Assembly (NCBI GenBank): GCA_021890795.1
Contig: JAKKUO010000016.1
Coordinates: 1-42,803 of the forward strand
Reading direction: 5' to 3'
DNA length: 42,803 nt
From: Bacillota bacterium
Lineage (GTDB): Bacteria; Bacillota; Sulfobacillia; Symbiobacteriales; ZC4RG38
The first letter of the stretch is position 1, and each line of letters starts with the position of its first letter. Under the pieces are notes generated by a model. It ran no database searches, was not told the DNA's origin, and saw only the letters and a program-made list of their open reading frames with translations. Positions 1-42,803 of this stretch are shown here, piece by piece. Both the position numbers and the translations under genes were made by a program.

Positions 1-65
1 ACAGGGCGTGGGCCACCCCTTGACATCGGGGCGCCCCATCTCCTATCCTGTTCCTGTCACCTTTT

Positions 66-188
66 GGACCACAAGGGGAGTAGCCTGCCTGAGCAATCAG
101 GTGATGCAGCCGGTCATGACGGGCGCGGCCCCCGGTTGCATCGTCCGCCCGAAGCAAGCCTCGGGGGACACGGCGAGACCTTGGTTCC
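66..188 (+). promoter_or_regulatory. yybP-ykoY (manganese) riboswitch aptamer
   Basis: Both conserved halves of the yybP-ykoY aptamer are visible: GGGGAGTAGCC at 75-85 and CGGCGAGACCTTGG at 171-184. The P1 strands (ACC plus AAGG at 68-76, CCTTGGT at 179-185) can pair and close the element. Known members bind Mn2+ and sit in front of TerC-family or MntP-type genes, which is what follows here. Assigned from motif and context; no covariance model was run. Confidence 0.85.
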
Positions 189-280
189 GCGGGAACCGGT
201 CTTGCTGTGTCCCTTCTCGCGTTGGCGTGGACCAGCCACGCCCCGGAGGGGGCCAGGCGAGCTCCGGTCTCCCCCTCCGG
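183..280 (+). promoter_or_regulatory. Riboswitch expression platform, three hairpins
   Basis: Three perfect hairpins lie between the aptamer and the terC start. GGTTCC/GGAACC (183-188/192-197) uses the 3' strand of P1, so it competes with aptamer closure. GGCGTGG/CCACGCC is at 224-230/236-242. CCGGAGGGGG/CCCCCTCCGG is at 243-252/271-280, just 14 bases before the Shine-Dalgarno. None is followed by a T-run, so the switch may work at translation or by Rho-dependent termination. This is inference from pairing by eye. Confidence 0.55.
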
Positions 281-314
281 CCCATCCTGTCACAGAGGAG
301 AGGAGCTTGGCACC

Positions 315-1253
315 ATGTTGGGATCGCATTGGCTGGAACTCATCGGGTTCTATGCCTTCGTCGCCTTTGCCACCTGGCTGGACCTGGGGGTCCTGCACAA
401 GGATGACCACGAAATCGGCCTGAAGGAAGCGGCCTGGATGTCCCTGGGCTGGGTGGTCGTGGCCCTGGTCTTCAGCGGCTACGTCTGGTGGCATTACGGG
501 GCCGAGAAGTGGATGGAGTATATCTCCGGGTACACCCTGGAGAAGGCCCTGAGCGTCGACAACATCTTTGTCATCAACATGATCTTCACCTTCTTTGGCC
601 TTCGGGGGGGCCTCCAGCACCGGGCCTTGGCCTGGGGCGTGATCGGCGCCGTCACCATGCGGACGATTCTGATCACCGTGGCGGCGGGGCTGGTGGAGCG
701 GTTCGACTGGGTCCTGCCGCTCTTCGGCGCCTTCCTCCTGTTCACGTCCTTCAAGATGCTCCGGGGCGGGGAGGAGGGGTCCATCCAGGAGAGTCCCGTC
801 TATAAGTGGCTCGCCCGGGTGGCGCCCATCTACCCCGGGCTGGATGGGAACCGGATCCTCACCCGCCGGGACGGCCGGTGGATGCTGACCACCCTGGGCG
901 TGGCCATCGTCATCGTGGAGACGACGGACCTGGTCTTCGCCGTCGACAGCATCCCCGCGGTCATCGGCGTGAGCCAGGACCCGTTCATCGTCCTCACCTC
1001 CAACATCTTCGCCATCCTGGGGCTGCGGGCGCTCTACTTCCTCCTCGCGGGCATCGTCCACCGGTTCCGCTACCTGAAGCTGGGGCTGTCGGTGGTCCTG
1101 GCCTTCATCGGCGTGAAGATGATCGGCACCCTCTTCCACTGGCACGTAAAGCCCGCGACTTCCCTCGCCATCGTCTTGGGCGTGGTGCTGATCTCGATCC
1201 TGGCCTCGCTTCTGGTGCCCGAGCGGTCTCAGGAGACGCCGCGGACGGAGTGA
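315..1253 (+). CDS. TerC family integral membrane protein (putative Mn2+ exporter)
   Basis: A 312-residue polytopic membrane protein with about seven or eight hydrophobic segments. It carries the TerC family acidic signatures SVDNIF (about residue 78) and FAVDSIPAVIGVS (about residue 210), whose aspartates lie in membrane segments. Bacillus relatives (YkoY, YceF) are linked to Mn2+ export and metalation of secreted proteins. The start ATG at 315 is chosen because GAGGAGAGGAG (295-305) precedes it; the frame is open further upstream but only across the riboswitch. The gene stands alone, with a riboswitch before it and a terminator after it, so Mn2+-dependent control is the simplest reading. 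Family assignment is firm; the substrate is inferred from the riboswitch. Confidence 0.9.
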   Translation: MLGSHWLELIGFYAFVAFATWLDLGVLHKDDHEIGLKEAAWMSLGWVVVALVFSGYVWWHYGAEKWMEYISGYTLEKALSVDNIFVINMIFTFFGLRGGLQHRALAWGVIGAVTMRTILITVAAGLVERFDWVLPLFGAFLLFTSFKMLRGGEEGSIQESPVYKWLARVAPIYPGLDGNRILTRRDGRWMLTTLGVAIVIVETTDLVFAVDSIPAVIGVSQDPFIVLTSNIFAILGLRALYFLLAGIVHRFRYLKLGLSVVLAFIGVKMIGTLFHWHVKPATSLAIVLGVVLISILASLLVPERSQETPRTE

Positions 1254-1262
1254 ACCCTGGAG

Positions 1263-1299
1263 AACCGGGCAGCCGGCCCGCACCGGCTGCCCGGTTTTT
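1263..1299 (+). terminator. Rho-independent terminator of terC
   Basis: A 14-bp stem, AACCGGGCAGCCGG (1263-1276) with CCGGCTGCCCGGTT (1283-1296), running into TTTTT. It closes the single-gene terC unit. Confidence 0.9.
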
Positions 1300-1432
1300 C
1301 ACTTCTCTTCTTTGTCTTTGCTGCGGACCCGGGGTACGGACCGGCCCGCACTGTCGGAGAAAAGTGGATTCAGATTCCGGCTCCCGGCCGGGAGGAGTCG
1401 ACCAGACCCGGGATGAATATATCCATGGTGCA

Positions 1433-1446
1433 TTTAACCGGTTCAA
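1433..1446 (+). promoter_or_regulatory. Candidate LacI-type operator of the sugar operon
   Basis: TTTAACCGGTTCAA is a palindrome with a central CG and one mismatched pair, the usual shape of LacI-family operators. It lies about 175 bases before the sugar-binding protein gene, whose operon encodes a LacI-type regulator. The rest of the 1300-1619 gap holds a 14-base palindrome CTCCCGGCCGGGAG at 1381-1394. I could not place a convincing -35/-10 pair. Confidence 0.4.
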
Positions 1447-1619
1447 CAACCGTGCGGTCGTTCGGCGGGTGGGGGGCCGGTTCGGGCCGCCCGGTCCTTC
1501 CGTCGCGCCCAGGGGGCTAGGCCGGATCCGGGTAGCCTTGCTCCGGCGGGGGTTGGACCGGTTGAGCGCCGGGAATGGCGAGCACCCCTGCCCAGACCCT
1601 CTGGAAGGAGGAGAACCCG

Positions 1620-2909
1620 ATGCGCAGGAAACTGGCAGCACTCTTCGCGGCTTTGGTCGTGGCGGCCGCGACCCTGGCCGGGTGTGGCTCCAAGCAGGAG
1701 AGCGGCACGGAGCAGACGCAGTCGCAGGAGCAGACCGGGTCCCAGAGCTCCGGCCAGGAGAAGGTGACCATCCGGCTGACCGGGTGGGCCTCGTCGCCGG
1801 CGGAGACCAAGATCCTGGAGACGCTCCTGGACGGCTTCCGGGCGAAGTACCCGAACATCGAGGTCAGTTACGAGCCGGTTAACGCCGACTACGACAAGAA
1901 GCTCCAGGCGGACGCCGTCGCGGGGACCATGGCGGACGTCTTCTACATGGACGTGCTGTGGGCCCCCGACTGGATCAACAAGGGGCTGGCCATTCCGCTC
2001 GATGAGTACATCCAGGCCGAAGGGGTGGACCTCTCGGACTTCGAGGAGTCCCTCCTCCGGGGCTTCCAGATGAACGGCAAGACCTACGGCCTGCCCAAGG
2101 GGTACAGCACCCTCGGCCTCTTCTACAACGTGGAGATGTTTGAGCAGGCCGGGCTGCAGCCGCCCAAGACCTGGGACGAACTGGTGGAGACCGCCAAGGC
2201 TCTGACCAAGGGCGACGTGAAGGGCATCGTCATTACCCCGGACCACGCCCGGTTTGTGCCCTTCATCTACATGGCGGGCGGCAAGCTCTTCAACGAGGAC
2301 AAGACCGAAGCCTACTTCAACAGCCCCGAGGCGGTGCAGGCGGCTGAGTTCTACGTCGGTCTCGTGACCAAGCACAAGGTTGCGGACACCCCGAAGGCCC
2401 TGGGTGCCGAGTGGGCTGGCGACGCCTTCGCCAAGGGGCGGGCGGCCATGGCCATCGAGGGCCACTGGATGATCCCCTTCCTGCAGGAGAAGGCGCCCGA
2501 CCTCAAGTACGGCGTGGTGGAGCTGCCTGAGGGGCCGAAGGGCCGGTCGAACTTCGTCTTCACCGTCGCCTACGCGGTCTCCAAGGACTCCAAGCACCCG
2601 GCGGAGGCCTTCAAGCTGGTGAACTACCTGACCAGCGAAGAGGCCCAGCGGCAGATGATCCAGCTTGGCCTGGAGCTGCCCTCCCGGAAGTCCGTGGCCA
2701 AGGATCCCTTCTTCGCCGACAAGCCCGACCGGCAGGCCCTCATCGCCGGCGTCGCCTACGCCATCCCCTTCCAGTACACCGCCAACCATGCGCCGTACGT
2801 GGACGAGTTCGCCAAGGCGCTGGAGAACATGATCCTGAACGGGGCTGACCCCAAGACCGAGCTCGACAAGGTTCAGGCCAAGTTCGAGCAGGTAATCAAG
2901 CAGCAGTAA
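1620..2909 (+). CDS. CUT1 sugar ABC transporter substrate-binding lipoprotein
   Basis: A 429-residue family 1 extracellular solute-binding protein. The N-terminus is a lipoprotein signal: MRRK, a hydrophobic core and lipobox LAGC at about residues 17-20, then a Ser/Gln/Glu-rich linker that tethers the domain to the membrane. The rest has the MalE-like pattern, with VTIRLTGW near the start, DVFYMDVLWAPDW, and MAIEGHWMIPFL in the second lobe. The start is set by AAGGAGGAG (1605-1613), six bases before ATG; an upstream GTG/ATG region lacks a site. It is first in an operon with two permeases and two glycosidases. It should capture an oligosaccharide or alpha-glucoside; the exact sugar cannot be read from the sequence. 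Confidence 0.93.
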   Translation: MRRKLAALFAALVVAAATLAGCGSKQESGTEQTQSQEQTGSQSSGQEKVTIRLTGWASSPAETKILETLLDGFRAKYPNIEVSYEPVNADYDKKLQADAVAGTMADVFYMDVLWAPDWINKGLAIPLDEYIQAEGVDLSDFEESLLRGFQMNGKTYGLPKGYSTLGLFYNVEMFEQAGLQPPKTWDELVETAKALTKGDVKGIVITPDHARFVPFIYMAGGKLFNEDKTEAYFNSPEAVQAAEFYVGLVTKHKVADTPKALGAEWAGDAFAKGRAAMAIEGHWMIPFLQEKAPDLKYGVVELPEGPKGRSNFVFTVAYAVSKDSKHPAEAFKLVNYLTSEEAQRQMIQLGLELPSRKSVAKDPFFADKPDRQALIAGVAYAIPFQYTANHAPYVDEFAKALENMILNGADPKTELDKVQAKFEQVIKQQ

Positions 2910-2918
2910 TCCCCAACG

Positions 2919-2950
2919 GGGGGCCGGCACCCGAGGCCGGCCCCCTTTTT
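2919..2950 (+). terminator. Intra-operon terminator/attenuator after the binding-protein gene
   Basis: A 10-bp stem GGGGGCCGGC (2919-2928)/GCCGGCCCCC (2936-2945) followed by TTTTT. It lies ten bases after the binding-protein stop and just before the permease genes. Such a partial stop commonly makes binding protein exceed permease; a 3'-end mRNA-stabilising role is also possible. Confidence 0.8.
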
Positions 2951-2966
2951 GCCTGTCGGAGGAGGG

Positions 2967-3872
2967 ATGCCGGTGCTGAGGCGGCTGCGGAGCCAGAAGG
3001 TCCAGGACATCGTCACCGCCTACGTCTTCCTGGTGCCCACCCTGATGATCCTGGGCATCTTCGTCTTCGCTCCGGTGTTCTACGCGATCTACCTGAGTTT
3101 TTTTGACTACGATATCCTAGCCCCCCAGAACAGCCGTTTCGTCGGGTTGGGGAACTACCTGGAGGCCTTTCAGGATCCGGTCTTCAGAAAGGCCGTGAAG
3201 AACGTCATCTACTACGCAGCGGTGGTCGTGCCCACCCAGATGGTGCTGGCCTTTCTCCTCGCCCTGGGGGTGACCTCCGGCACCCGGTTCCAGAACTTCT
3301 TCCGGGTGGCCTACTTCATCCCCACGGTCACCTCTTCGGTCGTCATCTCCCACATGTTCCTGTACATCTACTCCACCACCGGTCTCCTGAACCACGTCCT
3401 GGGATGGTTCGGCATCCCTCCCCACAACTGGATGGAGGACGTCCGCACCGCCTTGCCGGCTATCATGGCGATGAACATCTGGACCACCGCGGGCCAGTAC
3501 ATGGTGATCTTCACCGCCGGCCTCAACGACATCCCGGAGGAGTACTACGAGGCGGCCAAGGTGGACGGGGCCACCTACTGGCAGCGGCTGTGGTACATCA
3601 CCCTGCCCCTCCTCCGCCCGGTCACCCTGTTCGTCAGCATGATGTCCGTGATCGGCACCCTGCAGCTCTTTGACCAGCCCTACCTGATGACCAACGGCCA
3701 GGGTGGCCCGGCGGACGCCACCATGACGGTCATGCTCTACATCTACAAGAACGCGTTCGGCGGCTATTTCCGCATGGGTTACGCCTCGGCCCTGTCGGTC
3801 CTGCTCTTCCTCCTGATCCTGGTCCTGTCGATCATCCAGCGGAAATGGTTCGGCCAGGAGGTGCAGTACTGA
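2967..3872 (+). CDS. CUT1 sugar ABC transporter permease (MalF/UgpA-like)
   Basis: A 301-residue membrane protein with six hydrophobic segments. It has the binding-protein-dependent transport EAA loop, EYYEAAKVDGATYWQRLWYI (about residues 192-211), where the ATPase docks. The start is either ATG 2967 or GTG 2973: GGAGG at 2958-2962 is only four bases from the ATG and ten from the GTG. It is separated from the next permease by three bases. The system needs an ATP-binding subunit that is not encoded nearby, so a shared MsmK/MalK-type ATPase elsewhere is likely. Confidence 0.92.
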   Translation: MPVLRRLRSQKVQDIVTAYVFLVPTLMILGIFVFAPVFYAIYLSFFDYDILAPQNSRFVGLGNYLEAFQDPVFRKAVKNVIYYAAVVVPTQMVLAFLLALGVTSGTRFQNFFRVAYFIPTVTSSVVISHMFLYIYSTTGLLNHVLGWFGIPPHNWMEDVRTALPAIMAMNIWTTAGQYMVIFTAGLNDIPEEYYEAAKVDGATYWQRLWYITLPLLRPVTLFVSMMSVIGTLQLFDQPYLMTNGQGGPADATMTVMLYIYKNAFGGYFRMGYASALSVLLFLLILVLSIIQRKWFGQEVQY

Positions 3873-3875
3873 GGT

Positions 3876-4709
3876 ATGGAACTGAGCAAAAACCGGACCG
3901 TCCGGGCCGTGGTTTTCCTGATCCTCAGCCTGTACGCCCTGATCACCATTACCCCGTTTCTCTGGTCGGTCTCCACCGCCCTGACCAAGACCCACCACGT
4001 GGACCTGCTGCTCCAGAACTGGGGCATCCCCCCGGAGCCCACCCTGGACAACTTCCGCTACCTGCTGGAGCACGGTGACTTCGGCCGCTGGTTCCTGAAC
4101 AGCTTGATCGTCACCGTCTGCACTACCGTTGGGAAGGCCTTCTTCAATTCCCTGGCGGGGTATGCCCTGGCCCGGATCGAGTTCCCCGGACGGGAGTTCT
4201 GGTTCTGGTTCATCATCTCGTCGATGATGATCCCGAACATCGTCATCCTGGTCCCCCGGTACCTCATCGTCCACCACCTCGGGTGGCTGAACCGGTACGA
4301 GGGGATGATTGTCCCCTCCCTGACCACCGCGTTCGGCGTCTTCCTGATGCGGCAGTTTTTCCTGACCATCCCGAAGGAACTGGAAGAGGCAGCCCGGATC
4401 GACGGCCTCTCCCGGTTCGGGATCTTCTGGCGGGTGGTCCTACCCCTCAGCCGGCCGGCCCTGGCGGCCCAGGTGATCTTCAACTTCATGGAGGAGTGGA
4501 ACAACTTCGTCTGGCCCAACCTGGTGGCCCGCAGCCGGGAGATGTACACCCTGACCGTTGGGCTCCAGGTCTTCAAGAATGAGCACTACAGCTTCTGGAA
4601 CCAGGTGATGGCAGGCTCGATGTTCCTTACCATTCCGATTATCATCGTCTACCTCATCTTCAACCGCTGGTTCATCCGCGGGATCACCATCAGCGGGATG
4701 AAGGGGTAG
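3876..4709 (+). CDS. CUT1 sugar ABC transporter permease (MalG/UgpE-like)
   Basis: A 277-residue inner-membrane permease with about six hydrophobic segments and the EAA motif ELEEAARIDGLSRFGIFWRV (about residues 168-187). It forms the second half of the channel with the preceding permease. ATG 3876 comes three bases after the previous stop; the nearest Shine-Dalgarno (GGAGGTGC) is inside the upstream gene, so translational coupling is likely. The C-terminus ends in the common short GITISGMKG tail of the family. Confidence 0.93.
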   Translation: MELSKNRTVRAVVFLILSLYALITITPFLWSVSTALTKTHHVDLLLQNWGIPPEPTLDNFRYLLEHGDFGRWFLNSLIVTVCTTVGKAFFNSLAGYALARIEFPGREFWFWFIISSMMIPNIVILVPRYLIVHHLGWLNRYEGMIVPSLTTAFGVFLMRQFFLTIPKELEEAARIDGLSRFGIFWRVVLPLSRPALAAQVIFNFMEEWNNFVWPNLVARSREMYTLTVGLQVFKNEHYSFWNQVMAGSMFLTIPIIIVYLIFNRWFIRGITISGMKG

Positions 4710-4725
4710 GGCTGGAGGGACCTTG

Positions 4726-6948
4726 ATGTCAAGTTGGCAGCCGCCGGTGCTGACCAAGAGCCACCGGCTGGGCGATCCCTACGTGGCGGCTGGCGACCGG
4801 GCGTACCTCATCGGCACCCAGGACGGCGACTTTCCGGACATGGGAGAGCACGTTCCCGGGGAGATGGGTGGGCTCTGGGCCCACCCAATCAAACTGTTGG
4901 ACGGCTTCTGGCTCCAGGTGGACGGCTGCTGGCTGCCCCGGGCAAGCCGCTTCACCCAAGGCCCCTTCTTCAACGAGCATACCTTCCACCTCGACGGGCT
5001 GACGGTCACCCGGCGCCAGTGGGTCCCGGACGGCCTTCCCGGCCTGGTGGTGAGCTACCGCTTTGAGGCCGCTGCGCCCCGGGAGCTGACCGTGGCCCTG
5101 GTGGCCCACACCGACCTGCGGCCGGTCTGGCTGGGGGAGCGGACGGGGATGATCGACGCCCCGGACGAGGGCGCCTTCGACGAGGAGCTGCAGGCGGCGG
5201 TGGTCCGGGACCGGGCCAACCCCTGGTGGGTGGTGGTGGGGAGCGACAGCCCGGTGGCGGGGGAGGTGGGACCCCACTGCCGGGGGCCACACCCCACCGG
5301 CGGCCGGGGGACGGGGATCCGGCTGGAGCGCCGGATCCCGGTCCGGCCCGGGGAGCCGGCGGAGGTCCGGTACTACGTCGCCGGTTCGGACCGGAGCCGG
5401 GAGGAGGCGGTGGAGGTCCTGGCCACCCTCCGGCAGCGGGCGGACGCGCTCTACGCGGCCAAGCTCCGGCGGTACGAGGAGATCGACCGGGGCGGCCGGG
5501 TCCTGGTCCCGGACCCGGACCTGATGGAGGCCTTTCGGTGGGTGAAGTTCAACTACGACCAGCTGGTCCGGGAGGTCCCGGGCCAGGGCCGGGGGCTCGG
5601 GGCCGGGCTGCCGGAGTACCCGTGGTGGTTCGGCACCGACAGCAGCTACGCACTTCTGGGGCTTCTGCCCCTGGGTCAGGAGCAACACCGGCTGGCGATG
5701 GAGACCCTGGAGCTTCTCGCCCGGGTCTCCCAGGCGACCAACGGCAACGGCCGGATCATCCACGAGGTGGTGACCAACGGCGCGGTCTTCCACCCCGGCA
5801 ACGCCCAGGAGACCCCTCACTTTGTGAAGGCGGTTTACCACGTTTTTCGCTGGGCGGGCGACCGTGAGTTTCTGCGGCGGATCTTTCCGATTTGCAAGCA
5901 GGGCGTTCTCGCCTGGTTGCTCCAAGAACGAGCCAGCGGCGATTGCCTTGCCCGGGGCTATGGGATCATTGAGATTGATGGACTTGACTTGAAGCTGCTC
6001 GACACGGCGGTCTACACCTACGAGGCGCTGGCGGCCCTGGCGGAACTGGCGCCGGAGGTCGGAGAAGACCCGGCCTTCGCACGCCGGTGCCGGGAGCTCG
6101 CCGCAGCGGTGAAAGAGGCGATCAACACCCGGTTCTGGTTGCCGGAGGAGGGGCTGTACGCCGACCTCCTGGCCACCCCGGCCGAGATGCTGCCTCGCCT
6201 CGCCCAGTGGGAGGCGGAAGCGATCCGCACCGGCCGGCACCACGCGGTGCTCCACCTGCGCGAACTCCAGGAGCGGGCCCGGCGGCTGCCGCCTGACCAC
6301 GAGACGGGGTGGCTCCTCAAGAACTGGATCATCAACACCCCCCTGGAGGCGGGGGTGGCGCCCCGGGAGTACGCCCTCCTGGCCCTGGGGCGCATGGGGG
6401 GACCGGAGTTCTGCGGCCACCACGGCCTCTTCCTCTCGGGCCTCTACCGGGACCACATCATGACCATCAACACCGGGGTCCAAGCGGTGGCCGAGGCGAT
6501 GTACGGCCGGGCCCAGGCGGCCCGGGAATGGATGCTCCGCATCGCCCGGACCCTGCACCTGCGCACCCCGGGTTCTCCCAGCGAGATGTCGCCGGATTAC
6601 GGCTGCTTTGTCCAGGCGTGGACTGGCTATGGCCTCTTCTGGCCCCTGGTGGTCATGCTGGGGATTCGCCCCCACGCCGCCACCCGGGAGCTGTGCCTCA
6701 GCTGGCCCAACCTCCCGGCGGACTGGGAGCCCTTTGCCTGGGAGGAAGTGGCCATCGGGGACAGCCGGTTCAGCTTCTACTTCCGGGACGGCCGGTACGA
6801 GGTGGCGCTTATCTCCGGTGCCCCCTGGCAGGTGACCGTCCAGGCCCCTGCAGGACAGGCCATCCGGATGGTGGGCCGGGCCACCTCCGCCGGGGCGGAG
6901 GTGCGGTTCACCCTGGATCGGGAGCCGGTGGCTTTGGAGGTGACGTGA
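4726..6948 (+). CDS. Six-hairpin glycosidase, debranching-enzyme related
   Basis: A 740-residue cytosolic protein (no signal peptide) of the (alpha/alpha)6-barrel type, related to the amylo-alpha-1,6-glucosidase group. An N-terminal beta-sandwich-like region (residues 1-250) precedes the helical barrel. The barrel includes WWFGTDSSYALLGLLPL (about 301), GNGRIIHEVVTNG (about 341) and MSPDYGCFVQAWTGYGLFWP (about 621). A beta-rich tail follows. ATG 4726 has GGAGGGA at 4714-4720; a TTG three bases upstream is too close to that site. It directly precedes the LacI/glycosidase gene, whose TTG start lies immediately after its TGA. It probably hydrolyses the imported oligosaccharide. Exact family and linkage specificity are not resolved; alpha-rhamnosidase-like or GH15/GH63-like activity cannot be excluded. 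Confidence 0.7.
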   Translation: MSSWQPPVLTKSHRLGDPYVAAGDRAYLIGTQDGDFPDMGEHVPGEMGGLWAHPIKLLDGFWLQVDGCWLPRASRFTQGPFFNEHTFHLDGLTVTRRQWVPDGLPGLVVSYRFEAAAPRELTVALVAHTDLRPVWLGERTGMIDAPDEGAFDEELQAAVVRDRANPWWVVVGSDSPVAGEVGPHCRGPHPTGGRGTGIRLERRIPVRPGEPAEVRYYVAGSDRSREEAVEVLATLRQRADALYAAKLRRYEEIDRGGRVLVPDPDLMEAFRWVKFNYDQLVREVPGQGRGLGAGLPEYPWWFGTDSSYALLGLLPLGQEQHRLAMETLELLARVSQATNGNGRIIHEVVTNGAVFHPGNAQETPHFVKAVYHVFRWAGDREFLRRIFPICKQGVLAWLLQERASGDCLARGYGIIEIDGLDLKLLDTAVYTYEALAALAELAPEVGEDPAFARRCRELAAAVKEAINTRFWLPEEGLYADLLATPAEMLPRLAQWEAEAIRTGRHHAVLHLRELQERARRLPPDHETGWLLKNWIINTPLEAGVAPREYALLALGRMGGPEFCGHHGLFLSGLYRDHIMTINTGVQAVAEAMYGRAQAAREWMLRIARTLHLRTPGSPSEMSPDYGCFVQAWTGYGLFWPLVVMLGIRPHAATRELCLSWPNLPADWEPFAWEEVAIGDSRFSFYFRDGRYEVALISGAPWQVTVQAPAGQAIRMVGRATSAGAEVRFTLDREPVALEVT

Positions 6949-9900
6949 TTGGCGCGGCCGACCATCCGGGACGTGGCCCGGGCCGCGGGGGTGTCGGTGG
7001 CAACCGTCTCCTACGTCCTCAACGGCAGTCCGGCCATCTCCGCCGAGACGCGGGAGCGGGTGCTCCAGGCCATCGCGGCGCTGGACTACCGGCCGAACCG
7101 CCTTGCCCGGGGGTTGGCCAACCGCAAGACCGATACGCTGGCCCTCCTGCTTCCCACGGCCCGATCGGTGAGCGACCCCTTTCTCTTCCGATTCATATCC
7201 GGCGTGTCGGAGGCCGCTGCCCAGGCCGGCTACAGCCTCCTGCTGGTTCCCGGCCGGCCGGGGCTGGCCGCCCTGGAGGAGCTGGTCAAGGACCGCCGGG
7301 CAGACGGCGTCATCCTGATGGAGGTTGAGGTGCGGGACCCCCGCATCGACTACCTCCTGACCGCGAACTTTCCCTTCGTCCTCTTTGGCCGGTCCTTGGA
7401 GCACCCGGAGGTCCTGTGGGTCGACCTGGACAACGAACTGGGGGCGATGCTGGCCACCCGACACCTCCTGGCCCTGGGTCACCGGCGCATCGGGTACATC
7501 GGCGCGGATCGGCGGCTGGTCTTCGCCCGTCACCGGTACCAGGGGCACCTGACCGCCCTCCGGGAGGCCGGGGTGCCGGTGGATCCGGACCTCCTGGTGG
7601 AGGGAGACCTGACGGAACGCTCCGGCTTCCGGTGCATGGAGCGGCTCCTGGCCCTGCCCTCGCCGCCCACCGCGGTCTTTGCCGCCTGCGACGCCATGGC
7701 CATCGGGGCCAAGCAGGCCCTCGCGGCCGCCGGGCTGCGGGTGCCCCAGGACGTAGCTGTGGTTGGATTTGACGACAGCCCGATTGCGGAGTTTGCCATT
7801 CCCCCCCTGACCACCGTCCGGCAGCCCACCTTCGAACTGGGGGCGGAGGCGGTGCGGCTGCTGGTGTCCCGCCTCCGGGGAGAGGCCCAGCCGGGCGAGC
7901 ACCGGCTTCTCCCGCCGGAACTGGTGGTCCGGACTTCCTGCGGGGCCCAGCGAGTGGTAGAGACGGCACCTGGAGGAGACCTTCGTATGCCTGAACTTGC
8001 ACTGAAGGAAGCTGACCTATTCCTGGTTTGCAGCGACAACGGCGATGTCGTCGGCGGCAGCAGCGCACAGGGCCTCTACTTCCGTGATACCCGCTACCTG
8101 AGCCAGCTCGAACTGCGGGTGAGCGGGGAGCCGGCACACCTGCTCTCCGCCTCCGCCGCAGAGAATCTCCAGATGCGGTTCTATTACCTGGGGCGGAAGA
8201 TTGAGCCGAGCCCCGGGGACCCGGATCCCCTCACCTCCCTCGGCATCCAGCGCCGGCGGGTGATCGATCAGGGGGTGCTCTACGAGCAGATCGAACTGAT
8301 CCAGTACGGCACCCGGCCGGTAAACGTCCAGGTTGAGCTCCGGTTCGGCGCCGACTTCCGGGACCTCTTCGAGGCCCGGGGGATGGTCCGGCCCGCCCGG
8401 GGGGTTGACCTGCCGCCGGAGGTGGGTACCGACCGGGTGATCCTCGGTTACCGGGGTCTGGACCACCAGGTGCGCCGGACCCTGGTGGTGGCCCAGACGC
8501 CGCCGGCGGAGATGGACGGCCGGCGGGCGGTCTGGACCCTCTCCCTCGCCGCGGGCCAGCGGGCTCAACTCTCCCTGGCGGTGGCTCCCGAGCGGGACGG
8601 TGGGTTCCCGGAGATCCGGTCCTTCAACGAAGCCCTGGAGCGGCTGCAGCGGTCCTACGCGGAGTGGCTCCAGCAGACCGCAGTGGTGGAGACCGACAAT
8701 CCTCTGGTCAACCGCACCCTGGAGCGGAGCCGGCTGGACCTCCGGGCCCTGCTCACGGACCTCGGCTATGGGCCCATGACCGTGGCCGGTATCCCGTGGT
8801 TTGCCGTGCCTTTCGGCCGGGACAGCGTCATCACCGCGCTGCAGACCCTGATGCTCAACCCCTCCCTGGCCGTGGGCACCCTCAAGACCCTCGCGGCTCT
8901 GCAGGGGCGGGAGGTGAATCCGGCCCGGCTGGAGGAGCCCGGCAAGATCCTCCACGAGATGCGGTCCGGCGAGATGGCGAACCTCGGTGAGATTCCCTAT
9001 GGCCGGTATTACGGCACCGTGGACGCCACCCCGCTCTTCCTGGTACTGGTCGGGGAGACCTACCGCTGGACCGGCGACCTGGAGCTGGCGGCCAGCCTGC
9101 TGCCCCAGATCAAGGCGGCCCTCGAGTGGATCCACAAGTACGGCGACCTGGACGGCGACGGCTTTGTGGAGTACCAGAGCGATCCCCAGGGCCTGAAGGT
9201 CCAGTCGTGGAAGGATTCCCACGACTCCATGGCCCACCGGAGCGGCGAGCTGGCGAGCGCTCCCATGGCCGTCTCCGAGGTACAGGGTTACGTCTACGAC
9301 GCCTACCGCAAGCTCGCCCCGCTGCTGCGGGACCTCGCCGCGGCGGGTTACGGCGACGACCTCGCCGCGCTGGCCGCGGAGCTGGAGGCCCGGGCCGATG
9401 CCCTTCAGGCCCGGTTTGCCCAGGCCTTCTGGATGCCGGACCGGCAGTTCTACGCCATCGCCCTGGACCGGGAGAAGCGGCAGGTGGGGACCGTCTCCTC
9501 CAATCCGGGGCACTGCCTCTGGTCTGGGATCGTCCCACCGGAGCACCGGCGGGCGGTAGCCGACCTGCTGATGAGCGACCGGCTCTTCTCCGGTTGGGGC
9601 GTCCGGACCCTGGCCGAGGGGGAAACGACCTACAACCCGATGAGCTACCACAACGGGTCGGTCTGGCCCCACGACAACGCGATCATCGCCCTGGGGCTGA
9701 AGCGGGCCGGCTTCGACGAGTACGCCGCCCGGCTGGCCGAGGCCCTCTTCAAGGTGGCCAACTACTTCCCGTACAACCGGCTGCCGGAACTCTTCTGCGG
9801 CCACCCGGCCAGCGAGGGCGAACCGGTGCAGTACCCGGTCGCCTGCTCGCCCCAGGCGTGGGCAGCGGCGACGCCCTTCATGCTCACCCAGGCGATCCTG

Positions 9901-10080
9901 GGGCTGGAGCCCGACGCGCCCCGGGGCACCCTGCGGCTGCGGCCCCGGCTGCCAGCCAGCATCGGCTGGATGCGGGTCCAAAACCTGCGAGTGGGCCGGG
10001 CCGTGGTGGACCTGGAGGTGACCCGGGACCGCACCGAGGCCAAGGTCCGGGAGGGCGCGCTGCAGGTGATCGTGGAGTAA
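6949..10080 (+). CDS. LacI-family regulator fused to a debranching-enzyme-like glycosidase
   Basis: One open frame of 1043 codons encodes two complete proteins. Residues 1-331 are a LacI/GalR repressor: helix-turn-helix TIRDVARAAGVSVATVSYVL (residues 5-24), hinge near RLARGLANRKT, then a periplasmic-binding-like sugar-sensing domain ending in ELVVRTSCG. After a 15-residue linker, residues 347-1043 form a 697-residue glycosidase: a GDE-type N-terminal beta domain starting MPELALKEADLFLV, then an (alpha/alpha)6 barrel with WFAVPFGRDSVITAL (about 616-630) and SYHNGSVWPHDNA (about 900). Start is TTG 6949, with GGAGG at 6936-6940 eight bases away. The linker is encoded by what looks like a ribosome binding site and leads into an ATG. 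The frame therefore looks like two genes whose stop was lost. It could make a DNA-tethered enzyme, the free enzyme, or both. Specificity unknown. Confidence 0.85.
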   Translation: MARPTIRDVARAAGVSVATVSYVLNGSPAISAETRERVLQAIAALDYRPNRLARGLANRKTDTLALLLPTARSVSDPFLFRFISGVSEAAAQAGYSLLLVPGRPGLAALEELVKDRRADGVILMEVEVRDPRIDYLLTANFPFVLFGRSLEHPEVLWVDLDNELGAMLATRHLLALGHRRIGYIGADRRLVFARHRYQGHLTALREAGVPVDPDLLVEGDLTERSGFRCMERLLALPSPPTAVFAACDAMAIGAKQALAAAGLRVPQDVAVVGFDDSPIAEFAIPPLTTVRQPTFELGAEAVRLLVSRLRGEAQPGEHRLLPPELVVRTSCGAQRVVETAPGGDLRMPELALKEADLFLVCSDNGDVVGGSSAQGLYFRDTRYLSQLELRVSGEPAHLLSASAAENLQMRFYYLGRKIEPSPGDPDPLTSLGIQRRRVIDQGVLYEQIELIQYGTRPVNVQVELRFGADFRDLFEARGMVRPARGVDLPPEVGTDRVILGYRGLDHQVRRTLVVAQTPPAEMDGRRAVWTLSLAAGQRAQLSLAVAPERDGGFPEIRSFNEALERLQRSYAEWLQQTAVVETDNPLVNRTLERSRLDLRALLTDLGYGPMTVAGIPWFAVPFGRDSVITALQTLMLNPSLAVGTLKTLAALQGREVNPARLEEPGKILHEMRSGEMANLGEIPYGRYYGTVDATPLFLVLVGETYRWTGDLELAASLLPQIKAALEWIHKYGDLDGDGFVEYQSDPQGLKVQSWKDSHDSMAHRSGELASAPMAVSEVQGYVYDAYRKLAPLLRDLAAAGYGDDLAALAAELEARADALQARFAQAFWMPDRQFYAIALDREKRQVGTVSSNPGHCLWSGIVPPEHRRAVADLLMSDRLFSGWGVRTLAEGETTYNPMSYHNGSVWPHDNAIIALGLKRAGFDEYAARLAEALFKVANYFPYNRLPELFCGHPASEGEPVQYPVACSPQAWAAATPFMLTQAILGLEPDAPRGTLRLRPRLPASIGWMRVQNLRVGRAVVDLEVTRDRTEAKVREGALQVIVE
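7972..7989 (+). promoter_or_regulatory. Internal ribosome binding site and ATG for a free glycosidase
   Basis: GGAGGAG (7972-7978) is followed after eight bases by an in-frame ATG (7987) at the exact boundary between LacI and glycosidase domains. This is one of the strongest initiation signals in the window. Initiation here gives a 697-residue glycosidase ending at 10080, the usual length for a stand-alone enzyme of this type. The sequence shows the site; use of both starts is inference. Confidence 0.75.
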
Positions 10081-10156
10081 GGCCGGCGGTGGGGGAGGAG
10101 CCGCCCGGGCGGCGGGCGGCGCCGCCGGCCAGGGGAAAGTGCCGAGACGAAACACG

Positions 10157-10189
10157 AAACGGGGAGGGGCTGGTGCCCCTCCCCGTTTT
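10157..10189. terminator. Terminator between convergent genes
   Basis: A long stem AAACGGGGAGGGGC (10157-10170)/GCCCCTCCCCGTTT (10175-10188), loop TGGT, then one further T. It ends the sugar operon. On the minus strand it follows the thioredoxin gene but with a poorer T-run. The 10081-10156 stretch before it is GC-rich with no gene. Confidence 0.85.
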
Positions 10190-10206
10190 GGTGCCTCTCC
10201 CCGTCT
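10171..10206. repeat. 18-bp tandem duplication beside the thioredoxin stop
   Basis: TGGTGCCCCTCCCCGTTT (10171-10188) is followed directly by TGGTGCCTCTCCCCGTCT (10189-10206), 16 of 18 identical. It ends four bases from the thioredoxin-like stop codon and overlaps the terminator arm. Confidence 0.8.
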
Positions 10207-10209
10207 CTT

Positions 10210-10548
10210 TCAGGGTGCGGCCGGCTGGCTTAGCGCCTCGTTCAGGAAGTCCAGCACCTGCTGGGGGGTCTTGGCATCCCGGCTGTGAAGCCTGGCCACC
10301 ACCTGGCCCCGGTCAAAAACCAGGAAGGTCGGGACGCCCCGGATATCAAAGCGCTGAGCCAGGTCCGGCACTGCCTCGGCGTTGACCTCAGCAAAGGCGG
10401 CCCGGTGGGCGTTGGCCGCCGCGTACTCGGCATAGGTACCCTCGATGCGGCGGCAGTCCGGGCACCAGGTGGTGTAGAACTTGACCACGGCCCGGGGATG
10501 CCGGGACAGGAACTGGTCAAAGTCCTGAACCGACGCAATCTGCTCCAT
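10210..10548 (-). CDS. Thioredoxin-like thiol-disulfide protein (CPDC)
   Basis: A 112-residue thioredoxin-fold protein, no signal peptide, with active site TTWCPDC (residues about 26-32) and the cis-proline segment RGVPTFLVF (about 70-78). CPDC rather than CGPC is typical of a diverged thioredoxin subgroup with different redox potential, often used against oxidative or bacillithiol-type stress. ATG 10548 has GGAGG nine bases upstream (10558-10562). It is a single gene facing the sugar operon. Role as a general cytosolic disulfide reductant is inferred. Confidence 0.88.
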   Translation of the reverse strand: MEQIASVQDFDQFLSRHPRAVVKFYTTWCPDCRRIEGTYAEYAAANAHRAAFAEVNAEAVPDLAQRFDIRGVPTFLVFDRGQVVARLHSRDAKTPQQVLDFLNEALSQPAAP

Positions 10549-10754
10549 CGCTGGTCGCCTCCGGGAAGTGGATTCGGGGCGGCAGGGCCCGGCTCCTCTT
10601 TTTCTCGATCCCCGGCCCCCTTGTTCCCAGACCTGCTGCTCCCCCGGTGGCCCTGGGCCTTTTCCCTGCCTCCCTTACAATGAGAATGAAAACGGATTCG
10701 GTCCCAGGGTAAAGGGAGCCGCCCGACGGGGCGGACGGGCCGCCAGCGGGCGGG

Positions 10755-11255
10755 CTGCTCAGGGCCGGCGGGCAGCGCTGGGGGGACCGGCTCTTCATCC
10801 GCCGGGCCCATCGGGTTCTGGCCCGCCGGGGCATCCCCTTGGCTTCCGTCCAGGTGGAGTACAGCCTCCTCCACCGGAAGCCGGAGCAGAACGGGGTGTT
10901 GGCCACCTGTCAGGAGCTGGGCATCACCCTCATCGCGTACAGCCCCCTCGCCCAGGGGCTCCTGACGGGGAAATACAGCCCCGAGAATCCGCCCCCCGGG
11001 CTCCGGGGTCTCCGGTACGGCCGGCGGCGCCTGCGGGCCATCGCCCCCCTCCTCCGGTTGCTCCAGTCCATTGGCGAAGCCCACGGCGGCAAGACCCCGG
11101 CCCAGGTGGCCCTGAACTGGCTGATCTGCAAGGGCGCGGTGCCCATTCCCGGGGCCAAGGATGCCCGTCAGGCCCGGGAGAACGCCGGCGCCCTGGGCTG
11201 GCGGCTGACCCCTGAGGAGGTGGAGAGGCTCGACCAAGTGAGCGGCAACCTCTGA
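10755..11255 (+). pseudogene. 5'-truncated aldo/keto reductase remnant
   Basis: The C-terminal half of an aldo/keto reductase is intact. It has GIPLASVQVEYSLLHR, the beta7 segment GITLIAYSPLAQGLLTGKYS, and the NADPH-binding region AVPIPGAKDARQARENAGAL. Similarity begins about 10755 (LLRAGG...). The N-terminal half with the catalytic Tyr/Lys/His/Asp region is missing. An in-frame TAA sits at 10710, and no ATG or GTG exists between it and the conserved region; the first possible start is TTG 10839, mid-domain and without a ribosome site. A deletion has removed the front, perhaps in the event that placed the thioredoxin gene upstream. The remaining frame shows no internal stops, so the loss may be recent. 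Confidence 0.75.
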
Positions 11256-11286
11256 TCGGCGGGCGGCTTCCGGACCGGCGGAAGGG

Positions 11287-12144
11287 GTGAGCCTTGCGTT
11301 GCCATCCGCGCCGCGGTTCGTGGTGGTCAACCTGGACGGCACGGTCGCACGGCAACCCCGGCTTCTCTCTTTCCCCCACCAGTGGCTGGATTTCTCCGGG
11401 ACCCCCGGAACCTGGTGCTGCGCCGCCCCGGAGGCCCTGGCCGCGCTGGAAGCGGCCCTGGCCCGGTACCGGGAGGTGCCCCTGGTCTTCTGGGGGGCCG
11501 GCGAGTACCACTACGTCACCTACGCCCGGCTCCGGACCCTGCGGGTCCCCCTGACCCTGGTCCTCTTCGACCGGCACCACGACTGCGACCCCGGGGGGGA
11601 CGGGCTGGTCACCTGCGGCAACTGGGTGCGCCACGCCCTGGCCCTCCCGTGGGTCCAGCGGGTCCTCTGGATCGGCGGCCCGGAGGGGGAAGGTCTTCCC
11701 GGTGGCGGAGGCGGGGGCCGGTCGCCCGGGGACGGCACCGCCGGGGACCGGGAGCACCCGGCCCATCCCCGGCTCTGGCGGGTATCCCACCGGCGGCCTC
11801 CGGAGCCCCTGGACCGGTGGCTTGACCAGGCGGTGCCAACGCCCTTTGTCTACCTGTCCGTGGACAAGGACGTCCTTCACCCGGCGGACGCGGTCACCAC
11901 CTGGGGCAGCGGGGAACTGCGGCTCCAGGACCTCCTGGCCTGGGTCACCGGTCTCCTCCGGGCTCGGCGGGTGGTGGGGGTGGATGTCGGGGGCGAGTGG
12001 GCCCTGCCCCCCGGCCGCATCCTGCCCACACCGGCGGATCTCAAGGCCATCGGGACCAACGAGGCGGCCAACCTGGCGCTGCTGGCGGCCCTGGAGAACC
12101 TCTCCGGGTTCCAGCACCAGGCGTCCCGCCAGACGGGGGCCTAG
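11287..12144 (+). CDS. Arginase/ureohydrolase-fold protein, divergent
   Basis: A 285-residue protein with the metal-ligand order of the arginase superfamily: GAGEYHYVTY (about residue 70, at the place of GGDHS), FDRHHDC (about 95, fitting DxHxD) and SVDKDVLHP (about 190, fitting SxDxDxxxP). These would hold the two Mn ions. A Gly-rich low-complexity insert (PGGGGGGRSPGDGTAGD, about residues 138-154) separates the second and third motifs. The start is uncertain: GTG 11287 is hard against GGAAGGGG, and in-frame TTG 11299 gives better spacing. It follows the broken reductase by 31 bases. Whether it cleaves a guanidino compound is unknown; the overall sequence is far from agmatinase or arginase proper. 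Confidence 0.65.
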   Translation: MSLALPSAPRFVVVNLDGTVARQPRLLSFPHQWLDFSGTPGTWCCAAPEALAALEAALARYREVPLVFWGAGEYHYVTYARLRTLRVPLTLVLFDRHHDCDPGGDGLVTCGNWVRHALALPWVQRVLWIGGPEGEGLPGGGGGGRSPGDGTAGDREHPAHPRLWRVSHRRPPEPLDRWLDQAVPTPFVYLSVDKDVLHPADAVTTWGSGELRLQDLLAWVTGLLRARRVVGVDVGGEWALPPGRILPTPADLKAIGTNEAANLALLAALENLSGFQHQASRQTGA

Positions 12145-12175
12145 GCGCAGCCGGGACCTTCAGGGGGCGGGATCC

Positions 12176-12535
12176 TCAAGGGGTGCCGGCCGTTCCGCCG
12201 CCGCCCCTGGGGTCCCCGGCCGGGGGATCCTCTGCCAGGTAGGCCAGCACTGCCTGCACCGCACTTTCCAGGTCCGGGGCGGTGAAGACCCGCTCTGAAT
12301 AGCCGGCGGGGTAGTACCGCCGGCGTTTCTTGTCCCAGAGGGCGTCGAACTCGATGCCGACGTACGCTCCCGTCTCCTCGTCCCGCTCGACGATCAGAAA
12401 ACCGCCGCCGGCCAGGTAGGGGCGGTTCACCTTGAACCGGGCGGGCACCCGGACGTAGCCGATGACCCGCCCCTGGTCGTCGGTGATCTCCTCCCCGGCC
12501 TGGCGGAGAAGGGCTCGCACCTCTTCCGCGGTCAC
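12176..12535 (-). CDS. Small protein of unknown function
   Basis: A 119-residue soluble protein I do not recognise. It begins with an amphipathic helix (EEVRALLRQAGEEI), has a beta-rich centre (GRVIGYVRVPARFKV, GGGFLIVERDEETGAYVGIEF), a basic patch DKKRRRYY and a helical end (DLESAVQAVLAYLAEDP). The tail is Gly/Pro-rich. GTG start at 12535 has GAGGTGAG just upstream, overlapping the end of the preceding gene, from which it is nine bases apart. The two form a short operon. Confidence 0.65.
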   Translation of the reverse strand: MTAEEVRALLRQAGEEITDDQGRVIGYVRVPARFKVNRPYLAGGGFLIVERDEETGAYVGIEFDALWDKKRRRYYPAGYSERVFTAPDLESAVQAVLAYLAEDPPAGDPRGGGGTAGTP

Positions 12536-12544
12536 GGTCTCACC

Positions 12545-12778
12545 TCAGGGCTCGAAGCGATCCCACTCCCCGGTGGCCAGATCGGCGTAGGCCTCGGGAT
12601 CCGCGGCCGGGTCTCCCTTGCCGGGGCTGGTCAGCCGGTTGGGCATGGTCTTCAGCGGGTTCTGCTGCTCCTTCTTCTCGGCCTCCACCAGCCTCCGGTG
12701 GGCCGGGTCCCGGAGCGGGGACTTGCCCGCCATGGCCCGGGCCGGGGTTGGGTCCTGGAAGGGCTGCTTGCGGGGCAT
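12545..12778 (-). CDS. Small charged protein of unknown function
   Basis: A 77-residue hydrophilic protein rich in Pro, Lys, Arg and Ala, with no membrane segment and no motif I know. The AGGAGGT site seven bases before ATG 12778 is excellent, so translation is likely. It is the first gene of a two-gene minus-strand unit divergent from the glucan phosphorylase gene. Its basic N-terminal half (MPRKQPFQDPTPARAMAGKS) and acidic C-terminus suggest a disordered protein. Confidence 0.6.
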   Translation of the reverse strand: MPRKQPFQDPTPARAMAGKSPLRDPAHRRLVEAEKKEQQNPLKTMPNRLTSPGKGDPAADPEAYADLATGEWDRFEP

Positions 12779-13111
12779 TGCCGCACCTCCTGCGCCGAAG
12801 GATGGCGGCTCTGGCCGGCGGCGCTGGCCCCCGGCTGCGGGGCAGTGCCGGACCCGGGTTCTCGCCGGCCGGAGCCGTTGTCAGACGGCGATAGTGTGCC
12901 GGCAGGGGGCGGCGGCCATGCCTTTTTCGCCGGGGTGGCGCAGGACTCCTGCCGCTGCATGGGGCGGTGGCCGCCGGGCCATCCTTAGGTTGGTGCCAGG
13001 CCGCTGCCAGGGCCCAGGGAAGAAGAAGCCCCGGACCTCCGGGAGAGCCGGGGCGGGATTCCTGCGGTGGCCGGAGCCGCTGCGGCGGCCGGAAGAATGG
13101 GAGGGACGGCC
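12779..13111. other. Divergent intergenic region
   Basis: GC-rich spacer between the small-protein operon and the glucan phosphorylase gene. It holds the palindrome GCAGGACTCCTGC (12940-12952) and a hairpin with CCCCGG/CCGGGG arms (about 13029-13053). A related palindrome lies at 14995-15010. I see no convincing gene or -35/-10 pair. Confidence 0.4.
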
Positions 13112-14722
13112 GTGGACAGGCCCCCGGCGCAGGTAGCGTACTTCTGCATGGAGTATGGGTTGGACGATGCCCTGCCCATCTACGCCGGCGGCCTGGGGGT
13201 CCTGGCCGGCGACCACCTCCGGGCCGCCCGGGACCTCGGCCTGCCCCTGGTGGGCATCGGCATCCTCTGGCGCCAGGGATATACCCACCAGGTGATCGGG
13301 GAGGACGGCCGGCCCCTGGACGTCTACCCGCCCGTGCCCACCGACCGGCTGACGGACACCGGAATCCGGGTCCGGCTCCGGCTCCGGGGGCGGGAGGTGG
13401 CGGTGCGGGCCTGGTACACCGAGGCCTTCGGCAACGCGCCCCTCTACCTCCTGGACACCAACCTGCCGGAGAACGCCTACCCGGACCGTCGGATCACCGA
13501 CCGGCTCTACGGGGGCACGGCGGAGGACCGGGTGCTCCAGGAGACGGTGCTCGGGGTTGGCGGGGTCCGGCTCCTGCGGGCCCTGGGGCTCGCTCCCCAG
13601 GTCTACCATTTTAATGAAGGGCACGCGGTGCTGGCCGGCGTGGAGCTGATCCGGGAGCAACTGGCAGAAGGGCGCACCTTCGCCGAGGCCCTGGCCGCGG
13701 TCCGGAGCCGGGTGGTCTTCACCACCCACACCCCGGTGCCCGCGGGAAATGAGGTCCACCGGCTGGAACTCCTGGAGGCCGTGGGAGCGTCCGCCGGGCT
13801 CAGCCGGCAGCAGATGGCCGCCATCGGCGGGGATCCCTTCGGGATGACGGTGGCGGGGCTCAGGCTCGCCCGGATTGCCAACGGGGTCTCCGCGCTTCAC
13901 GGCGAAACCGCCCGGCAGATGTGGGCCGGGGTGGAGGGGGCCGCACCCATCATCCACATCACCAACGGGGTCCACCCCGGGGTCTTCCAGGACCCCCGGA
14001 TCCGGGCGGCCATGGCGGCGGGGGGCGACCTCTGGGCCGCGCACATGGCCTGCAAGGCGGAGCTGCTGCAGGAGGTGGGCCGCCGGACGGGCCACTGGCT
14101 CCGGCCGGAGGTCCTGACCGTCGGCTTTGCCCGGCGGGCGGCGCCCTACAAGCGGCCGGACCTCTTTTTCTACGACCCGGACCGGGCCGAGGCGCTGCTG
14201 CGCGAGGGGCTGGTGCAACTGGTCTTCGCCGGCAAGGCCCACCCCCTGGACGAGGCCGGGAAGGCCATGGTGACCCGGCTGGTGGAGTGGGCCCGGCGGT
14301 ACCCCGAGCAGATGGTCTTCCTGGAGAACTACAGCCTGGGGCTCGGCCGGATTCTGACCCGGGGCTGCGACCTGTGGCTCAATAACCCCCAGCGGCCCCT
14401 GGAGGCCAGCGGCACTTCGGGGATGAAGGCGGCGATGAACGGCGTTCTGAACCTGTCGATCCTGGACGGCTGGTGGGCCGAGGCCTGCGTGCACGGGGTC
14501 AACGGCTGGGGGTTCGGCGACGGCTCCCCGGGGCCGGACCAGGCGGCCCGGGACGCGGAGGCCCTCCACCGGGTGCTGCTGGACGAGGTGATCCCGACCT
14601 TCTACCACCGGCGGCCGACCTGGGTGGCGATGATGCGGGAGAGCATCGCCATGGCCCAGGACCGGTTCTCCGCCCACCGGATGGTGGAAGAGTACCGGAC
14701 CCAGATGTACGGGCTGGGGTGA
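13112..14722 (+). CDS. glgP: Alpha-glucan phosphorylase, short form (GT35)
   Basis: A 536-residue phosphorylase of the short bacterial type, releasing glucose-1-phosphate from alpha-1,4-glucans in the cytosol. Visible signatures are VAYFCMEYGLDDALPIYAGG (about residues 8-27), GLAPQVYHFNEGHAV, VFTTHTPVPAGNEVHRLEL, RRAAPYKRPDLFF and the pyridoxal-phosphate lysine segment LEASGTSGMKAAMNG (about 430-444). The C-terminal glucose-site segment SILDGWWAEAC follows. GTG 13112 is preferred because GGGAGGG (13099-13105) is seven bases upstream; ATG 13097 is possible. The extra N-terminal domain of the longer family members is absent. No glgC, glgA or glgB neighbours. It could act on products of the debranching-type enzymes at 4726-10080. 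Confidence 0.92.
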   Translation: MDRPPAQVAYFCMEYGLDDALPIYAGGLGVLAGDHLRAARDLGLPLVGIGILWRQGYTHQVIGEDGRPLDVYPPVPTDRLTDTGIRVRLRLRGREVAVRAWYTEAFGNAPLYLLDTNLPENAYPDRRITDRLYGGTAEDRVLQETVLGVGGVRLLRALGLAPQVYHFNEGHAVLAGVELIREQLAEGRTFAEALAAVRSRVVFTTHTPVPAGNEVHRLELLEAVGASAGLSRQQMAAIGGDPFGMTVAGLRLARIANGVSALHGETARQMWAGVEGAAPIIHITNGVHPGVFQDPRIRAAMAAGGDLWAAHMACKAELLQEVGRRTGHWLRPEVLTVGFARRAAPYKRPDLFFYDPDRAEALLREGLVQLVFAGKAHPLDEAGKAMVTRLVEWARRYPEQMVFLENYSLGLGRILTRGCDLWLNNPQRPLEASGTSGMKAAMNGVLNLSILDGWWAEACVHGVNGWGFGDGSPGPDQAARDAEALHRVLLDEVIPTFYHRRPTWVAMMRESIAMAQDRFSAHRMVEEYRTQMYGLG

Positions 14723-14749
14723 GGGCCTCAGGACTCCTCTACCACGGAA

Positions 14750-14785
14750 GGCCTCCCTCTCCGCGGCGGTGCGCGGGGGGAGGCC
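14750..14785 (+). terminator. Hairpin after glgP
   Basis: GGCCTCCC (14750-14757) pairs with GGGAGGCC (14778-14785), with an inner CGCG/CGCG. There is no T-run, so it is either a weak terminator or an mRNA 3'-end stabiliser. Confidence 0.4.
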
Positions 14786-14876
14786 CAGGACGGATTGGGA
14801 CCTGGGTCCCGGTGGAATCGGGACCGCAGCCGGTGGTCCGGGTCGAGAACCAATGGCTATGTTTAATGCAGGGACC

Positions 14877-14914
14877 CCTTCCGCAGGAAACCCTTCCGCA
14901 AGACTCCTTCCGCA
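14877..14914 (+). repeat. Three C-rich direct repeats in the oxoprolinase leader
   Basis: CCTTCCGCA occurs at 14877-14885, 14892-14900 and 14906-14914 (steps of 15 and 14). The array is followed 32 bases later by a terminator hairpin, so it may be part of a small RNA or attenuated leader. CCTTCC is complementary to purine-rich ribosome binding sites, which is suggestive only. Confidence 0.6.
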
Positions 14915-14945
14915 CAGTGCTACTGGACCCCTCCTCCCTCCCAGC

Positions 14946-14975
14946 GGCCCCGCACCTCGGGTGCGGGGCCTTTCT
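14946..14975 (+). terminator. Terminator upstream of the oxoprolinase gene
   Basis: An 11-bp stem GGCCCCGCACC (14946-14956)/GGTGCGGGGCC (14960-14970), loop TCG, then TTTCT. It lies 180 bases before the next start, so it either ends glgP readthrough or attenuates the downstream gene. The 14976-15155 remainder has the palindrome GGCAGGAATCCCTGCC (14995-15010) and no gene. Confidence 0.75.
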
Positions 14976-15155
14976 CCGTCTGCAGCCCGCCCCCGGCAGG
15001 AATCCCTGCCAGTCTTGGGAAAGATCCTGCCAGGACGCCTGTCTTTGTGCCAGGGGGCCGGTGTTTCTGCCTGTGCCGGCCATCCGGCCCGGCCCCGGAT
15101 GGTCCGGAGGGGTCCCGGCCCACCTCCGGGCGAGAGTGCTTGCTGGGGTGAGAGC

Positions 15156-17042
15156 ATGCAACCGTGGCCAAAGGTCCTGCCCTGTGGGGATCAGGCGGCG
15201 CTGGTGCGGCTCGGGGAGGGGGTGGATCCGGAGGTCAACCGGCGGGTCCACCGGCTGGCGGCCGCGCTGGGGCAACGGCGGCACCCTGCGGTGCGGGAGG
15301 TGGTGCCGGGTTACGACAGCCTGCTGGTGGAATACGACCCCCTCCGGCTCCGCTGGGCTGACCTGCTGCGGCTGATCGAGGAGGCGGCGGGGGCGGGGGA
15401 GGATGGGGAAGCCACCGGTCGGGTCGTGGAGATCCCGGTGCTCTACGGCGGCGAGGCCGGCCCGGACCTGCCCTGGGTAGCCGAGCAGACGGGCCTCAGC
15501 CCCGAAGAAGTGATCCGCCGGCACGCGGCGGGCCGGTACCGGGTCTACTGCCTCGGCTTCAGCCCGGGCTTTCCCTACCTGGGCAGCCTGGACCCGGCCC
15601 TCCGGGTCCCCCGGCTGCCGGATCCCCGGCCCCGGGTGCCGGCGGGAAGCGTCGGGATCGCCGGGGACCAGACGGGGATCTACCCCGCGGAGACCCCGGG
15701 GGGCTGGCGGCTCATCGGCCGGACGCCCCTACGGCTCTTTGACCCCTGGCGGGAGGAACCCTTCCTCCTGAGGCCCGGGGACGAGGTGCGGTTTGTCCCG
15801 GTGGACCCGGCGGCCTTCCAGCGCCTCGCCGCGGCCCAGCCGGAGCCGGTCCGCCCCGGGATCCGGGGCTCGGGGGTGGGGCTGCGGATCCTCAGCCCCG
15901 GGCTGATGACCACGGTCCAGGATCTGGGCCGACGGGGCTACCAGGCCTACGGGGTGCCGGTGGCCGGTGCGGTGGACGACTGGGCGCTTCGGGTGGGCAA
16001 CTGGATCCTGGGGAACCGGTCCCGGGCCGCGGGGCTGGAGGTTACCCTGACGGGGCTGGAGGTGGAGTTCACCGGCCCGGTGGCCTTCTGCCTCACCGGG
16101 GCCTCGGCCCCGGCGGAGCTGATTCCCGCCGGCGGCGGATCGCCCCGGCCGGTGCCCGGGTGGACCGCAGTCCTGGCGGGCCCCGGCGACCGGCTGCGGG
16201 TCGGACCTGCGGTCCGGGGCTGCCGGACTTACCTCTGCGTCGCCGGCGGGATCGATGTGCCACCGGTGCTGGGCAGCCGCTCCGAGGACCTCTTCGCGGG
16301 GCTGGGTCCCCTGGGCCGGCCCCTGCAGGCCGGAGACTGGCTGCCGGTAGGCCTGCCCATCCTGCCTCCCGCGGACCTGGCCGGCCGGCGGCTGCCCCCG
16401 GACGGGATCCCCGACTACCCGCCGGAACTCCGGCTCCGGGTGGTGATGGGCCCCCAGGCGGACCGGTTCACCCCGGAGGCGGTGGAGCGGCTGCTCACCG
16501 GCGAGTTCCACGTTGGCCCCCGGTCCAACCGGCAGGCCCTGGAACTGGCGGGGCCTTCCCTGGACCACCGGGACGGGGCGGACATCGTCTCCGAGGGAAA
16601 TCCCCTGGGAGCGATCCAGGTGCCGGCCTCCGGGCGGCCCTTCCTCCTCCTCCGGAACCGGCAGACCCTGGGCGGGTACGCCAAGATCGGGGTGGTGATC
16701 CGGCAGGATGCGGTGGCGGCGGGCCAGCTACCCCCCGGCGGCCGGATCCGGTTCCAGGAGGTAGACCTGGCCGAGGCCCACGCCCTGGCCTGGGCGGAGC
16801 GCCGGCGGCTGGCCCAGGTCCGGCGCTACCTCCTGCAGCAGCCCCTGGTCAGCTTCGCCGGCATGCTCCCGGTGGATCCCCTGCAGCTTTCCGCCGCCGT
16901 GGTGCCGGGCGCTGCCCCAGCCGCCGACCCGGCCGGCGCCGCCGGGCCGGGATCCCCGGAAGGTTCCCCGGCCGGTCCCCGGCACCTCCGCATCCGGGTG
17001 GCGGGGGTGGAGTTCGACGTCTGGGTGGAAGAGGAGGAGTGA
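15156..17042 (+). CDS. Fused 5-oxoprolinase subunits B and C (PxpB-PxpC)
   Basis: A 628-residue fusion. Residues 1-230 are PxpB/KipI (allophanate hydrolase subunit 1-like), with DSLLVEYDP, VEIPVLYGGEAGPDL and YCLGFSPGFPYLGSL. Residues about 245-580 are PxpC/KipA (subunit 2-like), with ILSPGLMTTVQDLGRRGYQA, GVPVAGAVDDWALRVGN, SNRQALELAGP and GGYAKIGVV. With PxpA these form the ATP-dependent 5-oxoprolinase that opens 5-oxoproline to glutamate. The last 45 residues are a Pro/Ala linker and a short beta segment. ATG 15156 is chosen by homology; its ribosome site (GGGGTGAG) is weak. No pxpA is in the window. Kip-type signalling is an alternative, but the B-C fusion favours the enzyme. Confidence 0.88.
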   Translation: MQPWPKVLPCGDQAALVRLGEGVDPEVNRRVHRLAAALGQRRHPAVREVVPGYDSLLVEYDPLRLRWADLLRLIEEAAGAGEDGEATGRVVEIPVLYGGEAGPDLPWVAEQTGLSPEEVIRRHAAGRYRVYCLGFSPGFPYLGSLDPALRVPRLPDPRPRVPAGSVGIAGDQTGIYPAETPGGWRLIGRTPLRLFDPWREEPFLLRPGDEVRFVPVDPAAFQRLAAAQPEPVRPGIRGSGVGLRILSPGLMTTVQDLGRRGYQAYGVPVAGAVDDWALRVGNWILGNRSRAAGLEVTLTGLEVEFTGPVAFCLTGASAPAELIPAGGGSPRPVPGWTAVLAGPGDRLRVGPAVRGCRTYLCVAGGIDVPPVLGSRSEDLFAGLGPLGRPLQAGDWLPVGLPILPPADLAGRRLPPDGIPDYPPELRLRVVMGPQADRFTPEAVERLLTGEFHVGPRSNRQALELAGPSLDHRDGADIVSEGNPLGAIQVPASGRPFLLLRNRQTLGGYAKIGVVIRQDAVAAGQLPPGGRIRFQEVDLAEAHALAWAERRRLAQVRRYLLQQPLVSFAGMLPVDPLQLSAAVVPGAAPAADPAGAAGPGSPEGSPAGPRHLRIRVAGVEFDVWVEEEE

Positions 17043-17059
17043 GGTGGGCCGGTCGCGTG

Positions 17060-17099
17060 GATGAGCCCTTTCTTCAGTCGATGAGCCCCTTCTGCCGGA
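17060..17099. repeat. 20-bp tandem duplication across a stop codon
   Basis: GATGAGCCCTTTCTTC begins at 17060 and GATGAGCCCCTTCTGC at 17080, 14 of 16 identical with a 20-base step. The stop codon of the minus-strand binding-protein gene (17074-17076) sits between the two conserved cores, so the copy beyond the stop duplicates the end of the coding region. Confidence 0.75.
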
Positions 17100-17979
17100 G
17101 GAACTCCCGGGCCACTTCCGCCTCCGACCGGCCCTCCTCGTCCACCAGGTAGTTCAGCTCCCGCATCTCCTCGTCGGAGATCTGGCCGCCCAGGAGGTTC
17201 AGCACCTCTTCCAGCTCCGGGAACTGCTCCAGGGTCTCCAGCCGGACCAGGGGAGCGGCGTTGTAGGGCGGGAAGAAGCCCTTGTCGTCCTCCAGGATGA
17301 CCAGGTTGAACTTCTTCAGCATGCCGTCGGTAGCAAAGGCGTTGATCACCTGGACCTCGCCCTGTTCGATGGCCTTGTACTTGAGGCCGGTCTCCATCGG
17401 GACGACCTGCTTGAACCGGAACCCGTAGGCCTTCTCCAGGCCGGGATAGCCGTCATGCTCCCGGTTGAGGAACTCGTGCTCCACCCCGAGGATGAACTGG
17501 TCCGCGACCCTGGCCAGGTCGGAGTAGGTCCGGATGCCATGCTGCTGGGCCAGCTCCGCCGGCATGGCCAGGGTGTACGTGTTGTTGAGGCCGAAGGGCT
17601 GGGTGAACTTCATGCCCAGCTCCTTCTGCATGCGCTCGTTCACCAGGTCGTAGACCTGGGCCGGGTCGGCGATGGGATCGGTGATCCCGAGGTGGAAGGC
17701 GTAGGCGGTGCCGTCGTACTCCACATACACGTCCAGGTCGCCATTGCGCAGGCCCTTGAAGGTGACGTCGGTGCCGCCGAGGCTCAGCTTCCGTTCCACC
17801 CGGTAGTCGGTCTTAGCCTCGATCAACTGGGCGATCATCTCGCCCAGAATGATGTTCTCTGTGAAGTTCTTCGAACCCACCACGATCGCCCGGTTGCCGC
17901 CGCCAGACGAGCCGCCGCAGCCGGCGAGAGCCACCGCTGCGGCCAGGGTGGCCGCGGCGAGAAGTGCCAGTCTCCGCAC
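17074..17979 (-). CDS. Glycine betaine/choline-type ABC substrate-binding lipoprotein (OpuCC/OsmX family)
   Basis: A 301-residue lipoprotein: short basic start, hydrophobic core and lipobox LAGC (about residues 17-20). The binding domain has the OpuAC/OsmF pattern: VVGSKNFTENIILGEMIAQL, LRNGDLDVYVEYDGTAY, GLNNTYTLAMP and VINAFATDGMLKKFNLVIL. It should capture quaternary amines such as glycine betaine, carnitine or choline outside the membrane. Start is GTG 17979, with GAGGAGG ten bases upstream; the frame is open beyond it but lacks a signal. It is the last gene of the four-gene minus-strand operon and overlaps no neighbour. Confidence 0.93.
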   Translation of the reverse strand: MRRLALLAAATLAAAVALAGCGGSSGGGNRAIVVGSKNFTENIILGEMIAQLIEAKTDYRVERKLSLGGTDVTFKGLRNGDLDVYVEYDGTAYAFHLGITDPIADPAQVYDLVNERMQKELGMKFTQPFGLNNTYTLAMPAELAQQHGIRTYSDLARVADQFILGVEHEFLNREHDGYPGLEKAYGFRFKQVVPMETGLKYKAIEQGEVQVINAFATDGMLKKFNLVILEDDKGFFPPYNAAPLVRLETLEQFPELEEVLNLLGGQISDEEMRELNYLVDEEGRSEAEVAREFLRQKGLID

Positions 17980-17998
17980 TCTCTGCCAACCTCCTCGT

Positions 17999-18670
17999 TC
18001 AGGATTGCGCAGCGCTCCGCTCCACCCGGAGGCCGGGGGAGGTGAGCCGCCGCTCCAGCCAGCTGATCCCTGCATCGGCCAGCACCGCCAGGAGCGCGGC
18101 CGGCACGGCGCCGGCCAGGATCCGGACGTCGCTCACCCGGCGGATGCCGGCAAAGATCTCCTGGCCCAGTCCCCCGGCGCCGATCAGGGAGAGGATGGTC
18201 GCGGTACCAATGGCGATGACCGTGGCCACCCGCACCCCCACCAGCAGCACCGAGAGGGCCAGGGGGAGCTGCACCATCCGTAGGATCTGCCAACGGGTCA
18301 TGCCCATACCCCGGGCGGCCTCCACCAGCGCCGGGTCGACGCTGGTGATGCCCGTGTAGGTGGCCCGGAGGATGGGCATCAGGGTATAGCAGAAGAGCAC
18401 CGCGATGCCCGTCCCCCGCCCCAGGCCGAAGAGGATCATGAGAAACCCCGCCAGGGCCAGGGCCGGCACCGTCTGCAGGGCGCTCGTCACCCAGAGCACC
18501 GGACCCACCAGCCGCCGGAACCGGGCCATCAGCACCCCCACGGGGATCCCCACCAGGAGGCCGAAGCCGACCGCGGCCAGGGAGAGCTGGAGGTGCTCGA
18601 CGGTCAGTTCCAGGAGCCGGTCGGCGTTGGACACCAGGTACGAGCCGAATTCCGAGAGAAACGCCGCCAC
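17999..18670 (-). CDS. Quaternary-amine ABC transporter permease (OpuCD-like)
   Basis: A 223-residue membrane protein with five or six hydrophobic segments and the permease loop VEAARGMGMTRWQILRMVQLP (from about residue 115). It resembles the second permease of OpuC/OpuB/YehY systems (SALQTVPALALAGFLM). GTG start 18670 has only a weak purine stretch upstream. The 84-base gap to the previous gene is filled almost entirely by a four-copy tandem repeat, unlike the tight spacing elsewhere in this operon. Confidence 0.9.
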   Translation of the reverse strand: MAAFLSEFGSYLVSNADRLLELTVEHLQLSLAAVGFGLLVGIPVGVLMARFRRLVGPVLWVTSALQTVPALALAGFLMILFGLGRGTGIAVLFCYTLMPILRATYTGITSVDPALVEAARGMGMTRWQILRMVQLPLALSVLLVGVRVATVIAIGTATILSLIGAGGLGQEIFAGIRRVSDVRILAGAVPAALLAVLADAGISWLERRLTSPGLRVERSAAQS

Positions 18671-18686
18671 TTGTCTTTCACCCCCC

Positions 18687-18766
18687 GTGCGGCTTCAGAC
18701 CCGGGTGTGCGGCTTCCGACCCGTCTGTGCCACGTCAGACCTGTACTTGCCGCTTCAGACCCGGAT
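18687..18766. repeat. Four-copy 20-bp tandem repeat between permease genes
   Basis: Four consecutive 20-base units start at 18687, 18707, 18727 and 18747; consensus GTGCGGCTTCAGACCCGGNT. Read on the coding (minus) strand each contains CGGGTC followed by TGA or a variant, and the unit at 18747-18766 holds the real stop (18755-18757) of the upstream permease. The other three are copies of that gene end. The exact 20-base period puts all units on the same helix face. Confidence 0.9.
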
Positions 18767-19408
18767 GCCCCGGGGCGTCACCGCCCGCTCCAGCCGGCCG
18801 AGAGCCCAGTCAGCCAGGATGGCCAGGAGGGTGACGGGGACGCCGCCGGCGATGATGTGGCCGGCGGAGACCGTGGCAAACCCGGTCAGGATCAGATCCC
18901 CCAGGCCGCCGGCGCCCACGTAAGCCGCCAGGGTGGCCCAGCCGATGATGAGCACCGTCGCGACCCGGATGCCGCTCATGATCACCCGGAAGGCCAGGGG
19001 CAGTTCCACCAGGAAGAGGAGCTGCCACGAGGTCATCCCCATGCCCCGGCCGGCCTCGATCAGGGCAGGATCCACAGCCCGCAGGCCGGTGTAGGTGTTC
19101 CGGAGGATCGGCAGCAGGGCGTAGAGGAAGAGGGCGGCCATCGCCGGCAGCCGGCCGATACCCAGCAGCGGGATCATGAAGGCCAGCAGGGCCAGGCTGG
19201 GCAGGGTCTGCAGGACACCGACCAGGTTCATCACCGGCTCCGCCAGCCGCCGGGCCCGGGTGAGGACGATCCCCAGGGGAACCGCCACCAGGGTCGCGGC
19301 CAGGACCGGCACCACCGAGAGGTAGATGTGCTGCCCGGTCTGGACCCAGACGGCCCGGTGGACCGCCGGGTCGCTCAGCACCCGCAGCACCCGCTCCCAC
19401 TCGTTCAT
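18755..19408 (-). CDS. Quaternary-amine ABC transporter permease (OpuCB-like)
   Basis: A 217-residue membrane protein with about five hydrophobic segments, the LQTLPSLALLAFMIPLLGIG segment typical of OpuCB-type permeases and the coupling loop ALIEAGRGMGMTSWQLLFLV (about residues 122-141). Its ATG overlaps the stop of the ATPase gene in an ATGA arrangement (19405-19408), so translation is coupled. The C-terminus (TPRGIRV) is encoded by the first unit of a tandem repeat. Confidence 0.92.
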   Translation of the reverse strand: MNEWERVLRVLSDPAVHRAVWVQTGQHIYLSVVPVLAATLVAVPLGIVLTRARRLAEPVMNLVGVLQTLPSLALLAFMIPLLGIGRLPAMAALFLYALLPILRNTYTGLRAVDPALIEAGRGMGMTSWQLLFLVELPLAFRVIMSGIRVATVLIIGWATLAAYVGAGGLGDLILTGFATVSAGHIIAGGVPVTLLAILADWALGRLERAVTPRGIRV

Positions 19409-20559
19409 GCCGATACCCCCTGGCTGCTGCCGCCCGTACTGCCGTTTGGCCAGCCCTCCCGGGAGAGGAGGTCCACCAGGGTGGTGCGGGTGATGAGCCC
19501 CACCAGCCGGCGCTCCCGGTCCACCACCGGCAGGTGGTCCAGGCGCTCCACGAACATCCGCTGCAGGGCCTCGGTGACCGGTGCCCCCACCTCAACGCAG
19601 GCCGGCTCCCCGGACATGATCTCCCCCAGGGTCCGGGCCCGGTCCCGGTGCTGCTGGATCTCTCGAGCCGTCACCACCCCCAGGAGCCGGTTCTCCTCGT
19701 CCACCACCACCACCGAGTCGACCCGCTTCTGCCGCATGAGCTGGACGGCTTCCGCCAGTCCCTTGTTGGGTCCGGCGGTGACCGGCCGGCGGATCATCAG
19801 CTCCTCCACCGGGGTGGCCCCCACCGCTGCGGCCATCCGCTCCCGGCCGATGAAGGCCGCGACGAAGTCGTTGGCGGGGTGGCGGAGGAGGTCTTCCGGC
19901 GACCCGTCCTGGACGACCTCTCCGTCCTTCATGAGGACGATCCGGTCCGCCAGCTTCAGGGCCTCGTCCATGTCGTGGGTGACGAAGAGGATGGTCTTGT
20001 GGAGCTTGGACTGGAGCTTTTTCAGCTCGTCCTGGAGGGCTTCCCGGGTGATGGGGTCCAGGGCGCCGAAGGGCTCATCCATCAGGATCAGGTCCGGCTC
20101 CGCCGCCAGAGCCCGGAGCACCCCCACCCGCTGCTGCTGGCCGCCGGAGAGCTCCCGGGGGTACCGGTGCCGGTACTGGTCCGGGTCGAGGCCCACCAGG
20201 GGCAGCAGTTCCTCCACCCGGCGCCGGCACCGCTCCTTGTCCCAGCCCAGCAACCGGGGCACGAGGGTGATGTTCTCCTCGATGGTCATGTGGGGGAAGA
20301 GGCCGATCTGCTGGATCACGTAGCCGATCCGGCGCCGGAGCTGGACCGGGTCGACCTTCATGATGTCCTGGCCGTCCACGTAGATGGTGCCCCGGGTGGG
20401 CTCCACCAGCCGGTTGACCATCTTCAGGGTGGTGGTCTTGCCGCAGCCGCTGGGGCCGATCAGGCAGACAAACTCCCCCTTGCGGATCTCCAGGTTGAGG
20501 TTCTTCACCGCCCGGGTGCCGTCGGGGTATTCCTTGGTCACCTCTTCGAAGCGGATCAC
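19405..20559 (-). CDS. Quaternary-amine ABC transporter ATPase with CBS domains (OpuCA-like)
   Basis: A 384-residue ATPase: Walker A GPSGCGKTT (about residues 37-45), Q-loop YVIQQIGLFP, signature LSGGQQQR (about 139-146), Walker B LILMDEPFGALD and switch FVTHDMDEA. Two CBS repeats follow (about 255-375: VVVVDEENRLLGVVTAREI; HLPVVDRERRLVGLITRTTL). CBS pairs gate OpuA-type transporters by ionic strength or nucleotide. GTG 20559 has AGGAGGGG nine bases upstream; the open frame continues 35 codons further with no ribosome site. It is the first gene of the operon and follows a clear promoter. Confidence 0.94.
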   Translation of the reverse strand: MIRFEEVTKEYPDGTRAVKNLNLEIRKGEFVCLIGPSGCGKTTTLKMVNRLVEPTRGTIYVDGQDIMKVDPVQLRRRIGYVIQQIGLFPHMTIEENITLVPRLLGWDKERCRRRVEELLPLVGLDPDQYRHRYPRELSGGQQQRVGVLRALAAEPDLILMDEPFGALDPITREALQDELKKLQSKLHKTILFVTHDMDEALKLADRIVLMKDGEVVQDGSPEDLLRHPANDFVAAFIGRERMAAAVGATPVEELMIRRPVTAGPNKGLAEAVQLMRQKRVDSVVVVDEENRLLGVVTAREIQQHRDRARTLGEIMSGEPACVEVGAPVTEALQRMFVERLDHLPVVDRERRLVGLITRTTLVDLLSREGWPNGSTGGSSQGVSA

Positions 20560-20658
20560 CCTGCTGGACCCCTCCTTTTCGATCGAATTTCCGTTCACAT
20601 CTCGACCCCAAAGAAGGCGAGCCGGCGCGGCCGGCCCGGGGGTCCCACTGCCTCTTGG

Positions 20659-20706
20659 TGACAACCGACAACTTTAATGATAGATATACAGGTTGTCAGA
20701 TGTCAA
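20659..20706 (-). promoter_or_regulatory. Promoter and palindromic operator of the OpuC-like operon
   Basis: On the minus strand TTGACA (20701-20706) and TATCAT (20677-20682) are 18 bases apart, a good SigA-type promoter in a locally AT-rich stretch. Inverted arms TGACAACC (20659-20666) and GGTTGTCA (20691-20698) lie beside the -10 and inside the spacer. Further GACAAC (20667-20672) and GTCAACC (20702-20708) copies are present. A repressor bound here would block the promoter. Regulator unknown; MarR-like GbsR/OpcR proteins do this job in Bacillus. The leader is about 110 bases. Confidence 0.75.
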
Positions 20707-20799
20707 CCCACGGCGGAAAAGTTCATTGATTTTCATGCAAATGGAATACTTTCTGGATAATCTACGATCCCGAATGTCCGTCCACCTTGGCCGGGGAAT

Positions 20800-20832
20800 G
20801 AAAACCGCCCCCTGCCATTTGGCAGGGGGCGG
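20800..20832 (-). terminator. Terminator of the nitric oxide reductase gene
   Basis: A perfect 12-bp stem CCGCCCCCTGCC/GGCAGGGGGCGG (20805-20816/20821-20832), loop of four, followed on the minus strand by TTTTC. It lies about 65 bases past the stop of the reductase gene. Confidence 0.9.
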
Positions 20833-20896
20833 CGAGTGCTGAGGGAGGCGGCTGTGCCGGCTGCCCCGCACGCGGGCAGCGGGGCGTGGCGACGGC

Positions 20897-23203
20897 CTAG
20901 CCCCGGTGTCCGGCCGCCCGGGCCGGGGCAGCTTCGGAGGGCTGCTCCCCGGGCAGGGCCACCGGGCGCAGGTGCCGGAGCCCCCGGACTACCAGGAGCA
21001 GCAGAGGCAGGATGCCCAGGGCGATGAAGATGGAGTCCGGCACAATCCGGAGCCAGAGGAGCAGCCGCACCTCCGGCCGGGTGTAGAACTCCGGCAGCCG
21101 GGCGGTCCAGTAGCCGCCTTCGATGGCCTGCTGCAGCTGCAGGAAGCCCACCGGCAGGAGGGTGATGAGGATCATCCCCATCAGGCCGATGTTCAGGCCC
21201 CAGAAGGAGAGGTTCACCAGCCGCTCGGACCAGGCCTCGGGCCGGACGATGTTCCGGAGCACGTAGAGCAGCAGGGCAACGGCCAGGAAGCCGTAGACCC
21301 CGGCAAGGGCCGCGTGGCCGTGGGTGGGGGTGAGCCAGGTGCCGTGCTCGAAGTAGTTGACCGCGGGCAGGTTGATCAGGAAGCCCAGGATGCCGGCGCC
21401 GAAGAGGTTCCACAGGGCCACCGCGATGAGGAACCGGAAGGTGCCCTTGTAGGGGAAGCTCCTGCCGGCCTGCTCCAGCAGCCGGTACTGGCCGTGGGCC
21501 TCCAGGATCAGCAGGGTGAGGGGAATGACCTCCATCGCGCTGAAGACGCTGCCCAGGGCCAGCCACAGCTCCGGCCCGCCGGTGAAGTAGTAGTGGTGGC
21601 CGGTGCCGACCACGCCGCTGGCCAGGAGCAGGATCAGCTGGAAGTAGACGGCCCGGAGGACGCTCTCCCGGCGAACGAGCCCCATGCCGGTGAGCAGGTT
21701 GGCGATCACCACCACGGTGAAGACCTCAAAGAAGCCCTCGACCCAGAGGTGGATCACCCACCAGCGCCAGTAGTCGGCGATGGTGACGTGGCTGTCGGGC
21801 CGGATCATCAGCCCGGCCATGTAGAACATGACGATGCCGATGCTGCTGTACAGGAGCAGGTGGGTGAGCCCGCCCCGGTCTCCCTCCCGGGCCAGCCCCT
21901 TCCGAAGCCCCCGGTAGACCAGGGCCAGCCAGACAACGAGCCCGCCGGTCAGCAGGAGCTGCCAGATGCGACCCAGCTCCAGGTACTCCCAGCCCTGCTG
22001 GCCCAGGAGCCAGTTGTACTGGGGGTTCAGCTTCCCCATGACCCCCAGCCACTGGCCGGCCAGGGAGCCGACCACCACCACCGCCAGGGCCCCCAGCAAG
22101 AGGTACGCCAGCCGGTGCTGTCCCCGGGGCTCCTCGCCGCTGATCTGGGGGGCCAGGTAGAGGCCGGTGGCCACCCAGGCGGTGGCGATCCAGAAGATGG
22201 CCAGCTGCACGTGCCAGGACCGGGCGACGCTGAAGGGCAGGATCGGGTTCAGGTCCAGCCCCCAGAAGTCCGGGGCGGAGTACTGGTGGGCCATGTAGCC
22301 GCCCATCAGGGACTGGAGCAGGAAGAGCGCCACCACCACCAGGAGGTAGAGGCCGGTCGCCCGCTGGGTCGGGGTGATGGTCTGGGGCAGCTCCACCTGG
22401 GGGATGCGCTCCACGGGCTCCATCTCCAGCTGGTAGCGGTGCTGGAGGTAAAGGACTACCGCCAGCCCCAGGATGAAGATGGCCACGCTGACCGCGCTCC
22501 AGACCACCGAACCGGCGGTGACGGTATTCCCCGCCTCCGGATCGTACGGCCAGTTGTTGGTGTAGGAGTAAACCTCACCGGGACGGCGGGCGGCGCTCAG
22601 CCACCCGGTCCAGAAGAAGTAGTGGGCCAGGGCCTCCCGGGGCCGGCTGCCGTCCGGCGCCGTGGCGGGCACCAGGCCCGGGGGCAGGGTGCCGTCGGCC
22701 GCACCCTGTTCGAACGCCTCGTGGTAGTAGTCGACAAGCCGCTCCAGGGCCGCTGCCTGGCCGGCGGTGAGGGTCAGGGTGCCGGTGGCCGGGTCGTAGC
22801 GGTTCGCCGTCAGCTCCTGGCGGACCTGCTCGGCGACGGCGGCCCGCTGTTCGTCCTCAAGCTCGGCAAAGGGGCGCCCGAAGCGCTCCTGGGCGTAGTA
22901 ATCCTGCATGAACCGGGCGGTGAGGTGCAGGGCTTCGGCGGTGAAGTCCGGGCCCTTGTACGACCCGTGGCCCAGGATCGAGCCGTATTGCATCAGGCCG
23001 TAGCCCAGGAAGGCCTGCTGGCCGGCCAGGATGCTCTCCCGGGTGGCCAGCACGTTGCCCTGGGGGTCCACCACCCGCTCGGGCAGGGGCGGGGCCTTAC
23101 GGTACGTCTGCAGCCCGGCCACGAGGAGCACCAGGAGGCTGAGGACCAGGGTGACGGCCAGCCCCCACTTCCACCGGCCGGAGTTGCCCGTCTCGGGTCG
23201 CAT
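20897..23203 (-). CDS. norZ: Quinol-dependent nitric oxide reductase (qNOR)
   Basis: A 768-residue single-subunit reductase, 2 NO to N2O with electrons from quinol. A membrane anchor (about residues 12-32) and a long extracellular domain with no CxxCH haem c site (to about residue 225) are typical of qNOR rather than cNOR. The 12-helix haem-copper oxidase core follows. It includes WWVIHLWVEGFFEVF (about 482-496, His ligands and the glutamates near FeB), GVVGTGHHYYFTG (about 530) and THGHAALAGVYGFLA (about 625). Start is ATG 23203: GGAGGG is six bases upstream, whereas ATG 23209 abuts it. Single gene with its own promoter and terminator. Role may be denitrification or NO detoxification; no nirK/nirS or nosZ is nearby. 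Confidence 0.95.
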   Translation of the reverse strand: MRPETGNSGRWKWGLAVTLVLSLLVLLVAGLQTYRKAPPLPERVVDPQGNVLATRESILAGQQAFLGYGLMQYGSILGHGSYKGPDFTAEALHLTARFMQDYYAQERFGRPFAELEDEQRAAVAEQVRQELTANRYDPATGTLTLTAGQAAALERLVDYYHEAFEQGAADGTLPPGLVPATAPDGSRPREALAHYFFWTGWLSAARRPGEVYSYTNNWPYDPEAGNTVTAGSVVWSAVSVAIFILGLAVVLYLQHRYQLEMEPVERIPQVELPQTITPTQRATGLYLLVVVALFLLQSLMGGYMAHQYSAPDFWGLDLNPILPFSVARSWHVQLAIFWIATAWVATGLYLAPQISGEEPRGQHRLAYLLLGALAVVVVGSLAGQWLGVMGKLNPQYNWLLGQQGWEYLELGRIWQLLLTGGLVVWLALVYRGLRKGLAREGDRGGLTHLLLYSSIGIVMFYMAGLMIRPDSHVTIADYWRWWVIHLWVEGFFEVFTVVVIANLLTGMGLVRRESVLRAVYFQLILLLASGVVGTGHHYYFTGGPELWLALGSVFSAMEVIPLTLLILEAHGQYRLLEQAGRSFPYKGTFRFLIAVALWNLFGAGILGFLINLPAVNYFEHGTWLTPTHGHAALAGVYGFLAVALLLYVLRNIVRPEAWSERLVNLSFWGLNIGLMGMILITLLPVGFLQLQQAIEGGYWTARLPEFYTRPEVRLLLWLRIVPDSIFIALGILPLLLLVVRGLRHLRPVALPGEQPSEAAPARAAGHRG

Positions 23204-23240
23204 GCTCATCCCTCCCTGTCAGGGCAGGTTTTCGCTTCCC

Positions 23241-23283
23241 AGGATAGGCAGGGAGCCCGGCCGGGTTGGTGACGGATCTCACA
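23241..23283 (-). promoter_or_regulatory. qNOR promoter with Crp/Fnr-type site
   Basis: GGTGACGGATCTCACA (23268-23283) is a near-match to the Crp-type palindrome TGTGA-N6-TCACA. On the minus strand a TATCCT -10 lies at 23246-23241, placing transcription start near 23234 and the palindrome centre at about -41.5. That is the classical position for activators that replace a -35 box; no -35 hexamer is visible. The regulator is not in the window. Confidence 0.55.
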
Positions 23284-23299
23284 AGCCGCCCCGGACAAG

Positions 23300-23337
23300 G
23301 CAAAACCGGTCCGGCGCCCTAGGGCGTCGGACCGGTT
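23300..23337 (-). terminator. Terminator of the gamma-glutamyltransferase operon
   Basis: A 17-bp stem AACCGGTCCGGCGCCCT (23304-23320)/AGGGCGTCGGACCGGTT (23321-23337) with one mismatch, followed on the minus strand by TTTTGCC. It separates the five-gene operon from the qNOR promoter. Confidence 0.85.
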
Positions 23338-23407
23338 GACCGGACGGAGGCCGTGACGAAGGTACCATAGGTCCGTGGACAGACTGCCGGGATCTGCCAC
23401 GGAGGTA

Positions 23408-25033
23408 CTAGAACCCCATGGCAAAGCCGTCGTCCCGGGGGTCGCTGCCGCCCTCCAGGACCCCCTGCTCCCAGTTCACCCGAATCACCTGGGCGGAGCC
23501 GCCGCTGGCCCAGGGGCCGATCACCTGGACCGGGTGCCCCCGGTCCCGGAGCCCCGTGACCACCTCCGGCGGGAAGCGGTCCTCGAGGAGCAGCGCCTCG
23601 GGCCGGTCGGACAGGGCGGGGTCGGTGGAGGGGCCGTGGGTCCACCGGGGCATCTCCACCGCCTGCTGGGGGTCCAGCCCCCAGTCCAGGAGGGCGACCA
23701 GCACCTGGAGGTTCCACTGGGGCTGGCCGTCGCCGCCGGGGGTGCCGCCCACCAGGTAGAGCCGGCCATCCCGGTGGACCAGGTAGGCGTTCAGGGTGTG
23801 CATGGTCCGCTTCCCCGGGGCGATGCCGTTGGGGTGGTCCGGGTCGATGACAAACCCCCGGCCCGCCCGGTTGTTGAGGAGGATCCCCGTGCCCGGCGCC
23901 ACCACCCCGGAGCCGAAGGCGTTGGAGAGGGAGTGGATGAGGGAGACGGCGTTGCCGTCCCGGTCGACGGCGCACAGGTAGGTGGTCTCCCCGTCCGCAT
24001 AGGGGTTGGGGGTGGGCCGGGCCCGGTCGGGGTCGATCTCCCGGCGCAGCTCCGCCGCGTGCTCGTCGGAGAGGAGCCAGTCCAGGGGGACGTCGACGAA
24101 GTTCGGGTCGCCCGCGTACCGGAGCCGGTCCCGGACCGCGAGCTTCTTGGCCTCGATCAGCAGGTGATGGGCCTGGGCGGAGGGGCCCATCGCCCGGAGG
24201 TCGTAGCCCTCGGCGATCTTCATCGCCTGGAGGTGGATCATCCCCTGGGAGGGCGGCCGGAACTGGAAGATCTCGTACTCCCGGTACCGGATCCGCAGGG
24301 GCTCATAGACGTCGCACCAGTACCGGGCCAGGTCCTCTGCCCCGAAGAGCCCCTCCCGCTCGGTCACCTGGGCGATGGCCGCGGCCAGTTCGCCCCGGTA
24401 GAAGGCCTCCGCCCCCTTGCGGGCCAGGATCCGGAGGGACCGGCCCAGGTCCGGCTGCCGCAAGATCTCCCCGGCCCGGGGCGGCCGGTTGCCGGGGAGG
24501 TAGATGGCCGCGGTCTCCGGGTACCGGGCCAGCTTCTCCCGGTGCTCGGCGAAGTGGGTGGCGGTGACCTGGTGGACCGGGTGGCCCTCCTCCGCGTACC
24601 GGATCGCCGGGGCGAGGATCTCCTCCCAGCCCCGGGTGCCGAACCGGCGCATCGCCTCCTCAAAGGCGGCCACCGCGCCCGGCACCGCTACCGAGAGGGG
24701 GCCCTCGGTGGGCATGAACTTCCGGTAACCCAGGCTGCGCAGGTAGTCCACCGTCGCCCGGGCGCCCACCGGGCCGCTGCCGCCGATGGCGGTCACCCGG
24801 CCGGCCCGGGCGTCGTGGATGAGGATGAAGGCGTCGCCGCCGGGGCCGCACATCATCGGCATCGTCACCCAGGTGACCGCGGCGGCGGTCAGGGCGGCGT
24901 CCACCGCGTTGCCGCCCTCCATCAGCACCCGGAGGCCGGCGGCGGTGGCCAGGGCGTGGCCGGTGGCCACCATGCCGGCGGTGCCCATGGCCAGGGTCCG
25001 GCCCGGGTGAAGAGCGTACGAAGCCATGGTCAT
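23408..25033 (-). CDS. Gamma-glutamyltransferase-family Ntn hydrolase, cytosolic
   Basis: A 541-residue member of the gamma-glutamyltransferase family. The autocleavage/catalytic threonine is in GETTYLCAVDRDGNAVSLI (about residues 345-363, cleavage before the first T of TTY). Other signatures are GGNAVDAALTAAAVTW (about 40), FRPPSQGMIHLQAMKI and the glycine-rich oxyanion stretch GGTPGGDGQPQWNLQVL. Secreted GGTs have a signal peptide; this one has none, so it should act on imported gamma-glutamyl compounds. Start ATG 25033 forms an ATGA overlap with the ChrA-like gene. It is last in an operon with a peptide importer. Glutathione, other gamma-glutamyl peptides or acylated beta-lactam-like amides are all possible substrates. 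Confidence 0.9.
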   Translation of the reverse strand: MTMASYALHPGRTLAMGTAGMVATGHALATAAGLRVLMEGGNAVDAALTAAAVTWVTMPMMCGPGGDAFILIHDARAGRVTAIGGSGPVGARATVDYLRSLGYRKFMPTEGPLSVAVPGAVAAFEEAMRRFGTRGWEEILAPAIRYAEEGHPVHQVTATHFAEHREKLARYPETAAIYLPGNRPPRAGEILRQPDLGRSLRILARKGAEAFYRGELAAAIAQVTEREGLFGAEDLARYWCDVYEPLRIRYREYEIFQFRPPSQGMIHLQAMKIAEGYDLRAMGPSAQAHHLLIEAKKLAVRDRLRYAGDPNFVDVPLDWLLSDEHAAELRREIDPDRARPTPNPYADGETTYLCAVDRDGNAVSLIHSLSNAFGSGVVAPGTGILLNNRAGRGFVIDPDHPNGIAPGKRTMHTLNAYLVHRDGRLYLVGGTPGGDGQPQWNLQVLVALLDWGLDPQQAVEMPRWTHGPSTDPALSDRPEALLLEDRFPPEVVTGLRDRGHPVQVIGPWASGGSAQVIRVNWEQGVLEGGSDPRDDGFAMGF

Positions 25034-25554
25034 CGCAGGAACAGACCTCCCAACACCATTGCGGCCAGTACCCCCCAGGAGGGGTGGATCCCGAGGTAGT
25101 TCACGGCCAGGAAAAAGCCCGCGGCCAGGGCAAAGCTCACCGCCCCCCGGCCGAAGGCGTGGGGGACGAAGTCCGCGGCCATCATCGCCAGCATGACGAA
25201 GACCACCGGCTGGACGCCCCGGATCATCCCCCGGACGAAGGGGTGGTCCTTGAACCGGGTCAGGGCCGCGCCCAGGGCAATGAGCATCACCGCGGTGGGG
25301 AGGGTGGTCGCGGCCAGGGCCACCAGGGCCCCGGCCCACCCGGCCACCTTGTAGCCCACGTAGGCCCCCAGCTTGGTGGCGATGGGGCCGGGCAGGGCGT
25401 TGCCCAGGGCCAGGGCCTGGCCGAACTCCTCCCGGGTCATCCAGCCGTAGTGGTCCACCACCTCGGCCTCGTAGAGGGGGACGATGCTGGGGCCGCCCCC
25501 GTAGCCCAGCATGTTGGCCCGGAAGAAGGCGAGGAAGAGCTGCCAAAGCTGCAC
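25030..25554 (-). CDS. Single-domain ChrA-family transporter
   Basis: A 174-residue membrane protein with about five or six helices and the CHR-domain hallmarks ANMLGYGGGPSIVPLYEAEVV (from about residue 13), GWMTREEFGQALALGNALPG and PIATKLGAYVGYKVAGWAG. Two-domain members export chromate. Single-domain ones usually come as an adjacent pair forming a heterodimer, but only one copy is present. GTG 25554 has AAGGAGG nine bases upstream. It sits between the peptide importer and the GGT gene, which suggests transport of an anion linked to that pathway (sulfate or an organic acid). That function is inference. Confidence 0.85.
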   Translation of the reverse strand: MQLWQLFLAFFRANMLGYGGGPSIVPLYEAEVVDHYGWMTREEFGQALALGNALPGPIATKLGAYVGYKVAGWAGALVALAATTLPTAVMLIALGAALTRFKDHPFVRGMIRGVQPVVFVMLAMMAADFVPHAFGRGAVSFALAAGFFLAVNYLGIHPSWGVLAAMVLGGLFLR

Positions 25555-25640
25555 GCAGAACAACCTCCTTGCTGCCGGGCACCCGTTGGGCCTCGGGCAG
25601 GACTCGGTGTGCGGATTCACTGCCCGGATTCGCCGCCGGA

Positions 25641-25704
25641 GGCCGCTACCCCTCGCCTCGGTCGCCCCCAAAGGCTGCCGCCCCTCGGCTCAGTCGCCCC
25701 GGAG
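25641..25704. repeat. 32-bp tandem duplication at the DppC-like gene end
   Basis: CCCCTCGCCTCGGTCGCCCC (25649-25668) and CCCCTCGGCTCAGTCGCCCC (25681-25700) differ at two bases. The repeated block extends outwards with a 32-base step (23 of 28 identical). The second copy holds the permease stop codon (25690-25692), so the first is a duplicate of the gene end lying downstream on the coding strand. Confidence 0.8.
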
Positions 25705-26529
25705 GCGCGGGTCGAGGGCGTCCCGGAGCCCGTCCCCCAGCATGTTGAAGCCCAGGACGGAAAGGAAGATGGCGAGGCCCGGCCAGATGGCCATCCACGG
25801 CGCCAGGGTGAGGAACCCCTGGGCGGCCCGGAGGTCCGAACCCCAACTGGGCTCCGGCGGCTGGGCGCCCAGCCCCAGGTAGCTGAGGCCGGCCTCGGCG
25901 ATGATCGCCGCGGCGACGGAGAGGGTGGTCTGGACGATGATGGGGCCGAGGGCGTTGGGCAGGACGTGGCGCAGGAGGATCCGGCCGTCGCCGGCGCCGA
26001 GGGACCGGGCCGCCTGGACGAACTCCCGGGAACGGACCTCCAGCACCGCGCTGCGGACGATCCGGATGAAACCCGGGGTAAACCCGATCCCGATGGCGAT
26101 CATCGCCTGGTTCAGCCCCTGGCCCAGGGCCGCGGTCACCGCCAGGGCCAGGATCAGGAAGGGGAAGGCCTGCAGGGCGTCGACCACCCGCATGATCACG
26201 TATTCATCCCAGAAGCCCCGGAAGTACCCGCTGACGAGGCCGATGGGCAGCCCCAGGGCCAGGGCGACGGCCACCGAGGTGACTCCGGCCCGGAGGGAGA
26301 GCCGGGCCCCGTAGAGGGTCCGGGCGAGCACGTCCCGGCCGAAGTTGTCGGTGCCCAGGGGGTGGGCCCGGCTGGGCGGCTGCATCACCGCGGCGTAGTC
26401 GTTCTCCAGCGGGTCGTAGGGGGTGAGCCAGGGGGCCAGGAGGGCGATCAGCACGAGGGCGGCCACCACCGCCAGGCCGAAGACCCCGGAGCGGCTCCGG
26501 CGAAAACGCCGCCAGCTCTCGGCCAGCAT
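25690..26529 (-). CDS. Peptide/nickel-type ABC transporter permease (DppC-like)
   Basis: A 279-residue permease. It has the N-terminal OppC-type segment (SGVFGLAVVAALVLIALLAP), HPLGTDNFGRDVLARTLYGAR (about residues 56-76), the coupling loop EFVQAARSLGAGDGRILLRH (about 177) and the C-terminal GDGLRDALDPRLRGD typical of DppC. It pairs with the upstream permease, whose stop overlaps this ATG as TGATG (26527-26531). No ATPase genes of the Dpp type are in the operon; they must be elsewhere. Confidence 0.93.
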   Translation of the reverse strand: MLAESWRRFRRSRSGVFGLAVVAALVLIALLAPWLTPYDPLENDYAAVMQPPSRAHPLGTDNFGRDVLARTLYGARLSLRAGVTSVAVALALGLPIGLVSGYFRGFWDEYVIMRVVDALQAFPFLILALAVTAALGQGLNQAMIAIGIGFTPGFIRIVRSAVLEVRSREFVQAARSLGAGDGRILLRHVLPNALGPIIVQTTLSVAAAIIAEAGLSYLGLGAQPPEPSWGSDLRAAQGFLTLAPWMAIWPGLAIFLSVLGFNMLGDGLRDALDPRLRGD

Positions 26530-27482
26530 CAGCTCTCACCTCCCAGGCCGATGCGGGGATCGAGGAGGGCGTAGAGCAGGTCCACCACCAGGTTGACGGC
26601 GATGACCATCAGGGCCACCACCAGGACGGACCCCTGCACCACCGTCAGGTCCCGGGTGAAGATGCCGTCGACGATGAGCCGCCCGAAGCCCGGGATGATG
26701 AAGATGGTCTCGGTGATCACCAGGCCCCCCAGCAGCCCCGCGACCTGCAGCCCGCTGGCGGTGACCACCGGGATCAGGGCGTTGCGGACCGCGTGCCGGA
26801 AGATCACCACCCGCTCCGCCAGCCCCTTGGCCCGGGCCGTCCGGATGAAGTCGGCCCGGAGCACCTCCAGGAGGCTCGAGCGCAGGAACCGGGCCACCAC
26901 CCCGGCCTCCCGGAGCCCGGTGGCCACCGCGGGCATCAGCATCGCCTTGAGGTTCTGGACCGGGTCCTCGGCGAAGGGCACGTAGCCCGAGGCGGGCAGC
27001 CACTGGAGCCGGACGGCGAAGAGGAGGATGAAGAGCATCCCCAGCCAGAAGTGAGGGACGGAGAGGCCGGCCAGGGCCAGGGCGGAGCAGAAGAAATCGG
27101 GCCACCGGCCCCGGCCGACGGCAGCGGCGATCCCCAGGGGGACGGCGATCAGGCTCGAGACCAGGAAGGTGAGGACCGCCAGTTCCAGGGTGGCCGGCAG
27201 GCGCTGGGCGATGAGGCGGGTGACCGGGGTCCCGTCCACCAGGGACTCCCCCAGATCCCCCCGCAGGGCAGCGCCGGCCCAGCTCAGGTACTGCTGGTGG
27301 AGGGGCCGGTTGAGCCCGAGCCGCTCCCGGAGGGCAGCCACCGCTTCGGGGGGCGCCTCAGGGCCGAGGATGGTGCGGGCGGGGTCCCCCGGCAGCACCC
27401 GCAGGAGGGCGAAGGTGATGACCGAGACCAGCAGGATCAGGGGGATGGTGAGCAAGAGGCGCCGGATGAGAAAGCGTGCCAT
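26529..27482 (-). CDS. Peptide/nickel-type ABC transporter permease (DppB-like)
   Basis: A 317-residue permease with the family start MARFLIRRLLLTIPLILLVS, the PGDPA loop (about residue 33) and LGLNRPLHQQYLSWAGAALR. The coupling region IRTARAKGLAERVVIFRHAV is at about 221 and the TLLYALLDPRI-like ending LLYALLDPRIGLG. ATG 27482 has GGAGG upstream; the frame continues into GC-rich spacer without a better start. A G-rich spacer of about 87 bases separates it from the binding-protein gene. Confidence 0.93.
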   Translation of the reverse strand: MARFLIRRLLLTIPLILLVSVITFALLRVLPGDPARTILGPEAPPEAVAALRERLGLNRPLHQQYLSWAGAALRGDLGESLVDGTPVTRLIAQRLPATLELAVLTFLVSSLIAVPLGIAAAVGRGRWPDFFCSALALAGLSVPHFWLGMLFILLFAVRLQWLPASGYVPFAEDPVQNLKAMLMPAVATGLREAGVVARFLRSSLLEVLRADFIRTARAKGLAERVVIFRHAVRNALIPVVTASGLQVAGLLGGLVITETIFIIPGFGRLIVDGIFTRDLTVVQGSVLVVALMVIAVNLVVDLLYALLDPRIGLGGES

Positions 27483-27501
27483 GGGGGGAGCCTCCCAGGA
27501 C

Positions 27502-27532
27502 GGGGGATAGGGGGATGGGATGAGGGGAGGGG
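27502..27532 (+). other. Putative G-quadruplex in the importer operon spacer
   Basis: Five G-runs of 3-5 bases lie within 31 bases on the plus strand (27502-27532), spaced by one to four bases. The plus strand is the template strand for this operon, so a quadruplex could slow polymerase between the binding-protein and permease genes. Confidence 0.5.
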
Positions 27533-27555
27533 CCGGGCCGGAACCGCCCGGCCCC
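27529..27555 (-). terminator. Intra-operon hairpin after the peptide-binding protein gene
   Basis: GGGGCCGGGC (27529-27538) pairs with GCCCGGCCCC (27546-27555), loop of seven. On the coding strand it lies 15 bases after the binding-protein stop. No T-run follows, so it probably stabilises or partly ends the upstream message, similar in placement to the hairpin at 2919-2950. Confidence 0.55.
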
Positions 27556-27569
27556 ATGCCGCCAGACTG

Positions 27570-29150
27570 CTAGCGCTTGGTCACGTTCTCCAGCCGGATC
27601 ATGCCGTCCGGGTGGTTCACCAGCCCCACCACGTTGTTCCGATAGGCCAGCTTGTTGGCCGGGTAGTAGAGGTAGACGTAGGGCACGTCCTCCCGCAGGA
27701 TCGCCATCACCTGCCGGAAGACCTCCTTCCGCTCCTCGCCGGTGACCACCCGGGAACGGTCCAGGAGCTGGTCCAGCTCCGGGTTGGAGTAGCCGGACTG
27801 GTTCACCCCGCCGTTCGTGTAGTGGAAGTCGTAGATGTTCTGGTCCGCCTCCGCCCGGCCGCTCCACCCCAGCAGGCCGGCCTGGTGCCGCAGGTTGTCC
27901 AGGTCGTCCAGCAGCTTGCCGAACTCCAGCTTCTGGATGTTCACCTGGATGCCGACCTCAGCCAGCATCGACTGGATGACCGTGGCCACCTGCTCGGGCT
28001 CCGGACCGGTGCCGATGGAGAGGGTGAAGGAGAAGCCGTCCGGCTTGCCGCCCCGGGCCAGGTACTCCCGGGCCTTGCTGAGGTCTCGCTTCGGGAGGTA
28101 GCCGTCGTGGTACGGGTCGGCGGGCGGGAAGGGGCTGCCCGCCGGGGTGGCGGCCTCGCCGAAGACGACCCGCACCAGGGTCTCCCGGTCGATGGCGGCG
28201 TCCACCGCCTTGCGCAGCCACTTGTTGTCGAAGGGCGGCTGGGTGACGTTCAGCCAGATGCCCATGTGGCCCAGGCCGGGGGTGACGCTGACGGTCAGAT
28301 TCGGGTTCTGCCGGAGTTGCGGCAGGAGCTTGTCGGGGATGGTCCGGGTCTCCAGGATGTCGACGGTGCCGCTCTGCAGGTTGGCCACCGCGACGTTCCC
28401 GTCGGTGATGACCTTGTAGACCACCTTGCTGGCCTTCGGCAGGCCTTCCTGCCAGTAGTCCTCGTTCCGCACCAGGGTGATGCTGTCGCCCTTGGTCCGG
28501 GACGCGAACTTGAAGGGTCCGGTGCCGACGGGGTGCTCCAGAAGGTCGCCGTACTGCTGCACCGCCGCCGGCGAGACCATCATGCCGGCCCGATCCGTCA
28601 GGATGCCCAGGAAGGGGGTGAAGGGGTTTTTGAGGTGGATCTCGACGGTGTAGGGGTCGACCACCCGGACCTCCTTCACCATGCTGATCTCGTTCCGGCG
28701 GGGGGAGTTGAGGGCCGGGTCGAGCATCCGGTCGAAGTTGAACTTGACGACCTCCGCGTTGAACTCGGTGCCGTCGTGGAACTTCACTCCCTGCCGGAGC
28801 TTGAAGGTGTAGACCGTGCCGTCCGGGGAGATCTGCCATTCGGTGGCCAGCTCCGGCACAACCTTCAAGTTCTCATCGAGGTCCACCAGCTTGTCGTAGA
28901 TGTTGTTCATGACGAGCCGGTCCACCGCCGCGGTGGAGAGGTGGGGGTCGAGCTTGGGCGGGTCGGCGCTCAGGGCCACCGTCAGGGTGACGTCCCCGGA
29001 GGCGGCAGGAGCCCCGGGGGCCTGGGCGCCCTGGCCCCCCGGGCCCGGCCCGGTGGACGTGGGGCCGGCGCTGCCGCCGCCGCAGCCGGCCAGGGCCAGG
29101 GCGAGGACCAGGCCGGCTGCCCAGAGGCCGCGGCGCTTCCAACGGAACAT
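27570..29150 (-). CDS. Peptide-type ABC transporter substrate-binding lipoprotein (DppA-like)
   Basis: A 526-residue family 5 solute-binding lipoprotein: lipobox ALAGC (about residues 19-23), a Gly/Pro/Ala linker, then LDPHLSTAAVDRLVMNNIYD, LATEWQISPDGTVYTFKLRQ GVKFHDGTEF (about 115-145), and GTGPFKFASRTKGDSITLVR. The end segment RNNVVGLVNHPDGMIRLENV is as usual. It should capture di- or oligopeptides or gamma-glutamyl peptides. ATG 29150 has GGGAGGGTGA 11 bases upstream with a closer GAGG. It is the first gene of the operon and sits behind a candidate GntR site. Confidence 0.93.
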   Translation of the reverse strand: MFRWKRRGLWAAGLVLALALAGCGGGSAGPTSTGPGPGGQGAQAPGAPAASGDVTLTVALSADPPKLDPHLSTAAVDRLVMNNIYDKLVDLDENLKVVPELATEWQISPDGTVYTFKLRQGVKFHDGTEFNAEVVKFNFDRMLDPALNSPRRNEISMVKEVRVVDPYTVEIHLKNPFTPFLGILTDRAGMMVSPAAVQQYGDLLEHPVGTGPFKFASRTKGDSITLVRNEDYWQEGLPKASKVVYKVITDGNVAVANLQSGTVDILETRTIPDKLLPQLRQNPNLTVSVTPGLGHMGIWLNVTQPPFDNKWLRKAVDAAIDRETLVRVVFGEAATPAGSPFPPADPYHDGYLPKRDLSKAREYLARGGKPDGFSFTLSIGTGPEPEQVATVIQSMLAEVGIQVNIQKLEFGKLLDDLDNLRHQAGLLGWSGRAEADQNIYDFHYTNGGVNQSGYSNPELDQLLDRSRVVTGEERKEVFRQVMAILREDVPYVYLYYPANKLAYRNNVVGLVNHPDGMIRLENVTKR

Positions 29151-29244
29151 GACCTCATCACCCTCCCGGGATGTTTCTGTGGCCGGAGTTGCGGGGGCTC
29201 CGGCCAGGCGCCGGAACGCCCCGAACTCCGGCCAGATGGACAGA

Positions 29245-29255
29245 TGGTAAGACCA
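29245..29255 (-). promoter_or_regulatory. Candidate FCD/GntR operator
   Basis: TGGTAAGACCA (29245-29255) is a TGGT-N3-ACCA palindrome, the consensus shape for FadR/FCD-type GntR regulators. It lies in the only AT-richer part of the 29151-29330 gap, between the importer operon and the GntR gene that encodes exactly this type of regulator. A TTGCCT element lies about 20 bases upstream on the minus strand, but the promoter call is weak. Confidence 0.6.
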
Positions 29256-29330
29256 CGTTTTCGATACTCGAAGGCAATTTCCTGCTGATTTCTTCTGGCT
29301 TTTGCGGTTTGCCGCGGTACTCTGGTCCCC

Positions 29331-30041
29331 TTACGGCGACCGCCAGCCCTGGGCGAAGGCCGCCTGCAGGTGCCGGGTGACCACCTCCAGGTGGCGGCGC
29401 ATCTCCCGGCGGGCACCGGCGGCGTCCCGGGCCTGGATCCGCTCGAAGATACGCCGGTGGGCGACCATGGACTCCTCTGCCGCGCCGGGAACCGCGGCGG
29501 TCCGCTCCCGGAGACGGCGGGTCAGGTCCGAGGTGGTCTCGTACATCCGGAGCAGCACCGAGTTGTGGGCCGCCCGGCCCAGGGCGCTGTGGAACTCCAG
29601 GTCCGCCTCCACGGTGCCGCTGCCGCGGTGGCAGGCCGCTTCGTATCGCTCCATGGCGGCCCGGATCGCCTCCAGCTCCTCCGGCGTGGCCCGCCGGGCG
29701 GCGAGGCCCGCCAGCTCCATCTCCAGGACGAGCCGCGCCTCCATCAGTTCCGCCAGGCTCTGCCAGTTGGCCAGGTCCACCAGGGCCGGGTCCAGGTATC
29801 CGGCGGTGGTGCGCTTGACGAAGGTCCCGGCCCCGGGCCGGACCTCGAGGAGCCCGAGGGCCACGAGGGATTGGATCGCCTCCCGCAGGGAGATCCGGCT
29901 GACCCCCAGCTGGCGCGCCAGTTCCCGCTCCGGCGGCAGCCGGTCACCGGGTTTGAGCTTGCCTGTGGCGATCTCGTTCCGGATCCGCTCCGCAATGGCA
30001 GCGCTGACGGTGACCTTGCGGATAGGGCCGAACAACCGCAT
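29331..30041 (-). CDS. GntR-family transcriptional regulator, FCD (FadR-type)
   Basis: A 236-residue regulator. A winged helix-turn-helix occupies residues about 10-75 (GDRLPPERELARQLGVSRIS, LREAIQSLVALGLLEVRPGAGTFV). The FCD ligand domain carries the metal-site residues in DLEFHSALGRAAHN and HRRIFERIQARDAAGA, with RRHLEVV at the end. Regulators of this type respond to carboxylic acids or amino-acid derivatives. It is the first gene upstream of the importer operon in the same direction and probably controls it through TGGTAAGACCA. The start is uncertain: ATG 30041 has GGGAGGG too close, and ATG 30050 has no site. Confidence 0.9.
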   Translation of the reverse strand: MRLFGPIRKVTVSAAIAERIRNEIATGKLKPGDRLPPERELARQLGVSRISLREAIQSLVALGLLEVRPGAGTFVKRTTAGYLDPALVDLANWQSLAELMEARLVLEMELAGLAARRATPEELEAIRAAMERYEAACHRGSGTVEADLEFHSALGRAAHNSVLLRMYETTSDLTRRLRERTAAVPGAAEESMVAHRRIFERIQARDAAGARREMRRHLEVVTRHLQAAFAQGWRSP

Positions 30042-30080
30042 CCCTCCCATCGGTGAGCCTGTGCCTGCCTTCTGACGCTC

Positions 30081-30096
30081 ATGCGGATGTCCGCAT
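30081..30096. promoter_or_regulatory. 16-base palindrome upstream of the GntR gene
   Basis: ATGCGGATGTCCGCAT is a perfect 7-2-7 inverted repeat, 40 bases before the GntR gene. It looks like a dimeric regulator site. It does not resemble the TGGT-N3-ACCA site, so another regulator may bind here. The rest of the 30097-30314 gap is GC-rich hairpin-forming sequence, then AT-richer DNA with inverted AAGGTG/CACCTT (30255-30260/30272-30277) before the next gene. Confidence 0.55.
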
Positions 30097-30314
30097 TCTT
30101 GGCCACCTCCCAAATTGGCGATCAAGGGGAAGATCCCTCCCCGGGGCCCCGGGTCCCGTTGGGGGGCGGGGTGCCGCGCCTGCGCCGGCGCCACCCCCGC
30201 CAGCCTGGGGCGGCGGCAACTACCCAAACCGAACCGCACATGGCATTCTAATAAAAGGTGAAAAACCATAACACCTTGACAGGGGCCCTGGCGGACGAGG
30301 GAGGTCGCGGCGAC

Positions 30315-30617
30315 ATGGCATCGGATCTGAAAGAGGCGCTGAAACGGTCCCGGCTGGAGCGGTCGGTTATCGTCGGCGAGTGGCGAGTGATCCGCAACGG
30401 GTTCTGGGACGATCCCCCCAATACCTACCGGCTCTACCGGCGGTCGGGGGCCGGCTGGCACCGGGTCCTCACTGTGGTGGTGGGGAGCCGGAAGGAGGCG
30501 GACCTCTCCGGGGCCGGACCCGAGGACCTGGAGGCGGTCCGGCAGGCCCTGGCCTTCTGGGGGATCCCGGGGGAGGTGCGGGTGCAGGACGGTAAGCTCG
30601 CCTTGAGCGGCGGCTAG
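30315..30617 (+). CDS. Small protein of unknown function
   Basis: A 100-residue soluble protein I do not recognise. It starts with a basic helix (SDLKEALKRSRLERS), then a beta-rich part (VIVGEWRVIRNGFW, TYRLYRRSGAGWHRVLTVVVG) and a helix-strand end. ATG 30315 has GGGAGGT nine bases upstream, so the gene is probably real; the frame upstream of it has no such site. It lies divergent to the GntR gene and 126 bases before the S9 peptidase gene. Confidence 0.65.
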   Translation: MASDLKEALKRSRLERSVIVGEWRVIRNGFWDDPPNTYRLYRRSGAGWHRVLTVVVGSRKEADLSGAGPEDLEAVRQALAFWGIPGEVRVQDGKLALSGG

Positions 30618-30648
30618 CCCGCCCGGCAGGGTCGGGGGCCAGCGGCCT

Positions 30649-30699
30649 CTGCTCAGCGGACGGGACAGGCGTCCTTCTGCTCCGGCGGATGGGACAGGC
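30649..30699 (+). repeat. 28-bp tandem duplication before the peptidase gene
   Basis: CTGCTCAGCGGACGGGACAG starts at 30649 and CTGCTCCGGCGGATGGGACA at 30677; the 22- and 23-base copies differ by one inserted base and two substitutions. They fill the spacer between the small unknown gene and the peptidase gene. Confidence 0.7.
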
Positions 30700-30743
30700 A
30701 GAAGACCAGGAGGACCAGCTCAGCCACGGGTGGAGGGGGTACC

Positions 30744-32879
30744 ATGACGGCTCAGCCAAGCCGGCGCCGGCTGGTGCCGGAGGATCTCTACCGGTTTGTG
30801 CTCTGTGAGGATCCCCAGATCTCGCCGGACGGCGAGTGGGTGGCCTTTGTCCGCAGCGCGGTGGAGGGGGAGGATCGGGAGTACCGGTCCGAGATCTGGC
30901 TGGTGCGCGCTGACGGCGCGGAGCCGCCCCGGCGCTTTACCGCCGGGCCGGTGCGGGACGCCCAGCCCCGGTGGTCCCCCGACGGCCGCCGGCTGGCCTT
31001 TGTCCGAACCATCGGCAAGGGCCAGGAGGCGGACCGGCAGATCTGGATCATCGACCGGGACGGGGGCGAGGCCTGGCAGCTGACCACCATGCGCTACGGC
31101 GCCGGCGACCCGGTCTGGTCCCCGGACGGCCGGTACCTCGCCTTCACCGCGGAGGTGGACCCGGCGGAGCCGCCGGAGGCGGCGGTCCAGCCCCGGACCC
31201 CGGAGGACCGGAAGGCCGAGGAGCGCCGGGCCAAGGACCAGGCCCGGGTCTTCACCCGGATCCGGTACAAGTTTGACCTCACCGGCCTCCATTCGGGCCG
31301 GTACCGGCAGGTCTGGGTGGTGGCGGTGCCGCCGGGGCCGGAAGGGGAGCGCCCCCGGCCGGTGCCGGTTACCGGGGGGGAGTTCGACCACAGCCACCCG
31401 GCCTGGTCGCCGGACGGGACCCTGATCGCGGTGGAGGCGATGCGGGAGCCGGAGCGGGAGCACCTCCGGGTCCATGACATCTGGGTCTTCCCGGTGCCGG
31501 GCACCGGGGCGAAGCTCTCGGCGCCGGTCAAGGTGACGGCCAGCGACGGGATCTTCTTCAGCCCGGCCTTCTCCCCCGACGGCCGGTGGATCGCAGCGGT
31601 GGGTCACAAGAACGAGTACACCACCGCGACCCTGCCCCGGGTCTGGCTCTTCCCCGCGCCGGGCCAGCCCGGTTCCCCGGTCTGCCTCACCGCCGGCTGG
31701 GACCAGGGGGTGGGGGATACCGTCGGCTCTGACCTCCGGGGCAGCGTCACCGGCGGGCTCCACTGGAGCCCCGACGGGCAGTACGTCTACTTCCACGCCT
31801 CCGACCGGGGCGCCACCCACCTCTTCCGGGTCCGGACCGAGACCGGGGCGGTGGAGCGGCTGGTGGCCGGGAGCCGGGACATCTACGGCTTCACCCTGGA
31901 CCGGGGCTGCCGGCGGGCGGCCCTGGCGGTGGCGGAGATGGAAAACCCCGGCGACATCTACCTCTACGACCTGGAGGCCGGCGCGGAGCGGCGGCTGACG
32001 GACCTGAACGCCGCCCTGCGGGCGGAGATCGAGTGGCCGGAGGTGGAGGAGCTCCACTTCACCGCCCGGGACGGCCAGCCCCTCCACGGCTGGATCATGA
32101 AGCCCGTGGGCTGGCGCCCCGGGGAGCGGTATCCCCTGGTCCTGGAGATCCACGGCGGGCCCCACACCTGCTACGGCCACGCCTTCTACCAGGAGTTTCA
32201 GGTGCTGGCGGCGGCGGGGTACGGGGTGCTCTTCATCAACCCCCGGGGCTCCACTTCCTACGGCCAGGAGTTCGCCCGGGCCTGCCAGGGGGATTACGGC
32301 GGCCGGGACTACCAGGACCTGATGGACGCGGTGGACCACGCCCTCACCCTGGGTTGGGTCGATCCGGCCCGGCTGGGGGTGACCGGCGGCTCCTACGGCG
32401 GGTTCATGACCAACTGGATCATCGGCCACACCGACCGGTTCGCCGCGGCGGTGACCCATCGGAGCATCAGCAACTGGATCAGCTTCTGGGGGGTCTCAGA
32501 CATCGGCCCCTGGTTCAGCCAGGGGGAGCACCAGGTGGAGGAACTGGCCCTCTGGAAGGACCTCGAGACCCTCTGGGACCGGTCGCCCCTCAAGTACGCC
32601 CCGGCGATCCGCACGCCCCTTCTCATCTGCCACAGCGAGCACGACCTCCGCTGCCCGATGGAGCAGGCGGAGCAGCTCTACCTGGCCCTGAAGATGCTGG
32701 GGCGGGAGGTGGAGCTGGTGCGCCATCCCCGGAGCAACCACGAGCTGACCCGCTCCGGCCCGCCGGTGCTCCGGGTGGACCGGTTCCACCACATCCTCCG
32801 TTGGTTCCGGAAGTACATGCCCCCGGGGCCGGCGGCCGGGGAGCCCGGCGAGACCGCTGCGCCGGCAACCGGGGCATGA
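30744..32879 (+). CDS. S9-family prolyl oligopeptidase/acylaminoacyl peptidase
   Basis: A 711-residue cytosolic serine peptidase. The N-terminal beta-propeller (residues about 15-430) shows repeating WSPDGR-type blades (QISPDGEWVAFV, RWSPDGRRLAFV, VWSPDGRYLAFT, AWSPDGTLIAVE, HWSPDGQYVYFH). The alpha/beta hydrolase domain carries nucleophile Ser in TGGSYGGFMTNW (about residue 548), Asp in HSEHDLRCP (about 632) and His in SNHELTRSG (about 665). It removes short or acylated peptides, fitting the peptide importer next door. ATG 30744 has GGAGG seven bases upstream. The Ala/Pro/Gly tail is not part of the fold. TrmL follows after 13 bases. Confidence 0.94.
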   Translation: MTAQPSRRRLVPEDLYRFVLCEDPQISPDGEWVAFVRSAVEGEDREYRSEIWLVRADGAEPPRRFTAGPVRDAQPRWSPDGRRLAFVRTIGKGQEADRQIWIIDRDGGEAWQLTTMRYGAGDPVWSPDGRYLAFTAEVDPAEPPEAAVQPRTPEDRKAEERRAKDQARVFTRIRYKFDLTGLHSGRYRQVWVVAVPPGPEGERPRPVPVTGGEFDHSHPAWSPDGTLIAVEAMREPEREHLRVHDIWVFPVPGTGAKLSAPVKVTASDGIFFSPAFSPDGRWIAAVGHKNEYTTATLPRVWLFPAPGQPGSPVCLTAGWDQGVGDTVGSDLRGSVTGGLHWSPDGQYVYFHASDRGATHLFRVRTETGAVERLVAGSRDIYGFTLDRGCRRAALAVAEMENPGDIYLYDLEAGAERRLTDLNAALRAEIEWPEVEELHFTARDGQPLHGWIMKPVGWRPGERYPLVLEIHGGPHTCYGHAFYQEFQVLAAAGYGVLFINPRGSTSYGQEFARACQGDYGGRDYQDLMDAVDHALTLGWVDPARLGVTGGSYGGFMTNWIIGHTDRFAAAVTHRSISNWISFWGVSDIGPWFSQGEHQVEELALWKDLETLWDRSPLKYAPAIRTPLLICHSEHDLRCPMEQAEQLYLALKMLGREVELVRHPRSNHELTRSGPPVLRVDRFHHILRWFRKYMPPGPAAGEPGETAAPATGA

Positions 32880-32892
32880 GGAGCCGTCGGTG

Positions 32893-33360
32893 ATGCCCAT
32901 GCCCCTGCACGTGGTGCTCTACCAGCCTGAGATCCCGCAGAACACCGGCAACATCGCCCGGACCTGCGCCGCGGTGGGGGCGGTGCTGCATCTCATCCAC
33001 CCCCTGGGGTTCTACCTGACGGACCGGCACCTCCGCCGGGCGGGGATGGACTACTGGCACCTGGTGGAGGTGCACGAGCACGCCTCCTGGGAGGCCTTCC
33101 GGGAGGCGTATCCGGACCTGCGCCTCTGGCTCACCTCGACCCGGGGGAGCCGGCGGTACGTGGACGCGGACTTCCGGGAGGGCGACGCCCTGGTCTTCGG
33201 ACCGGAGAGCCGGGGGCTGCCGGAGGAGCTGTTGGCAGCCTACCCGGGGCAGGACCTGCGGATCCCGATGCTCCCGGGCCGGCGGTCCCTCAACCTGAGC
33301 AGCGCGGTGGCGGTGGTGGTCTACGAGGCCATCCGGCAGATCCGGCCGGCGTGGTTCTGA
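32893..33360 (+). CDS. trmL: tRNA (cytidine/uridine-34-2'-O)-methyltransferase TrmL
   Basis: A 155-residue SPOUT methyltransferase, usual length. Motifs: QPEIPQNTGNIARTC (about residues 10-24, motif 1), LVFGPESRGLPEEL (about 99-112, motif 2) and LRIPMLPGRRSLNLSSAVAV (about 122-141, knotted motif 3). It methylates the wobble ribose of tRNA-Leu. ATG 32893 is chosen from three close starts (GTG 32890, ATG 32899) because GAGGAG (32878-32883) is nine bases away and overlaps the peptidase stop, so the two genes are coupled. Confidence 0.95.
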   Translation: MPMPLHVVLYQPEIPQNTGNIARTCAAVGAVLHLIHPLGFYLTDRHLRRAGMDYWHLVEVHEHASWEAFREAYPDLRLWLTSTRGSRRYVDADFREGDALVFGPESRGLPEELLAAYPGQDLRIPMLPGRRSLNLSSAVAVVVYEAIRQIRPAWF

Positions 33361-33402
33361 GGTCCGGGCCCAGGGCGCGTCCGGTTCCTGACCAAAGGAA
33401 GA

Positions 33403-33432
33403 GGGCCCCGGGACCGATGGGTCCCGGGGCCC
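33403..33432. terminator. Shared hairpin between convergent trmL and ylqH-like genes
   Basis: A perfect 13-bp stem GGGCCCCGGGACC (33403-33415)/GGTCCCGGGGCCC (33420-33432), loop GATG. The T-content is modest on the minus strand (CTCTTCCTTT) and absent on the plus strand. Confidence 0.7.
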
Positions 33433-33446
33433 TGCGCGCGGCCGCC

Positions 33447-33788
33447 TCACCCCTGCCACTTCCGGGCCCGCTCCCGGTCCACCGCAGCCACCCAGGCCAG
33501 GACCTCTGCCACCGCGGCGTAGAGGGAGGGCGGGATCTGCACCCCCACCCCGAGGGCCACCAGCGCGGCGGCCAGGTCCGGCTGCTCTCGGATGGGCACC
33601 CCGTGCTGCCGGGCGGTGGCGACGATGCGCTCGGCGATCTCCCCGGATCCCGCCGCGACGATCTCCGGTGCCCCCTGGCCCGGGTCGTACCGGAGGGCGG
33701 CGGCCTTCGGCGTCTTCCGCTCCTGGGCGGAGCGGGGCTCCGGTTCCGGGTGACGGGCCGGGGGCCGGCCCCCCTTTCGGTTCGCCAC
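33447..33788 (-). CDS. FlhB/EscU C-terminal-domain protein (YlqH-like)
   Basis: A 113-residue protein matching only the cytosolic C-terminal domain of FlhB-type export switches. It has AAALRYDPGQGAPEIVAAGS (about residues 40-59), AERIVATARQHGVPIREQPD and LAAALVALGVGVQIPPSLYA. The NPTH autocleavage motif of true FlhB is replaced by a region without it, as in Bacillus YlqH. GTG 33788 has GAGAGGAGG seven bases upstream. It follows the YlqG-like gene by 80 bases, the same pair as in Bacillus, but no flagellar or suc genes are here. Role unknown; assignment to the family is good. Confidence 0.85.
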   Translation of the reverse strand: MANRKGGRPPARHPEPEPRSAQERKTPKAAALRYDPGQGAPEIVAAGSGEIAERIVATARQHGVPIREQPDLAAALVALGVGVQIPPSLYAAVAEVLAWVAAVDRERARKWQG

Positions 33789-33868
33789 GGTCCATCCTCC
33801 TCTCGCAGGGAGAGCCTCGCGGGACACGGCGCTCTGTGCCTACCGGCCGGTCAGGGCATCGCTTCCCT

Positions 33869-35164
33869 TTACGCCCGGCGGTCCAGCCCGGCCGGCCACC
33901 GGGGCTCCGGGGGCCGGAGGAGGGCCGGCGGGGCGACGGCACCGGCCCGGGCTGCGAGCTCTCCCACCCGCAGCCGCCGGCCTTCCAGTGCGATCCGCAG
34001 GTCGGGGAGGGCGGCGGCGAGGGCGGCGGCGGACGCGGGCTCCGCGGCGGTGACGGTCACCGCCACCGCACCGCCCGTCCGGCGCACGCGGATCGCCAGG
34101 GGACCGAGGTGGGGCGGGGAGAGGTGGAGTTCCACCTCATCGCCGTCCCCTGTGGCGGGCGGCCGGGGTGCCCGCCGGTACCGGAGGAGGACCTCCCGGG
34201 GCTCCGGCTCCCCCGGCCAGGGCAGCGGCAGGGGCCAGACCATCCAGCCTTCGGGGTCCGCCGGGCGGTGGGTGCTGGCCTGGCTCCGGAGCACCTCGAG
34301 GAACCCGGAGACCTCCTCCAGGGCCGCGGCGACCCCGGCCGGGACGGGGCCCTGGCGGGCGCCGGAAGTCGCCGGGCGGGGTGGGTCGGCGCCGGGCGCG
34401 CCCGCCGGCTCCCGGGTGGCTTCTCGGTGGGGCGGGCCGGCGCCCGGCCCGGTCATCGGTTCCGGGGTGGCTTCCGGCCGGGGTGAGCCGGCGTCCGGCC
34501 CGGTCCCCGGCCCCCGGGTCGCTTCCGGCCGGAGCGGGTCCGGTCGGGCGGCCAGCTGCCGGCGCACCGCGTCCAGGAGGGCCGGGAGGGGGAGAGCCGG
34601 GCCGTGCTCCGGGGCAGCGGGCCAGGTCCGAAGGGCCCGGGCCAGGTTCACGAGGGCCTCAGCCCGGGAGGTGTCGCCGCTCGAGGCGGCCGCAGAGGCC
34701 GCCGCCTCCAGGGCCTGGGCCAGGTGGGCCAGCCGGGCCTGGAGGGACCAGGCCTCCGGCGTCCGGGCCAGGGCCAGCAGCCGGGCCACCGCGGGCCGGG
34801 TGAGGGGCTGGCCGGCCCGAAGGAGCCAGGCGGCGGCTGAGGCCACCGCGGCAGGGGGCTCGGCGCCCTGCCAGCTCCGGACCAGCCGGGCCACCCGGTC
34901 CACCAGCTCCGGGGCCACGGGCAAGCGGTAGGCCATCAGGGCCCGGCTCGCCAGGTCCAGCACCGGGTCGGCCCCGCCGGTCAAGACCGCCGGTGGGGCC
35001 GGCCCGGCGGCCACCTGTACCGGAGGCGGTTCGGCGGCCGCCCTTCCCGGCCATGGGCCGGCGGGGACGCTCCCCGGGGCCGGAGAGTGTGGCCCCGGCT
35101 GGGGGCGCAGCCCGGCGCCTGCGCCCTCTGGCCAGAGGTTGCCGCTGCTGTGGCTGACCCGCAT
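33869..35164 (-). CDS. YlqG-like protein with FliK-type C-terminal domain
   Basis: A 431-residue Ala/Pro/Arg-rich protein. An N-terminal disordered stretch is followed by a helical region (about residues 75-230), a Pro-rich linker with three 17-residue repeats (about 211-262), and a C-terminal domain. That domain (VELHLSPPHLGPLAIRVRRT, AVAVTVTAAEPASAAALAAA, LPDLRIALEGRRLRVGELAA) resembles the hook-length control protein fold. FliK-type domains dock on FlhB C-terminal domains, and the next gene encodes just such a domain, so the two probably interact. ATG 35164 has AGGAGGG about nine bases upstream. Function in a cell without nearby flagellar genes is unknown. Confidence 0.7.
   Translation of the reverse strand: MRVSHSSGNLWPEGAGAGLRPQPGPHSPAPGSVPAGPWPGRAAAEPPPVQVAAGPAPPAVLTGGADPVLDLASRALMAYRLPVAPELVDRVARLVRSWQGAEPPAAVASAAAWLLRAGQPLTRPAVARLLALARTPEAWSLQARLAHLAQALEAAASAAASSGDTSRAEALVNLARALRTWPAAPEHGPALPLPALLDAVRRQLAARPDPLRPEATRGPGTGPDAGSPRPEATPEPMTGPGAGPPHREATREPAGAPGADPPRPATSGARQGPVPAGVAAALEEVSGFLEVLRSQASTHRPADPEGWMVWPLPLPWPGEPEPREVLLRYRRAPRPPATGDGDEVELHLSPPHLGPLAIRVRRTGGAVAVTVTAAEPASAAALAAALPDLRIALEGRRLRVGELAARAGAVAPPALLRPPEPRWPAGLDRRA
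34379..34531 (-). repeat. Three 51-bp in-frame repeats in the YlqG-like gene
   Basis: Three consecutive 17-residue units: RPEATRGPGTGPDAGSP, RPEATPEPMTGPGAGPP and HREATREPAGAPGADPP, a fourth starting RPATS. The repeats lengthen the disordered linker before the FliK-like domain and could vary in copy number between strains. Confidence 0.8.
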
Positions 35165-35505
35165 CCCACTGCCCTCCTGCCTCTCCGCCTGGGCAGCCAT
35201 CCTCCGAAGGGGCCGCCCCGGGGATTTTTCGTTTCCATCATTCGCCATGGCAGGCCCTGGTTCCCTCCAGGCGGGCCAGGCCGGGTGCCGGATGAAGCCG
35301 GGCCTCCGCGCCAGGCCTGCCGGGACGGGGCTCCGGCGGAGACTGGGCACCTGCCGCCAGGTCTGCCGGGATCGGAGCCGGAGTCCAACCCGGGGCCGGC
35401 GGGGCAGACTGTAAGGGCGGAGACGGAGCCGCAGGGGGGATCGCCCTGGCACGGCAGGAGGGATCTGGGGGACGGTGGGCGGCCCTGGGAATCGGGGCGG
35501 CCTAC

Positions 35506-36663
35506 GTGGGCACGGTGGTCGGGGCGGGGTTTGCCTCCGGCCAGGAGGTGGCCCGGTTCTTCACCCACTTTGGCCGCTGGGGGCTGGTGGGGCTGCTGCT
35601 GGCCACGGCCCTGTTTGTTCTGTTCGGCATCCAGATCTTGGGGATCGCCAGCCGGGAGCGGGCCCGGTCCCATCTCCAGGTGGTCTGGGCCGCGGCCGGT
35701 CCGTGGCTCGGCCGCGGGATCGACGCGGTCATCACCTTCTTCTTCTTTGCCGCGACCGCGGTGATGTTCGCGGGCGCGGGGGCCGTATTCGCCGAGCAGC
35801 TGCAGCTGCCCCGTCTGGTCGGCTCGCTGCTCATGGCGGTCCTGACCGCCGCGACGGTGCTGTCGGGGCTGCGGGGGGTGGTGCGGTCCATCGCCTTCGT
35901 GGCGCCCGTGCTGCTGGTGTCGGTGCTGGCCGTCAGCGGGGCCAGCCTCTGGCACTTCGGCCTGCCGGCCCGGAACCTCGACTGGTTCCGGCCGGACCAG
36001 GCGGCTGCCAGCCACTGGGCCGTGAGCGCCTTGCTCTACGCCTCGTACAACCTGGTGCTGGCGGTGGGGGTGCTCGCGCCCCTGGGCGGGAGCCAGGAAG
36101 ACGCTCCGACCCTGGCGCTGGGAGGGCTCCTGGGCGGCCTGGCCCTCGGAACCGCCGCCCTGGCGATTGACCTCGGGCTCCTGGCGGGGCTGCCCGGGAC
36201 CGCGGCCTTCGAGGTGCCCATGCTCTACCTCACCCGGCTCTGGTCACCGGCGCTGCAGGTCTTCTACAGCCTCATCCTCTGGGCGGAGGTCTACACCACC
36301 GCGGTGGGCAACCTCTACGGCCTGGCCGTCCGGACCGTAGGCCCCGAGCCGGCCCGGTTCCGGCCTTTTGTCCTCGGGGCGACCCTGGCGGCGTTCCTGG
36401 CCAGCCTGGCGGGGTTTGGCCGGCTGGTGCGGATCCTCTACCCCGCGGTCGGTTACGCGGGCCTCGCGTTCCTCGGTGCTCTGACCTGGCAATGGGTTCG
36501 CCGGGGCGCCCGTGGGCCCGGGCTGGGGTCTCCGCCCCAGGCCGGCAGGGCGGAGTCTGCACCACCGCCGGCGGCGCCGGTGGAAGCCGTCTGGGCCCCG
36601 GAGCCGGCGGGGGTCCCGGAGGAGGGGGTGCCGGAGGCGGAGGAGCCCCTCGGCTGGGGGTAG
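35506..36663 (+). CDS. YkvI-like integral membrane protein (transporter), start unresolved
   Basis: A polytopic membrane protein of about 385 residues or more with some ten hydrophobic segments. The family signature GTVVGAGFASGQEVARFF is at the very start of the called frame, and the C-terminus is a Pro/Glu-rich tail (EPAGVPEEGVPEAEEPL). GTG 35506 has no ribosome site and lies inside the first membrane segment; conserved-looking codons (RWAALGIGAAYVGTVVGAG) run on upstream in frame to at least 35470. No ATG, GTG or TTG exists there. A GGAGGGA lies at 35457-35463 without a usable codon after it. Either a rare start is used or the 5' end is damaged. The 35165-35460 gap is GC-rich with no gene seen. 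Substrate unknown. Confidence 0.8.
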   Translation: MGTVVGAGFASGQEVARFFTHFGRWGLVGLLLATALFVLFGIQILGIASRERARSHLQVVWAAAGPWLGRGIDAVITFFFFAATAVMFAGAGAVFAEQLQLPRLVGSLLMAVLTAATVLSGLRGVVRSIAFVAPVLLVSVLAVSGASLWHFGLPARNLDWFRPDQAAASHWAVSALLYASYNLVLAVGVLAPLGGSQEDAPTLALGGLLGGLALGTAALAIDLGLLAGLPGTAAFEVPMLYLTRLWSPALQVFYSLILWAEVYTTAVGNLYGLAVRTVGPEPARFRPFVLGATLAAFLASLAGFGRLVRILYPAVGYAGLAFLGALTWQWVRRGARGPGLGSPPQAGRAESAPPPAAPVEAVWAPEPAGVPEEGVPEAEEPLGWG

Positions 36664-36702
36664 GGCTCCAGGGATGGGGCCCGGGGGTCGGGGTCCCTGG
36701 GA
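36656..36702 (+). repeat. 27-bp tandem duplication across the YkvI-like stop
   Basis: GGGGGTAGGGCTCCAGGGA (36656-36674) recurs as GGGGGTCGGGGTCCCTGGGA (36683-36702), 27 bases on. The first copy contains the stop codon TAG (36661-36663). G-rich composition makes this the weaker member of the gene-end set. Confidence 0.5.
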
Positions 36703-36776
36703 GACCTTCGCTGGCATCGCCGGGTTCGGGACCGGGGCATCCTGTAGACAGCCTCTCCCCGGGAGGTGAACAGCGG

Positions 36777-36989
36777 ATGCCGCGGAAGAACCGGAAGGTG
36801 ATGCCCCAGGCCGGCGCGGCCCTGGACCGCCTCAAGTACGAGACCGCCGCGGAGTTGGGCATTCCCAACTACACCGGGTACCGGGGCGATCTGCCTTCCA
36901 AGGTCAACGGCGCCGTTGGTGGGAACATGGTCCGGAAGCTCATCGCCCTGGCAGAATCCCAACTGGCGGGCCGGGGACCCCAGGGTTGA
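36777..36989 (+). CDS. Alpha/beta-type small acid-soluble spore protein (SASP)
   Basis: A 70-residue DNA-binding spore protein that coats and protects the chromosome in dormant spores. Both family signatures are present: LKYETAAELGIPNY (residues about 19-32, with the GPR protease cleavage site around YETA) and NGAVGGNMVRKLIALAE (about 44-60). GGAGGTGA is seven bases before ATG 36777. GCATC (36714-36718) and CATCCTG (36738-36744) upstream vaguely recall a sigma-G promoter but the spacing is one base long. Its presence is the clearest evidence that this organism sporulates. Confidence 0.96.
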   Translation: MPRKNRKVMPQAGAALDRLKYETAAELGIPNYTGYRGDLPSKVNGAVGGNMVRKLIALAESQLAGRGPQG

Positions 36990-37005
36990 CTCCTCTGCCA
37001 GGGTA

Positions 37006-37040
37006 GGAATGCCCGGCGGACTCTGTCCGCCGGGCATTCC
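37006..37040 (+). terminator. Hairpin after the SASP gene
   Basis: A perfect 15-bp stem GGAATGCCCGGCGGA (37006-37020)/TCCGCCGGGCATTCC (37026-37040). It lacks a T-run, so termination strength is unclear, but stem length and position favour a 3' end. A possible extended -10 (TGCTACAAT, 37044-37052) follows at once. Confidence 0.65.
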
Positions 37041-37178
37041 CTATGCTACAATTCTAGATCGATTCCGGGGGCCCGCTGGCTCTGGCCTCCGATCCCCGGC
37101 CAGGCCGGCTCCTAGGTCGGCGGCATCGCGCGCCGGGGGTGAGGGGGCGGGCCCGGAACCCCCGCCCGCCAGGCGGGG

Positions 37179-37208
37179 TTGGACATGGGACGACCAGCGT
37201 TGTATAAC
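37179..37208 (+). promoter_or_regulatory. greA promoter
   Basis: TTGGAC (37179-37184) and TATAAC (37203-37208) are 18 bases apart, giving an mRNA leader of about 80 bases before greA. A second candidate, the extended -10 TGCTACAAT at 37044-37052, lies further upstream. Confidence 0.65.
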
Positions 37209-37294
37209 ATGGATAGATGGACGGGGCCATGCCCCGCCCGTTTCCGTTGCGTCGACTCTCGGAATGACGCCAAGGGTTAAGGGGCGAGACGAGA

Positions 37295-37780
37295 TTGGAG
37301 GAAAAGGAGATCTTTCTCTCTCCTGAGGGCCTGCGCAAGCTCCAGGAGGAGCTGGACTATCTGAAGAACGTCAAGCGCAAGGAGGTAGCTCAGCGGCTCA
37401 AGGAAGCGCGGGCCCTGGGCGACCTCAGCGAGAATTCGGAATACGATGATGCCCGGAATGAGCAGGCCTTTGTCGAGGGGCGGATCGCCCAGCTGGAGAA
37501 GACCCTCCGGCTGGCCCGGGTGATCCCCCAGGATGAGGCCGGCGCCCAGGGGGACGGCGTCGTCCGGCTGGGGAGCCGGGTCCGCCTCAAGGATCTGGAA
37601 TACGGCGACGTCGAGGAGTACACCATTGTAAGCTCCGTGGAGGCCAACCCCGCGGAGCGGAAGATCTCCACCGAATCCCCGGTCGGCAAGGCGATCCTGG
37701 GGCAGAAGGCCGGCGCCGTGGTGACCGTCGAGGCGCCGGCGGGTCCGATCCGGTATCAGATCCTCGAAGTACTGCCGTAA
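37295..37780 (+). CDS. greA: Transcription elongation factor GreA
   Basis: A 161-residue factor that rescues backtracked RNA polymerase by stimulating transcript cleavage. The N-terminal coiled coil has the catalytic acidic tip GDLSENSEYDDARNEQAFVE (about residues 43-62), and the C-terminal FKBP-like domain ends SPVGKAILGQKAGAVVTVEA (about 128-147). The TTG start at 37295 gives the usual length, with AAGGGGCGAG upstream as a moderate ribosome site. The gene has its own promoter. Confidence 0.96.
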   Translation: MEEKEIFLSPEGLRKLQEELDYLKNVKRKEVAQRLKEARALGDLSENSEYDDARNEQAFVEGRIAQLEKTLRLARVIPQDEAGAQGDGVVRLGSRVRLKDLEYGDVEEYTIVSSVEANPAERKISTESPVGKAILGQKAGAVVTVEAPAGPIRYQILEVLP

Positions 37781-37870
37781 TCCACCATTCCGCAATCGGC
37801 GGTGGAAAACACCATTGGGGTAGAAGAAGGGCCGGCCGCGGCAGAGGGGTGTTCCTTCGCCCGGCTGGTC

Positions 37871-37886
37871 TGCTATCATGGGCCCA
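37871..37886 (+). promoter_or_regulatory. Extended -10 promoter placing +1 on the M16 start codon
   Basis: TGC followed by TATCAT (37874-37879) is an extended -10 element. The usual start point, seven bases past its last base, is 37886, the A of the peptidase ATG. The -35 region (TTCCTT, 37852-37857) is weak, as expected for extended -10 promoters. No ribosome binding site exists between promoter and ATG. Confidence 0.55.
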
Positions 37887-39133
37887 TGCAGAACTACGAG
37901 CTTTTTACCTTGGCCAACGGTTTGCGGGTGGCCGTTGAACCCATCGCCCACGCCCGGTCGGTGGCAGTGGGGATCTGGATTGGCGCCGGGGCCAACGATG
38001 AGCGCCGGGGGGAAGCCGGCGCCGCACATTTCCTGGAGCACATGCTTTTTAAGGGCACCCTCCGGCGCAACGGCCGGGAGCTCGCAGCCTGGATGGACCG
38101 CATCGGCGGCGAGGTGAACGCGGTCACCGGCCGGGAGACCACGACGTACTACGCTTGGGTCCTGGCGGAGTACTGGGTCGAGGCCCTGGAACTCTTGGCG
38201 GAGATGCTCCTGGAGAGCCGGCTGGACCCCAGCGACGTGGAGCGGGAGCGGCAGGTGATCCTGGAGGAGATCAAGGGGGACGACGACGCCGCGGAGCAGC
38301 GGGTGATGGCGGACTTCGACCAGCTCCTGTGGGGTTCCCACCCCCTGGGGCGGCCCATCACCGGCACCCGGCGGAGCGTTGCCGGCCTTTCCTTGCAGCG
38401 GCTGGTGGCCCTGCGGCAAGAGCTGTACACCCCCGACAACGCGGTGGTCTGCCTGGTCGGCGCGGTGGACCCCGGTGCGGCCCGGGAGCAGGTGGCCCGG
38501 GTGCTAGGGGGCTGGCAGGGCAGCCGCTCCCGACCCCAGCCAGGTCCTCCGGTTCCCCGCTCCGGCCTGAGGGTCCGGCGCCGGCCCATCGACCAGGTCC
38601 ATCTGGTGCTGGGCGGACCGGGTCCCGGCCTCGGGGATCCGGCCCTCTACTCCGGCATGGTCCTGGGCACCATCCTGGGCGGGGGCAACTCCTCCCGGCT
38701 CTTCCAGCGGATCCGGGAAGAGGAGGCGCTGGCCTACAGCGTCTACTCCTTCCAGGAGGCCTATCGGCACACCGGGGTCATGGGGGTCTACGCGGCGGTC
38801 CGGACGGAAGCCGCGGCCCGGGCCCTGGCGCTGATCCGGGTGGAGTTGGAGCGGCTGGCCCGGGAACCGGTCAGCGAGGAGGAGCTGGAGCGGGCCCGGG
38901 CGCAGCTGAAGAGCAGCCTCCTCCTCGGGCTGGAGTCGGTCCCCGAGCGGATGCACCGGATGGGGGAGCAGCTGACCCTCCTGGGTCGGACCGTGCCGCC
39001 GGAGCAGGTGGTAGCCCGGATCGAGGCCGTCACCGCCGCGGACGTCCAGGCGATGGCTGGGCGGCTTCTGGCCGGGCCCCAGGCCCTGGCCGCGGTGGGT
39101 CCCATCCGCCGGGACGACCTGTTGCGCGCTTGA
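37886..39133 (+). CDS. M16-family zinc metallopeptidase (processing-peptidase-like)
   Basis: A 415-residue peptidase related to mitochondrial processing peptidase beta and Bacillus MlpA/YmxG. The inverted zinc motif HFLEHMLFKGT (residues about 48-58) has both His and the catalytic Glu; the third ligand Glu lies in the ELLAEMLLESRLD-to-ERERQVILEEIKGDDD region (about 125). The C-terminal domain has GTILGGGNSSRLFQRIREEE (about 255) and VYAAVRTE, normal for the family. ATG 37886 fits the family N-terminus (YELFTLANGLRVAVEP). It lacks any Shine-Dalgarno, unlike its neighbours, and appears to be read from a leaderless mRNA. Role is probably protein or peptide turnover. Confidence 0.92.
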   Translation: MQNYELFTLANGLRVAVEPIAHARSVAVGIWIGAGANDERRGEAGAAHFLEHMLFKGTLRRNGRELAAWMDRIGGEVNAVTGRETTTYYAWVLAEYWVEALELLAEMLLESRLDPSDVERERQVILEEIKGDDDAAEQRVMADFDQLLWGSHPLGRPITGTRRSVAGLSLQRLVALRQELYTPDNAVVCLVGAVDPGAAREQVARVLGGWQGSRSRPQPGPPVPRSGLRVRRRPIDQVHLVLGGPGPGLGDPALYSGMVLGTILGGGNSSRLFQRIREEEALAYSVYSFQEAYRHTGVMGVYAAVRTEAAARALALIRVELERLAREPVSEEELERARAQLKSSLLLGLESVPERMHRMGEQLTLLGRTVPPEQVVARIEAVTAADVQAMAGRLLAGPQALAAVGPIRRDDLLRA

Positions 39134-39181
39134 GACCCTCCTGCGCCCGGCGTGGGCGAACCTCGTACGCCCGGGATGGGC
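39134..39181 (+). repeat. 24-bp tandem duplication directly after the M16 stop
   Basis: The 24-base blocks 39134-39157 (GACCCTCCTGCGCCCGGCGT...) and 39158-39181 (GAACCTCGTACGCCCGGGAT...) agree at 19 positions. The first starts on the base after the stop codon. A more diverged third copy may follow near 39198. Confidence 0.7.
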
Positions 39182-39224
39182 GGCGGCGGGCCTGGCGCAT
39201 CCTACCCCCGGGGAGGTGGGGGTG

Positions 39225-40619
39225 GTGCGGACCGGGTCCGGAACCAGCTCCCGGCGGCGGTGGCCGGGCCGGCTGGCCGTGTGGCTACTCACCACGGTCT
39301 GCCTGTTCGTATTCCAGGGACCGGGACGGGAGCCCCGGCCGGAGCCCAGGGAGGCCGCACCGGCCGGAGGCCGGGCCCGGGGGACCGGCCCCGGTCCGGG
39401 AGCCCGCCTGCCCGGCGCCGCCACCCTCCGCCCCGGGCCGCTGCCGGACCGGTGGGCCGATGCCCTCCAGGCCATGCTGGCCGCCGATCCGGCCCAACGC
39501 CAGGAGTTGGCCCGGGAGTGGTGGGAGCGGGTCCGGCGGAAGGGAACCCCCTGGCCCGAGGGCGACCGGCTTTATTTTTTCTATTGGGGCGAGGCCCGGC
39601 AGGTGGCGGTCAGCAGTGAAGTGACCCGCTGGCAGCCCCTGGCCCTCAGCCGGCTGCCCGGCACGGACCTGTGGGCCGGTTCCTTGCCGGTTCCCGCCGA
39701 TGCGGTCTTTCAATACCGGTTGCTGGTGGACGGCCAGCGGCAGCCCGACCCCGCCAACCCCCGGCGCAGCCGTGCCCTGGGCGTCCTCTGGAGCGTCTAT
39801 CTGGGGCCCCAGGCGCCGGGCGAGGAGCCGCCGGCTCTGCCCGCGGGGGCGCGCCGGGAGCGCTGGACCCTGACAAGCCAGGTCCTGGGCCGCCCGGTCC
39901 GGATAGAGGCCTGGATCCCCCCGGAATGCACCGGGGCCCGCCGGTGCCCGGTGCTTCTCGCCGCGGACGGCCCCGCTTACCTGGAGGAGGGCCGGCTGCC
40001 CGGGGTGGCCGCCGGGTTGGCGGCCGCAGGGCAGATCCCGCCCCTGGTGGTGGTGGGGATCCAGCCGCCGGAGAGCCCGGTGTTGCGGCTGGTGGAGCTG
40101 GTACCCGGGGTGCGGCCGGGGGCGTGGCCCCGGTTTGTGGTGGAGGAGCTTCTCCCGGACCTCTCCCGGCGGCTCCCGGTCTCGCCGGGGCTCCACGGGC
40201 TCCTCGGGTTTTCCGCCGGAGCCGCGGCGATGCTGGAGGTGGTGCTCGGGCACCCCGACCGCTTTGCCTGGGCGGTGCTCCAGTCCCCCACGGCCCTGAG
40301 CCCGGTGCTGGAGGAGGCCATCGGCTGCGCCCGGCCGGGAGGCCAGCGGATCTGGCTGACCTGGGGGCGGTACGAGGGAAACGTCTTCGGCGTCGACGTC
40401 AGGGCCTACGCGGCGGACCTGGCCCGCCGGCTTTCCGACCGGGGCTTTGCCGTTGGGGGCGGGGAGCGGCCGGCGGGCCACACCATGAGCTATTGGCGCC
40501 GGGACCTGGCCGCGGCCCTGGCCTGGGCGTTGGGGGCCAGCGCCCAGGCGGAGAGCACTCCGGGGCCCGGGCCAGGAGACCGGGAGACCAGCGCCCGGGT
40601 CTGTGCTGCCGGAACGTAG
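39225..40619 (+). CDS. Esterase (enterochelin esterase-like) with E-set domain, membrane-anchored
   Basis: A protein of about 464 residues. An N-terminal membrane anchor or signal (LAVWLLTTVCLFVFQG, about residues 17-32) leads to a Pro/Arg-rich linker. An E-set/CBM48-like domain follows (LYFFYWGEARQVAVSSEVTR W through VFQYRLLVDGQRQPDPANPR, about 115-185), then an esterase D-type alpha/beta hydrolase with nucleophile in LLGFSAGAAAM (about 325) and His in PAGHTMSYW (about 420). This order is that of ferric enterobactin esterases and related carbohydrate esterases. GTG 39225 is eight bases after GGGGAGG; GTG 39222 or 39216 are alternatives. No siderophore genes are nearby, so the substrate is open. 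Confidence 0.85.
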   Translation: MRTGSGTSSRRRWPGRLAVWLLTTVCLFVFQGPGREPRPEPREAAPAGGRARGTGPGPGARLPGAATLRPGPLPDRWADALQAMLAADPAQRQELAREWWERVRRKGTPWPEGDRLYFFYWGEARQVAVSSEVTRWQPLALSRLPGTDLWAGSLPVPADAVFQYRLLVDGQRQPDPANPRRSRALGVLWSVYLGPQAPGEEPPALPAGARRERWTLTSQVLGRPVRIEAWIPPECTGARRCPVLLAADGPAYLEEGRLPGVAAGLAAAGQIPPLVVVGIQPPESPVLRLVELVPGVRPGAWPRFVVEELLPDLSRRLPVSPGLHGLLGFSAGAAAMLEVVLGHPDRFAWAVLQSPTALSPVLEEAIGCARPGGQRIWLTWGRYEGNVFGVDVRAYAADLARRLSDRGFAVGGGERPAGHTMSYWRRDLAAALAWALGASAQAESTPGPGPGDRETSARVCAAGT

Positions 40620-40646
40620 GGATCTGTTCTGCCGGAGCGTAGGAGG
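40601..40646 (+). repeat. 23-bp tandem duplication across the esterase stop
   Basis: CTGTGCTGCCGGAACGTAGG (from 40601) is repeated as CTGTTCTGCCGGAGCGTAGG (from 40624), only two differences in those 20 bases. A third partial copy, TGCCGGAACTCAGGGG, begins at 40647. The first copy holds the stop codon (40617-40619). Confidence 0.85.
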
Positions 40647-40733
40647 TGCCGGAACTCAGGGGTACCCCTTCAGGTGGTGCCCCGGGCCGGCCAACGGATC
40701 GGGCGATCTCGCCGCAGAAGCAGCTCTGCTTGC

Positions 40734-40762
40734 TTGAAACCCCCGGAAGGCTTCCGTATACT
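40734..40762 (+). promoter_or_regulatory. lysS promoter with palindromic spacer
   Basis: TTGAAA (40734-40739) and TATACT (40757-40762) are 17 bases apart, the best SigA-type promoter in the window. The spacer contains the palindrome CGGAAGGCTTCCG (40744-40756), a possible operator. Confidence 0.85.
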
Positions 40763-40797
40763 TACCAGTAGCCAATTCCGGCGTAGGAGGCAGGAAG

Positions 40798-42330
40798 ATG
40801 AGCAGCCCCATGCTTTGGCCGCAGCAGGAGGCGCGACGCATCGCAGAGCGGTGGCCCGACCAGCAGACGTACATCCTGGAGACCGGCTTTGGGCCTTCCG
40901 GTCACCCCCACATGGGTACCGTCGGCGAGGTGGTGCGCACCTACTATGTGGCCATGGGGCTGAAAGAACTGGGGAAGCAGGCGGAGATCATCGTCTTTTC
41001 CGACGACATGGACGGTCTCCGGAAGATCCCCAAGAACATCGACGCCCCCTGGCTGGCGGAGCACCTGGGCAAGCCCGTCTCCCGGATTCCCGACCCCTAC
41101 GGGTGCTGCCCGTCCTACTCGGCTCACATGAACCGGGAACTGGTCCGGATGCTCGATCAGACGGGCATCCCGTACCGGTTCGTCGCCTCTTCGGATATGT
41201 ACAACGGCGGCCACTTCGATGAGGTCATCAAGCGGATCTTCCGGCACGGGCAGCAGATCCTGGACCTGATGCTGCCCACCATGCGGGAGGAGAACCGGGT
41301 CAACTGGTTCTTCTGGCAGCCGGCCTGCGAGAACTGCGGCCGGGTCAACACCACGGTGGTCCACGAGTGGGATCCGGAGACCACCCGGGTCCGCTACTCC
41401 TGCACCGGCGAGTTCCGGGGGATCCGGGGTTGCGGCCATACCGGGGAGCAGGACGCCCTGGGGGGCAAGGGCAAGCTGGGGTGGAAGATCGACTGGGCGG
41501 CCCGGTGGTACTACTTCCCGGTCAACTACGAGATGTACGGGAAGGACCTGATCGACTCGGCGAAGATCTCTAGCGAGATCGTGAAGATCCTCGGCGGTAC
41601 CCCGCCGGTGCAGATGTTCTACGAGATGTTCCTCACCGAGGAGGGCCGGAAGATCTCCAAGTCCGTCGGCGAGGGGATCACCCTGGAGAACTTCCACCGG
41701 TGGGGCACCCAGGACGCGGTCAACCTCCTGATGTTCAAGAACCCCCGGCAGCAGAAGAACCTGGGGCCGGAGACCGTCATCCGGTACATGGACGAGGTGC
41801 TCACCCTCGACCCGGCGGATCCCCAGTACCGGTTCGTCTACTACCACGGGGAGCGGCCGGACCTGGGGGGCCTCCGGTACTCGGACCTGATCAACCTGAT
41901 GAGCGCGATCGGCATCACCGACCCGGACCTCCTGCGGCCCTACCTGGAGCGGACCTTCGGCAACGCCCGGATTGGGGAGAACTGGCCGTACGTCCGGGAG
42001 CTGTTGGAAAAGGCCCGGAACTACTATGAGGATTTCATCCTCCCCACCCGGCAGGTGCCGGATCTCACCCCGGAGCAGTGGGCGCTGGTGGATGAGTTCC
42101 TGGCCCTCATCGACCGGGAGACCGAGCCGGACCGGATCCAGAGCGGAGTCTTCGAGATCGCCAAGGCCCACGGCATCCCGGCCCGGGAGTACTTCAAGCT
42201 GCTGTACGGCGTGCTGCTGGGCGCGGACAGCGGGCCCCGGATCGGCGGCTTTGTCCACCTCCTGGGCCGGGAGAAGGTGAAGGAGATCGTAGAAGCCGCC
42301 CGGCAGAAGCAGCAGGAGAAGCAGCGGTGA
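40798..42330 (+). CDS. lysS: Class I lysyl-tRNA synthetase
   Basis: A 510-residue class I LysRS that charges tRNA-Lys. Rossmann-fold signatures are GFGPSGHPHMGT (residues about 30-41, HIGH equivalent) and GRKISKSVGEG (about 283-293, KMSKS equivalent). A zinc-ribbon-like insert has CENCGR (about 177) and CTGEFRGIRGCGH (about 201). The C-terminal helical anticodon-binding region begins about residue 340. Length is normal. ATG 40798 is preceded by GGAGGCAGGAAG and a strong promoter. Most Bacillota use the unrelated class II enzyme. Whether this is the sole LysRS, or works beside a class II copy as in Bacillus cereus, cannot be seen here. No T-box is present. Confidence 0.96.
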   Translation: MSSPMLWPQQEARRIAERWPDQQTYILETGFGPSGHPHMGTVGEVVRTYYVAMGLKELGKQAEIIVFSDDMDGLRKIPKNIDAPWLAEHLGKPVSRIPDPYGCCPSYSAHMNRELVRMLDQTGIPYRFVASSDMYNGGHFDEVIKRIFRHGQQILDLMLPTMREENRVNWFFWQPACENCGRVNTTVVHEWDPETTRVRYSCTGEFRGIRGCGHTGEQDALGGKGKLGWKIDWAARWYYFPVNYEMYGKDLIDSAKISSEIVKILGGTPPVQMFYEMFLTEEGRKISKSVGEGITLENFHRWGTQDAVNLLMFKNPRQQKNLGPETVIRYMDEVLTLDPADPQYRFVYYHGERPDLGGLRYSDLINLMSAIGITDPDLLRPYLERTFGNARIGENWPYVRELLEKARNYYEDFILPTRQVPDLTPEQWALVDEFLALIDRETEPDRIQSGVFEIAKAHGIPAREYFKLLYGVLLGADSGPRIGGFVHLLGREKVKEIVEAARQKQQEKQR

Positions 42331-42386
42331 TCCTCCTGGACCCGGGGCGCCGCGCCGGGCGCCCGCTGGAGGGTGCAGACGAAAAC

Positions 42387-42410
42387 GCCGCCCGGATGGG
42401 TCCGGGCGGC
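42387..42410. terminator. Bidirectional terminator between lysS and the last gene
   Basis: A 10-bp stem GCCGCCCGGA/TCCGGGCGGC (42387-42396/42401-42410), loop TGGG. It is followed by TTTCCTT on the plus strand and, read the other way, GTTTTC on the minus strand, so it serves both convergent genes. Confidence 0.88.
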
Positions 42411-42415
42411 TTTCC

Positions 42416-42453
42416 TTGTCCACCGCTGCTGGGCTTGCCTACCGCTGCTGGGA
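42416..42453. repeat. 19-bp tandem duplication across a stop codon
   Basis: TTGTCCACCGCTGCTGGGC (42416-42434) and TTGCCTACCGCTGCTGGGA (42435-42453) agree at 16 of 19 positions and abut. The second holds the stop codon of the minus-strand gene (42439-42441); the first is its copy just downstream, with the stop changed to TGG. Confidence 0.85.
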
Positions 42454-42711
42454 TGCGGCCATCAGCCGTTCCTTGAGCTCCCGGGGCAGCGCCGGCCCAT
42501 ACTCCACGGGCTCTGGGCCGGTCAGGTCGGTGAGGATGTACCGATCCGCATGGCGCTCCAGCCGGTCCAGGAACTGAACCAGGCAGTCCCGGGAATCGAA
42601 GCGCCGGAAGAAGAGTTCCTTGCTCGGGTGGTTGGCCCGGGAGTGGTGCAGGAGGGTGAACCGCAGATCCTCATCCCGGGCGTGCTGCTGGCAACCGCTG
42701 CAGACGAACAT
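42439..42711 (-). CDS. Small cysteine-containing protein of unknown function
   Basis: A 90-residue protein beginning MFVCSGCQQHARDEDLRFTL, with one CxxC pair plus His residues (HHSRANH) and a later Cys, which could bind a metal but is not a full zinc ribbon. The rest is helical and charged, ending KERLMAASQQR. ATG 42711 has GGGAGGA nine bases upstream; the frame continues to the window edge region but without a better start. I do not recognise the family. Confidence 0.65.
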   Translation of the reverse strand: MFVCSGCQQHARDEDLRFTLLHHSRANHPSKELFFRRFDSRDCLVQFLDRLERHADRYILTDLTGPEPVEYGPALPRELKERLMAASQQR

Positions 42712-42803
42712 GGCGGCGATTCCTCCCCTGTAGACCCGGCGAAGGCGCAGCCAGGAATTATCGCGGCCTTGGCAAGTCTGCATAATAAGTTGTATTCCGC
42801 CGG

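Follow-up and report, generated by a model that had tools for sequence, protein, structure and literature searches.

A single frame for a sugar repressor and a glucosidase

The locus raises the question of whether a sugar repressor and a catabolic enzyme are truly encoded as one protein, whether the enzyme can also be made alone, and how such a fusion arose. The window, i.e., the whole stretch of 42,803 nucleotides analysed here, contains at 6949..10080 (+ strand) a single open frame with a TTG start that encodes 1043 amino acids: a LacI-type repressor, a joint, and an amylo-alpha-1,6-glucosidase (lacI-gde). The TTG codon at 6949 directly follows the TGA of the upstream gene, whose end overlaps a Shine-Dalgarno sequence (GGAGGTG; 6936..6942, + strand) placed 6 nt before the start. 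This sequence is the same in G001 (MAG ZC4RG38; 94% DNA identity), a second species and the only further one found in the window genus. The Pfam domains, all above cut-off, are LacI HTH (residues 5-50), Peripla_BP_3 (171-331), GDE_N_bis (352-543), and MGH1-like_GH (692-936), and in the AF2 model of the fusion both halves are confident (mean pLDDT 90.6). The open 1043-codon frame and the two complete parts recognised by Pfam, which span residues 5-331 and 352 to about 1040, confirm the claim of an earlier note on this DNA that repressor and glycosidase share one frame.

The LacI-family repressor half (residues 1-332; 6949..7944, + strand) was assigned by its HTH domain (PF00356; 72.5 bits, cut-off 27, residues 5-50), its effector domain (PF13377; 153.7 bits, residues 171-331), the AF2 model, and Foldseek, which matched it to RbsR, CcpA, PurR, and CelR. 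With LacI/GalR factors of the RbsR, CcpA, and CelR type it shares the HTH and the sugar-binding core, and a candidate operator of their kind, an even palindrome centred on CG, precedes the sugar operon, but it carries an enzyme of about 700 residues after the HTH and effector domain. A large survey of LacI regulators described a rigid domain structure, HTH plus effector-binding domain (PMC4052901).

The glucosidase half (697 aa; 7987..10080, + strand) matches PF14742 (181.8 bits), PF22422, and PF06202. Its relative in the PDB is the amylo-alpha-1,6-glucosidase of Thermococcus gammatolerans (7vma; E 1.8e-101, 33% identity; Foldseek TM 0.91 by target length). The likeness to this and other PF14742 debranching enzymes extends to the whole-chain fold and to the conserved acidic motifs WKDS and LPEL (LPELF), which are present in the window and in every full-length fused relative aligned. 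The T. gammatolerans enzyme, however, stands alone, whereas that of the window is fused behind a repressor. The fusion is the only PF14742 gene found in the window genome, and thus, without an internal start all PF14742 enzyme would be tied to the repressor.

PutA, BirA, and NadR are bifunctional regulator-enzymes, or trigger enzymes. The predicted window protein resembles them in combining a DNA-binding regulator and a metabolic enzyme in one chain, but they belong to other DNA-binding and enzyme families, and the LacI half of the window already has its own sugar sensor. Elsewhere in the window, the 5-oxoprolinase subunits PxpB and PxpC, usually encoded by separate genes, lie in one 757-aa frame (14769-17042; CT_C_D then CT_A_B), and a nitric-oxide-reductase-type subunit at 20897-23209 (- strand) contains a NorB cytochrome-c-like domain and a COX1 domain.

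The operon and its putative operator

The fusion gene is the last of an operon encoding, in order, a substrate-binding protein (SBP), two permeases, a glycosidase-like protein, and LacI-GDE, all on the + strand. The sugar ABC transporter SBP (1620..2909; PF01547/PF13416) is encoded in a frame that opens at 1575, with the ATG at 1620 located after GGAAGGAGGAG. It is followed by two ABC permeases (2949..3872 and 3876..4709; both PF00528) and by a glycoside-hydrolase-like protein of 741 aa (4723..6948). The latter gave a weak PF22422 match below cut-off and, in the searches performed, no NCBIfam match, no PDB sequence match, and no curated family above cut-off; a homologue occupies the same operon position in G004, a genome in which lacI and gde are separate. 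An alpha-glucan phosphorylase (13067..14722, + strand; TIGR02094, 626.7 bits, cut-off 191.7) is encoded 3 kb downstream, outside the operon, which is consistent with alpha-glucan use.

Upstream of the operon, an even palindrome with a central CG, TTTAACCGGTTCAA (1433..1446), is a putative LacI-type operator, and it is identical in G001. Even palindromes centred on CG have been described for LacI regulators (PMC4052901). Before the SBP gene of G004 the palindrome recurs as TTTAACCGGTTCAC and TTGAAACGGTTAAA, in intergenic sequence that otherwise differs from that of the window. The window genome contains two exact matches to TTNAACCGGTTNAA; one is the putative operator at 1433, and the second (C20) was set aside, being inside a coding frame.

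The joint and the internal start

The usual LacI end, LVVRTSCG, is followed in the window by 14 in-frame codons (7945..7986, + strand) and then by an ATG (7987..7989, + strand) where separate homologues begin. Within these codons a Shine-Dalgarno sequence, GGAGGAG (7972..7978, + strand), is followed by ACCTTCGT and the ATG in frame, with a spacing of 8 nt, so that the in-frame internal start proposed earlier is indeed there (GGAGGAG-8-ATG at 7987). The linker of 15 residues described in the same note also exists, but its length is 13-14 codons from the usual LacI end to the ATG. Among the 174 in-frame ATG, GTG, and TTG codons inside the five operon genes, a strong Shine-Dalgarno-like stretch precedes nine, and ATG 7987 is the only ATG of these nine. 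Structure of the mRNA around ATG 7987 is low, at the 17th percentile for the window and the 6th for G001, which is weak evidence.

In composition and predicted structure the joint resembles a former intergenic spacer. Its GC3 is 0.38 (codons 334-346) versus 0.89 for the whole frame, it belongs to the lowest-GC3 stretch of the frame, and it is disordered in the AF2 model (pLDDT under 50 at residues 335-347). Among the codons that follow the LacI end, two (CAG and CGA) would each become a stop through a single C-to-T change. The separate gde gene of G004 has AAGGAGG before its ATG, and its product can be aligned from the very first residues, with its start at the position of ATG 7987; the Bacilli genes are arranged likewise. 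Since the joint is spacer-like in GC3, disordered, and carries the start signals of the enzyme itself, it is probably a former intergenic spacer and the fusion young, which fits the suggestion that a recent loss of the stop may be all that happened. The one frame, the two complete domains, and the strong internal start likewise support the idea that two products are possible from one mRNA: a working repressor-enzyme fusion would be expected, together with free enzyme started at 7987.

Fused and separate relatives

The same two-domain architecture was found in about 25 other genomes, mostly of acid-loving, Sulfobacillus-like bacteria. Of the 154 genomes of the class, 49 contain PF14742, which in about 19, Sulfobacillus-like, is in one frame with LacI; three copies of these class fusions end at contig ends. 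A scan of one genome per species yielded further fusions, including three MAGs labelled Actinomycetes. All the fused copies checked that had enough flank adjoin an SBP-permease-permease set, located downstream on the same strand or divergent. The Sulfobacillus-type joints have no combined internal Shine-Dalgarno sequence and ATG, their GC3 is near the average of their own genes, and many share the protein motif TPxTxxxEPVLKxG, the linker being conserved in most. Because these joints lack an internal start and mostly keep a conserved protein linker, the architecture is, as far as the sequences tell, a conserved and obligate fusion in Sulfobacillus-like bacteria, a result that goes beyond the earlier note.

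Relatives with a stop at the joint were also found. Tumebacillus, Alkalicoccus, Alicyclobacillus, and one G013 copy have lacI and gde as distinct, adjacent genes ahead of the same SBP-permease-permease set; in the separate Bacilli pairs, 26-114 nt lie between the lacI stop and the start of gde. In G004, a genome from the same taxonomic order as the window, the genes run lacI, SBP, permeases, glycoside hydrolase, and gde, each one separate. None of 37 PF14742-positive Bacilli had a fusion-sized frame. In a sample of 398 genomes of the phylum, a frame of more than 900 aa was found in the window alone, but further ones can be missed where contigs are incomplete, G013 being an example.

Several long frames were rejected as fusions. 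Those with PF14742 in the Actinomycetes G679, G750, and G714 have N-terminal extensions without LacI-like sequence that look like GC-rich open stretches, and a 1162-aa frame of G459 (L092) has no recognised domain before the GDE. In a one-contig Sulfobacillus-like genome (L116 of G512, 3601-6623), the fused LacI half is broken by an insert and a frame change, and the GDE half is intact. At four loci with separate genes (L138, L139, L140, and L063), a repressor-type palindrome, for example CGAAAACGTTTTCG or CCAAAACGTTTTGG, occurs in the lacI-gde interval and once more before lacI or at its beginning; this suggests that gde may have its own operator there.

No description of a LacI-debranching-enzyme fusion was found in the open literature, most subscription papers being outside the search. 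This suggests that, as far as the open literature goes, the combination is new, each half coming from a known family.

Proposed working of the fusion

Taken as a whole, the explanation that we consider likely is a sugar-uptake operon with a young in-frame lacI-gde fusion plus free enzyme, and a separate, older fusion in Sulfobacillus-like bacteria. Since the frame is open, every ribosome completing the LacI half goes on into the glucosidase, which would yield the 1043-residue repressor-enzyme. At the retained Shine-Dalgarno sequence and ATG 7987, additional ribosomes would be able to start and produce the 697-residue glucosidase in free form. A start at 7987 would permit more enzyme than repressor. 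The LacI half would dimerise and repress the operon from the palindrome at 1433 for as long as it has not bound an imported oligosaccharide of the branched alpha-glucan kind or a product of it. By homology to 7vma, the glucosidase half is predicted to take alpha-1,6-linked glucose off such imported oligosaccharides.

A passive fusion comes close to an even chance. According to this alternative, the stop was lost by chance, each half functions as before the fusion, the tether plays no part in regulation, and most of the catalysis is due to free enzyme started at 7987. It overlaps the explanation just given, which claims no role for tethering. A joint resembling a plain intergenic spacer, the intact start signals of the enzyme, separate neighbours as the state in Bacilli, and the restriction to two close species all favour it, but Sulfobacillus-like genomes have a permanent fusion of the same genes in which the linker is conserved and an internal start is lacking. 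That permanent fusion implies that tethering is at least tolerated in the long term and perhaps selected.

One fusion origin or two

In the preferred explanation, the fusion of the window genus would be a recent product of adjacent lacI and gde genes, joined through loss of the lacI stop, and the Sulfobacillus-like fusion of the same two genes would be separate, older, and obligate. In trees of both halves, the window, G004, and the Sulfobacillus fusions are near one another, and the GDE of G004 was sister to that of the window in two trees (SH-aLRT 99 and 97). More careful trees did not separate the window, G004, and the rest, and a one-sided grouping had bootstrap frequencies of 36% and 52%. 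AU tests accepted a single fused clade (p-AU 0.685, in a run where a few fused GDE rows were shortened, and 0.564), and a repeat tree had most of these rows at corrected length. Since the trees are compatible with one origin as well as with two, what mainly argues for two is how the joints are built: the Sulfobacillus type is read as an old obligate fusion, and that of the window as a recent one made of former spacer and probably separate from it.

It is rather unlikely that one ancient fusion gave rise to both types, being split later in G004, with the internal start regained or retained. Three points speak for it: by their LacI halves, the window, G004, and the Sulfobacillus fusions cluster (SH-aLRT 83-90), the AU tests accept a single fused clade, and the VQSWKDS motif is shared. 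Against it, the window joint is spacer-like with separate-gene start signals and the Sulfobacillus joints have neither, G004, which belongs to the same taxonomic order as the window, has separate genes, and its GDE was sister to that of the window in the two trees cited, a placement that the careful trees do not settle.

Reality of the open joint

In G001 the joint is open as in the window, without indels and with the Shine-Dalgarno sequence and ATG unchanged; its copy is split over two contigs, and the joint is inside one of them. An assembly or sequencing error concealing a stop between lacI and gde is therefore a highly improbable explanation: G001 is a metagenome assembly with the copy over two contigs, and the assembly of the window is in 103 contigs, but two assemblies that differ at 6% of sites have the same open joint without an indel.

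Between the window and G001, dN/dS is 0.11 for the LacI half and 0.13 for the GDE half (dS 0.19), which argues that both halves are maintained under purifying selection. Fourteen open codons could persist by chance because the two species are close, and the joint is too short a stretch for its conservation in two species to show selection. A stretch of about 200 nt (6935-7130) that covers the LacI start and HTH is 100% identical in DNA to G001, although elsewhere about 14% of third positions differ, and the G001 contigs break just past it; the cause may be gene conversion, or a mixture of strains in the assembly of G001.

Meaning of the fusion

A stronger proposal, which we consider unlikely, is that tethering is the point. 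The repressor at the operator would carry the enzyme that makes or destroys its inducer, and the switch would read local flux as well as concentration. The design would have arisen at least twice, and in the window genus the ratio of bound to free enzyme would be set by the internal start.

A conserved fusion of LacI with a catabolic enzyme departs from the rigid two-domain build described for the family. The probably young case, which still has the start signals of a separate gene, stands beside an old obligate one and may show how such fusions begin. The pair makes it possible to ask whether, and why, a sugar repressor would be joined to the enzyme that works in its own pathway.
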